Assembly (NCBI GenBank): GCA_938040315.1
Contig: CALHQW010000017.1
Location: 1 to 64,000, forward strand
Source of the DNA: an uncultured bacterium
GTDB taxonomy: Bacteria > Hydrothermota > Tepidihabitantia > Tepidihabitantales > DTDR01
Direction of reading: 5' to 3'
Length of the DNA stretch: 64,000 nucleotides
Shown here: piece by piece, positions 1-64,000 of the stretch
Layout of the letters: each line of letters starts with the position of its first letter
Position numbering within the stretch: the stretch's first letter is position 1
Notes under the pieces: generated by a model
Databases searched by the model: none
Seen by the model: only the letters and a program-made list of their open reading frames with translations
What the model was told of the DNA's origin: nothing
Program-made: the position numbers and the translations under genes

Positions 1-1718
1 CTTGGACTGGTAAAGGTGTCGTCTTATTTTATCTTGGCAGATATGAGGAGGCAATAAAATATTATGATGTGGCATTAAAAATAAACCCAGAATTGGCTGA
101 GGCTTGGAATGGTAAAGGAGTCGCCTTAGAAGAACTTGGCAGATATGAGGAGGCAATAAAATGTTATGATGAGGCTTTAAAAATAAAACCAAAAGATGCG
201 GACGCTTGGAATAACAAAGGAGTCACCTTAAATAAACTTGGCAGATATGAAGAGGCAATAAAATGTTATGGTGAGGCATTAAAAATAAACCCAGAATTGG
301 CTGAGGCTTGGAATAACAAAGGAGTCGCCTTAAGAGAACTTGGCAGATATAAAGAGGCAATAAAATGTTATGATTCCGCTTTAAAAATAAATCCAGAATT
401 GGCTGACGCTTGGAATAACAAAGGAGCCGCCTTAAGAGAACTTGGCAGATATGAAGAGGCACTAAAATGTTATGATGAGGCCTTAAAAATAAACCCAAAA
501 CATGCTAAGGCTTCGATTGGTAAAATAGTCACCTTAGACAAACTTCGCAGATATGAAGAAAAAATAAAATGTTATGAAGAGGCATTAAATTTAAATCCAA
601 AAGATACTTCGTTGTGGAAAAATAAAAGTGATCTCTTATTTAAACTTGGTCGTAAGGAGGAGGCACTAAAATGTTATGATGAGGCATTAAAATTAAACCC
701 AAAAAATGAGTGGTTGTGGTTTTATAAAGGCGCTCTCTTATTTAAACTTGGTCGTAAGGAGGAGGCAATAAAATGTTATGATGAGGCATTAAAGTTAAAT
801 CCAAAAAATGGGTATGCTTGGAATAACAAAGGAGTCGCCTTAGGAAAACTTGGCAGATATGAAGAGGCAATAAAATGTTTTGTTGAGGCATTAAAAATAA
901 ACCCAGAAGATGCTGACGCTTGGTATAACAAAGGAATCGCCTTATTTTATCTTGGCAGATATAAATTTTATCTTGGCAGATATAAAGAGGCAATAAAATG
1001 TTTTGATGAGGCATTAAAAATAAACCGAGGATATACTGACGCTTGGAATAACAAAGGACTCGCCTTAGGAAAACTTGGCAGATATGAAGAGGCAATAAAA
1101 TGTTATGATGAGGCATTAAAAATAAAACCAGAAGATACTTCGTTGTGGGAAAAGAAAGGTGATCTCTTATCTAAACTTGGTCGTAAGGAAGAGGCAATAA
1201 AATGTTATGATGAGGCATTAAAATGTTATGATGAGGCATTAAAAATAAAACCAGAAGATACTTCGTTGTGGGAAAAGAAAAGTAATTTCTTATTTAGACT
1301 TGGTCGTTATGAGGAAGCAATAAAATGTTATGACGAGTTATTAAAATTAAAACCAAAAGATACTTGGTGGTGGAAAAAGAAAAGTAATTTCTTATTTAGA
1401 CTCGGTCGTTATGAGGAGGTAATAAAATGTTATGACAAGTTACTAAAATTAAAACCAAAAGATGCTGAAGTTTGGAATAACAAAGGACTCGCCTTAGGAA
1501 AACTTGGCAGATATGAGGAGGCAATAAAATGTTTTGATGAGGCATTAAAATTAAAACCAAAAGATATTGACACTTGGATTGGTAAAGGACTCACTTTATT
1601 TTATCTTGGCAGATATGAAGAGGCATTAAATTGCGCAGAGGAAACACTAAAAATAGATCCAAATTATGAAGAGGCATACGAATTAAAAAATAAATGCCTT
1701 AAAAAATTAGGAAAATAA
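1..1718 (+). CDS. TPR-repeat protein, about 16 units, 5' truncated by the window edge
   Basis: Repeated 34-aa units of the form AWNNKGxALxxLGRYEEAIKCYDEALKINP. The frame is open from nt 3 (WTGKGVVLFYLGRYEEAIKYYDVALK) upstream of the listed GTG at 69, so the true start is outside the window. Confidence 0.9.
   Translation, partial: WTGKGVVLFYLGRYEEAIKYYDVALKINPELAEAWNGKGVALEELGRYEEAIKCYDEALKIKPKDADAWNNKGVTLNKLGRYEEAIKCYGEALKINPELAEAWNNKGVALRELGRYKEAIKCYDSALKINPELADAWNNKGAALRELGRYEEALKCYDEALKINPKHAKASIGKIVTLDKLRRYEEKIKCYEEALNLNPKDTSLWKNKSDLLFKLGRKEEALKCYDEALKLNPKNEWLWFYKGALLFKLGRKEEAIKCYDEALKLNPKNGYAWNNKGVALGKLGRYEEAIKCFVEALKINPEDADAWYNKGIALFYLGRYKFYLGRYKEAIKCFDEALKINRGYTDAWNNKGLALGKLGRYEEAIKCYDEALKIKPEDTSLWEKKGDLLSKLGRKEEAIKCYDEALKCYDEALKIKPEDTSLWEKKSNFLFRLGRYEEAIKCYDELLKLKPKDTWWWKKKSNFLFRLGRYEEVIKCYDKLLKLKPKDAEVWNNKGLALGKLGRYEEAIKCFDEALKLKPKDIDTWIGKGLTLFYLGRYEEALNCAEETLKIDPNYEEAYELKNKCLKKLGK
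945..986 (+). repeat. Exact 21-bp tandem duplication inside the TPR gene
   Basis: TTTTATCTTGGCAGATATAAA twice, giving FYLGRYKFYLGRYK. Confidence 0.95.
1199..1240 (+). repeat. Second exact 21-bp tandem duplication inside the TPR gene
   Basis: AAAATGTTATGATGAGGCATT twice, giving KCYDEALKCYDEAL. Confidence 0.95.
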
Positions 1719-1778
1719 AACTTGTGAAGGTCGTATCTTCCTTATTGATTTTTGCTTGATTTTTATTTTAATTATTGG

Positions 1779-2531
1779 GTGGTAAATAAGGTAAAGGTTT
1801 TGATTATTTTCACAAGTGGCACAAATTGTGACGAAGAGACTGAATTTGCCTTCTATCAAGCAGGTGCTTATGTCTCTAAAATCCATATCAATTATTTAAA
1901 GAAAAATAAAAATCTATTTAAGGAATTCCATATCCTCTGTTTTCCTGGTGGCTTTACTTATGGCGATTATATCTCTGCCGGAAAAATCCTCGCTAACGAA
2001 CTGCGCCACCACTTCCAAGAAGAGATAATAGAATTTATTAACGAAGGTAAATTAATAATCGGTATCTGTAATGGCTTCCAAGTTTTAGCAAAAACTGGCC
2101 TTTTGCCTTCCTTTCATTCTTCTGATTATTTCTCTTTGCCAAAAATAACCCTTGCCTTTAACGACTCCCAAAAATTTGAATGTCGCTGGATTTCTTTAAA
2201 AGTGAACTTTAATTCTAAAACTCCTTTCATCAAAGATTTAGAAGAAATAATTGAACTACCCATCGCCCATGCCGAAGGTAAATTTTTTACCTCTGATAAA
2301 GAAGTTTTAAATAGATTAAAAGAGAATAATCAAATTGTTTTAACTTATATCAATAATCCCAACGGCTCAATAGAAAATATCGCTGGTATCTGTGATAATA
2401 CTGGTAGGATTTTAGGAATGATGCCCCATCCGGAAAGAGGTATCTTTAACTACCACCATCCATTAAGAAAAAATGTTTATGGTCTAAAATTTTTTACTAA
2501 TGCCTGTGAATATGTCAAAAAGGAACTTTGA
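1779..2531 (+). CDS. purQ: Phosphoribosylformylglycinamidine synthase, glutaminase subunit PurQ
   Basis: TSGTNCDEET, PGGFTYGDYISAG, GICNGFQVL and MMPHPER motifs of the FGAM synthase class I amidotransferase. Listed ORF starts at 1752; in-frame GTG at 1779 preferred. Confidence 0.85.
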   Translation: MVNKVKVLIIFTSGTNCDEETEFAFYQAGAYVSKIHINYLKKNKNLFKEFHILCFPGGFTYGDYISAGKILANELRHHFQEEIIEFINEGKLIIGICNGFQVLAKTGLLPSFHSSDYFSLPKITLAFNDSQKFECRWISLKVNFNSKTPFIKDLEEIIELPIAHAEGKFFTSDKEVLNRLKENNQIVLTYINNPNGSIENIAGICDNTGRILGMMPHPERGIFNYHHPLRKNVYGLKFFTNACEYVKKEL

Positions 2532-2817
2532 AAGAAGAATCAAAGAACACCCAATTTTGGAATTCCCAAAAAGAAAATTGGTTAAGTTTTATTTTGAAGG
2601 AAAAGAATATTATGGCTATGAAGATGAACCAATCGCCTGTGCCTTAATTGCCAACGGCATAAAAGTCTTCCATATTACAAAAGAGAAAAAAAGGAAAAGA
2701 GGCTTTTTCTGTGCGATTGGTCGCTGTTCTTCTTGCCTGATGAAAGTAGACGGAAAAAAGAATGTAATGGTCTGTATTACTCGCTTAAAAGAGGGAATGA
2801 GAATTGAACGGCAATAA
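2512..2817 (+). CDS. Small [2Fe-2S] ferredoxin-type subunit, HcnA/opine or sarcosine oxidase-like
   Basis: FYFEGKEYYGYEDEPIACALIANGIKVFH...CAIGRCSSCLMKVDGKKNVMVCITRL, the Fer2_4 pattern. ATG at 2512 is in frame with the listed 2500 start. Confidence 0.75.
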   Translation: MSKRNFERRIKEHPILEFPKRKLVKFYFEGKEYYGYEDEPIACALIANGIKVFHITKEKKRKRGFFCAIGRCSSCLMKVDGKKNVMVCITRLKEGMRIERQ

Positions 2818-3922
2818 CTTAGATAAAAAAATATTAGATAGAAAGATAGTTGTGATTGGTGGTGGACCAGCCGGCACCAAAGCAGCCTTAATGATTGCTG
2901 ATTTAGGTGGTGAAGTCTTATTGATTGATGAAAATCCCTATATTGGTGGTCAGTTAGTAAAACAGACGCATAAATTCTTTGGCTCCGAAGAGTTATATTG
3001 CGGTCTAAGAGGATTTGAGATTGCTAAGATTTTAGAAGAGGAGATAAAGAAAAGAGAAAATATTGAACTTTTATTAAATGCCTGTGCGGTTGGTTTGTAT
3101 TTAGAGAATGATAAGAAGGTTATTGCGGTAATAAAAGAGGATGGTTTAATAAGAGTAAATACCGATGTCTTAATTTTGGCAACAGGTGCCTATGAGAATT
3201 TTTTACTTTTTGAGAATAATGACTTGCCGGGTGTTTATGGTGCGGGTGCGGTTCAGACCTTGGTAAATCAATATGGCGTAAGACCAGGGAAAAGTTGCCT
3301 AATGGTTGGCAGTGGTAATATCGGTTTGATTGTTTCCTATCAATTATTACAGGCCGGTATTGAGGTAAAGGCAGTTATTGAGATTTTACCAAAAGTGAGT
3401 GGTTGGTATGTCCATTATGCGAAGTTAAAGAGGTGTGGTGTGCCAATTTTAACTTCCCACACAATTGTCAAGGCAATTGGAAAGGATTACGTGACGGGTG
3501 CGGTGATTGCCAAAGTTAATAAGAATTTTAAGATAATAAAAGGAAGTGAAAAAAGATTAAAAGTGGATTTTATCTGTTTGGCGGTTGGTTTAACTCCTTT
3601 TGCTGATTTACTTTGGCAGGTGAATGGAAAGATTAAATATGTTCCGGAACTGGGCGGTTTTGTGCCTTATTATGATGAGAATTATGAAACTTCCATTAGA
3701 AATATCTTTGTTTGTGGTGATGTGAGTGGCATTGAAGAGGCATCAACCGCGATGATGGAAGGCGAGATTGCTGGTATTTCTGCCTACGAAAGAATTTATG
3801 GCGAAAATGAAAAGACAAAAGAACTAAAAGAAGAAAAGAAAAAATATCTTCACCATTTAAGGAAAGGTCCCCATAGTAAAAAGATATTAATTGGCTTAAA
3901 GAAATTGAGAGATGACAATTGA
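2804..3922 (+). CDS. FAD/NAD(P)-dependent oxidoreductase, HcnB-like subunit
   Basis: VVIGGGPAGTKAALMIADLGGEVLLIDENPYIGGQL FAD motif; CGDVSGIEEASTAMMEGEIAG. TTG start overlaps the upstream gene. Confidence 0.8.
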   Translation: MNGNNLDKKILDRKIVVIGGGPAGTKAALMIADLGGEVLLIDENPYIGGQLVKQTHKFFGSEELYCGLRGFEIAKILEEEIKKRENIELLLNACAVGLYLENDKKVIAVIKEDGLIRVNTDVLILATGAYENFLLFENNDLPGVYGAGAVQTLVNQYGVRPGKSCLMVGSGNIGLIVSYQLLQAGIEVKAVIEILPKVSGWYVHYAKLKRCGVPILTSHTIVKAIGKDYVTGAVIAKVNKNFKIIKGSEKRLKVDFICLAVGLTPFADLLWQVNGKIKYVPELGGFVPYYDENYETSIRNIFVCGDVSGIEEASTAMMEGEIAGISAYERIYGENEKTKELKEEKKKYLHHLRKGPHSKKILIGLKKLRDDN

Positions 3923-4457
3923 TACAATAATTCTTATTCCTTTTCTTTTGATTGATACTACCCTTTTAAATTACTTACAAAAGGAACTTTATAAGACCTT
4001 TGAAATTCCGGTGATTATTGAAAAGGAGATTAATTTACCAAAATTAGGTTATTCGGAAAAGCGAAGACAATATGAGGGTCATTATTTTTTAGAGGAATTG
4101 AAAAAGTTGGGTTATAAAGATAAGATAGTTTTAGGGGTTTGTGATGTGGATCTTTATGTTTGGGGGTTTAATTTTATTTTTGGTTTAGCCTCTCCCCGGG
4201 AAAAGGTTGCGGTTATCTCTTTAACAAGATTAAAAGAAGAGTTTTATAATAAACCAAAAAGGGAATCAATCTTTTTTATTAGGAGTTTAAAAGAAGCAAC
4301 CCATGAGATTGGTCACCTCTTTTATTTGGAACATTGTAAAGATAAAAAATGTGTGATGTTTTTCTCCAATTCCTTATTAGATACTGATAGAAAAGGTCCT
4401 AATTTTTGTCCTTCCTGCTTAAAAAAATTAAAAGAGAGATTGCCAAAATCAAAGTGA
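3912..4457 (+). CDS. amzA: Archaemetzincin-family zinc metalloprotease
   Basis: HEIGHLFYLEHCKDKKCVMFFSNSLLDTDRKGPNFCPSCLKKL matches HExxHxxxxxHCx4CxM...CxxC. Confidence 0.85.
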   Translation: MTIDTIILIPFLLIDTTLLNYLQKELYKTFEIPVIIEKEINLPKLGYSEKRRQYEGHYFLEELKKLGYKDKIVLGVCDVDLYVWGFNFIFGLASPREKVAVISLTRLKEEFYNKPKRESIFFIRSLKEATHEIGHLFYLEHCKDKKCVMFFSNSLLDTDRKGPNFCPSCLKKLKERLPKSK

Positions 4458-6573
4458 TAACTGTCAAAGATAGACCAATTAAAATATTTTTCTTATTATA
4501 ATAAAATTTAACTAAATGTTTTCCTTCACCTATTGGCACTGCCCTTAAAAGATAATTTGCCTCATAAACTTCTTCCTTTTTATTATCCACCGTTACCTCC
4601 CATTCTGGATAATAAATCTCCGAAAGTAAAAGGATTGCCGGATAATTGGTCTCTGCCTCAATTAATATCTCGTCAATATCATACTTCAAAATTTTAATAG
4701 AATTTCTAATCTTTTCCTTTTCGGTAACTTTATTAAAATTAGGGATAACTTTCTTTAAAATCAACTTCTCATAAATATTAAAAGTATCAGAATCTAAAAC
4801 TTTCAAAATCTCATTATCATCATTAATAACCACATAGTCATAATAGAGTCTTGCCCTTTCCAAATAGTTTTCTCTTTTAATAAGTTCCATTTTTTCTTTA
4901 TCAACCTTAATTTCATATTTCACATTTAAAAGTTGGTTTTTTCTATCTTTCTTGATATGGAAAGTAGCGAAGTTATGAAGATTTAAAGGAGTATAACCCT
5001 CTAACAATTCCAATTTCCATAGACAGCCTTCGTTTCTTTTTAATATCATATAACTATCTTCTCTTGAATTTATTCTAAAAAATTCTTTTTCTCTTTCCTT
5101 TTGGAGTTCTCTTACCAAACTGGTATAAGGATAATAATCTTCATCACTGATTGGTGATTTACTAAATTTATTGCCAAAGATAAACAAATCAAAGTAACCA
5201 ATTAGACCAATAGCGACTAAATAGGGAATGATTTTTTTAGTTCTAATAAAGAAGATAAAAATTGTGAGAATTAAAAAGAGAAGATAGATAAAGAATTGGT
5301 TTTCGCAATTCTTATAAAATCTATCAGGAATTTTTTCTTTAAAAAAGAGAAAGAGAAGAATTGAGAAGAAGGCAAAGAGAATAAGAAACTTATAAAAATT
5401 CTTTCTTTCTCTCTCTTTTAAAAGGGCTTCAATTCCGAAGGCAGATAGGATTACCATATTAAAAGTATAGATGGCAAGGAAACGGGAAGGAAAGCGAAAC
5501 TGTTTTAAACCGGGCAAGATATTAAAAAGAAGGTTATATAAGAAAAAGTTTTTACCAAAGGCAAATAGTAGAGAAAGAATTGCTGGTATAAAAAATAGGT
5601 ATTTCTCTTTTCTTTTTGAATAGACTAATCCGTAGATAGATAGAAAGAAAGGCAAGATTCCTAAATAGATTCCCGTTTCCCAATAATAATGACCATAAGG
5701 ATAAAGCCAATAAAAAATAGTATCGGTTCCTTCGCCACTAACGCTACCAAAGAATTTGGGAATAAAAATATTTATCAATTGTAAAAAAGATAAGGAACCA
5801 TCGCTCGCCTCTTCAAAGGTGAGTCTCTTTCTTACAGTAAAGGGAAGATATTTATAACTGGGATAAAACTGAATCATCGCTATTAAAAAGCCAACTAAAA
5901 AGAAGATAAAAAGATTAATAAATTGAAAATAATTAAACTTCTTGTTGATAAGAATATTTAAGAGAAAATATAAAAGAAGATTGTAAATCAAAAATAAAGA
6001 GAACTGGGGATAACCAGCAAAAAAGGAGATACCAAAGATAATTCCACCATAAATGGCATTCTTACTAATTTTATCTTCTTTTAGAAATTTAAAGAAAAAG
6101 TAAGTGATAATTGGAAAATAAGTAAAAACTGCTAAAGGACCAAGTTGAATTGTCCTTAAAGTAACAAAAGAAGAAAAAGTTAAAAATAAGGAGGAAAGAA
6201 AGGCAATTTTTTCATCAATTTTTAAACTTTTGAAGAGAATAAAAGAAAAGAGAAAGATAAGAAAGATATGGGAAAGCACAATCAACTCTACTTGATAATA
6301 GGTTAGTTTTAAAAAGAGATTAAGAAAAAGAAAGAGATAATTTAAAGGATAAAAGACCTGTGATTGGATATCGTTTAAGAAGGGCATACCGGAAAAGACA
6401 TAGGGATTCCAAATAGGTAATTTAAAATTTTTTATACTCTCTTTTAAATAGGTTAAAAAAGGATACCACTGGTATAAGATATCATCCCATAAATACTTCT
6501 CTTTAAAGATAATCTCTTTATAAAAAAGAAGGATTGAAAGGCTACCTAAGAGATAGGGTAATTTTTTCCTCAT
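4399..6573 (-). CDS. YfhO-family polytopic membrane protein
   Basis: Multi-TM protein; WNPYVFSGMPFLNDIQSQVFYPLNYLF and C-terminal YYPEWEVTVDNKKEEVYEANYLLRAVPIGEGKH are typical of YfhO. Confidence 0.75.
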   Translation of the reverse strand: MRKKLPYLLGSLSILLFYKEIIFKEKYLWDDILYQWYPFLTYLKESIKNFKLPIWNPYVFSGMPFLNDIQSQVFYPLNYLFLFLNLFLKLTYYQVELIVLSHIFLIFLFSFILFKSLKIDEKIAFLSSLFLTFSSFVTLRTIQLGPLAVFTYFPIITYFFFKFLKEDKISKNAIYGGIIFGISFFAGYPQFSLFLIYNLLLYFLLNILINKKFNYFQFINLFIFFLVGFLIAMIQFYPSYKYLPFTVRKRLTFEEASDGSLSFLQLINIFIPKFFGSVSGEGTDTIFYWLYPYGHYYWETGIYLGILPFFLSIYGLVYSKRKEKYLFFIPAILSLLFAFGKNFFLYNLLFNILPGLKQFRFPSRFLAIYTFNMVILSAFGIEALLKERERKNFYKFLILFAFFSILLFLFFKEKIPDRFYKNCENQFFIYLLFLILTIFIFFIRTKKIIPYLVAIGLIGYFDLFIFGNKFSKSPISDEDYYPYTSLVRELQKEREKEFFRINSREDSYMILKRNEGCLWKLELLEGYTPLNLHNFATFHIKKDRKNQLLNVKYEIKVDKEKMELIKRENYLERARLYYDYVVINDDNEILKVLDSDTFNIYEKLILKKVIPNFNKVTEKEKIRNSIKILKYDIDEILIEAETNYPAILLLSEIYYPEWEVTVDNKKEEVYEANYLLRAVPIGEGKHLVKFYYNKKNILIGLSLTVITLILAISLLIFLSRKDKN

Positions 6574-7505
6574 TAAATATTATGGATCTCTTCTATAATA
6601 TACTGGGGTCTTCTTTTCAATTCAAAATGGATTCTTAAAAGATATTCACCAACAATTGATAAGGCAATAAAAAGAATACTTAAAAAGAAGGAAGAAAGGG
6701 TAAAAATTAAGACTATTCCCTTTTTATTGATTAGAAAAAGGATAAAAAGAATGAAAGTTAAGATAATAAAAAATAATGAGGATAATTGGATTAATCTTAC
6801 TGGTAAAGTGGTGAAATTGATTAGGCCATCAATTGCCAAGGAGGCTAATTTAAAAAAAGACTTACTTTTGCCACCTTTTCTTTCTGGTCGTTCGCTTTCA
6901 ATACCAATTTGGGAAAAACCGACATAAGCAAAAAGACCTGGTAAAAATTTCTTTTCTTCTTGAAGATTTTTTAAAATCGAAATTACCTTTCTATCAACTA
7001 ACCGAAAGAGTCCAACATTAGGCGGAATGTTAATATTAGAAAAGCGGGTCAAAAGGAAATAAAAAATCTTCATTCCTAAAACCTTCCAGAAAGGTTCACC
7101 GAGCCTTTTCTTTCTGATATGATAAACAATATCATAACCCTTTTGCCAATAACTAACGAAATCTTTTATTAGATTGGGTGAATCCTGTAAATCAGCATCC
7201 ATTATTATTACTCCATCATTTTTAGAGTAATCTAAACCACAACTTACCGCTGCTTGTTGACCAAAATTCCTCGCTAACTTAATCACCTTCACCCTTCTAT
7301 TCTCATGAGCAAATTTCTTTAATATCAAATAAGAACTATCAGTACTACCATCATCTACATAAATAACCTCATATTCCATATTCAAAGATTCTAAAACCTT
7401 TATTAACTCCTGATGTAACACCTCTAATACCTTCTCTTCGTTATAAACTGGGATAACCACTGAGAGCGAATTTCTTTTATTTTTAATATTACTAGGTAAT
7501 AACAT
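6573..7505 (-). CDS. Family 2 glycosyltransferase, DPMS/GtrB/ArnC-like
   Basis: SVVIPVYNEEKVLEVLHQEL, VDDGSTDSSY, IIMDADLQDSP; two C-terminal TM segments. Confidence 0.85.
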   Translation of the reverse strand: MLLPSNIKNKRNSLSVVIPVYNEEKVLEVLHQELIKVLESLNMEYEVIYVDDGSTDSSYLILKKFAHENRRVKVIKLARNFGQQAAVSCGLDYSKNDGVIIMDADLQDSPNLIKDFVSYWQKGYDIVYHIRKKRLGEPFWKVLGMKIFYFLLTRFSNINIPPNVGLFRLVDRKVISILKNLQEEKKFLPGLFAYVGFSQIGIESERPERKGGKSKSFFKLASLAIDGLINFTTLPVRLIQLSSLFFIILTFILFILFLINKKGIVLIFTLSSFFLSILFIALSIVGEYLLRIHFELKRRPQYIIEEIHNI

Positions 7506-8787
7506 TTTCTTTCTTAAAAATTATATCTTCCCTTCTTTCACCAATAGAAACTGCCCAAATTTCACAACCGGTTAATTTTTCAATCGTTTCCAAAAATTCC
7601 AAGACCTCTTTATCAAAATCTTGATAACTTTTTACTTTACTAAAATCTTGATTAAAGGGCTTTAATTCTAAATATTTTGGTTTCAAATGGTTTGCCAATT
7701 CTGGCACAAACTCATCAATCTCTTTTTCTTCATAAAGATAACCATTGGCAACTTTTAACTCCTTTAAACCAGAAAGGATATCAATTTTAGTAATAATCAA
7801 TTTCTCAAAACCATTAATTCTTTTCGCATATCTAATAATTCCGCAATCAAACCAGCCACACCTTCTTTTTCTACCAGTGGTGGCACCAAACTCTTTTCCT
7901 TTTTCTTGTAAATACTTACCAATCTCATCGGTCAGTTCCGTGGGAAAAGGACCTTCACCAACTCTTGTTGTATAAGATTTAGCAACACCGCAAACTTCAT
8001 CAATTAGATTATAAGGAATGCCCACTTGACCACAAATACTACCAGCAATTGTATGGGAACTTGTCACATAAGGATAGGTTCCGAAATTTATATCTAAGAG
8101 AGTGCCTTGAGCACCTTCAAAAATTATCTTCTTAGAATTCTTTAACTCCCAATAAACCGCTTTACTCACATCGGTAATTAAAGAAAGAAAAAACTCCCGA
8201 TTCTCTTTTATAAAATTCAAATATTCCTTTTCCGAGATTGGCGGACTTTCATATATTTCCATCAAAAAATAATTCTTTCTTAAAAATTCTTGTTTTAATT
8301 TTTCGGTAAATAAATTGAAATCTCTTAAATCACCGATTCTAATTCCAATTCTTTGATATTTATCTTCATAACAAGGACCAATCCCTTTTTGGGTAGTACC
8401 AATTTTTACTCCTTTTTTTAATTCTTCCCTTTTTTTATCTATCTCTTTATGAAAAGGAAATATTAGATGACAACGATAATCAATAAAAAGTCGGTTTTTA
8501 ATATCAATTCCCAGATTTTCTAATTCAGTTATTTCCTTTTTTAAAACTTCTAAATCAATTATGCAACCACTGGCAATATAACCCTTTAAATGAGGATGAA
8601 GAAGACCACTCGGTAATTGGTGAAAAACTATTTTCTTATCATTTAAGATAACAGTATGCCCAGCATTCGGTCCTCCTTGAAAACGAACACAACCATCGGC
8701 ATATTTACAAAAAAAATCAACAATCTTACCTTTTCCTTCATCTCCCCATTGGGCACCAATAATTGCGAGACTTTTACCTTTTATCAT
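7492..8787 (-). CDS. purA: Adenylosuccinate synthetase
   Basis: IIGAQWGDEGKGKIVDFF, GGPNAGHT, TTQKGIGPCYEDK. Start placed at ATG 8787 because the listed 8808 start lies upstream of a plausible -10. Confidence 0.93.
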   Translation of the reverse strand: MIKGKSLAIIGAQWGDEGKGKIVDFFCKYADGCVRFQGGPNAGHTVILNDKKIVFHQLPSGLLHPHLKGYIASGCIIDLEVLKKEITELENLGIDIKNRLFIDYRCHLIFPFHKEIDKKREELKKGVKIGTTQKGIGPCYEDKYQRIGIRIGDLRDFNLFTEKLKQEFLRKNYFLMEIYESPPISEKEYLNFIKENREFFLSLITDVSKAVYWELKNSKKIIFEGAQGTLLDINFGTYPYVTSSHTIAGSICGQVGIPYNLIDEVCGVAKSYTTRVGEGPFPTELTDEIGKYLQEKGKEFGATTGRKRRCGWFDCGIIRYAKRINGFEKLIITKIDILSGLKELKVANGYLYEEKEIDEFVPELANHLKPKYLELKPFNQDFSKVKSYQDFDKEVLEFLETIEKLTGCEIWAVSIGERREDIIFKKENVIT

Positions 8788-8861
8788 TAAATCCCAATAT
8801 TTTATCAAAAATTTTTTTCTATGTCAAGAGTTAAGGATTTAGTAATTAGACTTAAAGAGTA

Positions 8862-10295
8862 TTAAAAGATAATAGTTATCTTATTTTCTTCTTTTTTTAA
8901 AATTTGGAATTTTAAATTATGGGAAGCACAAGCCAGACAAGGGTCATAGGCACGGAAAAACATCTCTATCCGGTTTAATACCTTTTCATCTTCCTTATTT
9001 AAATACTCTTCTACCGAAAGGGCACCAATTTTTAAACTAATATTTAAAACACCATTATTATTAGTTGTTGCCACTATCAAATTAACTTTTTCAATTATTC
9101 CTTCTTCATTTAAGAAATAGTGATGAATTAAGGTGCCTCTTGCTGCCTCAACAATTCCCACACCATCCTTTGGCTTTTTTAAATCGAAATTTCTTATTCC
9201 TTCATAACCCACGATCTCTTTATCCAAAGAAAGTTCTAATGCCCTTTCTGAGGCATAAAGCAATTCAATTAATCTTGCCCAGTGATAAGCAAAGATATTA
9301 TTTATCGGTTTCTTATTATAGGTTTTATAAAAATTCTCAAACTCTTTTTGGGCTTCCTTTGTCTTTAAACTTTCAGAAACATTTAAACGGGCAAGCGGAC
9401 CAACCCGATAAAGCCCATTATCCGGTGAAGATACCAATCCTTTGAAACCAATATTTTTTAAATAAGGAAATTTTACAAAGGACCATTCATACACATATTC
9501 ACTAATATAATTTAAATATTCTCTTGGCTCAAATAAAGCATATTCCGAATTATCTGGTGCGGTTACCCTCACTTTACCATCATAGAAATTTAAACATTTA
9601 TCCTCATCTACCAATCCCATATTATATACTTCCAAATCAAATTTCTCATTAAAGAATAGATCTTTATAATTTTCTAAAATATTTTTCTTAAAAATTTCTA
9701 AGGTAAAAAGGGAAAATTGGACACAACTTCTTGCCATCTCCTCTATTTCTTTTCGTTCTTCTTCACTTATTCCTTTTGTTAAACCACCAGGAACGCCACA
9801 AACCGGATGAGTTGCTTTGCCACCAATAATCTCAGTAATTTTCTGACCATAGGCACGATGTTTAATCACTTCTCTCCCAATCTCTTCGCCATATTTTTCT
9901 ATTACACCAATAATATTTCTTTTTTCTTTTGGTATATCCTTGCCAAGCAAAAAATCTGGTCCGCCAAGGAAATAAAAATGCAAAATATGATCATAAATGA
10001 TATAGCCACAATACATCAACTCCCTTAACTTTTTTGCTTTAATTGGCACTTCGCAACGATAAGCATTATCTAAGGCTTTAGTCGCAGCGAAATGGTGAGC
10101 CACTGGACAAACTCCACAAATCCGCGAAGTAAGTTGAGGCATATCCTCTCCTTTCCTACCTTCACAAAACTTCTCAAATCCCCGAAATTCTGGAACTTGT
10201 AAAAAGACCTCTTTTACTTTATTATTCTCTAAAAAGATCTCAATTTTTCCATGACCTTCTAATCGAGTAATTGGATCAATAGAAATTTTCTTCAT
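8862..10295 (-). CDS. [NiFe] hydrogenase large subunit, group 3 Mvh/HoxH-like
   Basis: RICGVCPVAHH (L1) and C-terminal DPCLACASH (L2) nickel ligands, with an 18-aa tail expected to be cleaved. Confidence 0.9.
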   Translation of the reverse strand: MKKISIDPITRLEGHGKIEIFLENNKVKEVFLQVPEFRGFEKFCEGRKGEDMPQLTSRICGVCPVAHHFAATKALDNAYRCEVPIKAKKLRELMYCGYIIYDHILHFYFLGGPDFLLGKDIPKEKRNIIGVIEKYGEEIGREVIKHRAYGQKITEIIGGKATHPVCGVPGGLTKGISEEERKEIEEMARSCVQFSLFTLEIFKKNILENYKDLFFNEKFDLEVYNMGLVDEDKCLNFYDGKVRVTAPDNSEYALFEPREYLNYISEYVYEWSFVKFPYLKNIGFKGLVSSPDNGLYRVGPLARLNVSESLKTKEAQKEFENFYKTYNKKPINNIFAYHWARLIELLYASERALELSLDKEIVGYEGIRNFDLKKPKDGVGIVEAARGTLIHHYFLNEEGIIEKVNLIVATTNNNGVLNISLKIGALSVEEYLNKEDEKVLNRIEMFFRAYDPCLACASHNLKFQILKKEENKITIIF

Positions 10296-11272
10296 TCTTC
10301 TCTCCTTTTATTAAGAATTGCTTTTGCTAAACTATACATATAAAAAGTTCCGACTGGATCTTTTATTTTCTCAATCTCTTCCTCTAATATTTTATAGAAT
10401 TCTTCGTAATTTTTCTTTTCTTCATCAAGTAAAAGAATGGAAGTTAAAGCACTCATCATTTTTGCTCCTTGGTCAGAAACTTCCGGTGTTGGCCCCATAC
10501 AGCCAGTGCAGGGCCAATTAGCATTGATACAAAGATTTTTACAACCGCTTCTTGTTGCTGGTCCCAAACAAATAATTCCTTGTTCTAAAAAACAAGTATT
10601 TGGATCCGGCTGAATTTCTATCATTCTTTTTATCTTTGGCAGTTTTTTAGGAAATGTTTTATTTCTTTCACAGGTATCGCATAAAGATTTTGTTGGTGCT
10701 AAATAGGTTTTCTTTTCTATATTTTCATTAGCAAAAATTTTTTCCATCGCATCAATAATTAAACCAGTTGGTGGTGGACAGCCAGGAAGATAATAATCCA
10801 CTTCACAAATTTCATCTAAAGGAAAAACCTGATGATAAAATTCGGGTAATTCCATTTTTTCACCATTATAAGAAATCTCTTTTTGTGGTAAAATTTTTTT
10901 AGGATTATCGGTTGATTCGGTTTCAATAAATCCTCTTTTCAAAATATCTTCTTTACGATATAAATTTGCCAAACCGGGTATACAACCTTCTACTGCACAA
11001 GAACCAAAAGCAACCAATACCTTTGATTTCTTTCTTAAGAGTTTGGCCAAATATTCTTGTTCGGAATTTCTTATTGAACCATTAAAAAAACAGAAATCAA
11101 AATATCCGTCAGGCAATTTTTCCACATCTTTATATTTGGTATCAATTGCTACCGGCCAAAAGAGAATGTCAGCATTTTTAATCACATCCAAAATTTTTTC
11201 ATTTATATCTAATACTGCGATTTCACAACCGCCACACGAGGCAGCCCAATAAAAAGCAAATTTCTTTTTCAT
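10292..11272 (-). CDS. [NiFe] hydrogenase small subunit, MvhG/NuoB-like
   Basis: [33 protein letters not shown], and C-terminal Cys-rich region [34 protein letters not shown]. Confidence 0.87.
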
Positions 11273-11278
11273 AGAAAA

Positions 11279-11306
11279 ATTATATTAAATTTAAAGGTAA
11301 AATCAA
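11279..11306 (-). promoter_or_regulatory. Promoter of the hydrogenase genes
   Basis: TTGATT-N16-TATAAT, then 6 nt to ATG 11272. Confidence 0.7.
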
Positions 11307-11327
11307 CAATTTCATTAGTTCTATTGA

Positions 11328-11355
11328 TTGACTTTATTTTTTCTTTTATTATAAT
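11328..11355 (+). promoter_or_regulatory. Promoter of rplS-yraN-comM
   Basis: TTGACT-N16-TATAAT, then 7 nt to ATG 11363. Confidence 0.8.
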
Positions 11356-11362
11356 ACTCCTT

Positions 11363-11746
11363 ATGGAAAAGAAGATTGCTGATTTTAAAGTGGGTGATAC
11401 TATAAAAGTTCATTTTAAATATTTTGAAGGGAATACCGAAAAACATGGTAGTTTTGAGGGAGTGGTTTTAGCAATCCGTGGGAAAAACGAAAGTAAAACC
11501 TTCACAGTAAGAAAAATTTCCTATGGTGTTGGAGTTGAAAGAATCTTTCCTTTATATTCTCCTTTAATTACTAAAATTGAAATCAAAAAAAGGGCAAAGG
11601 TAAGAAGAGCAAAACTTTATTATTTGCGAGAAAGAAAGAGTTTAAAATTAAAAAAGGAAAGAGTTGTCAGCAAAGAAGAATTGGAAAAGGAAGCGAAAAA
11701 AGAAGCAAGTGGAGTTAAAAGCGAAGAGGTTAAAAAAGAAAGTTAA
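11363..11746 (+). CDS. rplS: 50S ribosomal protein L19
   Basis: [34 protein letters not shown]...[23 protein letters not shown]...[14 protein letters not shown] 11363 rather than 11324, which lies upstream of the -35. Confidence 0.93.
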
Positions 11747-12108
11747 TGTCCTCTGCTTGCCAACCAGAGAAATTAAAGGGTAAAGAAGGTGAGAAATTTG
11801 CCCTAAATTATTTAATAAAAGAAGGTTATAAAATTTTAGAAAAAAATTATCATAAAAGATTTGGTGAAATTGACATTATTGCAGAAAAGGATGATGAGAT
11901 AATTTTTTTTGAAGTAAGAAGTAAAAGAAAAAATATTTTTTCGCCCCTCTTAACAATTAACCGAAGAAAAATTGAAAAATTAAAAATTTTGGCTTTAAAT
12001 TATGTAAGCGAAAAGGGAATTTTTGATAAACAAATAAGATTTGATATTATCGGTTTAACTAAAAATAATAAAGGTTTCCAGATTGAACATATCAAAAATG
12101 CTTTCTAA
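11746..12108 (+). CDS. YraN/UPF0102 family predicted endonuclease
   Basis: GKEGEKFALNYLIKEGYKILEKNYHKRFGEIDIIAEKDDEIIFFEVRSKR. Confidence 0.87.
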   Translation: MSSACQPEKLKGKEGEKFALNYLIKEGYKILEKNYHKRFGEIDIIAEKDDEIIFFEVRSKRKNIFSPLLTINRRKIEKLKILALNYVSEKGIFDKQIRFDIIGLTKNNKGFQIEHIKNAF

Positions 12109-13639
12109 ACTTTATTCGGCCTCTGTTTATGGAATCGATGGATTTTTAGTAACCGTTGAAGTTGACCTTTCCATGGGACTTCCGGGGATCAATATTGTTG
12201 GACTTCCTGACACAGCAGTAAAGGAATCACAACATCGGGTCCAAGCAGCAATAAAAAATAATGGCTATCCCTTTCCTTTAAGAAAAATTACCATTAACTT
12301 AGCACCCGCCGATATTAAAAAAGAAGGCGCAGCTTTTGATTTACCAATTGCCTGTGGTATTCTGGCAGCCTTTGGAATTATTAGACAAACAATTTTTGAA
12401 AAATTTATCCTTTTAGGCGAACTGGCGTTAGATGGTTTATTAAGACCAGTGAAAGGTGTTTTATCGATGAGTTTGATGGCAAAACAACTTGGGTTTTCGG
12501 GAATTATTTTGCCCAAAGAAAATGCCAAAGAAGCAGCCATTGTGAAAGATCTCTCCATCTATGGCTTTTCCCATCTAAATGAAGTTGTCAATTTTCTTAA
12601 TGGTTCATTAAATTGGGAAGAGACAAAAGTAGATATTAACGAAATTTTTAATAATTATTCAGAATACAATATTGATTTTGCTGATGTAAAAGGACAACTT
12701 CATGCTAAAAGAGCCTTAGAAATAGCTGCCGCCGGAAGTCACAATGTCTTAATGATTGGTCCACCGGGAGCAGGAAAAACAATGCTAGCAAGAAGATTAG
12801 TAACAATTTTACCAAAAATGGAATTGGAAGAGGCATTAGAGACAACCAAAATTCATAGTGTGGCTGGTCTTCTACCATCTAATCAATCTTTAATAGCAAC
12901 TCGACCTTTTCGGGCTCCCCATCATAGTATTTCGGAAGCTGGCCTCATTGGTGGTGGCGCAGTTCCTAAACCCGGTGAGGTTTCTTTAGCCCATAACGGA
13001 GTTTTATTTTTAGATGAATTACCCGAGTTTCACCGGGATGTATTAGAATCTTTAAGACAGCCTTTAGAAGATGGTTTTATTACAATCGGTCGAAGTAAAT
13101 TAACAGTTTCTTATCCTGCTCGGTTTATGCTCGTTGCGGCAATGAATCCCTGTCCTTGCGGTTATTTTGGTGACCTTTATAAAAATTGTACCTGCCCAAT
13201 AACCGCGGTTAAAAAATATCGCCAAAAGGCTTCCGGTCCACTTCTTGATAGAATTGATATCCATATTGAAGTTCCTTCATTAAAATTTGAAGAATTAAGT
13301 TCAAAAGAACCTGGCGAAAACTCCCAAAAAATTAGAGAAAGAGTGGAAAAAGCAAGAAAAATTCAGTTAGAAAGATTTAAAGGGTTAAAGAAAAGAAAGC
13401 CAATATTTGCCAATTCCCAAATGGATCATAAGGATATTAAAAAATTTTGTGAAATAAGTGAAAAGAGCCAGAATTTAATTAAATTGGCAATGGAAAAATT
13501 CGGTCTTTCGGCACGAGCCTATGATCGTATTTTAAAAGTAGCAAGAACAATCGCTGATTTGGAAGGCGAAGAGAAAATTAAAGAAAGTCATATCGCGGAA
13601 GCAATTCAATATCGGAGTTTTGATAAAATAATTTTTTAA
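12098..13639 (+). CDS. comM: YifB/ComM-family Mg chelatase-like AAA+ ATPase
   Basis: KLYSASVYGIDGFLVTVEVDLSMGLPGINIVGLPDTAVKES; Walker A GPPGAGKTMLARRL; NGVLFLDELPEF; NPCPCGYFGD. Confidence 0.92.
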   Translation: MLSKLYSASVYGIDGFLVTVEVDLSMGLPGINIVGLPDTAVKESQHRVQAAIKNNGYPFPLRKITINLAPADIKKEGAAFDLPIACGILAAFGIIRQTIFEKFILLGELALDGLLRPVKGVLSMSLMAKQLGFSGIILPKENAKEAAIVKDLSIYGFSHLNEVVNFLNGSLNWEETKVDINEIFNNYSEYNIDFADVKGQLHAKRALEIAAAGSHNVLMIGPPGAGKTMLARRLVTILPKMELEEALETTKIHSVAGLLPSNQSLIATRPFRAPHHSISEAGLIGGGAVPKPGEVSLAHNGVLFLDELPEFHRDVLESLRQPLEDGFITIGRSKLTVSYPARFMLVAAMNPCPCGYFGDLYKNCTCPITAVKKYRQKASGPLLDRIDIHIEVPSLKFEELSSKEPGENSQKIRERVEKARKIQLERFKGLKKRKPIFANSQMDHKDIKKFCEISEKSQNLIKLAMEKFGLSARAYDRILKVARTIADLEGEEKIKESHIAEAIQYRSFDKIIF

Positions 13640-13640
13640 T

Positions 13641-14951
13641 ATGGAGTTAAAAGAAAAAATATTAAAAAAAGAAGCAATTGTTGGTGTTGTTGGGCTTGGT
13701 TATGTAGGACTTCCTTTGATAATTGCTATTGGTGAAGCCGGTTTCAAAACGATTGGAATAGATACTGATAAAGAAAAAGTAGCCAAAGTAAAGCGTGGAG
13801 AAAGTTATTTAGAGGATGTAAAAAGTGAAGAGATTAAAAACCTTATTAAAAAAGGCTTATTAAAGGCTTACAATACTTATGAAAAAATAGAAGAATGTGA
13901 TATCATAAATATTGCCGTGCCCACTCCTTTTACTCCAACCAAAGATCCGGACATCTCTTCAATTATTGATGCGGGCAAAGAGATTAGCAAAAGGATGAGA
14001 AAAGGACAATTGATAATTTTAAGGAGTACCACTTATCCGGAAACTACGGAAAAAGTTTTAAAACCAATTTTAGATAAAAGCGGTTTAAAAATTGGTAAAG
14101 ATTATTTCTTATCTTTTGCTCCGGAAAGGATTGATCCCGGAAATAAAATTTGGACAATCAAAAATACACCCGTAGTGGTTGGTGGCGTTACTGAAAAATG
14201 TACTTATCTAACAAAAATTTTTTACGAGAAAATTGTTAATAAAGTTGTTCCAGTTTCTTCACCCCGTGTTGCTGAAATGGCGAAATTATTAGAAAATATT
14301 TTTCGCAGTGTGAATATTGCCTTGGTAAATGAACTTGCTCTTTTATGTGAAAGAATGGGAAATATTAATGTCTGGGAGGTAATTTCTGCGGCATCTACTA
14401 AACCTTTTGGTTTTATGCCCTTTTATCCCGGTCCAGGGATTGGTGGTCATTGTATTTTAGTTGACCCTTATTATCTCTCTTGGAAAGCCAAAGAATACGA
14501 TTTTCACCTAAATTTTATTGAACTGGCTGCAGAAACGAATGAGTATATGCCTTTCTTTGTGGTTAATAAACTTTTTGATATTTTAGGTCAGAATAAAGTT
14601 AAAATAAAGGATGCGGAAATTCTTATCTTGGGAGCAGCCTTTAAAAGAGATGTGAGTGATACCAGAAATTCGCCGACAATCAAAATTATCTCGCTTTTAG
14701 AAGGAAAGGTAAAAAAGATTTATTATAATGACCCTTATGTTCCCACTTTAAAAGTAAACAATAAAGAATATCATTCAGTGAAATTAAGCAAAAATTTATT
14801 AAAGAAAGTTGACTGTGTCTTAATTGCTACTGATCACTCAATTTATAATTATAATTGGCTTTTAGAAAATGCCCGACTCATTTTTGATACAAGAAATGCC
14901 ATAAAAAAGAAAAATAAAAAAGTTTATCTTTTAGGTTGTAATATATTTTAA
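13641..14951 (+). CDS. Nucleotide sugar dehydrogenase (UDP-N-acetylhexosamine/UDP-glucose dehydrogenase family)
   Basis: VGVVGLGYVGLPLIIAIGEAGF, LENIFRSVNIALVNELA, FYPGPGIGGHCILVDPYYL, GAAFKRDVSDTRNSP. Confidence 0.9.
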   Translation: MELKEKILKKEAIVGVVGLGYVGLPLIIAIGEAGFKTIGIDTDKEKVAKVKRGESYLEDVKSEEIKNLIKKGLLKAYNTYEKIEECDIINIAVPTPFTPTKDPDISSIIDAGKEISKRMRKGQLIILRSTTYPETTEKVLKPILDKSGLKIGKDYFLSFAPERIDPGNKIWTIKNTPVVVGGVTEKCTYLTKIFYEKIVNKVVPVSSPRVAEMAKLLENIFRSVNIALVNELALLCERMGNINVWEVISAASTKPFGFMPFYPGPGIGGHCILVDPYYLSWKAKEYDFHLNFIELAAETNEYMPFFVVNKLFDILGQNKVKIKDAEILILGAAFKRDVSDTRNSPTIKIISLLEGKVKKIYYNDPYVPTLKVNNKEYHSVKLSKNLLKKVDCVLIATDHSIYNYNWLLENARLIFDTRNAIKKKNKKVYLLGCNIF

Positions 14952-14954
14952 ATT

Positions 14955-15539
14955 ATGAAATTAAAACTTTATTTAGGAGTAAGTATCTTTACCAGTTATT
15001 TTGAAGATTTTAAATCAAAGGCGATTGATACTCTTTTTTTAGAAATCAAAAAGGATAATTTTTGGGGATTTTATTCTTTATTAACTCTTGAAGAACTCTC
15101 CTCTTTGCCATCGCCTTTAAAAGAAAACACCTTTAATTTGATTAGCGAAACTAAATTGTACCTCTGTGAATTTAATCCGGAAGATATTGCGGAATTAACT
15201 AATGCTTACTTATCAGAAAAAATTATTGCGCCAGAAATGGAACTCTCGGCTTGCCATTTTGCGATTGCCACCATTAATGAGATGGATATTTTTGTCTCCG
15301 TTGATACTACTTATGCAGCAAATGAAATTCTTTATCGAAGATTCAAAAAAATAAACCAAAAATTTGGTTATGTAAAAACTCCGGAGATAAGAATGCCCGA
15401 AGAAATTACCGGCATTCCTGGACCTTACCAAAACTTAAAACTAATCTACCAATCAAGAAAACAAAAATACGAAAAAATGAAAGAGGAAAACCTATCCCTT
15501 TTGGATTTTCTTAACTCTTTATTGAAAAAGAAATTTTAA
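14955..15539 (+). CDS. PIN-domain-like protein, probably catalytically degenerate
   Basis: PIN-like layout (KLYLGVSIFTSYFED...LEELSSLPSP...HFAIATINEMDIFVSVDTTYAAN), but Asp of YLDTS and DDALH-type motifs is replaced. Confidence 0.55.
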   Translation: MKLKLYLGVSIFTSYFEDFKSKAIDTLFLEIKKDNFWGFYSLLTLEELSSLPSPLKENTFNLISETKLYLCEFNPEDIAELTNAYLSEKIIAPEMELSACHFAIATINEMDIFVSVDTTYAANEILYRRFKKINQKFGYVKTPEIRMPEEITGIPGPYQNLKLIYQSRKQKYEKMKEENLSLLDFLNSLLKKKF

Positions 15540-16723
15540 GCACCAAACTTCTTTAATCGTAAAGAATAAGCCAGAAGAAGGGGAAGAACTTTGGTAGCCT
15601 TAAAAATTCCTAAACTTCCTTTTTGACAACTTTTTTCACAAAATTTTACTTTTTCATTATTTCGGGAAAAAGAAGAATACAAAAGAAAGGGCGAAGGATG
15701 CCAAGAATGGCCTTTTATTAAGGCGGGAGTGGAATGATCTGAAGTGATGGCAATTACTGAAAAATTTAATTTTAAAATTTGGGGCAAAAGAGAATCAAAT
15801 TTCTCAATCAATGAAACTTTTCTTTCAAAATCGCCATCTTCACCGGCAGTATCTATTTCTTTAAAATGAAGATAGAAAAAATCATAATTTTCATAATTTC
15901 TTTTTAACTCTTCTATTTCCTCTTCCCAACTACTGATAGAAGATTTGATAACATCCATCCCAACTAAAGAGGCGATTCCTTTATACATTGGATAAGTAGC
16001 AATTGCTAAACTTTTTAATTGATACCTTTCGCAGAAATTTTCAATTTGGGGCACTTTGCTATATCCACGTAAAAGAAAGTAATTAGCCTTTTCTTCGTCT
16101 TTTAAGATTTCTGCACCTTTTTCTATTAAAATTTTTAAAATTTCGCTTGTTTTCTTACTCTCTTCTGACAGAGATGCCGGTAAAAAAGGTGGCAAACCAT
16201 CTTTTTGCGGATCAGTCTCCTTTATTTCTTCGAGCAAATTTTCTCCTTTTATTAAAATTACAAAACGATGTTCAATTCCCGGATGAAATTCAATCTCGCA
16301 ATCTTTGATAAATTTTATTTCCTTTTGTAATTTTTCACATAACCTTTTGTTCTCCTCACTATTTATTCTACCGGCTCTTCGGGAGACTATTTTACCATTT
16401 TTTAAAGTTGCAAAATTTCCTCTTATCGCCAAAGTATTTTCATTCAATTTTAATCCTAATCCCAAAGCCTCTAATACTCCCCGTCCAATTTTAATCTCCA
16501 AAGGATCATAGCCAAAAAGTGCTAAATGGCCGGGACCGGAACCGGGAGTAATACCATAATCAACCGAAATTACCAATCCTAACTCACTTTTCCTTGTCAA
16601 TTCATCAAGATTAGGAGTATTTGCCTTATCTAATTCAGTTTTTCCATTAATTGGCAAACCTCCCAAACCATCTAAAACAATTAATAAGATTTTATTCTCA
16701 TTTTTAATAATTAATTCTTTCAT
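15536..16723 (-). CDS. apgM: 2,3-bisphosphoglycerate-independent phosphoglycerate mutase, archaeal type
   Basis: LLIVLDGLGGLP, GSGPGHLALFGYDP, GRGVLEALGLGL, RGNFATL, FYLHFKEIDTAGEDGD, TSDHSTPALIKGHSWHPSPFLLYS. Confidence 0.9.
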   Translation of the reverse strand: MKELIIKNENKILLIVLDGLGGLPINGKTELDKANTPNLDELTRKSELGLVISVDYGITPGSGPGHLALFGYDPLEIKIGRGVLEALGLGLKLNENTLAIRGNFATLKNGKIVSRRAGRINSEENKRLCEKLQKEIKFIKDCEIEFHPGIEHRFVILIKGENLLEEIKETDPQKDGLPPFLPASLSEESKKTSEILKILIEKGAEILKDEEKANYFLLRGYSKVPQIENFCERYQLKSLAIATYPMYKGIASLVGMDVIKSSISSWEEEIEELKRNYENYDFFYLHFKEIDTAGEDGDFERKVSLIEKFDSLLPQILKLNFSVIAITSDHSTPALIKGHSWHPSPFLLYSSFSRNNEKVKFCEKSCQKGSLGIFKATKVLPLLLAYSLRLKKFGA

Positions 16724-19332
16724 TTTGTTGTTATCTGATTAAATTTCTTTTTCCTTAAAATAATCTCGGCTTGGGCTGATGCTAAGATTGCCTTCGGAAC
16801 TCGATAGGGACTACAACTTACATAATCCATTCCTAATTTCCTAGCAAATAAAATACTTTTCTCATCTCCGCCGTGTTCACCACAAATACCAATTTTAATA
16901 TTTCTCTTTACCCTTCTCGCACTCTTAACAGAGTTAGCAATTAAAGAGCCAACTCCTTTTTCATCAATTGTTTTAAAAGGCTCAAAATCAATTATCTTTT
17001 TTTGTTCATAAGAAATTAAGAATTTTGCTGAATCATCTCGCGAGAAACCAAAAACAAATTGGGTCAAATCGTTAGTTCCGTAAGAGAAAAAATCAACGTA
17101 CTTTGCTAATTCTTGAGCAATCAAACAAGCCCGAGGAGTTTCCATCATTGTGCCAATTTTGTAATTTAGTTTTAAACCCCTTTTTTCAAAAACCTCTTTA
17201 CTTACCTTTTCAATAATCTCTTTCTGTGATAAAAATTCTTCCAAAACCGATACCAAAGGAATCATAATTTCTAAATCGACTTCTATCCCCTCTTTCTTAA
17301 CTTCACAAGCAGCCTCCAAAATTGCTCTTATCTGCATTTCGGTTATTTCCGGATAGATAATCCCTAAACGACATCCTCTTAATCCCATCATTGGATTATG
17401 TTCGGCTAATTCTTCAATCTTTCTTATCAAAGTCTCCTCATTAACATTAAGTTCTTTTGCTAATTCCTTAATTGCTTCAATTTTTTCTTTTGGTGGCAAA
17501 AATTCATGAAGAGGTGGGTCAAGGGTTCTAATAGTCACTGGCAGTCCATTCATTACTCTAAATAATTCTTTAAAATCCTCTTTTTGAAAAGGTAAAAGTT
17601 TCGAAAGAATTTCTTTTCTTTCTTCTTTCTCCTTTGCTAAAATCATTAATTGGACATATTTAATTCGCTCAGGAGCAAAAAACATATGTTCGGTCCTTGC
17701 CAAACCAATTCCTTTTGCACCCATCTTTCTCGCATTTTCCGCATCAATCGGTGTATCAGCATTTGCTCTCACTTTCATTTTGGCAATCTTTTCAGCCCAA
17801 GATAGAAGAAGTTTCAGTTCTTCTGGAAATTCAGATTTTATTAAAGGAACCTCACCTTTAATAATTTCTCCGGTTGTGCCATTAATTGAAATTTTATCAC
17901 CCTCTTTTAAAATGATATCTTTTATTTTTAATATTTTCTTTTCCATATCAATATTAATATCTGAACAACCAACAATACAAGGTTTTCCCATACCCCGGGC
18001 AACAACTGCCGCATGGGAAGTTTCGCCACCGGTAGTAGTAACAAAGCCTTCTGCTCTTGCCATTCCCGCCACATCATCCGCCTTTGTAAAATCTCTTACC
18101 AAAATTACTTTTCTATTTTCATTTGCCCTTTCAATTGCTTTTTCGGCAGTTAAAACAATCTCACCAACGGCGCAACCAGGTGATGCTGGTTTCCCTTTCG
18201 CAATTATCTCCAAAGGATAATTAGGATCAAAAGTTGGATGAAGAAAATAATCAATATCCTCACCACTGATTCTCATAATTGCTTCTTCTTTAGTAATTAG
18301 TTTTTCTTTTACCATCTCACAAGCAATCTTTACTCCTGCCAAAGGAGTTCTTTTTGCTGCGCGAGTTTGGAGAAAATATAATTTACCATCCTCAATCGTA
18401 AATTCCACATCCTGAACATCCTTTAATTTTTTCTCTAATTTCTTAACATATTTTTCCAATTTAATATATACCTGAGGTAATTTTTCTTTTAAAACCTCCA
18501 AAGGCAAAGGAGTTACATGACCAGCAACCAAATCTTCGCCTTGGGCTTGAAAAAGAAATTCACCATAAATATTATTTTCACCATTCTTAACATTTCTGGT
18601 AAAGAGTACACCGGTACCACTTTTTTCATTCCAATTACCAAAAACCATTGTTTGAATATTTACCGCAGTCCCTAAATCCTCGGGTATTTGATAAATCTTT
18701 CGATACTCTTTAGCCCGCGGATTATTCCAAGAATTAAAAACTCCTTCAATTGCCATTTTTAAACATTCATAGGGATCCTGAGGAAAATCTCTTTTTGTTC
18801 TTTCATAAAAAAGTTCTTTATATTTTTCAATTATCTTTTCTCTGTTGCCAGAAATTTTTGAAAATTCCTCTCTCTTTATACCAAAAATAACATCCGAAAA
18901 AATTTCAATAAACCTTTTATAAATGTCATAAGCAAAATCCGGATTATTGGTCCTTTCAATTATCCCTTTAACTACTTCATCATTAATTCCTAAATTTAAA
19001 ATTGTATCCATCATCCCGGGCATGGAAAATTTAGCACCACTTCTAACAGAAATAAGCAAAGGATTATTTTTATTGCCAAATCTTTTCTTTGTTTTCTTTT
19101 CTAAATATTTAATCCCTAAATAAACTTCTTCCCAAAGACCTTTGGGAAATTTTCTGTTTTTCAAATAATACCGACAAGCAGAAGTAGCAATAATAAATGC
19201 CGGTGGCACTGGTAAACCCATTTGGGATAAAAGATAAAGTCCAGCACCTTTGCCACCAAGAATTTCCTTTAATCTATCTCTATTTTTAATATTTAAATTA
19301 TCAGAAAGAAAATATACCCATCTTCTTTTCAT
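16720..19332 (-). CDS. ppdK: Pyruvate, phosphate dikinase
   Basis: GGKGAGLYLLSQMGLPVPPAFII, ...TTTGGETSHAAVVARGMGKPCIVGC, GIGLARTEHMF, C-terminal IGICGEHGGDEKSILFARKLGMDYVSCSPYRVP. Confidence 0.95.
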   Translation of the reverse strand: MKRRWVYFLSDNLNIKNRDRLKEILGGKGAGLYLLSQMGLPVPPAFIIATSACRYYLKNRKFPKGLWEEVYLGIKYLEKKTKKRFGNKNNPLLISVRSGAKFSMPGMMDTILNLGINDEVVKGIIERTNNPDFAYDIYKRFIEIFSDVIFGIKREEFSKISGNREKIIEKYKELFYERTKRDFPQDPYECLKMAIEGVFNSWNNPRAKEYRKIYQIPEDLGTAVNIQTMVFGNWNEKSGTGVLFTRNVKNGENNIYGEFLFQAQGEDLVAGHVTPLPLEVLKEKLPQVYIKLEKYVKKLEKKLKDVQDVEFTIEDGKLYFLQTRAAKRTPLAGVKIACEMVKEKLITKEEAIMRISGEDIDYFLHPTFDPNYPLEIIAKGKPASPGCAVGEIVLTAEKAIERANENRKVILVRDFTKADDVAGMARAEGFVTTTGGETSHAAVVARGMGKPCIVGCSDINIDMEKKILKIKDIILKEGDKISINGTTGEIIKGEVPLIKSEFPEELKLLLSWAEKIAKMKVRANADTPIDAENARKMGAKGIGLARTEHMFFAPERIKYVQLMILAKEKEERKEILSKLLPFQKEDFKELFRVMNGLPVTIRTLDPPLHEFLPPKEKIEAIKELAKELNVNEETLIRKIEELAEHNPMMGLRGCRLGIIYPEITEMQIRAILEAACEVKKEGIEVDLEIMIPLVSVLEEFLSQKEIIEKVSKEVFEKRGLKLNYKIGTMMETPRACLIAQELAKYVDFFSYGTNDLTQFVFGFSRDDSAKFLISYEQKKIIDFEPFKTIDEKGVGSLIANSVKSARRVKRNIKIGICGEHGGDEKSILFARKLGMDYVSCSPYRVPKAILASAQAEIILRKKKFNQITTK

Positions 19333-19333
19333 T

Positions 19334-19561
19334 TTACCTCCTTAAAAGGGAAATCAAAAAGAAAATTATTGTTAAAATTATTGAAAGAATTATTGAAGTG
19401 ATAATAGGAAAATAAAAAATAAAATTCTCTCTTTTAATTATAATATCTCCGGGTAAGGTAAAAAGTTTTAATTTTGGCGAAAGATAAATAAGTAAAGAAA
19501 TCACCAAAAATATAATCCCTAAAAAGAAGAAAAATTTACTAAAAAAAAGACGATTAATCAC
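19334..19561 (-). CDS. DUF2905-family small membrane protein
   Basis: Two TM segments around LPGDIIIKRENFIFYFPIITSIILSI. Confidence 0.75.
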   Translation of the reverse strand: MINRLFFSKFFFFLGIIFLVISLLIYLSPKLKLFTLPGDIIIKRENFIFYFPIITSIILSIILTIIFFLISLLRR

Positions 19562-19784
19562 TTTTCTGCGATAAAAAATCCTCTAAAAACTCTTTTGCCT
19601 TTTCAAAATCTTCTTCTAAAACTAAAATTTCTCCCCATTCACTATACATCATCTTGGCAATTCCATCAAAATAAGGCAAATCATAGGAACGGATAACTGC
19701 TTTAATACCAATACTTTCTAAAAAACTTTGGATAGTAATTGCTTCTATTTCACTTTTTGGCTTATACAATACTTTTAGTTCCAT
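19554..19784 (-). CDS. DUF2007-family small protein
   Basis: KVLYKPKSEIEAITIQSFLESIGIKAVIRSYD...WGEILVLEEDFEKAKEFLEDFL. Confidence 0.65.
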   Translation of the reverse strand: MELKVLYKPKSEIEAITIQSFLESIGIKAVIRSYDLPYFDGIAKMMYSEWGEILVLEEDFEKAKEFLEDFLSQKSD

Positions 19785-19790
19785 TATAAA

Positions 19791-21191
19791 TTATAGATTT
19801 TTTAAGTTATTTTTCAACATTTTCCCCCTTTTTAAAGAAGCAAAAATTCCCAAAAAACATAAGAAAGCATAAAGAAAAAATATTATCTTCATACTCTTTA
19901 AAAGTAAAAGAGAATTATTTTTATCCAAACTGGTTTTTCCAATAACAAAAGCAAAAATTAAAATAATAATTCCCATACTCAACATCTGTCCCAATATCCT
20001 CATTGTTGCCAATGTTGCCGAAGCAACTCCGTAAAAATCTTTTTTAACAGAACTCATTATCGCATTCGTATTTGGTGAAGAGAAGAGAGCTAAACCAAAC
20101 CCTAAAATAAATAATTGGATTATCAAAAATACTATTTTTAAATCTTTATTAATAAAACTTAATAAAAGAAGGGAAAAGGTGACTAAAGCCATTCCTAAGG
20201 AGGCAATTATTCTTGGTTCTCTTCGATCAGAAAGCATTCCGCTAAAAGGTGAAAAGAGTGCCATCGTTAAGGGCTGGAAAATTAAAATTAAACCGGTTTT
20301 TTGAGAATCAAAGTTTCTTAAATATTGGAGATATAAACTTAAAAGAAAACCAATTCCAAAAGTGGCACTATAATTAATCAGGGCTGCTAAATTAGAAAAG
20401 GTAAAAATTAAATTATTTTTAAAAAGTTTTATATCCAATATCGGCTCAATAGTTTTTGACTGATGGAGAATAAAAAAATATAAAAGAAAAAAACTAAAAA
20501 GGATTAATGAAAAACCAATCAGTTTTGGTAAAAAAGAAAAGCCCACCATAAGAGCAATAATTGTCAAAGAATATAAAATAAATCCTAAATAATCAAACTT
20601 TATAGGTTTTATTTCTTTTTCTTCTCTTATTTTTAATTTTAAAATTGTTAAAAAAATAATTATTAGACCGATAATTCCATTAAAAATAAAAATACTTCGC
20701 CAATTAAAATGGTGGGTTAAAATTCCTCCTAAAAAAGGACCAAAAGAAAGACCAAAATAAGTTGCCGAAACATTTATCCCTAACGCCCTACCTCTCTCAC
20801 CAAAAGGAAAAAAGGAAGATAAAAGAGCAATCGCAGTACTGAAAATCATTGCTCCACCAAGACCATGTAAAAAACGAACAACTAAAAAGAAAAAAGAAGA
20901 AAAGGAAAAACAAGAAAGAAAAGAAGCAATACTATAAATTATAATTCCTAATAAAAATATCCTTCTTTTACCATAATGATCAGCAATCTTTCCAAAAGGA
21001 ATAAGAAAAATTGCCGAGGATAAAAGAAAAATCGTCGGTATCCAACTTATCAAAATTGGCGACATCTTAAATTCTTTATTAATGGCCGGTAAAGCAATAT
21101 TTATTGAAGAACTCATAAAAGGAGTAAGAAATGCTGAAAGGCCAGCAGTCAGCGAGACATAGAATTTTAATTCTCTATCTTCTTGATTCAA
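19791..21191 (-). CDS. MFS transporter, DHA2/EmrB-like
   Basis: Multi-TM; AFLTPFMSSSINIALPAINKEFKMSPILISWIPTIFLLSSAIFLIPFGKIADHYGKRRIFLLG. Confidence 0.88.
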   Translation of the reverse strand: MNQEDRELKFYVSLTAGLSAFLTPFMSSSINIALPAINKEFKMSPILISWIPTIFLLSSAIFLIPFGKIADHYGKRRIFLLGIIIYSIASFLSCFSFSSFFFLVVRFLHGLGGAMIFSTAIALLSSFFPFGERGRALGINVSATYFGLSFGPFLGGILTHHFNWRSIFIFNGIIGLIIIFLTILKLKIREEKEIKPIKFDYLGFILYSLTIIALMVGFSFLPKLIGFSLILFSFFLLYFFILHQSKTIEPILDIKLFKNNLIFTFSNLAALINYSATFGIGFLLSLYLQYLRNFDSQKTGLILIFQPLTMALFSPFSGMLSDRREPRIIASLGMALVTFSLLLLSFINKDLKIVFLIIQLFILGFGLALFSSPNTNAIMSSVKKDFYGVASATLATMRILGQMLSMGIIILIFAFVIGKTSLDKNNSLLLLKSMKIIFFLYAFLCFLGIFASLKRGKMLKNNLKNL

Positions 21192-21838
21192 GTTAATTGG
21201 TTAATTATTTCGGAAGAAGAAGTAACATAAGCAAAACCATAAGCCAAATTTAATAAACTGGCTAAATGCATCTCTTCATTAATTGTTCCGGTACCATCTG
21301 CCAAAAAGAAAACTCGATAATCCCGAAAATAAGCATCCCGAGCAGTTGACTCACAACACATATTAGTCATTATTCCAGTAATCACTAAATCTTCTATTTT
21401 TAAACATCTTAATACCGTTTCTAAATCAGTGTTGTAAAAGGCGGAATAACGGTGTTTTAATACCACTTTTTCTTTTGGTAATGGAGCAATTGCGGAATGA
21501 ATCTCGCTCTCTTCACTTCCTTCTAAACATTTTCCTGGCCACCACCAACCCATAATTCCTAAATCCAAAAAGGAAGGATGATGGACATGTTTAGTGAAAA
21601 TAATTGGTCTTGCTATTTTTCTGAAAAGGTTAATCAAATTTTTGATTGTTGGTAAAATTACCAAACCACTTTCCACAAAGGTAGGAGAGTCTTCTTTTAA
21701 AAAGAAATATTGCATATCAATCACTAATAAAGCAACTTTATCTTTTTGTATTTCCATTTTATGAGTATTGAAATCTTTAATTTTTTCTAACCAAACTTTC
21801 GTTTTTTCTTTTAAATTATTTTCAGTAACATAACCCAT
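21188..21838 (-). CDS. Isochorismatase-family cysteine hydrolase
   Basis: D-K-C triad pattern: LLVIDMQYFF, VVLKHRYSAF, VITGIMTNMCCESTARDA. Confidence 0.85.
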   Translation of the reverse strand: MGYVTENNLKEKTKVWLEKIKDFNTHKMEIQKDKVALLVIDMQYFFLKEDSPTFVESGLVILPTIKNLINLFRKIARPIIFTKHVHHPSFLDLGIMGWWWPGKCLEGSEESEIHSAIAPLPKEKVVLKHRYSAFYNTDLETVLRCLKIEDLVITGIMTNMCCESTARDAYFRDYRVFFLADGTGTINEEMHLASLLNLAYGFAYVTSSSEIINQLT

Positions 21839-21841
21839 AAC

Positions 21842-22246
21842 TTACTCCCTTTTCTCATTTAATTCAATTAATACTCCATAAGTGCTTTTTGGATGAATAA
21901 AACAGACAAGATTGCCTTCCGCACCTCTTTCTGGTTTCTCACTCGTTAATCTTATTCCCTTTTCTTTTAATCTTATAATCTCTTTTTCTATCTCTTTTAC
22001 TTCAAAAGAGATATGATGAATACCACCTCCTCTTTCTTCTAAAAATTTTTTCACTGGCGAATCATCACTCATTGGCTCGACTAATTCAATCCTTGTCTCA
22101 CCAATGGGAATAAAAGCCACCTTCACTTTTCTTTCCGGAATCTCTTCAATCTTTTCAATTCTTAATCCCAGTATCTCTTCATAAAAATTTCTCACTTCCT
22201 CAATATTTTTTACAGCAATCGCAATGTGGGAGATTTTTTTAATCAT
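21842..22246 (-). CDS. mce: Methylmalonyl-CoA epimerase
   Basis: ISHIAIAVKNIEEVRNFYEEILGL...GETRIELVEPMSDDSPVKKFLEERGGGIHHISFEV...KSTYGVLIEL. Confidence 0.9.
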   Translation of the reverse strand: MIKKISHIAIAVKNIEEVRNFYEEILGLRIEKIEEIPERKVKVAFIPIGETRIELVEPMSDDSPVKKFLEERGGGIHHISFEVKEIEKEIIRLKEKGIRLTSEKPERGAEGNLVCFIHPKSTYGVLIELNEKRE

Positions 22247-22258
22247 TTAAAACCTCCT

Positions 22259-23392
22259 TTATAACAAAGGTAATCCTTTTTTATCTTCAAAAATCTCAAT
22301 TTCCGGTAAAGTTTTGCCCGCAATTCCTTTAATGGTTCCGTAAAATCTTGCAGCATTATCCAAAATTTTTCTAAATTGTTCTTCCCGCTTTGCCCAAAGA
22401 GCCTCCATCTTTCTTCGCTCTTCTAAATAACTTTTCTGTAATTCGGCAAAACCTTCAACAATTGCCAAAAATTGATTTTTAAACTCATTACTTGTCAAAT
22501 AATTAAATAAAAGTTCCATTTTTGTCTCTTTACCTTTCTGAATGGTTTCAATATTATTTATCTCTAAAAGAAAATGGCGTAAAATATAGGAGAGGGGTTT
22601 TAATTCAAAAAAGTTGCATATCCAAACACCCTCTTTAAAGAAAAATTTATCTTCTTTCTCAGGCATTGTCTCTGTAACCAAAACTAAAATATCTGCCTTT
22701 ATTTCTAAATTATCTTCTCTTAATTTTCTTAACCAATCCTCTCTAAACTCTTTTGTCCTTTTACTTTCGTAATAAATTTTGCCACATTCTCTTCCTTGAT
22801 TATCTACCACAATCTGTAAAACATCTGCTCCTCTTTGACCTTTTTTAATCTCTAATATCTTATCATTGGGATAAAGATTCCTTAAAAGTCTTTCAATTTC
22901 TAATTCTTGAACCTCGCCTTTTAATTGAATTGAACTTGCTTCCGCCTTTCTCTTTGCTTCCTCTAAATCCTTTTTCAACCTCTCAATTGTCTCTTCCTTT
23001 TCTTTTAATTTCATAAAAATTTCTTCCTCTATCTGTTTTTTGATTCGCTCTTTTTCTTCACCTAATTTTTTAGAAAACTTCTTTTCCATTTCTAACTCAA
23101 TTTTTGCTTTCTCCTCTTCTTTCTCCCTTTTTAATTTTTCTAATTCTGCTTGCAAAGCATACATTTCTTTTACCTTCTCGGATTTCTCTTTTAATTGTCT
23201 CTTTAAATCTTTTATAAATTCCTCTTGCTCCTTTTCAACCTCTTCCTTTAATTTCTTCTTTTCTAATAGAATTTTCTCGTTTAATTTCTTCTCGTAATCA
23301 CTTCTAATTTTTTCCTCAATCTGTTGATATAAAACTTCCTTCACATTAATTTTTGTCTTACATTTTGGGCAGATAATAATATTCTCATTCAT
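22259..23392 (-). CDS. DUF2130-domain coiled-coil protein
   Basis: N-terminal ICPKCKTKINV, long coiled coil, then LKGEVQELEIERLLRNLYPNDKI...KGQRGADVLQ...GKIYYESKRTKEFREDWLRKLREDN. Confidence 0.8.
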   Translation of the reverse strand: MNENIIICPKCKTKINVKEVLYQQIEEKIRSDYEKKLNEKILLEKKKLKEEVEKEQEEFIKDLKRQLKEKSEKVKEMYALQAELEKLKREKEEEKAKIELEMEKKFSKKLGEEKERIKKQIEEEIFMKLKEKEETIERLKKDLEEAKRKAEASSIQLKGEVQELEIERLLRNLYPNDKILEIKKGQRGADVLQIVVDNQGRECGKIYYESKRTKEFREDWLRKLREDNLEIKADILVLVTETMPEKEDKFFFKEGVWICNFFELKPLSYILRHFLLEINNIETIQKGKETKMELLFNYLTSNEFKNQFLAIVEGFAELQKSYLEERRKMEALWAKREEQFRKILDNAARFYGTIKGIAGKTLPEIEIFEDKKGLPLL

Positions 23393-23416
23393 TAAACACC
23401 TCCTTTAATAATTTAA

Positions 23417-25075
23417 TTAAAAGATTTTTGATTGATATTCACCAAAAACTTCCCGAAAAATATCAGAAATTTCGCCAACCGTAGCACCCTTTCTAACCGC
23501 TTCAATCACTGCTGGCATTATATTCTCTTCGGTTTGAGCAACTTCTTTCAATCTTTTTAGTGCCGCTTTTAATTCTATCTGATTACGATTTTTTTTATAA
23601 TCTTTTAACTCTTCAATCCTTTTTCTCTCCAATGTTTCATCAATCTTTAAGATTTCATATTTTTCTTTCTTTTCTTCCCGAAAACAATTCACGCCAATAA
23701 CTTTTCTCTTGCCACTTTCTAATTCTTTTTGATATTCATAGGCGCTTTCATTTATTCTTTGTTGGATATAACCAATTTCCACTGCTTTTGTAGCACCACC
23801 AATCTTTTCAATCTCTTTAATAATTTCTTCGGCTCTTTTTTCAATCTCATCAGTTAAATTTTCAACAAAATAAGAACCGGCTAAGGGATCACACACATCA
23901 GCGACGCCGGTCTCATAAGCCAAAATCTGTTGGGTTCTTAAAGCGATCGTTACCGCCTTTTCGGTTGGCAAAGAAAAGGCTTCGTCAAAAGAATTAGTAT
24001 GAAGACTTTGGGTTCCGCCCAAAACCGCGGCTAATGCCTGATAGGCAACACGAATAATATTATTCTCCGGCTGTAAGGCAGTTAAAGTCACGCCACCGGT
24101 TTGGGTATGAAACCTTAATCGGCATGCCTCATCATTTGCTTTAAATTTTTCTCTCAAAAGTTTTGCCCATAATCTTCTTGCTGCCCGAAATTTCGCCACC
24201 TCTTCAAAAATATTAGAATGGCAAGCAAAGAAAAAGGAAATCCGCGGAGCAAATTTATTCACATCAACTCCTTTATTAACTACTTCTTTAATATATTCCA
24301 AACCATCGGCCAAAGTGAAAGCAACCTCTTCAACCGCATTGGCTCCGGCTTCCCTAATATGATAACCAGAAACACTTATCGGATTAAATCTCGGTAAATT
24401 TTCATTACACCAGATAATAATATCTCTTACTAATCTCATTGAAGATCTTGGCGGAAAGATATAACAACCCCGCGCAACATATTCCTTTAAAATATCATTC
24501 TGAACAGTGCCACTCAAATTTTTTAAATCCGCACCCTGTTTTTCTGCTAAAAGATAATACATCGCCAGAATTATACAACAAGTAGCATTTATTGTCATGG
24601 AAGTAGAAATCTTATTTAAATCAATTCCCTTAAAAAGAACCTCCATATCTGCCAAAGAAGAAATTGCCACACCAACCTTACCAACCTCGCCTTTTGCCTT
24701 AGGATGATCAGAATCATAACCAAGTTGCGTAGGTAAATCAAAAGCAACCGAAAGACCTGTCTGACCCTGAGATAAAAGATAATGATATCTTCTATTTGTC
24801 TCTTCCGCGGTTCCAAAACCAGCATACTGCCTCATCGTCCATAACCTTGAACGATACATCGTAGGATGAATACCCCGAGTAAAAGGAAACATTCCCGGCA
24901 AAGATAACTTCTCCTCATATTTTTCAACCTCATAATCCAAAGGAGTATAAACCGGCTTTACTAAGATTTTAGAAGTTAAATTAAACTCCTTCTCTCTTTC
25001 TGGTAATTTCTTAATAGATTCTTCATATATTTTCTGCCAATTTTTAATTAATCTCGCTAATTTCTTTTTTCCCAT
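23417..25075 (-). CDS. Methylmalonyl-CoA mutase, catalytic large subunit without B12 domain
   Basis: PFTRGIHPTMYRSRLWTMRQYAGFGTAEETNRRYHYLLSQGQTGLSVAFDLPTQLGYDSD; QTGGVTLTALQPENNIIRVAYQALAAVLGGTQSLHTNSFDEA. Confidence 0.94.
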   Translation of the reverse strand: MGKKKLARLIKNWQKIYEESIKKLPEREKEFNLTSKILVKPVYTPLDYEVEKYEEKLSLPGMFPFTRGIHPTMYRSRLWTMRQYAGFGTAEETNRRYHYLLSQGQTGLSVAFDLPTQLGYDSDHPKAKGEVGKVGVAISSLADMEVLFKGIDLNKISTSMTINATCCIILAMYYLLAEKQGADLKNLSGTVQNDILKEYVARGCYIFPPRSSMRLVRDIIIWCNENLPRFNPISVSGYHIREAGANAVEEVAFTLADGLEYIKEVVNKGVDVNKFAPRISFFFACHSNIFEEVAKFRAARRLWAKLLREKFKANDEACRLRFHTQTGGVTLTALQPENNIIRVAYQALAAVLGGTQSLHTNSFDEAFSLPTEKAVTIALRTQQILAYETGVADVCDPLAGSYFVENLTDEIEKRAEEIIKEIEKIGGATKAVEIGYIQQRINESAYEYQKELESGKRKVIGVNCFREEKKEKYEILKIDETLERKRIEELKDYKKNRNQIELKAALKRLKEVAQTEENIMPAVIEAVRKGATVGEISDIFREVFGEYQSKIF

Positions 25076-25082
25076 TATCTCA

Positions 25083-25110
25083 ATTATAAAAGATAATTAA
25101 TTTTTGTCAA
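25083..25110 (-). promoter_or_regulatory. Promoter of the methylmalonyl-CoA mutase operon
   Basis: TTGACA-N16-TATAAT, then 7 nt to ATG 25075. Confidence 0.82.
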
Positions 25111-25501
25111 GAGATTTAAAAAATTTTAAGAAGGTTTAAAAATTAGCATCCGATGCCAAAATTTTTAAATAGAAAATATTTTGTAAGTTTTTGATTTTCA
25201 AATATTTATTCCTAAATTTACAATAAAGATAGGGAACTGCTTCCTCCCTTCTTCTATATTCCTCTTAAAAAACCTTTTAATCATTATCTTTATAAAGGTA
25301 TTATTGTTAATTCTCTGAAGGATATTATTAATAATCTTTTTAAATATTTTGGTAAAAATTTTTAGAAGTAGATTGTTAATAATTTTTTAAGGGGTATTAT
25401 TGATAAACTTTATAAGCGTTTGGATATAGGAGTCTTAGGGATAGGTAGTTAGAAATTGAGGGTTTAAAGAATAAGCAAAAATTAAAAGGGAAAAAGGATT
25501 A

Positions 25502-27055
<1,554 letters not shown>

Positions 27056-27073
27056 ATAAAGGTAAAGAAAAGG

Positions 27074-27146
27074 AGGCGGCGCCGGGATTTGCACCCGGGA
27101 ATAGCGGTTTTGCAGACCGCCGCCTTAGCTGCTTGGCTACGCCGCC
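27074..27146 (-). tRNA. tRNA-Cys (GCA)
   Basis: Reverse complement GGCGGCGTAGCCAAGCAGCTAAGGCGGCGGTCTGCAAAACCGCTATTCCCGGGTGCAAATCCCGGCGCCGCCT folds as a cloverleaf with a 7-bp acceptor stem and GCA anticodon. Confidence 0.95.
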
Positions 27147-27154
27147 ATAGAAAA

Positions 27155-27182
27155 ATTTTAAATAAAATTTACTTTTGGTCAA
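27155..27182 (-). promoter_or_regulatory. Promoter of tRNA-Cys (and possibly mmdA)
   Basis: TTGACC-N16-TAAAAT, then 8 nt to the tRNA 5' end. Confidence 0.7.
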
Positions 27183-27210
27183 CAAGTAACATAACTTCCA
27201 AGAATATTTA

Positions 27211-27238
27211 TTGACAAAATTTTTCTTTTTGTTATAAT
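27211..27238 (+). promoter_or_regulatory. Promoter of secA
   Basis: TTGACA-N16-TATAAT. Confidence 0.85.
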
Positions 27239-27275
27239 TATTTTATAAGGGATGTTTAGGTAAGAATTAAAATTT

Positions 27276-30257
27276 ATGGGGTTATCTACTGTTCTAATTA
27301 AATTATTTGGTGGCACCAAGAACGAGAGAGAATTAAAAAAACTTTTACCAATTGTTGAGCAAATTAATAGTTATTTTGAAAAATTTAAAAATCTAAAAGA
27401 GGAGAATTTTAAGAAAAAGACCGAAGATTTTAAAAAAAGAATTTTGGAAGGTGAAAGTTTAGATTCAATCTTACCCGAGGCTTATGGGTTGGTAAAGGCG
27501 GTCTGTCGAAGCCTTTGTGGTAAAAAATGGCTTGTTTGTGGAATTGAAACTACTTGGGATATGATTCCTTACGATGTTCAATTATTAGGTGCAATTGTGC
27601 TTCATCAAGGAAAGATTGCCGAAATGAAAACTGGCGAAGGAAAAACTTTAGTGGCAACGATGCCTTTATATCTTAATGCTTTAACTGGTAAAAATGTTCA
27701 TTTAGTAACCGTTAATGATTATTTAGCAAAAAGGGATAGAGAATGGATGGGGCCAGTATACGAAACCCTTGGTTTAACAGTTGGTTGTATCCAACAAGGA
27801 ATGGAAACTGAAGAAAGAAAAAGAGAATACAACTGTGATATTACTTACGGAACTAATAACGAATTTGGTTTTGATTATCTGCGAGATCATATGGTATTAA
27901 GATGGGAAGATAAAGTCCAGAGGGGACATTATTATGCAATTATTGACGAAGTAGACTCGATCTTAATTGACGAAGCAAGAACTCCCTTAATTATTTCAGG
28001 ACCGGTGGAAGAGAAAGAAAAAGATATCTATAAAGAATTAACACCGGCAGTAAGAAATTTATATAATTTGCAAACGGTGTTAGTTTCGCGGATTGTTGAG
28101 GAAGGAATGAAATTATTAAAAGAAGGAAGGGTAGGAGAAGCAAGGATAAAATTTCTTCAAGCAAAAAGAGGCTCACCGAAAAATACCCAATTTTTAAAAG
28201 CCGAAAGAGAAGTAGAAGTAAAAAAACTGATTGAAAAAACTGAGTTGGAATTTATTCGTGAGAAAAAGATTTATGAGTTAGATGAAGAACTTTATTATGT
28301 TACTGATGAAAAGGATCATAGTATCCGACTTACTGAAAAGGGTAGGAAACAAATAATTGAATATCTTAGAGACCCGGATTTTTTCTTGTTGCCCGATTTA
28401 TCTATTGAAACTAAAAAAATTGATGAAAATCCTAATTTAACTCCCAAAGAAAAGATATTTGAAAAAGAAAAACTTTATGAAATCTATGCAAAAAAAAGTG
28501 AAAAATTGGCTTCCTTAGAAGCCTTACTTAAAGCCTTTGACCATTTTAAAAAAGATGTTGATTACATTGTGCAGGATGGCAAAGTAATTATTGTTGATGA
28601 ATTTACCGGTCGGTTGATGCCCGGAAGAAGATTTTCCGATGGCATTCATGAAGCCTTAGAAGCAAAGGAAAATGTAAAGGTACAAGCCGAGACACAGACT
28701 TTAGCAATGATTACTTTACAAAATTATTTTCGGCTTTATAAAAAACTTGCGGGAATGACTGGCACAGCGGCAACCGAAGCGAAAGAGTTTTGGGATATTT
28801 ATAAATTAGATGTGGTAGTAATACCAACCCATAAGCCGGTAAGAAGAATTGATGCTCCGGATATTATCTATAAAACCAAAAATGAAAAATATAAGGCAAT
28901 TTTAGACGAAATAGAAAGGTGGCATAAAGAGGGAAGACCAATTTTAGTGGGCACTACCTCAGTAGAAGTTTCTGAATTATTGTCACGGATGTTAAGAAGA
29001 AGAGGGATAAACCATCAGGTTTTGAATGCGAAACATCATCAGAGAGAGGCGGAGATTGTTGCTAAAGCCGGTCAACCTTATGCGGTAACGATTGCTACTA
29101 ATATGGCTGGTCGAGGAACAGATATAAAATTAGGAGCCGGAGTAGTAAAAGGAAAGAAATGTTATATTAATAGTAATGGTGATGGTGAATGTGAATATTG
29201 GGAGAAAAATCCAGGAAAATGTTTAGCAGAGCCTCCTTGTGGATTATATATTATTGGTACGGAAAGACACGAGGCAAGAAGAATTGATAACCAATTACGG
29301 GGAAGAAGTGGTCGCCAAGGAGACCCAGGATATTCAAGATTTTTCTTATCTTTGGAAGATGATTTGATGCGCCTTTTTGGTAGTGACCGGGTAATAAGTA
29401 TTATGGAAAGATTTGGTAAGAAAGAAATGGAACCCTTAACCCATCCATTAGTTAGCAAGGCGATAGAAAATGCTCAAAAAAGAGTAGAAATGCGGAATTT
29501 TGAAATCAGGAAACACCTTTTAGATTTTGATAATGTAATGAATAAACAACGAGAAGTAGTTTATGCTTGGCGGGATGAGATTCTTAAGGGCGAAAACCTA
29601 ATAAACCTTTATGAGGAGGCAAGTGAAGCAATTATTGATAATCTCATTGAGAAATATACTACTGATAAGTTTCCGGAAAATTGGCAATGGGACGAGTTAA
29701 AAGCAGAATTTGGAATTATTTATCTTGTGGATCTCCAGATACCAAAAGAGGAAATACCTAAAATGAAAAGAGAAATTTTGAAAGAAAAACTTTTTGCGGT
29801 TGCTAAAAACCGAATAATAAGAAGAAAAGAAGAATTAGGAGAAGAAATTTTTGGAGAACTTATTAGATTTATCTTTTTGAGAACTTTGGATTCAAAATGG
29901 CAACAACTTTTGAGAGAATTAGATACTATTCGCGAAGGAATAAATTGGCGTGCCTATGGCCATCAAGATCCATTAATTGAATATCAAAAAGAAGCCTATA
30001 ATCTCTTTCAAACATTAATGTTTGAATTTTATAAGGAGAGTATAAGCATGTTATTCAGAATTACGGTGCCACCAAAAGAAGGAAAGGCACCAAGAAGAGT
30101 GGTGGCATATAAACCAACAATTACTGCCACCCCTAATGAAAAACCAGAAGAAATAGTTTCTCAACAAGTAATAAAAGAAAAAAAAGTTGGAAGGAACGAT
30201 CCCTGTCCTTGTGGGTCAGGGAAAAAATATAAAAAATGCTGTGGAAAAAACAAATAA
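27276..30257 (+). CDS. secA: Protein translocase ATPase SecA
   Basis: MKTGEGKTLVATMPLYLNALTGKNVHLVTVNDYLAKRDREWM, IDEVDSILIDEARTPLIISGP, GTERHEARRIDNQLRGRSGRQGDPG, C-terminal SEC-C zinc motif GRNDPCPCGSGKKYKKCCG. Confidence 0.97.
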   Translation: MGLSTVLIKLFGGTKNERELKKLLPIVEQINSYFEKFKNLKEENFKKKTEDFKKRILEGESLDSILPEAYGLVKAVCRSLCGKKWLVCGIETTWDMIPYDVQLLGAIVLHQGKIAEMKTGEGKTLVATMPLYLNALTGKNVHLVTVNDYLAKRDREWMGPVYETLGLTVGCIQQGMETEERKREYNCDITYGTNNEFGFDYLRDHMVLRWEDKVQRGHYYAIIDEVDSILIDEARTPLIISGPVEEKEKDIYKELTPAVRNLYNLQTVLVSRIVEEGMKLLKEGRVGEARIKFLQAKRGSPKNTQFLKAEREVEVKKLIEKTELEFIREKKIYELDEELYYVTDEKDHSIRLTEKGRKQIIEYLRDPDFFLLPDLSIETKKIDENPNLTPKEKIFEKEKLYEIYAKKSEKLASLEALLKAFDHFKKDVDYIVQDGKVIIVDEFTGRLMPGRRFSDGIHEALEAKENVKVQAETQTLAMITLQNYFRLYKKLAGMTGTAATEAKEFWDIYKLDVVVIPTHKPVRRIDAPDIIYKTKNEKYKAILDEIERWHKEGRPILVGTTSVEVSELLSRMLRRRGINHQVLNAKHHQREAEIVAKAGQPYAVTIATNMAGRGTDIKLGAGVVKGKKCYINSNGDGECEYWEKNPGKCLAEPPCGLYIIGTERHEARRIDNQLRGRSGRQGDPGYSRFFLSLEDDLMRLFGSDRVISIMERFGKKEMEPLTHPLVSKAIENAQKRVEMRNFEIRKHLLDFDNVMNKQREVVYAWRDEILKGENLINLYEEASEAIIDNLIEKYTTDKFPENWQWDELKAEFGIIYLVDLQIPKEEIPKMKREILKEKLFAVAKNRIIRRKEELGEEIFGELIRFIFLRTLDSKWQQLLRELDTIREGINWRAYGHQDPLIEYQKEAYNLFQTLMFEFYKESISMLFRITVPPKEGKAPRRVVAYKPTITATPNEKPEEIVSQQVIKEKKVGRNDPCPCGSGKKYKKCCGKNK

Positions 30258-30275
30258 ACTAAAAAGGAGGAAACA

Positions 30276-30698
30276 ATGAAAACAAGAACAATAGTTTGGA
30301 CAATCGTTGGTATTGTGGTGGTTGCCGGTGTGATTTTCACCATTATTTCTCGACGACAGGCCGGCGCCTTAGGACCTTATCACCGCAAAAGAGATATGGC
30401 CGATTGGCAAAAGGATTATCAAAATATGTTAAAAGATATCGAAAAATTTCAAACAAGATATGAGCGGGAAAAAGGCAAAATTAGTAGCCCAACAGGAGAA
30501 GAAAGTAATATAATGAGCCAAATAGATGCTACTCTTCAGGAATGGAAAACCGAAACTGAAAAATTTAACCAACTCCAAACCGAAGAAGAAAGAAGAGCCT
30601 GGTGGGATAAAGTTACTGACTTAAGAAAAGAGGCGAGGAAACTTCTTAGAACATTAAGAAAAGGCGGTGGAAAAGAGGGAGAAGAGGAAGGTGAGTAA
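30276..30698 (+). CDS. Small membrane-anchored, charged hypothetical protein
   Basis: N-terminal TM (TIVWTIVGIVVVAGVIFTIIS) then charged helical region; AAAAAGGAGG ribosome-binding site upstream. Confidence 0.6.
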   Translation: MKTRTIVWTIVGIVVVAGVIFTIISRRQAGALGPYHRKRDMADWQKDYQNMLKDIEKFQTRYEREKGKISSPTGEESNIMSQIDATLQEWKTETEKFNQLQTEEERRAWWDKVTDLRKEARKLLRTLRKGGGKEGEEEGE

Positions 30699-30717
30699 AT
30701 AATAAACTAATATAAAA

Positions 30718-30762
30718 AAGACCCTCTCTTCTTAAAATTAGATTCGAGGAGGAGAGGGTCTT
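30718..30762. terminator. Rho-independent-type hairpin between the 30276 gene (+) and tRNA-Ile (-)
   Basis: Perfect 11-bp stem AAGACCCTCTC (30718-30728) / GAGAGGGTCTT (30752-30762), extendable with wobble pairs, flanked by A-rich and T-rich tracts; possibly bidirectional. Confidence 0.75.
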
Positions 30763-30785
30763 AAATATTTTTAAAATAAAAAAAA

Positions 30786-30857
30786 TGGGCCTAAGAGGGA
30801 TCGAACCTCTGACCTTCCCGTTATCAGCGGGACGCTCTACCACTGAGCTATAGGCCC
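30786..30857 (-). tRNA. tRNA-Ile (GAU)
   Basis: Reverse complement GGGCCTATAGCTCAGTGGTAGAGCGTCCCGCTGATAACGGGAAGGTCAGAGGTTCGATCCCTCTTAGGCCCA; GAU anticodon. Confidence 0.95.
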
Positions 30858-30867
30858 TTTTATAAAA

Positions 30868-30895
30868 AATATATATAAATTTTTTGAAAAGTCAA
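30868..30895 (-). promoter_or_regulatory. Promoter of tRNA-Ile
   Basis: TTGACT-N16-TATATT, then 10 nt to the tRNA 5' end. Confidence 0.75.
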
Positions 30896-30911
30896 ATATT
30901 TCTTCTATAAT
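30884..30911 (+). promoter_or_regulatory. Promoter of pckG
   Basis: TTGAAA-N16-TATAAT, then 6 nt to ATG 30918. Confidence 0.75.
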
Positions 30912-30917
30912 TTAATT

Positions 30918-32780
30918 ATGCTACAAAAATTTGAAAAGAGATTTAAAAAAGATCATTGGGAAAAGTTATTAAGAATTAAAAATAAAGAATTATTTTCCTT
31001 TTTATCTTTCTACTTAGAACTTCTTAATCCAAAAGAGATTTATTTAGTTACTGAAGAAAAAGATTTTGATTATATTCGTAAAAAGGCAATTGAAAGGGGC
31101 GAAGAAATTTTAACCGCTATTTTTGGTCATACTATCCATTTTGACAGTTATTACGACCAAGCCCGGGATAGAAAGAATACCAAAATTTTATTAAGGGAAG
31201 AAGAAAAATTGGGCGAAGAGATTGCCGTTTCTTCGCAGAAAGAAGGGATTGAAGAAATTCATAGTCTTTTAAAGGATATTATGAAAGATCGAGAACTTTA
31301 TATTGGTTTTTATCTTCTCGGGCCAAAAGACTCTCCTTACGCGATTCCGGCAATTCAATTAACCGATTCTCCTTATGTCTGCCATTGTGAAAATTTGCTT
31401 TATCGTTTAGGTTACGAAAATTTTTTAACGTCAGAAGATAACCGATTTTTTAAATTTATTCACAGTCAAGGGGAGTTAGACGAAAGAAAAACTTGTAAAA
31501 ATCTTGACAAAAGAAGAATCTATATTGACCGAGATAATTTAACTTGTTACAGTGTCAACACCCAATATGGTGGGAATTCTATTGGTTTAAAGAAATTAGC
31601 AATGCGTTTGGCTATTTATTTGGGGTATCAAGAAGACTGGCTTTGTGAGCATATGTTAATCATGGGTATTAATGGACCAAATGGTCGAGTAACTTATTTT
31701 ACTGGTGCCTTCCCCTCTTATTGCGGTAAAACTTCTACTGCGATGATGGAAGGTGAAAGATTAGTCGGTGATGATATTGCTTATCTCTTTATCAAAAATG
31801 GTGAATTGAGAGCAATAAATGTGGAAAAAGGTATGTTTGGAATTTTAGAAGGAATTAATAGCGAAGATGATCCGATTCTTTATAAAGTTCTAACGACTCC
31901 CAAAGAGATAATTTTTGCCAATGCTTTACTTACGAAAGAGGGTTATATCTATTGGAATGGAAAGGATAAGGAAATGCCTAAGGAAGGATATAACTTTTCG
32001 GGTGAATGGTATTTAGGCAAAAAAGATGAAAAAGGTAAAGAAATACCTGCTTCTCATGATAATTCTCGTTTTACCATTGAATTGAAACACTTTGAGAATT
32101 TAGATTTAAAGGCATTAGAAAATCCCGAAGGAATTTTAATTAAAGGTATTGTTTATGGTGGAAGGGATACCGACACTTCGCTTCCGGTGGAAGAGGCTTT
32201 TGATTGGGCTCACGGAGTAATCACCAAGGGAGCTGCCTTAGAATCAGAAACCACTCCCGCCACTTTAGGAGAAACCGGAATTAAGAAAATTAATCCTATG
32301 TCTAATCTTGATTTTTTATCAATCCCTTTAGGAAAATATTTAAAAATTTATTTAGAATTTGGCAAGAAATTGAAAAGGGAAGTTAAAATATTTGGAGTCA
32401 ATTATTTCTTAAAAGATAAAAAGGGTAATTTCTTAAATGAGAAGCGAGATAAAAAAGTCTGGTATAAATGGATGGAAAAGAGGGTACATAATGAAGTAAA
32501 AGCAATAAAAATTCCTACCGGATATATTCCTTATTATGAAGATTTAAGAATTCTTTTTAAAGAGATTTTAAATAAAGATTATTCCTTAGAAGATTATCAT
32601 AAACAATTTTGTTTACGGGTTAACGAAAATCTGAGGAAAATTGAAAGAATAATAAAATTTTATGAAAAAGAAAATGTGCCCAAGGAAGTTTTTCAAATAT
32701 TAGAGGAACAAAAGGAAAGATTATTAAAAGCCCAAAACAAATTTGGTGATTATATTATCCCGGAAAAATTTTTAACTTAA
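30918..32780 (+). CDS. pckG: Phosphoenolpyruvate carboxykinase (GTP)
   Basis: FPSYCGKTSTAMMEGERLVGDDIAYL, KGIVYGGRDTDTSLPVEEAFDWAHGV, FGVNYFLKDKKGNFLNEKRDKKVWYKWMEKRVH. Confidence 0.94.
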   Translation: MLQKFEKRFKKDHWEKLLRIKNKELFSFLSFYLELLNPKEIYLVTEEKDFDYIRKKAIERGEEILTAIFGHTIHFDSYYDQARDRKNTKILLREEEKLGEEIAVSSQKEGIEEIHSLLKDIMKDRELYIGFYLLGPKDSPYAIPAIQLTDSPYVCHCENLLYRLGYENFLTSEDNRFFKFIHSQGELDERKTCKNLDKRRIYIDRDNLTCYSVNTQYGGNSIGLKKLAMRLAIYLGYQEDWLCEHMLIMGINGPNGRVTYFTGAFPSYCGKTSTAMMEGERLVGDDIAYLFIKNGELRAINVEKGMFGILEGINSEDDPILYKVLTTPKEIIFANALLTKEGYIYWNGKDKEMPKEGYNFSGEWYLGKKDEKGKEIPASHDNSRFTIELKHFENLDLKALENPEGILIKGIVYGGRDTDTSLPVEEAFDWAHGVITKGAALESETTPATLGETGIKKINPMSNLDFLSIPLGKYLKIYLEFGKKLKREVKIFGVNYFLKDKKGNFLNEKRDKKVWYKWMEKRVHNEVKAIKIPTGYIPYYEDLRILFKEILNKDYSLEDYHKQFCLRVNENLRKIERIIKFYEKENVPKEVFQILEEQKERLLKAQNKFGDYIIPEKFLT

Positions 32781-32790
32781 ATAATTTTAT

Positions 32791-32818
32791 TTGACAAATC
32801 AATTTATTTTATTATTAT
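32791..32818 (+). promoter_or_regulatory. Promoter of the OMP-liv cluster
   Basis: TTGACA-N16-TATTAT, then 6 nt to ATG 32825. Confidence 0.72.
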
Positions 32819-32824
32819 ATAAAA

Positions 32825-33682
32825 ATGAAAAAAATATTTTTTCTTCTAATTTTTGCCTTCCTTTTTAGTTATCAAGAATTAAAAATTCCTTTATCTTCTT
32901 ACGAATTGACTACCGGAAACAAAGTTTTACCAAGTTATTATACTAATTTTATCTTTAATAATCCTTTAGGGATAGAAAAGCGAGCGATAAGTTTCAGTTA
33001 TCTCTCTTACTTAGTAAATACCCATTTTGGTGGATTAGGTTTTGCTGAAAATAGCGGTAAAAATCAATACGGAATTTTTCTTAATTATTTTAACAGTGGT
33101 GATATAAAAAAGACTGATGAATTTGGTGGAGAGTATGGTTCTTATTTATATTCTCATATTTCTTTAAACCCTTTTTTTACTTATAAGTTAAAAAATTCAA
33201 AAATTGGTATTTTAACTAACCTTATCTATTCTTCTTGTGATACTCTTTATTCTCTGGGAACGGGGATTAATTTTTTAGGTATGAGCGAAATTAATATTTT
33301 TCGAATTGGCTACGGAATAAAAAATTTAATATTTATTTTTAAACCTTATTATCAGACCAAAAAAATAGAACAACCAGAATTTATTTTAGAAGCCGAGGCA
33401 AATTTAACCGAACTAATCAATTTACCCCAAAATAATGGTTTATCTTTCTCTACTGGTTTTGCTCATTCTAATTTAGGATTAGATTTTCATTTTGGCACAG
33501 AATTAATGATAAACAATCTGATAATCTTTCGCTTAGGTTATCTTGGTTTCAAAGAAGGGTTTTTAACTCGTTTTTCTTTAGGATTCGAATTTACCAAAAG
33601 GCCAATCACTTTTTCCTACGGATTTTTACCCTATCAAAACTTAGGAATTGCTCACATTTTTAATCTTATCTTTTATTTTTAA
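32825..33682 (+). CDS. Predicted outer-membrane beta-barrel protein, PorV/PorQ-like
   Basis: Signal peptide (MKKIFFLLIFAFLFS), alternating amphipathic strands, terminal aromatic FNLIFYF. Family call is inference. Confidence 0.5.
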   Translation: MKKIFFLLIFAFLFSYQELKIPLSSYELTTGNKVLPSYYTNFIFNNPLGIEKRAISFSYLSYLVNTHFGGLGFAENSGKNQYGIFLNYFNSGDIKKTDEFGGEYGSYLYSHISLNPFFTYKLKNSKIGILTNLIYSSCDTLYSLGTGINFLGMSEINIFRIGYGIKNLIFIFKPYYQTKKIEQPEFILEAEANLTELINLPQNNGLSFSTGFAHSNLGLDFHFGTELMINNLIIFRLGYLGFKEGFLTRFSLGFEFTKRPITFSYGFLPYQNLGIAHIFNLIFYF

Positions 33683-33694
33683 TAATCTTTAAAA

Positions 33695-34585
33695 ATGGAA
33701 TATTTCTTTCAACAACTTCTTAATGGTTTCCAATTGGGAAGTGTTTATGCCTTAATTTCTCTTGGCTATACAATGATTTACGGAATAATTAGATTAATTA
33801 ACTTTGCCCATGGTGATATTTTTATGCTTGGTGCCTATTTTGGTTTTTATGCGATTACTCGGTTAAAATTTAATTTTTTCTCAGCAATTATTTTCTCAAT
33901 GGTTTTATGTATGATTATTAATGTTATTATTGAAAAAATTGCCTATGCGCCTTTGAGAAAAAAAAATGTGCCAAGAATAAATCTTTTAATTACCGCTATT
34001 GGTGTCTCCTTTTTTTTAGAAAATTTTACTTCTTTAAAAATAATCTTTGGTCCCGATTATCAACCTTATCCCCGGCCTTTTAAAATTATTACTTTTGATT
34101 TTTTAGGTTTAACTATCTCTTCGATTCAGATTATTGTTTTTCTTATTACTTTAGTTTTATTATTGATTTTAGATTATTTAATTAAAAGAACAAAAATTGG
34201 TCTGGCAATGCGGGCGGTATCTTATGATAAAGATACCGCTTTCCTTATGGGAATAAATGTCGATAGAATAATTTCTTTAACCTTTGCCTTAGGCGCGGCC
34301 TTGGCTGGGGCTGCTGGAGTTTTATACGGAATCTGTTATCCTCAAATTTATCCTTATATGGGAGTAATGCCTGGCTTAAAGGCTTTTGTGGCTGCTGTCC
34401 TTGGTGGAATTGGCGTTATTTCTGGTGCCGTTTTAGGGTCCTACATTATTGGAATGGTAGAAGTTTTTACTGCTGCTTTTGTATCATCAACTTTTCGAGA
34501 TGCTATTGCCTTTGCTATTTTAATTATTGTTCTCTTAACTCGTCCCCAAGGATTGTTTGGTAAAGAAGAAGGGATAAAACTATGA
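33695..34585 (+). CDS. livH: Branched-chain amino acid-type ABC permease (LivH family)
   Basis: LLNGFQLGSVYALISLGYTMIYGIIRLINFAHGDIFMLGAYFG; multi-TM. Confidence 0.88.
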   Translation: MEYFFQQLLNGFQLGSVYALISLGYTMIYGIIRLINFAHGDIFMLGAYFGFYAITRLKFNFFSAIIFSMVLCMIINVIIEKIAYAPLRKKNVPRINLLITAIGVSFFLENFTSLKIIFGPDYQPYPRPFKIITFDFLGLTISSIQIIVFLITLVLLLILDYLIKRTKIGLAMRAVSYDKDTAFLMGINVDRIISLTFALGAALAGAAGVLYGICYPQIYPYMGVMPGLKAFVAAVLGGIGVISGAVLGSYIIGMVEVFTAAFVSSTFRDAIAFAILIIVLLTRPQGLFGKEEGIKL

Positions 34586-35457
34586 TTAATCTCTACATTC
34601 TTCAAATTTTTTCTTATGCTTGTTGTATTACTATTTCTGCTTTAGGATTAAATCTTATTTATGGCTACACCGGTCTTTTTTCTTTAGGTCATGCTTCTTT
34701 TATGGGGATTGGTGCTTATTTATCAGCATTATTAACAAAATCTTTTTCTCATTATGGATATTTAATTTATATCGGTGCAATAATTTTTTCCATTATTTTC
34801 ACCTTTTTAATTAGCTACCTAATTGCTATTCCAATCTTAAAGTTAAAATCAGATTATTTAGGAATTGCTACCTTAGGATTTGGAATAATTGTGAAAGTAT
34901 TATTAGATAATTCTGACAAGGTTTTTTCACAAATGGGTGGCCCAAGAGGAATGCTTGGTATTCCCAATTTCACTAATTTACCAATTGTTTTATTCTCATT
35001 AATTATGGTTATTCTTTTTATGAGAAATCTTATCTATTCTAAGTTGGGTAGAAATTTAATAGCCATCCGGGAAGACGAAAATGCTGCTTATGCGATGGGA
35101 ATAAATGTTTATAAACAAAGACTTTTAGCATTTGCTCTTGGCTGTTCCTTTGCTGGTTTTTCTGGTGCTTTATATGCCCATTTATATTGCTTTCTTCATC
35201 CGAGTAATTTTGATTTTTTTAGGTCTATTGACTTGATGTTGATTATTGTATTAGGTGGCTTAGGAAGTATGAGCGGAACGATTATTGCTTCTTTTCTTTG
35301 GGTTTTTATTTTAGAAGGTCTACGAGTAATTTTACCTCAAGCGATTTTGGATTGGCGATTGGTAATCTATCCTCTTTTATTAATTCTCTTAATGCTTTTA
35401 AGACCCCAAGGAATTTTTGGTAATAAAGAAATTTTATGGCTAAAAAAAGAATATTAA
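34582..35457 (+). CDS. livM: Branched-chain amino acid-type ABC permease (LivM family)
   Basis: ISALGLNLIYGYTGLFSLGHASFMGIGAYLSALL; RPQGIFG terminus. Confidence 0.88.
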   Translation: MINLYILQIFSYACCITISALGLNLIYGYTGLFSLGHASFMGIGAYLSALLTKSFSHYGYLIYIGAIIFSIIFTFLISYLIAIPILKLKSDYLGIATLGFGIIVKVLLDNSDKVFSQMGGPRGMLGIPNFTNLPIVLFSLIMVILFMRNLIYSKLGRNLIAIREDENAAYAMGINVYKQRLLAFALGCSFAGFSGALYAHLYCFLHPSNFDFFRSIDLMLIIVLGGLGSMSGTIIASFLWVFILEGLRVILPQAILDWRLVIYPLLLILLMLLRPQGIFGNKEILWLKKEY

Positions 35458-36228
35458 ATGATATTAAAAATTGAAAATCTAAATAAATCTTTTGGTGGTT
35501 TAAAGGCGGTTAGGAATTTTAATCTCCTTATTAATGAAGGTGAGTTATGTGGCTTAATTGGTCCAAATGGTGCTGGCAAAACAACCGTTTTTAACTTAAT
35601 CACCGGCTTTTATAAACCGGATAGCGGAAAAATAATTTTTAAAAATAGAGATATAACTAATCTTTTACCTCATCAAATTGTCCATTTAGGAATTTCCAGA
35701 ACTTTCCAAAATCTTAGACTTTTTAATAATTTAACTGTTTTAGAAAATCTACTCTTTGCTTTTAATTACCAAATTAATTATTCAATAACCGAAAGCCTTT
35801 TCCATACAAGAAATTTTCAAAAAGTAGAAAAAGAAATAAAAGAAAAATGTTATCAATTTTTAAAACTCTTTGATTTAGAGAAAAAAGCAAATATTTTAGC
35901 AAAAAATCTTCCTTATGGTGAAATGAGAAAGTTAGAGATTGCTCGCGCTTTGGCTCTTAATCCCAAACTTCTTTTATTGGATGAACCTTCCTGTGGAATG
36001 ACTGTTGGTGAAACTTCCCTTTTAATGGATTTAATTAAATTTATCAAAGAAAAATTTAATTTAACAATTTTTATTATTGAACATCAAATGCGGGTAATAA
36101 TGAATCTTTGTAAAAGGATTGTTGTTATGGATTTTGGTGAAATTATTGCGGAAGGCACACCAGAAGAAATTCAAAATAATCCCAAAGTAATTGCTGCCTA
36201 TTTAGGAAGAGAATATGCTTTTCATTGA
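35458..36228 (+). CDS. livG: ABC ATPase (LivG family)
   Basis: GPNGAGKTTVFNLITGFYKPDSG, ISRTFQNLRLFNNLTVLENLL, LLLDEPSCGM. Confidence 0.9.
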   Translation: MILKIENLNKSFGGLKAVRNFNLLINEGELCGLIGPNGAGKTTVFNLITGFYKPDSGKIIFKNRDITNLLPHQIVHLGISRTFQNLRLFNNLTVLENLLFAFNYQINYSITESLFHTRNFQKVEKEIKEKCYQFLKLFDLEKKANILAKNLPYGEMRKLEIARALALNPKLLLLDEPSCGMTVGETSLLMDLIKFIKEKFNLTIFIIEHQMRVIMNLCKRIVVMDFGEIIAEGTPEEIQNNPKVIAAYLGREYAFH

Positions 36229-36922
36229 AAATCTTTTCGTTAATTACGGAATGATTAAAGCGTTACAAGGGGTATCCTTAGTTGTTAAGGAAAAAGAAAT
36301 TGTTGCTTTAATTGGCAATAACGGTGCCGGTAAAACGACAACTTTAAAGACAATTTCTGGTTTAATTAAACCAACAAGTGGCAAAATATATTTTAAAGAT
36401 ATTGACTTAATAAAACTAAGCCCTTGCCAAATTACTAAATTGGGAATTATCCATGTTCCGGAAGGAAGAAAACCTTTTGCTAACCTTTCTGTTTATGAAA
36501 ATTTAAGATTGGGTGCTTATTTTGTTAATAAAAAAAGTGAGATTGAAGAAAGACTTTCTTTTGTCTTCAAAATTTTCCCCCGTTTAAAAGAAAGATTAAA
36601 ACAGCCAGCCGGTACCCTCTCCGGCGGCGAATTACAAATGCTTGCTATTGGCCGAGGTCTAATGGCAAAACCTAATTTACTTCTCTTAGATGAACCATCG
36701 ATGGGACTTTCTCCCATTCTTGTTGAAGAGATATTTTCAGTAATTAAGAATATCAATGAAGAAGGTACTGCCATTTTACTTATTGAACAAAATGCTGCTA
36801 AGGCTTTATCGGTAGCCCATCGGGCATATGTTTTAGAAACAGGAAAAATAATGTTGGAAGGAAAAGCCGAAGAACTGATTAATAATGAGAATGTAAAAAA
36901 TATTTATTTGGGAGTTAAATAA
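36215..36922 (+). CDS. livF: ABC ATPase (LivF family)
   Basis: GNNGAGKTTTLKTISGL, HVPEGRKPFANLSVYENLRLGAY, LSGGELQMLAIGRGLMAKPNLLLLDEPSMGLSP. Confidence 0.92.
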   Translation: MLFIENLFVNYGMIKALQGVSLVVKEKEIVALIGNNGAGKTTTLKTISGLIKPTSGKIYFKDIDLIKLSPCQITKLGIIHVPEGRKPFANLSVYENLRLGAYFVNKKSEIEERLSFVFKIFPRLKERLKQPAGTLSGGELQMLAIGRGLMAKPNLLLLDEPSMGLSPILVEEIFSVIKNINEEGTAILLIEQNAAKALSVAHRAYVLETGKIMLEGKAEELINNENVKNIYLGVK

Positions 36923-38484
36923 AATTTGTTAATAATTGGGAAATCAAAACTTTCTTTTTTTAAGATTAATTTAAGAGGCGCCTGCTTCCTTTTAAATTCA
37001 CTTTGATAAATCAAGCCGATAATTTTGTTCACTTCTTTTGGTAAAAAACCTTTCTTAATAATATTTCGGAGAGGTTGATTTTCAACTAGATAATTTTTAA
37101 TAATTTCATCTAATTGAGAATAGGGAATTAAATCTTTTTCATCTTCTTGATTAGGTCGTAACTCAGCCGAAGGTTTTTTAGTTAAAATTCTTTGCGGAAT
37201 TAAATTAAATTTTTTATTTAAATATTCGGCCAATTTATATACTTCCGTTTTCGTCAAATCACCAATCGGCGCCAAACCACCACTCATATCACCATAAAGA
37301 GTCGCATAGCCAACGGTCATTTCTGATTTATTACCGGTTGCCAAAACTAAATAGTTAAATTTATTTGCTAACGCCATTAACAAATTTCCCCTTATTCGGG
37401 CTTGAAGATTTTCTTCAGTCTTATCAAAGGGTAAATCTTTAAAAATTGGTTTTAAGGTATTTAAATATTCTTGATAGAGATTATTTATAGAAATTTCAAT
37501 AACTTCTATTCCTAAATTTCTTGCTAAGGCATAAGCATCCTCAAGGCTTTCTGGTGAAGAATAGGGTCCGGGCATTGTCAAACCAATCACATTCTTTTTC
37601 CCCAATGCTAAAACTGCCAAAGTAGCAACCACGCTTGAATCAATTCCACCGGATATCCCCAAAATTACTTTGGAAAAATTATTTTTTCTTACATAATCTT
37701 TAATTCCCAAAATAATTCCTTGATAAATTTCCTCCATTTCCTCTTCCTCTTCTTCTTTCCAAGGAGCATGAATAATACTCTCGTCATAAATAATAAAATC
37801 TTCTTCAAATTTCTTTGCCCTCATCAAAATCTCACCCTTTTCCGAAACTACCATACTACCGCCATCAAAAATCTTTCCATCGTTACCACCCACCAAATTA
37901 CAATAGATCATCCTAATGTTATTTTCTTTTGATTTTCTTTTTAATAACTCTTTTATTTCTTTATCTTTGCCAAGATAAAAAGGTCTTGCTGATATATTGA
38001 TAATTAACTCCGCACCTTTTCTTTTCAATTCTTTTATAACATCATATCTCCCTTCTAAATCTTCCCCAATAATTATTCCTAATTTTTTATTATTAAAATT
38101 AAAAACTACCCTTCTTTGGGAAGGAGTAAAATAATCTCGCTCTATCAAAGAAAGATTAGTTTTTACACTAAAACTTAATAATTTTCTATCTTTTATTAAA
38201 TAAGCCACATTAAGAAGGCTTCTTCCTACTTTCAAGGGCAATCCAATAACAATTGAAATTCCTTGAGTATTAAAAAGCACCCTTCTTAAACTTCTTATAG
38301 CACTATTAAGAAAATCAGGCTGTTTTAATAAATCCTTAGGAAAATAACCAGTAAGAAAAAGTTCTGGGAAAATAATTAAATCCACTTTTCTTTGCTGAGC
38401 AATTTTAATAGTATTTAGGACTTTATTTAAATTTCCTCTAAAATCGCCAACCGTGGAATTTAATTGAGCAATCCCTATTCTCAT
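36904..38484 (-). CDS. nadE: NAD+ synthase, glutamine-hydrolysing
   Basis: N-terminal nitrilase-like amidase (RIGIAQLNSTVGDFRGNLNKV) plus ATP-pyrophosphatase domain (GISGGIDSSVVATLAV). Confidence 0.92.
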   Translation of the reverse strand: MRIGIAQLNSTVGDFRGNLNKVLNTIKIAQQRKVDLIIFPELFLTGYFPKDLLKQPDFLNSAIRSLRRVLFNTQGISIVIGLPLKVGRSLLNVAYLIKDRKLLSFSVKTNLSLIERDYFTPSQRRVVFNFNNKKLGIIIGEDLEGRYDVIKELKRKGAELIINISARPFYLGKDKEIKELLKRKSKENNIRMIYCNLVGGNDGKIFDGGSMVVSEKGEILMRAKKFEEDFIIYDESIIHAPWKEEEEEEMEEIYQGIILGIKDYVRKNNFSKVILGISGGIDSSVVATLAVLALGKKNVIGLTMPGPYSSPESLEDAYALARNLGIEVIEISINNLYQEYLNTLKPIFKDLPFDKTEENLQARIRGNLLMALANKFNYLVLATGNKSEMTVGYATLYGDMSGGLAPIGDLTKTEVYKLAEYLNKKFNLIPQRILTKKPSAELRPNQEDEKDLIPYSQLDEIIKNYLVENQPLRNIIKKGFLPKEVNKIIGLIYQSEFKRKQAPLKLILKKESFDFPIINKFYLTPK

Positions 38485-38495
38485 TAACTATTTTT

Positions 38496-38523
38496 ATTTT
38501 AATTATAATTTTCTAAAAATCAA
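38496..38523 (-). promoter_or_regulatory. Promoter of nadE
   Basis: TTGATT-N16-TAAAAT, then 11 nt to ATG 38484. Confidence 0.6.
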
Positions 38524-38630
38524 GATGGTATATAGCCAAAATTATTATAAAACTTCTTTCCGTTCCCCGAATAGTATAGGATATAGTCTTATAGGCTAAA
38601 GGATTATCTTTATAGACTACTTATTATCTT

Positions 38631-40346
38631 TTAACTCAATAAAATATTTAAAATAAAAGATATCAAAAACCCTAATACTAATTGAAAAATAATAATTTTA
38701 AAGGCATCCTTGATTTTAAATTCCCTTATCAAAATTAAAGTTGTTGAGAGACAGGGTAGATAAATAATTAGAAATATTGAGGAAATAATTAACTCTCTAG
38801 GAGTCAAATTGAAGGGCACTAATAAAGCAATACTAACATCTTTTCTTAAAAAACCAGTTATCATTAGTGGTACTATTTCCTTCGGTAAAGATAAGAATCT
38901 TTGAAAAATCGGTTCCGAAAAATACTCTAAAAACTTAATAATTTTCAAAATATCTAATATTCCAAAAAAGAATACACCACCAATAATTAAAGGAACCGCT
39001 TCTTTAATAAATAATTTTATCCGAAAATACAGTTTCCTAAAAACCATTGAAAAATAGGGTAGCCGATAAGGTGGAATTTCTATAAAAATTTCTTGGGCTT
39101 CACTCTGGAAAATTCTATTTAAAATAAAAGTAGAAATTAAGGAGAGAAATATTAAAAGAGAAAATATTAGAAAAAGATATTTTACTCCATAGGGAGATAA
39201 AAGGGCAATCACCATGGTTGTTTGTGGTAAGCAAGGTGATGAGAGTAAGATTAAAAGACCGGTCAAAATCCTTTCTCTTTTCCTTTCTAAAATTCTCGTT
39301 GCCATAATCGCTGGAACTTTACAACCAAAACCTAAAATTATTGGAATAAGAGAATAGCCATGAATACCTAATCGGTGCGTAAAACCATCAAATACTGCGG
39401 CTAATCTTACTAAATAGCCAACATCTTCTAATACCGATAAAATTAAATAAAAAGCAAAAAGATAAGGCAAGACAACAACAAAAGGAATATAAATACCAGT
39501 ATTTAACAATCCAAAAGATTTTAATGGTTCTATCTCTTTGCCGATTAAAATATTAAATATTAATGGCGACTTTATTTTTTCTATTAACTTTATTATGTTT
39601 GGTAAGTATAAATTATTGAAAATTGGATCAAAAAGATAGTTTATCAAATTTTCTCCTATCAATCTTACCAAAATAAATGTTAAAAATAAAATACTAATTG
39701 CCGTTATTAAACCAGTAATTGGTTTGATAGTAAAGTCTTCAATCCTTTCTAAAAAAGTATGGTGGCGATGAGTAATTTTCTGAACTTCCTTTATAATTCT
39801 ACCAATTTCTTGCCATCTCTCTTCTTCTTTAAATTGAAAATTACTTATTCTTGCCTTGCCTAAATTTTCTTTCAATTCCTTTATTCCTTCACCAGTTATT
39901 GCACAGGTAGGAAATATTGGTAAATCTAATATCTGAGAAAGTTTTTTATAATCAATACCAATTCCTAAATGTCTCGTTTCATCCCAAAAATTTAAAACGA
40001 TAACCATTGGCACTTTCTCTTTTATTAATTGAAGTGTTAAATTTAGATTTCTTTCCAAATTTGTTGCATTTACTACATTAATAACAACAAAAGAACCTTC
40101 CCTTTTTGCTTCCGCTAACATCTCTTTTGCTACTTCTTCTGCTTGATTGGTTGGTTCTTTTAATGAATATATTCCCGGAACATCAATAACCTTGACTTTT
40201 TCATTATTTAATTTCGTTTCCCCTTCATGATATTCAACAGTGGTTCCCGGATAATTGCTGATAATTACTGTCGTACCCGTTAACCGAGTAAAAATTATTG
40301 ATTTACCAACATTCGGGTTACCAAAAAGAAGAATTTTTCTAATCAT
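38631..40346 (-). CDS. feoB: Ferrous iron transporter FeoB
   Basis: FGNPNVGKSIIFTRLTGTTVIISNYPGTTVEYHEG G-domain; FGCKVPAIMATRILERKRERILTGLLI. Confidence 0.92.
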   Translation of the reverse strand: MIRKILLFGNPNVGKSIIFTRLTGTTVIISNYPGTTVEYHEGETKLNNEKVKVIDVPGIYSLKEPTNQAEEVAKEMLAEAKREGSFVVINVVNATNLERNLNLTLQLIKEKVPMVIVLNFWDETRHLGIGIDYKKLSQILDLPIFPTCAITGEGIKELKENLGKARISNFQFKEEERWQEIGRIIKEVQKITHRHHTFLERIEDFTIKPITGLITAISILFLTFILVRLIGENLINYLFDPIFNNLYLPNIIKLIEKIKSPLIFNILIGKEIEPLKSFGLLNTGIYIPFVVVLPYLFAFYLILSVLEDVGYLVRLAAVFDGFTHRLGIHGYSLIPIILGFGCKVPAIMATRILERKRERILTGLLILLSSPCLPQTTMVIALLSPYGVKYLFLIFSLLIFLSLISTFILNRIFQSEAQEIFIEIPPYRLPYFSMVFRKLYFRIKLFIKEAVPLIIGGVFFFGILDILKIIKFLEYFSEPIFQRFLSLPKEIVPLMITGFLRKDVSIALLVPFNLTPRELIISSIFLIIYLPCLSTTLILIREFKIKDAFKIIIFQLVLGFLISFILNILLS

Positions 40347-40587
40347 TAATTCTTTTTACTAATATCTTCTTTGCCATACCGTAACCAATTGCTATTTTAC
40401 AATTTTTAACTTCAATTATTACCGGACCTCTAAAAAGTGCTTTACTTATCTTTTTTATTTTTACTCCCTCATAAATTCCCAAACTTTCTAAACGAAAACG
40501 CATTCTTAAACCACCAAGAATTTTCATAACTTCGGCATAAGAACCTTCCTCCAAACTTACCAAATCAACTAATTGAGAATTATTCAT
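40339..40587 (-). CDS. feoA: FeoA-family protein
   Basis: LRMRFRLESLGIYEGVKIKKISKALFRGPVIIEVKNCKIAIGYGMAKKILVK. Confidence 0.85.
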   Translation of the reverse strand: MNNSQLVDLVSLEEGSYAEVMKILGGLRMRFRLESLGIYEGVKIKKISKALFRGPVIIEVKNCKIAIGYGMAKKILVKRIND

Positions 40588-40828
40588 TTTTAATGATTAT
40601 CATCTTTGCCAAATTTTCGGGCAAAACAAGCATACCTTTCTTTATTTTAAAAATTAATAAATTATCAATTTTACCTATCTTCTCAATTTTACTTCCCTTT
40701 TTTATTCCCAAAAGATTCAATCTTTTTACATAAGAAGAAGAAAGATTAATCTTTTTTATCTTTGCCTTTTTATTAATTTCTAAACTCTTTAAATTATTAA
40801 CTTTTTTGACATTTTTCGCAGTACCCAT
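40580..40828 (-). CDS. Second FeoA-like protein
   Basis: Small SH3-like protein: SSYVKRLNLLGIKKGSKIEKIGKIDNLLIFKIKKGMLVLPENLAKMIIIK; overlaps the downstream feoA. Confidence 0.7.
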   Translation of the reverse strand: MGTAKNVKKVNNLKSLEINKKAKIKKINLSSSYVKRLNLLGIKKGSKIEKIGKIDNLLIFKIKKGMLVLPENLAKMIIIKNE

Positions 40829-41213
40829 AAATTTCCAATTTATGAAAAACCATTTTAAAATTATATTTTTCTGCCACTTTTTTTTGGATATTTTCTATCT
40901 TTTTCTCATTAAACTCAATTATCTTTCCACATTTTAAACAGATAAGATGATCATGATGATAAGAAAGATGAAGCGGTTCGTATCTTCTATTCTTCTCTTC
41001 AAATTTCTGTTCAATTACCAACCCGCACTCTTTTAAAAGTTTTAATGTCCGATAAATTGTTGAACGACTAACTTTTTTCCCCAATTTCTCATACAATTCA
41101 TCAACACTAAAATGCTTATCTGCCTTAAAGAAAAAATCAATAAACTTTTTTCTTTTTACTGATTTTTTTAATCCCTTTTCATTAAAATATTTTGCTAATA
41201 TCTCTTCCCACAT
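40797..41213 (-). CDS. Fur-family transcriptional regulator
   Basis: HFSVDELYEKLGKKVSRSTIYRTLKLLKECGLV, HHDHLICLKCGKIIEF, terminal YGYCEKCQKS. Start at ATG 41213 preferred because the listed 41270 start lies within the -35. Confidence 0.9.
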   Translation of the reverse strand: MWEEILAKYFNEKGLKKSVKRKKFIDFFFKADKHFSVDELYEKLGKKVSRSTIYRTLKLLKECGLVIEQKFEEKNRRYEPLHLSYHHDHLICLKCGKIIEFNEKKIENIQKKVAEKYNFKMVFHKLEIYGYCEKCQKS

Positions 41214-41220
41214 ATTAAAA

Positions 41221-41241
41221 TGAAATTGAAATTCATTTTCA
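41221..41241. promoter_or_regulatory. Near-perfect 21-bp palindrome overlapping the predicted fur start of transcription; candidate Fur-box-like operator
   Basis: TGAAATTGAAATTCATTTTCA versus reverse complement TGAAAATGAATTTCAATTTCA: one mismatched pair in 10, plus the centre base. Confidence 0.6.
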
Positions 41242-41242
41242 A

Positions 41243-41270
41243 AATATAACAAAAATCTAATAAAAGTCAA
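41243..41270 (-). promoter_or_regulatory. Sigma70-type promoter of fur-feoA-feoA-feoB
   Basis: TTGACT-N16-TATATT. Confidence 0.75.
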
Positions 41271-41338
41271 ACTTAAATCCTATTTTCATAAGCAAGTTTA
41301 AGACCTTTGGACAGTTTAAATTTCTTATAAAAAATCTC

Positions 41339-41366
41339 TTGACTTTTTGGAAATTTTATTTATTAT
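41339..41366 (+). promoter_or_regulatory. Sigma70-type promoter of the 41521 nuclease-like gene
   Basis: TTGACT-N16-TATTAT, about 150 nt upstream of the ATG. Confidence 0.6.
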
Positions 41367-41393
41367 AATTATTATAATATTTGTTCTTTGGAA

Positions 41394-41475
41394 ATTGCGG
41401 AAGGTACTTTTTATTGGGCATCAGAGAATAAAAAAGGCGGTTGAAGGGAAAAAGGCTCTACCCTTCTTTCGCAAT
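41394..41475 (+). other. Candidate structured 5' leader upstream of the nuclease-like gene
   Basis: ATTGCGGAAGG (41394-41404) pairs with TCTTTCGCAAT (41465-41475), 11 bp with two G-U. Competing stems: GAAGGG/CCCTTC (41443-41448/41461-41466) and GGCTC/GAGCC (41454-41458/41486-41490). Confidence 0.45.
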
Positions 41476-41520
41476 AAATAATTAGGAGCCAAAACATAAA
41501 TAAAAAAGGAGGTGATTTAA

Positions 41521-42489
41521 ATGGCTTATTTAATGAAAATATCTACAAGATTTTTAGGAGAACAAACTTATTTTAAGCGAGAAGCCGATTTGGAAAATTT
41601 TATTTTAACTCATCCACTCATTTTATCATCCTCAGAAGATGCTCCTGAAAATCTTGTTCCAGTTTATATCATTGGGCGGCAAGAAAAATTACCAAATAAT
41701 GACGGGATTATGGATTTAATTTGTTTAATTTGGAATCCTGATTTAGGAAAGTATCAAATTTGGGTATATGAGTTAAAAGTATATTCACAAAATTCTAATG
41801 ATGTTCAGCAACTTATTAACTATCTGAGAGCGATCGACGAAAATCAGGAGTATAGGAATGATCTCATCCAGAGAGCAGCAAATTTTGTAAAAGAATTTTT
41901 GGATAATAATATTAGAGGAGCTCTTTGTGCACAGGCCTTTTCTGATGAAGTGGTAAAAGGAATAATTGATGAAAATTTAAACCGCTCGTATGAAAAAAAA
42001 TTACTTGCTGTTAAGATATATCTTTTTCCAGTAGATAATGATATGTTTGCTTTGATTGAACCGTTCATAGGTGAAGAGAGAACTACCACAGGAGGAAGGC
42101 GTGCTACTCATTATGATGATATTCCTGATTTATCAGACTTTGAGTTAGAAGAAGAATTATTTAGAATTCTGTCAAATAGAAAAAAGACCCATCCCCAAAG
42201 ATTTGAGCAACTTAAAGCATTTTTAGAGTTATTTGTTAGTAACCCTAAGCGCAGTGTAAATCAAAAAGAATTGAGGGAAGAGTGGCAAAATAGAGGTCTT
42301 CCCAAAGAAGACAGGGGTCTGTCAGTTTCGCAGGTGTTGGGCTATAAAAATAATGGTGCACTACGAAAAATTTTGGAGTGGGATGTTATCCCACCGGATA
42401 TAAAAGATAACTATAGATTAAAAGATGAAAGATATGCAGAAGTTCTTAGAAATGTGCTTAATAGAATAAGTAAACAGCAGATAACATAG
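41521..42489 (+). CDS. Predicted PD-(D/E)XK nuclease-like protein (NucS/DUF91-like) with C-terminal helical domain
   Basis: DGIMDLICLIWNPDLGKYQIWVYELKVYSQNSNDVQQLINYLRAI has D...ExK...Q layout; followed by IRGALCAQAFSDEV. Strong RBS AAAAAAGGAGGTGATTT. Fold call is inference. Confidence 0.6.
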   Translation: MAYLMKISTRFLGEQTYFKREADLENFILTHPLILSSSEDAPENLVPVYIIGRQEKLPNNDGIMDLICLIWNPDLGKYQIWVYELKVYSQNSNDVQQLINYLRAIDENQEYRNDLIQRAANFVKEFLDNNIRGALCAQAFSDEVVKGIIDENLNRSYEKKLLAVKIYLFPVDNDMFALIEPFIGEERTTTGGRRATHYDDIPDLSDFELEEELFRILSNRKKTHPQRFEQLKAFLELFVSNPKRSVNQKELREEWQNRGLPKEDRGLSVSQVLGYKNNGALRKILEWDVIPPDIKDNYRLKDERYAEVLRNVLNRISKQQIT

Positions 42490-43291
42490 CCTATACGCTT
42501 TGAATTGATATCTTTGTTCTTTGGGATAGTGCTTTTTATTTGACCACAATGGTGCATAAGTTAGAGCCGTTAAATGATATTTTATTTAACAAATTGAATA
42601 AAAAATTGGTTCGTCACTAGAAAGGGGAGTGAAAAATTTAAAAGGCATTTCCATAAATTCATATAATATTGTAATTTTCTCCTTTATAATCTTTTCAAAA
42701 GGGACTATATTATGATGAATTTATTATATTTCTTTCCAAAAATAAAATAAAAATAGGATTTTGAAAATGGCAAAAGGAGATAAATAGGAAGAAGGGAGCA
42801 ATGCCCTCTAGGGCTACCAACGACAAAAAATAATCGGCGACAAACCTTTTTATAAATAAGCGACTTTTCTATTTTTAAAAAATGCGAGCATCTTATTTTT
42901 TTAATAAGTGATTGCCGCTTTTAATAAAGAAAGGAAAACGCCATTTATTATAAGATTTTCAATTATTTTTAATGGGAAAGGAATAAACTTTATAAAAAGG
43001 AATTATATTGAGATCTTTACCATTTTATATCGTTTAATGAGAAGGAGTGGATATATAATCGCAAACGCAACTTCTTCTTGTAGTACCGATCATTCTGATA
43101 TCTATTTATATCTATTTAATCAAGATTAACGGAAACAGCACTCTACTGATAATATTTCTATCCGATCCAAAAAATTATCCAATTTATTTTTAAAATATAA
43201 AAAAATCCAATAAAAAGTCAAACTTAAAAAATAAATGGTACAAAAATTGATTTTATATTAAATAAGAAAATATGAATTTAGCAAAGAAATT

Positions 43292-43329
43292 TGTAAAAAT
43301 TATTACCCATTGTAAAAATTATTGCTCAT
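43292..43329 (+). repeat. 19-bp tandem repeat (2 copies) upstream of the C25 gene
   Basis: TGTAAAAATTATTACCCAT followed directly by TGTAAAAATTATTGCTCAT, two mismatches. Confidence 0.85.
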
Positions 43330-43350
43330 TTTTTAAAAATGGGAGGCAAT

Positions 43351-46300
43351 ATGAAAACATTAAAAAAAGCAATTTTATTTTTAATAATATTATTTTATCC
43401 TATTTATCCCTTTATTGGTGCCCGGTATTTAATTATTACTCCTGATGAATTTGTAAATACTTTATTACCCTTAAGCCAATGGAAAACCAAAAAGGGAGTT
43501 CTTTCAAAAATTGTTAGTTTATCAGAAATTGGTGGAAATGAGCCTAATCTTATAAAAAATTATATCATTAATGCTTATAATAAATGGCAAATCAAACCAG
43601 AATATGTGTTATTAGTTGGTTATCCAAATTTATTAACAAGTTATTGGGATAATACTTATCGGATTTATACGGATAATTGGTTTTTTGATATTAATGGTGA
43701 TAATAAAGCAGATATTCCTTATGGTCGTTTTCCGGCAAGAAATACAAAGGAATGTTCATTGATGGTAAGAAAAACTTTGATTTATGAAAAATTTTTATCG
43801 CCTGATACCTTCTGGATAATTAAAGAGATGGGGATTATTAACGAAAATAACGACAGTGACGACACAATTTATTGGAATGATATTAGATATTTTGCTTCTT
43901 CCTTTAATAATAGATTGCTTTATTTTGACACTCTATCAAGATTAAATGATAATGATTGGCGAGATATAATTGAAGGTGTTAATGACGGAAGAGGAATAGT
44001 AGTTTATCGAGGTAATGGGGTAGGTAATTGGTATATCCCTTTTAATGTGAATCCCTATCTTGCTCAAAACTATTTTAATTTACCAATAATTCTTTCTTTT
44101 ACTTGTCAAACTTTAAGTTTGAACCCTTCCTTAGTAGAAACAACCGCTGTCGGTGGTAAATGGCTTTGGGCAGGAAATTATTATTATCCTACCGGCGCAG
44201 TTGCTTTTTTAGGAAGTAGTTATTCTTTTCTTTTCCTTGCTCGAGTAAGGAGTTGTGGTTTACGCGCTTTTATTAAAAATCTCCTTATTGAAAAGGATAA
44301 TATTTTAGGACACTGCTTTCTAAAAGCAAAAGATTCCATGTCATATTGGGATTTGCCCTCAAGTATTGGTCTAAATCTTTTTGGCGACCCGGAATTAAAT
44401 ATTTGGACAGAAAAACCAAAACCAATTATTGTTATTTATCCAAATCAAATATCTCCCCAACAACAATTCTTTACCGTTGAAGTTTATAATGAAGATAACG
44501 AACCTTTAAAAGATGCTTTGGTTTGCCTTAAAAAGGGCGACACCCTACCTTTTGAGTTATATCATTATGGCTATACTGATAGTACTGGAAAAATTAGATT
44601 TTTAATAAACCCACAAACAACCGGCATTATGGAAATAACTGTTAATGCCAAAAATTATTTTCCTTATGAGGGTTTTTGTAGTATTGTAAGGGAAGAACCT
44701 TTTTTAATATTTGATTCCCTTTCTATTTTTGATTTTCCTCCTTTAGGAAATGGTAATCTTCAAATTAACCCCAACGAAACAATTTTATTTAAAATCAAAA
44801 TAAAAAATACTGGCAGAACAATGGCAGAAAGTGTTTTTGGGAAATTATCTACCCAAAATAATTTTGTTACTCTTTGTGATTCGGTGGCTTTTTATGGTAA
44901 TATTTTGCCTGAAGAAAGAAAAGAGAATTTAAATTATTTTAAAGTATATTTTACTCATAATGTACCTGATGGGTTTATTAACTTTAATTTAATTTTAGAA
45001 GATAAAGACAACCATATTTGGCAAATTCCTTTTTGGGTAGAAGTATATAAAGGGAATCTCCTATTTTTAAATTATCAAATTAAAGATACTCTTCCTTTTG
45101 GTAATAATAACCAATTATTAGAACCAGGAGAAGGAGTCCTTTTTTATCTCACTTTTAAAAATGAAGGAAACGACCAATTTCAAAATGTGTATTGTCGATT
45201 AAAAACAAATAATCAATATTTAAAAATTAGTGATTCCTTAGGAAGTTTTGGAGAAATTTTACCCCAACAAATTAAAACCAATCTTTCTGACCCATTGGCT
45301 TTCTATTTATCGCCTTTCGTTATCCCAGGAGATAATATTTTGCTAAAAGTATATTTTTTAGCAAAAAATCCTACTTATATAATTGAAGATTCCTTTGATT
45401 TAATTTTAAATATTAGCGGAGCAAATTATAATTTACCCAGCGGACCTGATGACTATGGATATTATTTATATGATGATAACGATTTTCTTTATGGTAATGC
45501 GCCACAATTTAATTGGATTGAAATTTCCACTATTGGTGAAGAAATACCCGTAGTTTCCGAAAGTGATGATACTATTATTACCATTCCTTTACCTTTTCGT
45601 TTTAAATTTTATGGTAATTATTATGATTCAATAACTATTTCTTCCAATGGTTTTATCTCTTTAGGAAGAATAGAAAATTTTTTAGGAAGAGATAATTTAT
45701 ATTTACCGAATAATTTTAACATTAATATTATTGCTCCTTTTTGGGATAATCTTGATACTAGAAATATTTCCAGAATTCAGCCAGCAATTTATCAATATTA
45801 CGACAATGAAAATCACATTTATATAATTGAATATTATGATGTTTACCATTGGGATGCCCGCTCCCAAAGAGAAACTTTTGAAATGATTTTTTATGACCCT
45901 AATTATTATCCTACAATTACTGGCGATGGAGAGATTATCTTTCAATATCAACAAGTAACAAACTCTAGTAGTAATACTGTTGGCATCCAAAAGGGAGAAA
46001 ATAATTACGGTTTTACCTATCTTTTTAATAATGAATATCATCCCAATGCTTCCTTCATAGGTTCTAACCGAGCAATTAAAATTACCACTAACCCACCAAC
46101 TATTGCTGCTTCTCCTTTTATTTCTTTGGAAAATCTTACAATTAGTGACCATTTAGGAAATAATAATGGAATCATTGAAATTGGCGAGCCAATTTTATTA
46201 TCAGTGACATTAAAAAATTTGGGTAACTTAAGGGGAAATAATCTTTTAGCAATTTTGGAAAAAAGGGATAATGACTGTCTAATTAGCGAATCAATTTTTG

Positions 46301-46665
46301 ATATTGGTGATTTATTACCGAACGAAGAGAGTAATAACTCAACAAATCCTTTTCTCTTTTTTGTGAATAATAATCCGAATGATACCATTTTAGATTTTCT
46401 TTTAAAAATAATTGGTGAAAATTATCTATCAGGAATCTATTTTTCCTTAGGCATCGCTCAATTTTCAAATATAAAAGAAAAAGAAGAGAAAATATTGCCC
46501 ACAATTATTAAAGAAAAAGAATTTAGAAATCTTTCGAAATTAGAAAAAAATATCAAAATTTTTGATTCCTCTGGAAGAAAAATTAAAAAGGAAAATATAA
46601 AAAAGGGAATTTATTTTATAAAAAATGGAAAAAGGATTAGAAAAATAATTTTATTTGACTTTTAA
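43351..46665 (+). CDS. Secreted C25 (gingipain-like) family protein with C-terminal T9SS-type sorting domain
   Basis: Signal peptide; ARYLIITPDEFVNTLLPLSQWKTKKGV; VNDGRGIVVYRGNGVGNW...LPIILSFTCQT; repeated adhesion-like domains; terminal KIFDSSGRKIKKENIKKGIYFIKNGKRIRKIILF. GGGAGG RBS before ATG 43351. Confidence 0.8.
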   Translation: MKTLKKAILFLIILFYPIYPFIGARYLIITPDEFVNTLLPLSQWKTKKGVLSKIVSLSEIGGNEPNLIKNYIINAYNKWQIKPEYVLLVGYPNLLTSYWDNTYRIYTDNWFFDINGDNKADIPYGRFPARNTKECSLMVRKTLIYEKFLSPDTFWIIKEMGIINENNDSDDTIYWNDIRYFASSFNNRLLYFDTLSRLNDNDWRDIIEGVNDGRGIVVYRGNGVGNWYIPFNVNPYLAQNYFNLPIILSFTCQTLSLNPSLVETTAVGGKWLWAGNYYYPTGAVAFLGSSYSFLFLARVRSCGLRAFIKNLLIEKDNILGHCFLKAKDSMSYWDLPSSIGLNLFGDPELNIWTEKPKPIIVIYPNQISPQQQFFTVEVYNEDNEPLKDALVCLKKGDTLPFELYHYGYTDSTGKIRFLINPQTTGIMEITVNAKNYFPYEGFCSIVREEPFLIFDSLSIFDFPPLGNGNLQINPNETILFKIKIKNTGRTMAESVFGKLSTQNNFVTLCDSVAFYGNILPEERKENLNYFKVYFTHNVPDGFINFNLILEDKDNHIWQIPFWVEVYKGNLLFLNYQIKDTLPFGNNNQLLEPGEGVLFYLTFKNEGNDQFQNVYCRLKTNNQYLKISDSLGSFGEILPQQIKTNLSDPLAFYLSPFVIPGDNILLKVYFLAKNPTYIIEDSFDLILNISGANYNLPSGPDDYGYYLYDDNDFLYGNAPQFNWIEISTIGEEIPVVSESDDTIITIPLPFRFKFYGNYYDSITISSNGFISLGRIENFLGRDNLYLPNNFNINIIAPFWDNLDTRNISRIQPAIYQYYDNENHIYIIEYYDVYHWDARSQRETFEMIFYDPNYYPTITGDGEIIFQYQQVTNSSSNTVGIQKGENNYGFTYLFNNEYHPNASFIGSNRAIKITTNPPTIAASPFISLENLTISDHLGNNNGIIEIGEPILLSVTLKNLGNLRGNNLLAILEKRDNDCLISESIFDIGDLLPNEESNNSTNPFLFFVNNNPNDTILDFLLKIIGENYLSGIYFSLGIAQFSNIKEKEEKILPTIIKEKEFRNLSKLEKNIKIFDSSGRKIKKENIKKGIYFIKNGKRIRKIILFDF

Positions 46666-46682
46666 ATAAAATTTATTATATT
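46655..46682 (+). promoter_or_regulatory. Promoter of tRNA-Glu/tRNA-Gly, overlapping the 3' end of the C25 gene
   Basis: TTGACT-N16-TATATT, tRNA 5' end 11 nt further. Confidence 0.8.
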
Positions 46683-46693
46683 ATTTAATAAGT

Positions 46694-46766
46694 GGCCCCA
46701 TCGTCTAATGGTTTAGGACATCGCTCTTTCAAGGCGAAAATGGGGGTTCGATTCCCCCTGGGGCCA
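46694..46766 (+). tRNA. tRNA-Glu (UUC)
   Basis: GGCCCCATCGTCTAATGGTTTAGGACATCGCTCTTTCAAGGCGAAAATGGGGGTTCGATTCCCCCTGGGGCCA; loop CTTTCAA. Confidence 0.95.
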
Positions 46767-46791
46767 TTATATAAAATAGTAGTGTAATAAT

Positions 46792-46863
46792 GCGGGAGTA
46801 GCTCAGCGGTAGAGCATCACCTTGCCAAGGTGGGGGTCGCGGGTTCAAATCCCGTCTCCCGCT
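46792..46863 (+). tRNA. tRNA-Gly (GCC)
   Basis: GCGGGAGTAGCTCAGCGGTAGAGCATCACCTTGCCAAGGTGGGGGTCGCGGGTTCAAATCCCGTCTCCCGCT. Confidence 0.96.
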
Positions 46864-46864
46864 T

Positions 46865-48007
46865 TTATTTTTTTATAATTTCAATTAGTTTTCCAGTTAA
46901 ATAAGGAAAGGAAAATAAATAAGAAATACTTTTATTTACTTCTAAATCTTCCTTTTCAATAATCTTTTCTTTTAACTTTTTATCATAATAATAACCGATT
47001 TTATATTTCTCATTTAACATTTTTATCTCTTCGCTTATTTTACCATAAAAAATGATTGGCTTTTGAGCACCAATATATTCAAAAAGTTTTAACCCAACTA
47101 TCTGATTTGGCTTTGATAAATAAAGTAAATAATCCGCTCCTTTCATTAAAGAACAAACCTCTTTATGAGAAAAATTTCCTAAATAGATAATATTAGAATA
47201 ATTTATCAACGCTTTCTTTATAGAAAAATCAATATGACCAGCAAGATAAATTTTCAAATTAGGAATATCTTTTAAATCTTCTGCTAATAAAAATATCTCC
47301 TTAGAATTTCTCTCCAAATTTCCTGCATAAAAAATACTTCTTGTTGGAAATCTCCATTCTTTTATAATAAAATCTTCCGGATCATAACCATTAGGAAGCC
47401 AGATTGCCTTATTGTCTAAATCTTTCAAATTTTCATAATGGCAAGAAAGCACAATATCGCTATTTTTTACTATTTTTTTTCTTAACTCATCCAAAATTTT
47501 TCTAAAATAAAATGGCGGTGGCATTGTTCCGGTAGGATAAAGATCGCGAAAATCAGAAATTAAAGGCAAAGAAAATCTCTTTTTTAAAAATAAACCAATT
47601 AATAAAGCAGTATAAGGTGGTGAAGTAGCAAAGATAAAAGCGGGTTTTTCTTTTTTAATTATCTTTTTAGAAAGAAAATAACCAAAAGGTAAAAATCCAA
47701 TTTTAGCATCAGGAAACAAAATCTTGTTTAGAAAATGGGAATAAGAAGTGCCCGCATAAGAAAATTCCTTCCTTACACCAAAATGATACAACAACCGAGC
47801 AAAATCTATGCTTTCTGCTTGATAAATTTTTGTTCCTTCAATTTCTTTTAATAACTCTTTATCATAAAGATAATAAGGAATCCTTTTTACTGTTATTACT
47901 AATATTTCGTACCCTTTTCTTTTTAAATATTTAATAAATTTTGAAATCCTGATAACTCCCACACCTCCTAAAGGTGGGAAATAATAAGAGATAAACAAAA
48001 TTTTCAT
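46865..48007 (-). CDS. Family 4-type glycosyltransferase
   Basis: FISYYFPPLGGVGVIRISKFIKYLKRKGYEILVIT; GADYLLYLSKPNQIVGLKLFEYIGAQKPII. Confidence 0.82.
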   Translation of the reverse strand: MKILFISYYFPPLGGVGVIRISKFIKYLKRKGYEILVITVKRIPYYLYDKELLKEIEGTKIYQAESIDFARLLYHFGVRKEFSYAGTSYSHFLNKILFPDAKIGFLPFGYFLSKKIIKKEKPAFIFATSPPYTALLIGLFLKKRFSLPLISDFRDLYPTGTMPPPFYFRKILDELRKKIVKNSDIVLSCHYENLKDLDNKAIWLPNGYDPEDFIIKEWRFPTRSIFYAGNLERNSKEIFLLAEDLKDIPNLKIYLAGHIDFSIKKALINYSNIIYLGNFSHKEVCSLMKGADYLLYLSKPNQIVGLKLFEYIGAQKPIIFYGKISEEIKMLNEKYKIGYYYDKKLKEKIIEKEDLEVNKSISYLFSFPYLTGKLIEIIKK

Positions 48008-50025
48008 TAAATATATCCCTCTAAAAAGATTAGTGCCAAATCTTTATTTATTTCCACCAGGGAAACATTATCTAAAAATTTAAATAACCTTTCAATATCT
48101 AATCTTAAAGCGTGGTCATAAATCTGTAAATCTTTAGGTAAATATCTAAAAAATCCACCGCTTCCTAAGGCATCTTCTAATATAAATAAGTTATTTTCAA
48201 TAATTTTTAATATCGCCTCTTTATCTGCCTTGGGAAACTTTCTTTCTAAAAGAATATCCGCATAATTTTCTTCAAATAAAAAAACTTTACCATCTAAATC
48301 AATTACTTTTCTTTCATCTAATTTATAAGCCATTGCCAAAATTGAGCCATAAAGACTACCAAGAAAATGAAAAAGATATAATTTATCTTGGTCAATAAAA
48401 AAAGGAAATTCCCATTCAGATAAATTAGGGAAAATCCTTTTTTTAATAATTTTTGCTAATTCAAAGAAATAACCACCTGTTCCGGTTCCTTCAAAAAGTT
48501 TTGATGTCGCTTCACTTTCGCCTATTTTTCGGGCATAAATTCTTCTTTCTTTCTTTTTTATTTCCACAAGTTCGTAAGTTATACCACCAAAGATAAATTT
48601 TGGTTGAGGATAAAAAATATAACCCAATTTCCTTTCAGTATCAATATCATAAAGTTCATACTCTCCAAAACTTTTCTGCTGGATATTAGAATGAATCCTT
48701 CCATAATTTACTAAGTTCTCTAATTTCTCTGATAAAAAATAAACTCCTTTGCTTTGGGTTTTAATATACTCATTTTCTAAAAGATAACTTAAAACCTTTT
48801 TTATTATCTCTTCTTCATAAATATTATTAAAAATATTTTTCAAAGAATTAAAAGTTGTGCCAACTCTTCTTCGTTGATATAAATAAGAAAAGATTTGTTG
48901 GGGAATAACGGCGAGCGAAGGATTATAATAACGTTCATAAAGTTTACCTTCTTTAGCACAATCAAAGAAGATTTCAAATAATAATCTTTCCCAATTATTC
49001 TTATAAATACCAATAGCGAAAATCTTTTCACTTCTCCGATTGCCACGACCAATTCTTTGTAAAAGGGAACTAATATTAAAAGGTGGTCGATATAATACTA
49101 CACAATCAATATCACCAATATCAATACCCAATTCCAAAGTTGTGGTGGCACATAAAATTCCCATCTTTTCTTTTTCCATTAACTTCTCAACCTCTTCTCT
49201 CTTCTGTTTGGTTAAACTGGCATGATGAACCCAAACTTTATCAGTGTTTAAATGCTTCTTTAAAAGGGGAACGAACATCTCCGCGGTACTTCGGGCATTA
49301 AAGAAAATTAAAATCTTATTTAAAATCTTTTGTTTAAAGATTTGATAAAGTAACGGAATTACATCAATAGGTTTTTCTTTTTCGGGAATTAACATCTCTT
49401 CAATCTCTTTTTTTAAAGAAATTTCACATACTTCCCAATCAGAGAAATATCTTTCCCCAATATTTTTATCATCAATTGTTGCTGAGAGGGCATAATACTT
49501 AATATTAGAATTAATTCTTCTTAAACGATTTAATAAAATTCTTAATTGGTCACCTCTCGGAGTATTATCTAAAAGATGTAATTCATCAAGGACCACATAA
49601 GAAAGGGAGATGAAAATCCGAGGATGGCGAGAAAGTAAAGAATCAAAAGATTCCGGAGTGGTTAATAAAATAAAGGGAAGTCTTTTCTCATTGATCCTTG
49701 GTCTATCACCGGTTTTTTTCTCAATTTTCAAATTTAAATATTCCAAGGGATATTGAAGTCGCCGATATAAGTCGTTGACCAAAGCCCTTGTTGGTGAAAC
49801 ATATAAAATAGAAAAATCAGTTTTATTTTTCTCTAATAATCTTTCAACAATTGGTGCCACCGCCGCTTCTGTCTTTCCGGTAGCAGCCGGTGAAATAATT
49901 ACTAAATTTTTATCTTCTAAAATCTTGGGAATAACCTTCTTTTGAATTTCCGTTAAACTACCAAATCGAGAAAAGAAAGGAATCCAAGTTCTTTTTAATC
50001 TTTCTTTTATTATTTGCTCTGCCAT
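48007..50025 (-). CDS. DEAD/DEAH-box helicase, Lhr/Ski2-like
   Basis: ISPAATGKTEAAVAPIVERL, VSPTRALVNDLYRRLQ, VLDELHLLDNTPRGDQLR, LSATI, GILCATTTLELGIDIGDIDCVVLYRPPFNISSLLQRIGRGNRR. Confidence 0.88.
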   Translation of the reverse strand: MAEQIIKERLKRTWIPFFSRFGSLTEIQKKVIPKILEDKNLVIISPAATGKTEAAVAPIVERLLEKNKTDFSILYVSPTRALVNDLYRRLQYPLEYLNLKIEKKTGDRPRINEKRLPFILLTTPESFDSLLSRHPRIFISLSYVVLDELHLLDNTPRGDQLRILLNRLRRINSNIKYYALSATIDDKNIGERYFSDWEVCEISLKKEIEEMLIPEKEKPIDVIPLLYQIFKQKILNKILIFFNARSTAEMFVPLLKKHLNTDKVWVHHASLTKQKREEVEKLMEKEKMGILCATTTLELGIDIGDIDCVVLYRPPFNISSLLQRIGRGNRRSEKIFAIGIYKNNWERLLFEIFFDCAKEGKLYERYYNPSLAVIPQQIFSYLYQRRRVGTTFNSLKNIFNNIYEEEIIKKVLSYLLENEYIKTQSKGVYFLSEKLENLVNYGRIHSNIQQKSFGEYELYDIDTERKLGYIFYPQPKFIFGGITYELVEIKKKERRIYARKIGESEATSKLFEGTGTGGYFFELAKIIKKRIFPNLSEWEFPFFIDQDKLYLFHFLGSLYGSILAMAYKLDERKVIDLDGKVFLFEENYADILLERKFPKADKEAILKIIENNLFILEDALGSGGFFRYLPKDLQIYDHALRLDIERLFKFLDNVSLVEINKDLALIFLEGYI

Positions 50026-50678
50026 TGGAAAAGAAATTTTAATGGACAATAATCACAAAGAGGATTTTTTAAACAATAGGTCTTTGCCAGTTTTACCAGG
50101 AGAGCATGGTATTCGTTATAGATTTTTGGATCCTTTGGTAAATTTTTAATGAAATACTCTTGCCACTCCTCATAGGATTTTCCAAAGAATAGTTTGTGAC
50201 GAGTAAATATTCTTTTTGTGTAATTGTCAATAACAAAAACAGGTTTATTTAAAGCATAAAGTAAAATTGAATCGGCAGTTTCTTTACCAATTCCCTTTAC
50301 TTTTAGCAACTTTTCTCTTAAAATCTTTTCATCTTCTTTTTCCATCGTTTCTACTTTTCCCTGATATTCCTTTAAGAAGAATTTTATAAATTCTTTTAAT
50401 CTTTTTGCTTTGAGATTATAAAAACCAGTTGGTTTAATTATTTTTGCTAATTTTTTTAATGGTAATTTATTAATGATTATTGGGTCTAAATTTGTCGCTT
50501 CTTTTAAATTTTTTATTCCTTTTTCTACATTTTGCCAATTAGTATTCTGGGTTAAAATAGCACCGACCATAATTTCTATTTCATTTTCACCAGGCCACCA
50601 ATTTTGGGAACCAAAGTGGTTTAATAAAACTTGATATATTTTAAAAAGAATGTTTGGGGCAGTATTCGGTTGGCTCAT
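50010..50678 (-). CDS. Endonuclease III-related HhH-GPD DNA glycosylase
   Basis: MVGAILTQNTNWQNVEKGIKNL, LLKVKGIGKETADSILLYALNKPVFVIDNYTKRIFTRH, CLKNPLCDYCPL. Confidence 0.88.
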   Translation of the reverse strand: MSQPNTAPNILFKIYQVLLNHFGSQNWWPGENEIEIMVGAILTQNTNWQNVEKGIKNLKEATNLDPIIINKLPLKKLAKIIKPTGFYNLKAKRLKEFIKFFLKEYQGKVETMEKEDEKILREKLLKVKGIGKETADSILLYALNKPVFVIDNYTKRIFTRHKLFFGKSYEEWQEYFIKNLPKDPKIYNEYHALLVKLAKTYCLKNPLCDYCPLKFLFQWQSK

Positions 50679-52668
50679 TTCCTTTAAGAAAATATTCTTC
50701 TCTTATATCCGGACAATTGGGTGTCGCTAAATAACCAGTCTCTTTACAAATTGTTAATTTAACAATTGAATCAGGCATAGGAAACTCATCGTTTGGATAA
50801 AAATTAGTTATATTTTTCATAAATTCTCCCCAAATCGGAGCACAAACAAAACCACCAGTAGCACCTTCAAAAATTTTTTTCTTTTTATCAAAACCTACCC
50901 AAATACCACAAGTTAAATAGGGAGTATAACCAATAAACCAAGCATCAGTGAAATTGTCGGTTGTCCCCGTCTTGCCAGCGCCAATTCCATAATAGCCATA
51001 TCTTCTTATTAAATAACCAGTCCCTTCGTCTAAAACACTTTTTAACATTGCTGTTACTAAAAAGGCTGTTTGGGGAGAAAGCACCTGTTCAGCCGAAGGA
51101 TAATTCTCTTTTAAAACAATTCCATCGCTATCAACAATCTTAGTAACTAAAATTGGTACTATCTTCCTTCCTAAATTTGCCAAGGTAGCAAAACTTCTCG
51201 TCATTTCCAAAAGAGAAACTTCCGAAGAGCCTAATGCCAAAGAATAATAAGGTCTCAATTTGCTATTTATTCCCATTAAATAGGCATATTCCGCCACTTT
51301 TTCTGGTGTTAATTTTTCAATCAATTTTACAGCACAAACATTTCTTGATAAAGCAAGCGCTTCTCTTAAAGTTATCTTTCCAATATAACGATAATCATAA
51401 TTTTTTGGCTCGTAAGGCTCTTGGACACCGGTAATTTCAATACTAATTGGACTATCTTCAATAATATCTGAGGGTTTATAACCATTATCAATTGCTGCCG
51501 TATAAACAAAAACTTTAAAAGCACTTCCTGGCTGCCTTTTTGTTTGAACTGCTCGGTTTAGTTGAGAATGAAAAAAGTTTCTACCACCAATTAATGCTTT
51601 AATAAAACCGGTTTTATTTTCTATGCAAATCAAGGCACCTTGTAAATAATTGGGCGGAGGAATCTCTCCTTTTTTCTCTTTAAAAAGTTCATCATAATCT
51701 TTCTTTTTTTCTTTAAATTGATAATTTTCTTCAATCTCTCTCAATCTTTTTTCCAGAACAATACTTGCTTCTCTTTGAATATCCAAATCAATTGTTGTAT
51801 AAATTGTCAAACCCTTTTTATATAAGTAATCAGTGCCCAAAAGGTCTTCGACATATTGTCTCACCATTTCCATAATATAACCAACTTCTTGCCGGTTTCT
51901 TTGTAAAGGCAAAAGATTTATCTTTTCTTTTAATGCCTTTTCGTATTCTTCTTTACTTATCTTCTTATTTTTGTAAAGCCTCTTCAAAAAGAAATCTCTT
52001 CTTTTTAAGACTAAATCAAAATTTTTATAAGGTGAATAATAATTAGGCGATTTAATAATACTTACCAAAAAACAGGCTTCACTCAAACTTAAATCTTTAA
52101 CACTTTTGCCAAAAAATCCTTGAGAAGCCATTTCAACTCCATATAGACCATAACCAAAATAAACCTGATTTAAATATCTTTCTAATATTTCCTCTTTGGT
52201 ATAAGTTCTTTCTAATTTTATTGCCAATATTAATTCTTTTATTTTTCTAATAATATCTTTTTTATAAGTTAAAAACATATTTCTTGCCAATTGTTGGGTA
52301 ATTGTGGAAGCACCCTGTTTAATACTTAAACTTTTTAAATTATAGAAGATAGCGCCAATTATTCTTATAACATCTATTCCCGGATGAGAATAAAATCTTT
52401 TATCTTCAACGGTTATTAGGGCATCAATTAAATATTGAGGAATTTCTTTTAAAGAGGCAATCTTCCTTTTTTGTTCAAAAAATTCACCAATCAATCTACC
52501 TTTACAATCCAAAACTCGGGAAGAGAGTGGTGGAACATAAGTTTGGATTTCTTCTAAAGATGGTAAATCAAAACTTAATAGATAATAAATGAGTGGAATA
52601 CCAAAAAAGAAAAAAATTAATGAAGAGAGAAAGGGAATTAAGAAGATTTTAAATTTTTTTCTTTTCAT
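50641..52668 (-). CDS. Penicillin-binding protein 1A, bifunctional
   Basis: TVEDKRFYSHPGIDVIRIIGA, GASTITQQLARNMFLT, KRQPGSAFKVFVYTAAI, SRNVCAVKL, GKTGTTDNFTDAWFIGYTP. Confidence 0.93.
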   Translation of the reverse strand: MKRKKFKIFLIPFLSSLIFFFFGIPLIYYLLSFDLPSLEEIQTYVPPLSSRVLDCKGRLIGEFFEQKRKIASLKEIPQYLIDALITVEDKRFYSHPGIDVIRIIGAIFYNLKSLSIKQGASTITQQLARNMFLTYKKDIIRKIKELILAIKLERTYTKEEILERYLNQVYFGYGLYGVEMASQGFFGKSVKDLSLSEACFLVSIIKSPNYYSPYKNFDLVLKRRDFFLKRLYKNKKISKEEYEKALKEKINLLPLQRNRQEVGYIMEMVRQYVEDLLGTDYLYKKGLTIYTTIDLDIQREASIVLEKRLREIEENYQFKEKKKDYDELFKEKKGEIPPPNYLQGALICIENKTGFIKALIGGRNFFHSQLNRAVQTKRQPGSAFKVFVYTAAIDNGYKPSDIIEDSPISIEITGVQEPYEPKNYDYRYIGKITLREALALSRNVCAVKLIEKLTPEKVAEYAYLMGINSKLRPYYSLALGSSEVSLLEMTRSFATLANLGRKIVPILVTKIVDSDGIVLKENYPSAEQVLSPQTAFLVTAMLKSVLDEGTGYLIRRYGYYGIGAGKTGTTDNFTDAWFIGYTPYLTCGIWVGFDKKKKIFEGATGGFVCAPIWGEFMKNITNFYPNDEFPMPDSIVKLTICKETGYLATPNCPDIREEYFLKGNEPTEYCPKHSF

Positions 52669-52674
52669 TTACTT

Positions 52675-53751
52675 TTAAAAGAAAATCAGTTCTAAAATAT
52701 CAAAAACTCTTATTTTTTCATCAATTCCTAAAACTTTGGTAGCATCTTCAATTGTCAAAAGACAAAAGGGGCAACTAACCGCAATAACTTCTGCGGATTT
52801 TAAAACTGTCTCCTTTACTCTTATTTCGGCTAATCTTTCCTTTCCTTTCTTTTCAATCCACATCCGACCACCGCCTCCTTCGCAACATAAAGAATTCTCT
52901 CTATTTTGATCAAATTCAATTAAATTATCAGTAATCAATCTTAGTAGTTCTCTTGGTTCATCAAAAATTTTATTCTGCTTTCCTAAAAAACAAGGATCAT
53001 GATAGATAATTTTTTTATTATCCTTTTTAATAAAATCCCTTATTTTCTCTTTCATTACATATAAAAATTGGGTATAATGATAAATCTCGGCATTTAAATT
53101 ATAATCTTTCTTTAAAACATTATAACAATGGGGAGAAAGAGTTATTATCCTTTTTTTCTTTATCTTATTTATTATCTCTTCGTTCTTTTGTTTTAATTCT
53201 AAAAATAGACCTTCTTCACCTAATCTTTTTATTTCACTTCCGCAACAACTCTCCTCCTCACCAATTATTCCAAAATCAATATTTAATTTTCTTAAAAGCA
53301 AAACAAAGTTTTTTAATAAATTTAAAAACCTTATATCATAATGAATGGTACAGCAGATAAAAACCAAATTCTCAACTTCCTCTCCCTCTTTTATTACTCT
53401 TACATTTAATTCTTTATTCCAATCAACCCTCTTTTCGCGTGCCCTTTGCCAAGGATTACCAAAAAGATAGGTGCTTTCGAAAATTTGAATAATACTTTCT
53501 TCTATCCTACCTTTCTCTATTTCTGCTTTTCTTAAGTTCAAAATCAAATCCATTGGCTGACAATCTTTTGGGCATCTTAATGAACAAGTCTGGCAAGTGG
53601 TGCATTCCCAAATTGATGATTTTATCTCCTCAGGAAGTTCTTTTAAAGAAATTTGTTCAAAATAAATCAATTTTCTAATATTTAAATTATTTCTGCTCAC
53701 CGGACAACCACTGGTACACCGGGCACATTGAATACAAGTATTAATATTCAC
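52675..53751 (-). CDS. HdrBC/CCG-domain iron-sulfur protein
   Basis: CIQCARCTSGCP and CTTCQTCSLRCPKDCQP [4Fe-4S] motifs; CCG-type motifs ESCCGSEIKRLGEEG and SLCCEGGGGRMW. Confidence 0.85.
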   Translation of the reverse strand: MNINTCIQCARCTSGCPVSRNNLNIRKLIYFEQISLKELPEEIKSSIWECTTCQTCSLRCPKDCQPMDLILNLRKAEIEKGRIEESIIQIFESTYLFGNPWQRAREKRVDWNKELNVRVIKEGEEVENLVFICCTIHYDIRFLNLLKNFVLLLRKLNIDFGIIGEEESCCGSEIKRLGEEGLFLELKQKNEEIINKIKKKRIITLSPHCYNVLKKDYNLNAEIYHYTQFLYVMKEKIRDFIKKDNKKIIYHDPCFLGKQNKIFDEPRELLRLITDNLIEFDQNRENSLCCEGGGGRMWIEKKGKERLAEIRVKETVLKSAEVIAVSCPFCLLTIEDATKVLGIDEKIRVFDILELIFF

Positions 53752-53755
53752 CTTT

Positions 53756-54718
53756 TTACTCCTTTAACTTTTTAATTTCTTCAATTAAAAGGGGTATAAT
53801 TTCAAACAAATCACCAACAATTCCGTAATCACAAACTTTAAAAATATTTGCCTCTTTATCTTTATTTATTGCCACAATAATTTTGGAATTAATCATTCCT
53901 ACTAAATGTTGAATGGCACCAGAAATTCCGCAAGCAATATACAAAGTTGGCGCCACGGTTTTACCTGTCTGACCTACTTGGTCAGAATGGTCTCGCCACC
54001 CAGCGTCAACTGCTGACCGGGAAGCACCAACTGCTCCATTTAACAGACTCGCTAACTCTTCTAAAAGTTTAAAATTCTCCGCACTTTTCATTCCCCGACC
54101 ACCGGAAACAATGATATCCGCCTCTTGTAAATCCACTTTTGTAGTTAACTTCTTAACAAAATCAACTATTTTAACTTTTGTTTGAATATCAATCTTGTCT
54201 ATTTCAATAATTTCTGGTTCTAAAGTTTCGCTTTCTTTTATACCAATTGCCTTTGGTCTAATTGAGAAAAATAATGGAAACTCTTTCTCCAAAATAATTT
54301 CGGAAATCACTTTACCAGCATAAATTGGTTTAATAATTTTAAATTTATCATCCCTAATTTCTAAGGAGGTTATATCTTGAAAAAAGGACTTTCGAAAATT
54401 GGTTGCTAAAATAGGTCCGATCTCCTTTCCTTTAATTGTGGCTGGCAGAAGGATAATAGTAATATTTTCTTTTTTAATAAGTTGAGCAAGAATTTCACCG
54501 ATTTCTAAAGAAGTAAATTGAGCCTTATTTTCATATAAAAAAACTTTATTAATACCAAAATTCTTAAAAGAAGGAATATGCTCTTTGAGAGTATCACCAA
54601 AAAGAACTACACCTGTCGCTTTGTTCAAAACTTGACCCAGATTATAAGCAAGAATAGATAATTCAAAACTAACTCTTTTTATTTGATTATCTCTAATTTC
54701 CGGATATACTAAAATCAT
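53756..54718 (-). CDS. etfA: Electron transfer flavoprotein alpha subunit
   Basis: ADIIVSGGRGMKSAENFKLLEELASLLNGAVGASRSAVDAGWRDHSDQVGQTGKTVAPTLYIACGISGAIQHLVGM. Confidence 0.94.
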   Translation of the reverse strand: MILVYPEIRDNQIKRVSFELSILAYNLGQVLNKATGVVLFGDTLKEHIPSFKNFGINKVFLYENKAQFTSLEIGEILAQLIKKENITIILLPATIKGKEIGPILATNFRKSFFQDITSLEIRDDKFKIIKPIYAGKVISEIILEKEFPLFFSIRPKAIGIKESETLEPEIIEIDKIDIQTKVKIVDFVKKLTTKVDLQEADIIVSGGRGMKSAENFKLLEELASLLNGAVGASRSAVDAGWRDHSDQVGQTGKTVAPTLYIACGISGAIQHLVGMINSKIIVAINKDKEANIFKVCDYGIVGDLFEIIPLLIEEIKKLKE

Positions 54719-54726
54719 AATTTTTT

Positions 54727-54754
54727 ATTTTAATAATTTTTCTAATTTTTTCAA
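54727..54754 (-). promoter_or_regulatory. Promoter of etfA
   Basis: TTGAAA-N16-TAAAAT, then 8 nt to ATG 54718. Confidence 0.6.
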
Positions 54755-54791
54755 GTATTTTTATAAATTACCCAAATTACATAATTTATAA

Positions 54792-54819
54792 TTGACTTTT
54801 TAGATGATTTATTTATTAT
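54792..54819 (+). promoter_or_regulatory. Promoter of amrS
   Basis: TTGACT-N16-TATTAT. Confidence 0.68.
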
Positions 54820-54857
54820 TATTAATGTTTATCTATTTTTTATTATTAAGCCTTTTT

Positions 54858-55886
54858 ATGGAGAAATTTAATATCCCTTTAAAAGAGGCGATGTTTTATA
54901 GGTCTCTTAATAATAAAAAGGTTGTCTGTGAATTATGTCCAAGAAATTGTATTATTGATATAAATAAAAGAGGGTTTTGTCGTAATCGGCAAAATATCAA
55001 TGGCAAATTATATTCCATTGTTTATGGTAAACCCTGTTCTATTGGTGAAGAACCAATTGAAAAGGCGCCTTTCTTTCATTTTTTTCCAGGAAGTTTAAGA
55101 TTGACATTGGCGACCGTTTCTTGTAATCAAAGATGTAAGTATTGCCAAAATTGGGCCATTTCGCAGGTTAGTGTAGAAGATGTGCCTTATTATGAAAAGA
55201 CACCGGAAGAGATTGTAGAAATGGCAAAAAGAAGAAATCTAAAAATTATTTGTTTTACCTATACCGAACCGATTGTTTTTTATGAATATATGTATGATAT
55301 TGCAAAAATAGCAAGAAAAGAAGGGATAAAAACTGCTGTAGTTACTGGTGGGTATATTAATCCGACGCCTTTAGAAAGTTTGTGTAAAGTAGTTGATGCC
55401 ATTAAGATAGACTTGAAAGGTTTTAACGAAGATTTTTATAATAAAGTTTGTGGCTCCTCTTTGGGACCGGTATTGGAAGCCTTAAAGATTATTAAAAAAA
55501 ATGGTGTTTGGTTAGAGATCGTCAATTTAGTAGTACCTACTTTGAATGATAAAGAGGAAGATATAAGAAGAATGTGCCAATGGGTAAAAGATAATTTGGG
55601 TGACGAAGTGCCGTTACATTTTACTCGCTTCTTTCCTCAATATCAATTAACCCATCTACCGCCAACACCAATTTCTACGTTAGAAAGGGCATACCAAATT
55701 GCTAAAGAAGTTGGTTTAAAATATGTTTATATTGGCAATGCGCCTGGGCATCCTTATGAAAATACTTATTGTTCTCATTGTAAAAAACTATTGATAAAAA
55801 GAGTAGGGTTTTCGGTTTTAGAAAACAATATTATTAATGGAAAATGTAAATTTTGTAAGAAAAAAATTCCGGGAGTTTTTAAATGA
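54858..55886 (+). CDS. amrS: AmmeMemoRadiSam-type radical SAM enzyme (PflA-like)
   Basis: CELCPRNCIIDINKRGFCRNRQN, VSCNQRCKYCQNWAISQ, IKIDLKGFNEDFYNKV. Start moved from 54804 to ATG 54858 because 54804 lies within the promoter. Confidence 0.87.
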   Translation: MEKFNIPLKEAMFYRSLNNKKVVCELCPRNCIIDINKRGFCRNRQNINGKLYSIVYGKPCSIGEEPIEKAPFFHFFPGSLRLTLATVSCNQRCKYCQNWAISQVSVEDVPYYEKTPEEIVEMAKRRNLKIICFTYTEPIVFYEYMYDIAKIARKEGIKTAVVTGGYINPTPLESLCKVVDAIKIDLKGFNEDFYNKVCGSSLGPVLEALKIIKKNGVWLEIVNLVVPTLNDKEEDIRRMCQWVKDNLGDEVPLHFTRFFPQYQLTHLPPTPISTLERAYQIAKEVGLKYVYIGNAPGHPYENTYCSHCKKLLIKRVGFSVLENNIINGKCKFCKKKIPGVFK

Positions 55887-56935
55887 GTAAAAGTATTGTT
55901 TATTTTATTCCTTATAAACAAGGTGAGGGTAATTTTAATAATTTAAAAAGGAAGATTGAGAAAATCTTTTCTTTAACTAAGTTCTTAGATAAATTAAATT
56001 ATGGAAGGAAATTGGCAATCAAAGTCCATTTTGGAGAAGAAGGAAATAATAACCATCTAAAACCAGAATATGTGAGAATTATTGCTGAATTAGTTGCTCA
56101 AAAAACTATTCAGCCTTATCTGGTAGAAACTTCCACTTTGTATCGGGGAAAGAGGAATAATAAAAAAGACCATATCCAATTAGCAAGAGAACATGGTTTT
56201 ACTTTAGAGGATACCCTTTGCTTAATAGAAATTCTTGATGGCAATACTGGTGAAGGGTATTATGAAGTACCAATAAATTCTCCCTATACTAAAAAGGCAA
56301 AAATTGCCCAAAAACTAAGACGTTATTTATATTTAATAAACCTTGCCCATTTTAAAGGTCATTTGGCAACCGGTTTTGGTGGTGTTTTAAAAAATTTAGG
56401 AATGGGTTTGGCGGCCAAAGGTGGTAAACTGGATATGCACTCTTCTTCTCATCCTTTTGTTAATGAGAATAAATGTAGTGGCTGTGGTATTTGCGTTGAT
56501 TATTGTAAAGAGGGAGCAATAAAGATCCATCATTTATATGCAAAAATTGGACCTCTCTGTGTGGGTTGTGCTGGTTGTTTAGCCATCTGTCCTAACCAGG
56601 CAATTGAATTTCGTTGGGATCAGAGTACCGAGATTCTTGCTAAAAAGGTATTGGAATATGCTAAAGCCGCCCTTCTTGATCGTTATGCTCTTCATTTTAA
56701 TTTCTTAATCAATATTACTTCTAATTGTGATTGTTATCCCAAAACCGAAGAGAAAATAATGGAAGATATTGGTATCCTTGCCTCTTTCGATCCACTTGCT
56801 TGTGATCAAGCCGGCTTTGATTTTACTAAAAAGGCAATAACCAAATTATATTCTCATTTAAATTACGAGGAAATCTTTAATTTTGGCGAAAAGATTGGTT
56901 TAGGGAAAAGAGATTATGAACTCATTGAGATTTGA
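55883..56935 (+). CDS. DUF362 protein with two [4Fe-4S] ferredoxin motifs
   Basis: KVHFGEEGNNNHLKPEYVR; CSGCGICVDYCKEGAI; CVGCAGCLAICPNQAI. Confidence 0.87.
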   Translation: MSKSIVYFIPYKQGEGNFNNLKRKIEKIFSLTKFLDKLNYGRKLAIKVHFGEEGNNNHLKPEYVRIIAELVAQKTIQPYLVETSTLYRGKRNNKKDHIQLAREHGFTLEDTLCLIEILDGNTGEGYYEVPINSPYTKKAKIAQKLRRYLYLINLAHFKGHLATGFGGVLKNLGMGLAAKGGKLDMHSSSHPFVNENKCSGCGICVDYCKEGAIKIHHLYAKIGPLCVGCAGCLAICPNQAIEFRWDQSTEILAKKVLEYAKAALLDRYALHFNFLINITSNCDCYPKTEEKIMEDIGILASFDPLACDQAGFDFTKKAITKLYSHLNYEEIFNFGEKIGLGKRDYELIEI

Positions 56936-57644
56936 AGTTGATTTAGATTTTTTTAATGGTCCTTTAGATTTACTTCTTTACCTCATTCAAAAAGAAGAAA
57001 TCCCTTTAGAAAAAATCCCGGTTGCCTTTATTACTGAAAAATACCTATCCTTTCTTACTCCCTATTTAGAAAAACCCGATTTAACAAGTGAAGAGATTAA
57101 CAGACTTTCTGATTATTTACTTCTCGCAATTATTTTAATCCATTACAAATTAAAGGGCTTTTTAAAATTAAAAAGAGAAGAAACAGTGAATATCAAAGAA
57201 GAAGAGGAAGTTAGTTTTTATCAAATTAAGGAAGAGTTTAATTATTATAAAAAAGTTGCTTTTCTTTTAAAGGAACTGGAGGAAGAAAAAGCCAAATTCT
57301 TTTCTCGGGAAGGAAACTTTATAAAAGAAAATATTGAAGAGCAACCAACAATTTTGGAACTTCTAAAAAGTTACCAAAAAGTGTGGACAACTCTTAACAA
57401 TTTATCCTCAGAGATAACCTGGTTAGAAAAAAGAAAAATTAATGTGGACGAGAAAATGAAGGAAATAAGAGAAAGGATAGAGGAAATGCGTTTTTTAGAG
57501 TTTCGCCAGTTGATAAATGACCTCACCTGTAAAGAAGAGATTGTGGTTACTTTCTTTTTATTATTGGAATTAGTTAGATTAGGCGAAGTTAGACTTATTC
57601 AAGAAGAGATTTTTGGCAATTTAATTGTGATTGCCTTAAAATGA
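56916..57644 (+). CDS. scpA: Segregation and condensation protein A
   Basis: FEVDLDFFNGPLDLLLYLIQKEEIPLEKIPVAFITEKYL; YLLLAIILIHYKLKGFL. Confidence 0.85.
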   Translation: MNSLRFEVDLDFFNGPLDLLLYLIQKEEIPLEKIPVAFITEKYLSFLTPYLEKPDLTSEEINRLSDYLLLAIILIHYKLKGFLKLKREETVNIKEEEEVSFYQIKEEFNYYKKVAFLLKELEEEKAKFFSREGNFIKENIEEQPTILELLKSYQKVWTTLNNLSSEITWLEKRKINVDEKMKEIRERIEEMRFLEFRQLINDLTCKEEIVVTFFLLLELVRLGEVRLIQEEIFGNLIVIALK

Positions 57645-57985
57645 AAATAGAAAAGGTTGGATTCGGTTGGATAATTATTGACGGTAAGAAGTATGAACAG
57701 GATGTTTTAATTTTGGCAACGGGAGAAATTCTCAATCGTTATGAAAATTTTAGTGGTAATAATCATGAATTTAGCATTGAGGAGGCAAAAAAATTATTAA
57801 ATCCCAAACCAGAAGTAATCATTATCGGCACTGGTCAAAGCGGTTTTTTAAAAGTGAAAGAGGAGACAATAGAATTTTTAAAAAGTATAAAGGTAAGATT
57901 GATTGCTCTGCCAACGCCCAAGGCGATAGAAATTTTTAACAAGTTAAAAGAAATAAAAGCAGCCATTTTCCACCTCACTTGTTAA
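57641..57985 (+). CDS. MTH938/DUF498-like domain protein
   Basis: FGWIIIDGKKYEQDVLI...PEVIIIGTGQSGFLKV...LPTPKAIEIFNKL. Confidence 0.8.
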   Translation: MKIEKVGFGWIIIDGKKYEQDVLILATGEILNRYENFSGNNHEFSIEEAKKLLNPKPEVIIIGTGQSGFLKVKEETIEFLKSIKVRLIALPTPKAIEIFNKLKEIKAAIFHLTC

Positions 57986-58479
57986 TGAGAATATATACCT
58001 TAGGAACCGCCAATCGCACCAAAGAGGAATTTTTAAAAATCCTTAATAAATATCAGATAAAAGTTATCTTTGATGTCCGAAGGTTTCCTACCTCCCATTT
58101 TGAACATTTCAAGCGAGAGAATTTAATAAAATTGTGTGATGAAAATAAAATAACCTATACCTATTTGGGAAATGAACTTGGTGGTTTTCGAAAAGGTGGT
58201 TATTTAAAATGGATAGAAACCCAAACCTTTAAGAGGGGAATTGAGATTATCTACAAAACTGCTAGTTATTTACCAGTGGTAATTATCTGCAAAGAAAAAT
58301 ATCCCTTTTATTGTCATCGGAAATACGTTGCTAATGATTTAAGTAAAAAAGGTGTGGAAGTAATTCATATAATTGATGAAGAAAAAATTATTATCCATAA
58401 GGAGTTAACTTATGAAAGAGATAATAAAAGAAATAAACGAACTGAAGAAAAAGAAAAAAGCAGTAATTTTGGTCCATAA
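57979..58479 (+). CDS. DUF488-domain protein
   Basis: [39 protein letters not shown]...[14 protein letters not shown]...[18 protein letters not shown]. Confidence 0.85.
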
Positions 58480-59314
58480 TTATCAACGACCGGAAATTTA
58501 CGAAGTTGCTGATTTCATTGGTGATTCTTTGGATTTATCATTAAAGGCAAAAGAGACTAATGCCCAATTAATTGTTTTTTGTGGTGTCCATTTTATGGCC
58601 GAAACCGCAAAGATTTTAAATCCCAAATCAAAGGTTATCATTCCTGATATTAATGCCCGTTGCCCAATGGCTGATATGGTTGATAAAGAAAAATTATTAA
58701 TTCAATTAGAAAAACTACCGGATGTTTATATCGTGAGTTATGTTAATACTACTGCGGAAATAAAAGCCCTTTCTTATATCTGCTGTACTTCAGCAAATGC
58801 GGTTAAAGTAGTAAGTCAAATTCCGGAAGATAAACCAATATTATTTTTACCTGATAAAAATCTGGCAAATTATGTGAGCAAAAAAACCGGTCGAAAGGAC
58901 ATAATACCTTGGGATGGTTTTTGCTATGTCCATCATCTCTATTTTGAACCAGAAGATATTAAAAAGAAAAGGAAAGAATTTCCTAATGCCAAAATTATTG
59001 CCCATCCCGAATGTAAACCGGAAGTTTGTGAAATGGCTGATTTTATTGCTTCTACTTCCGGGATGGTAAAATTAGCAAGCCTTTTTGATGAACTTATTTT
59101 AGCAACCGAAGTCGGTTTATGTGAAAGGATAAAAAGAGAATATAAAAATAAAAAATGCCTGCCTTTAAAAGATAGCGCCCTCTGTAGTAATATGAAAAAG
59201 ATAACAATTGAAAAAGTCTTAAAGGCATTAGAAGAAGAGATTTATGAAATCACCATTGAAGAAGAAATAAGAGAAAAAGCCGAAGAAGCCTTAAAAAGAA
59301 TGTTTGCTTTATAA
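58412..59314 (+). CDS. nadA: Quinolinate synthase A
   Basis: [71 protein letters not shown]. Confidence 0.93.
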
Positions 59315-60371
59315 TAAGAATTATTCCTACAAAAAGAAAAGTAAAATTGGGAAGCCAGCAAGCAAAAAAAGGAGAAAGAAGATTAATCTCACCCATCGCA
59401 TAAGTTATCTGTAAAAAACCCCAATATAAAAAAGAGATTAATAAACCAATACCCAAACCAAGCATTACCCAACCTTTTTTTAGATGCAAAACAATTCCAA
59501 AGGATAATATTGTCACGATGATAATAATAACTGGATAACTAAATCGGCTATGAAAATTTACCATTTCTTTATCCATCCTAAAACCAGCCTTTTGAAATTT
59601 TTTAATTTGAGAATAAAGTTCTAAAAAATTCATCATTTCTGGTTCTTTCATTTCCGCAAACAGTTCCTGAGGTGTTTCCTTTAAAAAATCAAAAATTAAT
59701 GAATCATAGTAAAATAAATTATTTCCTTCCTTTTGAAAATCATAAAGATAAACATTATATCCAATCCATTTTTTATTGCGATAATAAGCAATTTTTCCAT
59801 CGTATCTTTTTTCTAAACCCTTTTTGGGATTCATAATCATAATGGAAAAATCCTTCATTTTATCATCAAGAATTAATTCTTTTATATAGTAAACCACATT
59901 ATTCTCGCCCAAAAAATAAATATTATTTTTACTTTTCTCCTCCTCTTTCTTTCTTTTCTCAATCTTTTCCTTTTTTAAATACTCCAGACTTATTTTGCTC
60001 TTGATGTCAACGATTTCTTGATTAAAGAAGAGAAAGAGCGAGAAAATTATTGAGATTAAAAAGGGGATTTTAAAAAGTTTTTTTGGATTTATTCCCATAA
60101 TTTTTAAAATATTAAACTCATTAAATCTTATTGCCCGACCAAAAACAAAAAATATTGCCAAAATTAATGATGGGCTTAAAAGAAGATTAATGACGCTTGG
60201 TAAAGTATAAAGATAATAAACCAAAATATCTTTATATTTCGTTTGGTATTGAACAAAATAAGAAAGAGATTCAAAAAAATCAATTAAAAGATAAATACCT
60301 GCTAATGATAAAAAAGCAAGTAAAGTATATTTTAAAATCTCTTTTGTATAAAAACGATAAATAATTTTCAT
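59250..60371 (-). CDS. LptF/LptG-family LPS export permease
   Basis: [34 protein letters not shown]-terminal TMs of YjgP/YjgQ type. Confidence 0.8.
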
Positions 60372-61564
60372 TCTTTTATTTTTTTGTAAAGAAAATAAAG
60401 GGCAAAAGGAAAATTAATAACTGTTGGTAACCACATACCGAAGAAAGCAAGTAATTTTCCTCTTAAAACCATTTCTTCAAAAAGTAAAAGCAAAACATAA
60501 TAAAAGGCAAAATAAATTAAACCGAAAATAAAACTAATACCAATACTTCCCTTTTTGATTATTAAACCCAAAGCAATTCCAAAGATTAAGAAAAAGATAT
60601 TGGCAAAGGCTAAGGTTGTTTTTTTATGAAATTCTAATAAAAACCTCTCTTTTTCTCTTATTTTATATTTCAATTTTATCTCCTCCTCTTTAATTCTTCC
60701 CATCTTAATTTCTTCCACTATTTTCTCTTGCTTTAAATCTTTAATTTTCTTTCTTAGACTTCTTATTTCGCTATCAATCTCTTTAATATTCTTAAAAAGT
60801 TGGAAAATATTCATCTCTCTTATTGGTCGATAAGTTCTCTCACGCCTTACTAATTCTTCTTCGTAAGGAAAATTAATTGTTGTCTCTTCAAAGATTATCT
60901 GACGATATTTACTATCTTCTAATTGATGAAGTTCACCCTTTTTCAAAATAAAAGTAAAATAATTCTCCTTTTCCTGTTCTTTTAAAATTCCTTCTTTAGC
61001 AAAGATAAATATTGGTTTAATTTCACCCTCCTTTTTAAAAATAAGGATATCTCTCATCTTGCCACTTTTCTCTTCTAAATAGCCAATATAAATCACATAA
61101 GGAGCAAAATCTTCAAAGAAAATTCCCTCCCGAATTTTAATCTGCGGTTTTTTTCTTGCTAAATCTAATAAAAGATTTCTAATCCGAAATTCTGATTCTG
61201 GCCAAAAAAAATTATTAAAGAAGAACATAAAAAGAGATAAAAAAATAATAAAAATTATTGGAATTTTAATAATCTTAATAATATTAATACCGCTCATCTT
61301 CAAAGCAATTATCTCATTATCTTGGGAAAAACGACCAAAACTACTTATGCCAGCAATGAGGGTAGCAATTGGTAAAATATAGGAAAGCACATAGGGCAAA
61401 GAATATAAAGCAATCTCAAAAACAATCCTTATTTTAACACCTTTCTTTATTAAAAGGTCAGCAAGAATAAACATCCGATCCATCAACATAATAAAAGTGA
61501 GAACAATTATTGAGAAGATTAAAGGAAAGAGATATTCTTTAATTACTTGTTTTTGAATAATCAC
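60368..61564 (-). CDS. LptF/LptG-family LPS export permease, second copy
   Basis: IIQKQVIKEYLFPLIFSIIVLTFIMLMDRMFILADLLIKKGV; SSFGRFSQDNEIIALKMSGINI. Confidence 0.82.
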   Translation of the reverse strand: MIIQKQVIKEYLFPLIFSIIVLTFIMLMDRMFILADLLIKKGVKIRIVFEIALYSLPYVLSYILPIATLIAGISSFGRFSQDNEIIALKMSGINIIKIIKIPIIFIIFLSLFMFFFNNFFWPESEFRIRNLLLDLARKKPQIKIREGIFFEDFAPYVIYIGYLEEKSGKMRDILIFKKEGEIKPIFIFAKEGILKEQEKENYFTFILKKGELHQLEDSKYRQIIFEETTINFPYEEELVRRERTYRPIREMNIFQLFKNIKEIDSEIRSLRKKIKDLKQEKIVEEIKMGRIKEEEIKLKYKIREKERFLLEFHKKTTLAFANIFFLIFGIALGLIIKKGSIGISFIFGLIYFAFYYVLLLLFEEMVLRGKLLAFFGMWLPTVINFPFALYFLYKKIKE

Positions 61565-62669
61565 TTTCGTTATCTAATACTTTTAAAATTGTTCCACCAC
61601 CCAAAACAATTTCGTTTTCTAAATCATAAAAGACCGCCTTCTGACCAGGCGTTATCGCCCACTGGGAAGTTAAAAATTCACAAAGGAATAGATCTTCGTT
61701 AATTTTTTTAACTCTTATTTCACTTGGCTGATGAACATTTCTTATCTGGCATAAAAAGTTTTTATTCTCTATCTCTTTTTCTTTCCAAATTTCCTTTTTA
61801 AGCAAAAATCTTCTTTTATACACCAAATCTTTTTTACCTACATAAAGGGCATTGTTTTTACTATCGATCTTTAAAACATAGAGTCTCTCTTTATAAGGAA
61901 TTCTTAATCCCCTTCTTTGACCAATCGTATATTGATAGATTCCTTTATGAGTTCCTAAAAAAGTTATCTTCCCATTTTCTATTAAATAAATGGGACCTTC
62001 TTTATTTAATTTATCTTTTCCTTTTTCTTCTAAAATCTTCAAAATAAAATCACTATATTTCTTATCAGGAATGAAACAAATTTCTTGACTCTTTTTCTTT
62101 TTGGCTACCGGCAAAGAAAGTTTTAAAGCAATTTCTCTTACTTCCTTTTTACTTTTTTCTCCTAAGGGAAAAATTGTTCTTGCTAATATCTCATCGGTTA
62201 AGGAATAAAGAAAATAGGTTTGGTCATCCTTTTTACTCTTTGCTCTTTTTAAAAAATAATTGTTATTAATTTTTATGATTTGGGCATAATGACCAGTGGC
62301 AATATAATCTGCCGAGACTTTGTTAGCAAAATCTAAAAGGGCTAAAAACTTAATGTAACGATTACATTCCGCACAAGGATTAGGAGTAAAGCCGGAAAGA
62401 TAATTGTTAATGAAATCTTTTATTATTATTTCATTAAATAGTTTTCTTAAATCTAATAGATAATGGGGGATTTTCAAATTTTCGGCACAACTTTGAGCAT
62501 CTCTTATGCCGTAATAGCCGCAACAGATTTTCTCATTTTCTTTTATTGAATATCTATCCCAGATATGAAAGGTAACGCCGATAACAGAATAGCCCTTTTC
62601 TTTTAAAAGATAGGCGGCAACTGCTGAATCCACACCGCCACTCATTGCGACAACTACTTTCTTTTCCAT
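61539..62669 (-). CDS. mnmA: tRNA 2-thiouridine synthesis protein
   Basis: VVVAMSGGVDSAVAAYLLKEKGYSVIGVTFHIWD; TPNPCAECNRYIKF; ATGHYAQI; GQRRGLRI. Confidence 0.94.
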   Translation of the reverse strand: MEKKVVVAMSGGVDSAVAAYLLKEKGYSVIGVTFHIWDRYSIKENEKICCGYYGIRDAQSCAENLKIPHYLLDLRKLFNEIIIKDFINNYLSGFTPNPCAECNRYIKFLALLDFANKVSADYIATGHYAQIIKINNNYFLKRAKSKKDDQTYFLYSLTDEILARTIFPLGEKSKKEVREIALKLSLPVAKKKKSQEICFIPDKKYSDFILKILEEKGKDKLNKEGPIYLIENGKITFLGTHKGIYQYTIGQRRGLRIPYKERLYVLKIDSKNNALYVGKKDLVYKRRFLLKKEIWKEKEIENKNFLCQIRNVHQPSEIRVKKINEDLFLCEFLTSQWAITPGQKAVFYDLENEIVLGGGTILKVLDNESDYSKTSN

Positions 62670-62911
62670 TTTTTAATCTTAATATAGGTATGGATTCTTT
62701 CCAGAACATCTTTTGGTACTTCATAATTAGTTAAACTCCTCAGTTCATAAATTATTTTTCGTAAAGATTTAATCAATCTTGTGCATTCCCGACAGACCAT
62801 TCGGTGTTTTTCTAACTCAATAAAAATCTCGGAAGGCAATTCTTCGTCCAGATATTCAACCAGATATTTTTGAAAAACTTCACAATTATATTCAATCTTT
62901 CTCTTTTTCAT
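62654..62911 (-). CDS. Zinc-finger (zf-HC2) anti-sigma factor
   Basis: FQKYLVEYLDEELPSEIFIELEKHRMVCRECTRLI; overlaps the ECF sigma gene by 4 nt. Confidence 0.78.
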   Translation of the reverse strand: MKKRKIEYNCEVFQKYLVEYLDEELPSEIFIELEKHRMVCRECTRLIKSLRKIIYELRSLTNYEVPKDVLERIHTYIKIKKWKRK

Positions 62912-63549
62912 ATTTTAATCAAATCTTTAAGTTTTTCTCTTAAAAATAATCTTCCGCGGTGCAGGCGAGATTTGACCGCCGGCACAGTAAGTTTTAAAAT
63001 CTCTGCAATCTCCTTATTAGATAAACCTTCCACATCTTTTAAGAGTACTACGGACCGATAAACCTCCGGTACCTCTTCTAAAGCCTTTCTTATTGCCTTT
63101 TGCAGTTCTTTTCGTTCATAAATCAATTCGGGATTTTGAGTCTCGTCAGGAATTTCTTGAGGAATATCTTCATAACCCGGAACTGTCTGGTCAAGAGAAA
63201 TAACTTTCTCTTCTTTGGAACGCCTTTTTAATTTTCTCAGTGCCACATTCATGGCGATCCGATAAAGCCAGGTATAAAAACTTGACCTTTCTTGAAATTT
63301 TTTAATGAACCGATAAGCCCTTATTAAAGTCTCTTGTAAAACTTCAATCGCATCTTGCTCATTATTTAAAAATCGATAGGCTAAATTATAAATTTTCTTC
63401 TCATAACGACTAATTAACATCTCAAAGAATTCATCCTTTCCTTCCTTTGCCCTTTTTATCAATTCGCTTTCGGGCAAAGGTAAAGATTTTATTTCTTCCT
63501 TAGGTTTAATTAAACTTTTTTTGACTTCGTTTCTCTGTTTTTCTATCAT
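62908..63549 (-). CDS. ECF-family RNA polymerase sigma factor (RpoE-like)
   Basis: LISRYEKKIYNLAYRFLNNEQDAIEVLQETLIRAYRFIKKFQERSSFYTWLYRIAMNVALRKLK; LLKDVEGLSNKEIAEILKLTVPAVKSRLHRGR. Confidence 0.92.
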   Translation of the reverse strand: MIEKQRNEVKKSLIKPKEEIKSLPLPESELIKRAKEGKDEFFEMLISRYEKKIYNLAYRFLNNEQDAIEVLQETLIRAYRFIKKFQERSSFYTWLYRIAMNVALRKLKRRSKEEKVISLDQTVPGYEDIPQEIPDETQNPELIYERKELQKAIRKALEEVPEVYRSVVLLKDVEGLSNKEIAEILKLTVPAVKSRLHRGRLFLREKLKDLIKI

Positions 63550-63552
63550 TCT

Positions 63553-64000
63553 CTATTTAATTTTTATTCCCTTGCCTTTACCGGGAGAATTATCAAACAC
63601 CTCAACAATATAATAAATTACCGCAATTGATTTTCTTTCTGACTCACCATGAAAATAGTCATGAATAAGGTTAATATATTCACAAACATCCTTTTCGTAT
63701 TCATTAAGATAAGGATTTTTCGGATGTAATAAATGGGCAATAACTTTTAACTTATAAGAAGGGATATCTAAAAAAACTATGGCACAAGCCGGGTTAACTA
63801 TCTGGTTTAAAAAAGTTTGGGTATAAAAATCTTTGGTTGTGTATAATTCTAAGGAGACCTGCTTATTCAAATCAAAAATTTCTTTACCCTTTTTGTAGAG
63901 ACTCTCTAAAATATTAATCTTTCTCTCAAAGGAGTCATTAATACTTTCTTTTAAGAGATTTATAACTTCTTTTAATTTTTCTTTTTTTGGTAAAAATCCC
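63553..64000 (-). CDS. Conserved protein of unknown function, 5' truncated by the window edge
   Basis: The frame stays open upstream of the listed TTG start to the window end (GFLPKKEKLKEVINLLKESINDSFERKINILESLYKKGKEIFDLNKQVSLELY...). Confidence 0.6.
   Translation of the reverse strand, partial: GFLPKKEKLKEVINLLKESINDSFERKINILESLYKKGKEIFDLNKQVSLELYTTKDFYTQTFLNQIVNPACAIVFLDIPSYKLKVIAHLLHPKNPYLNEYEKDVCEYINLIHDYFHGESERKSIAVIYYIVEVFDNSPGKGKGIKIK

Follow-up and report, generated by a model that had tools for sequence, protein, structure and literature searches.

The protein encoded at positions 41521..42489, on the forward strand of the 64,000-nucleotide stretch of DNA analysed here (the window), is very probably a PD-(D/E)XK nuclease of the NucS_C/DUF91 branch, which is predicted to cleave DNA and is extended by a C-terminal winged-helix-like domain. 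The coding sequence (322 aa) was assigned through its open reading frame, a family profile and Foldseek comparison. The analysis establishes nuclease homology, conserved active-site residues, a fold match, and a difference between genomes in the presence of the gene at its site. Beyond this, we infer catalysis, DNA binding and defence, and slightly favour the reading of the protein as a mobile DNase of defence type that is encoded by a single gene and reads DNA through a winged helix. Unless stated otherwise, all features given below lie on the forward strand.

Nuclease core and active site

The initial annotation had proposed a NucS/DUF91-type PD-(D/E)XK nuclease from a D...ExK pattern followed by a glutamine-bearing helix, and both the pattern and the assignment hold well beyond chance. 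In a family alignment of 20 sequences, a leave-one-out profile of the 19 other members finds the window protein with 30.1 bits and E=1e-7 among 5091 sequences. When L002 (a distant same-phylum relative, 27% identical over window protein residues 4-114) was removed as well, the profile still matches with E=1.2e-5. Among 5000 shuffled versions of the window protein, none exceeded 12.7 bits with the 19-member profile or 12.0 bits with the profile also lacking L002. The NCBIfam NucS model aligns to residues 15-154 with E=0.0066, at 15.5 bits against a cut-off of 216, and a Pfam search of the window protein reported neither PF01939 nor any other meaningful family match. Among PDB sequences, residues 9-70 hit a P-granule scaffold with E=0.015, which we regard as a chance match.

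The nuclease domain comprises about residues 20-183 (41578..42069), as delimited by the A4 alignment and the AF2 model, in which the block-mean pLDDT is 74-95 (mean of the whole AlphaFold model, 80.8). The only PDB structures matched by the model at E<0.001 in Foldseek are NucS 2vld and EndoMS 5gke (probability 1.00, E 9e-5 to 9e-4), and the low TM-scores of the nuclease (0.23-0.34) arise because the whole chain was compared. Neither a non-nuclease fold nor homologues without the D/ExK residues, the observations that had been named as contrary to the proposal, were found: the fold matches are nucleases, and D, E, and K are invariant in 20/20 relatives.

The active-site residues of NucS are E127, D160, E174, K176, Q187, and Y191 (PMC7343888), and their equivalents were counted along the alignment of L003, another distant same-phylum relative, with Pyrococcus NucS 2vld; L003 scores above the NucS_C gathering threshold in its own right. 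E21 (41581..41583) corresponds to E127 and is glutamate in 17/20 alignment rows, and D65 (41713..41715) corresponds to D160 (20/20 rows, and the L003-2vld alignment). E84-L-K86 (41770..41778) is the counterpart of E174-x-K176, with both E and K in every row, and Q97...Y101 (41809..41823) that of Q187...Y191 (Q in 20/20 and Y in 19/20 rows). These residues fit the DUF91 motif E-D-E(I/L/V)K (PMC1189080) together with a Q...Y helix. The E127 position lacks glutamate in three close C-terminal relatives (P in L003, T in L005, R in L054); in L003, glutamates flank the position on either side, so that the register may be shifted, and L054 reads as shortened at its N-terminus.

The C-terminal domain and the wider modular family

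A separate, helical and possibly DNA-binding C-terminal domain had also been claimed, which agrees with the models. The linker (residues 184-205, 42070..42135) shows pLDDT <50 at 186-199, supporting a split into two domains, and residues 206-319 (42136..42477) form a winged-helix-like domain that has homologues in the C-terminal parts of L003, L005, L054, and L070. These four are the only other proteins found with this tail, and no other examined family tail is homologous. L003 matches window protein residues 198-319, and the two tails align in BLASTP with E=2e-6. Modelled alone, the domain reaches a pLDDT of 81.6 and a pTM of 0.77, with the element order H-H-H-H-H-E-E-H. Its Foldseek list includes PadR, the replication terminator protein (RTP), the ORC2 winged helix, LOTUS, and forkhead; the best match has E=0.12 and probability 0.85, and with all matches at E>0.1 none is individually significant. 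The winged helix is thus supported by a consistent list dominated by winged helices, and no single match proves the fold. The domain probably binds DNA. When 400 genomes from the phylum to which the Anaerolineales relative belongs were searched with a profile of the C-terminal domain, only the already-known genome was recovered, with a second protein there. Two weak C-terminal matches, L074 and L076, were set aside as chance hits to ordinary reading frames (by eye, release-factor-like and membrane-fusion-protein-like).

Relatives of the window protein were found in very few members of its own phylum and in neither congener (G001, G002). A tblastn search of the window protein against plasmids and phages gave no match, scans of viral contigs gave no confirmed relative, and a scan of genome contigs gave one. 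The nuclease head itself is widespread: L003 has matches in 21 of 147 genomes of the same phylum and in 111 plasmid records. PADLOC PDC-S11/PDC-S18, which are single-gene phage-defence candidates, are matched by 18/20 alignment members, with L003 reaching E=1.2e-44 against PDC-S11 over its first 200 residues only; the window protein has no PADLOC match up to E=10. The tails of the family vary, being DUF4268 in some members (record annotation) and EVE/PUA-like in others (by eye), and a winged-helix-like tail like the one here is absent from all annotated plasmid relatives. The plasmid sequences L080-L091 combine NucS_C heads with several tail types, DUF4268 and EVE/PUA-like among them, and several lie next to type I RM or BREX genes. 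In Bacillus phage G, gp54 (L094 11934-12824, unannotated) carries a NucS/DUF91-type head (hhalign 94.9% to the A4 profile).

The wider family occurs in type I restriction operons, with a methyltransferase/HsdS pair, with BREX brxL and pglZ, and with SNF2/methyltransferase genes; these neighbourhoods are individual examples rather than a count against background, and come from a dozen plasmid records plus a few contigs. An SLFN_AlbA_2 gene is found close to L002 and a SocA-Panacea gene close to L005, and a gene with a sub-threshold match to HhH-GPD comes after that of L003. Since the occurrence of the NucS C-terminal domain in other architectures has been reported (PMC5290159), this kind of protein is already known. 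Of the unrecognised architecture suggested by the initial annotation, what stands is the subtype with the winged-helix-like tail, which is rare and unmatched in the libraries searched; the head with interchangeable tails is catalogued (PDC-S11/S18; PMC5290159). The window protein thus represents an uncommon form within a modular nuclease family that has been catalogued before.

The locus and its empty counterpart

The gene had been described as a stand-alone ORF with a very strong ribosome-binding site, in an ORF-poor stretch between metal-regulation genes and a secreted protein gene, and this description holds. The ORF starts with ATG and is preceded closely by a near-perfect Shine-Dalgarno sequence (AAGGAGGTGAT, 41506..41516). 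To its left lie the FeoB, FeoA, and Fur genes (minus strand) and to its right a Peptidase_C25 secreted protein (from 43339/43351), neighbours that leave the window copy outside a defence island; positions 42490-43338 hold no convincing ORF, and no partner gene adjoins. Of the claimed promoter of its own, a promoter-like TTGACT-16-TATTAT is present at 41339..41366, agreeing with the consensus at 10/12 positions. It is to be read as a consensus match only because the AT-rich region around the gene gives many such matches (23 found vs 11 expected).

Several other short sequences were observed nearby. A promoter-type string, TTGAC..TATAAT followed by TTTGTTCTTTGG (41327-41396), recurs at many sites in this genome and in two congeners, and a similar TTTGTTCTTTGG string lies 3' of the nuclease gene at 42510. 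A 19-bp unit (TTGTAAAAATTATT...CA) stands in two tandem copies at 43291-43328, just 5' of the C25-peptidase gene. The C25-peptidase-type secreted protein (43351-46665) has ~30 full or partial matches per congener; for a small genome, this is a large family of paralogues.

In the congener G002, only ~130 bp lie between fur and the C25-peptidase gene. Window positions 40510-41278 and 43181-44999 align to G002 (84%) with overlapping ends, the shared part being a 48-bp direct repeat whose left (41230..41277) and right (43181..43228) copies show 83% ungapped identity and flank the insert, and which is single copy in G002. A segment of ~1.9 kb (41278..43180, no strand assigned) is therefore present here and absent in G002. 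In the congener G001, fur is followed by tRNA-Glu, with no nuclease there. Insertion at the 48-bp repeats fits best; alternatively, the repeats may have recombined and the segment been lost, leaving the empty site in G002. The gene has the base composition of its host (GC3 z=0.04), and its codon usage ranks 4/33, at the low end of normal among window genes. Neither indicates that the gene arrived from a foreign source very recently. A transposon was rejected as an explanation, the insert having no transposase gene.

The insert contains only the nuclease gene and a dispersed repeat of ~230-250 bp downstream of it (42724..42973). Three more copies are found in the genome, all intergenic (G000 C2:38700-38930 (-), C28:12323-12571 (+), and C38:3623-3792 (+)), which are 72-80% identical to the window copy and share a conserved core, GGGAGC..CCCT.TAGGGC. 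A structured RNA in this repeat was considered and discarded, as the repeat matches nothing in Rfam and its four copies show no covariation.

Proposed function and relation to known systems

In the proposed mechanism, a metal-dependent PD-(D/E)XK DNA endonuclease core (residues 20-183) with a complete active site (E21, D65, E84, K86, Q97, Y101) would be joined by a flexible linker to the winged-helix-like domain (206-319), which would most likely bind DNA and thereby control whether the nuclease cuts and at which place. The gene would act alone, on a cassette that was carried into, or lost from, its site, and the protein would most likely act on incoming phage or plasmid DNA as a restriction-like effector. 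Action against incoming DNA is proposed by analogy because relatives adjoin type I restriction, BREX, and methyltransferase genes, and, on these wider-family neighbourhoods, a defence role for the window protein itself is an even call. That a winged helix, instead of an EVE modification reader or DUF4268, directs a NucS-type nuclease to foreign DNA, and hence represents an undescribed reader class, is conceivable but rather doubtful.

The nuclease could instead serve a mobile element (in its own transfer or in the exclusion of competitors) or be a passenger of an old insertion, with no part in host defence. The direct repeats around the insert, the recurrence of the inner repeat elsewhere in the genome, the many plasmid-borne relatives in the wider family, and the same nuclease head in the phage G protein are all consistent with this. 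However, the insert carries no transposase, integrase, or other element gene, the frame is intact, GC3 is host-like, and codon usage stays within the range of other window genes, so that we regard this explanation as unlikely. A repair or structure-specific nuclease that acts like EndoMS/NucS on mismatches, flaps, or deaminated DNA would share the nuclease core and active site of NucS, and the HhH-GPD-like gene after L003 could be taken in its favour. Nevertheless, the mismatch-type nuclease suggested by the initial annotation is disfavoured because the protein lacks the N-terminal DNA/mismatch-binding domain found in NucS and the genome encodes MutS. With two MutS_V matches over the cut-off in its own genome, the protein would not be standing in for MutS-MutL in a genome lacking them, and its absence from both congeners tested and its presence in very few members of the phylum are unlike housekeeping repair. 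A repair role is accordingly less probable still.

A winged-helix-like tail on the product of a lone gene adjoining fur might also point to a DNA-binding regulator or sensor with a non-cutting nuclease fold. Inactive PD-(D/E)XK domains usually lose catalytic residues, whereas the core catalytic residues are all kept in the window protein and its family, which makes this the least probable of the alternatives and quite improbable overall. The mobile single-gene defence-type DNase remains the reading that we prefer.

Although mismatch repair is the main context in which the NucS-type nuclease head is known, many more proteins combine this head with exchangeable tails and are commonly encoded on plasmids and within restriction or BREX loci. 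This describes a modular nuclease system in which the tail probably sets the target, and the rare winged-helix-like tail would add a directly testable type of reader. The pair of occupied and empty sites lets genomes that carry the nuclease gene be compared, as a natural experiment, with genomes that lack it. As the libraries searched do not name the window protein, such copies stay "hypothetical".

The closest known systems are NucS and EndoMS (PF01939 NucS_C; 2vld, 5gke), with which the window protein shares the nuclease core fold and counterparts of all six active-site residues. Unlike them, it has no N-terminal DNA/mismatch-binding domain, its core starting at residue ~20 with one short strand before it; the nuclease comes first and the winged-helix-like domain follows, and its score lies below every curated cut-off. 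The same N-terminal nuclease module is found in PDC-S11/PDC-S18, to which the window protein is connected through the bridging homologue L003. In contrast to L003 and L005, whose PDC-S11 matches end before the C-terminal domain, it matches no PDC model. The plasmid proteins annotated as "DUF91 / endonuclease NucS domain-containing" and "DUF4268 domain-containing" are likewise single proteins of similar length with a NucS_C-type head of ~200 aa, yet theirs is a DUF4268 or EVE/PUA-like tail encoded in RM/BREX operons, whereas the window protein has a winged-helix-like tail and stands alone. Bacillus phage G gp54 has a similar nuclease head and is matched by the whole window model in Foldseek (E=1.4e-9), but this phage protein has no sequence match to the C-terminal half of the window protein. 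The same two-part architecture with a homologous C-terminal domain is seen in L003 and L005, from the same phylum, and in L054 and L070 from Anaerolineales; compared with L003 and L005 (~26% identity), the window protein has extra residues before D65 and between D65 and E84.
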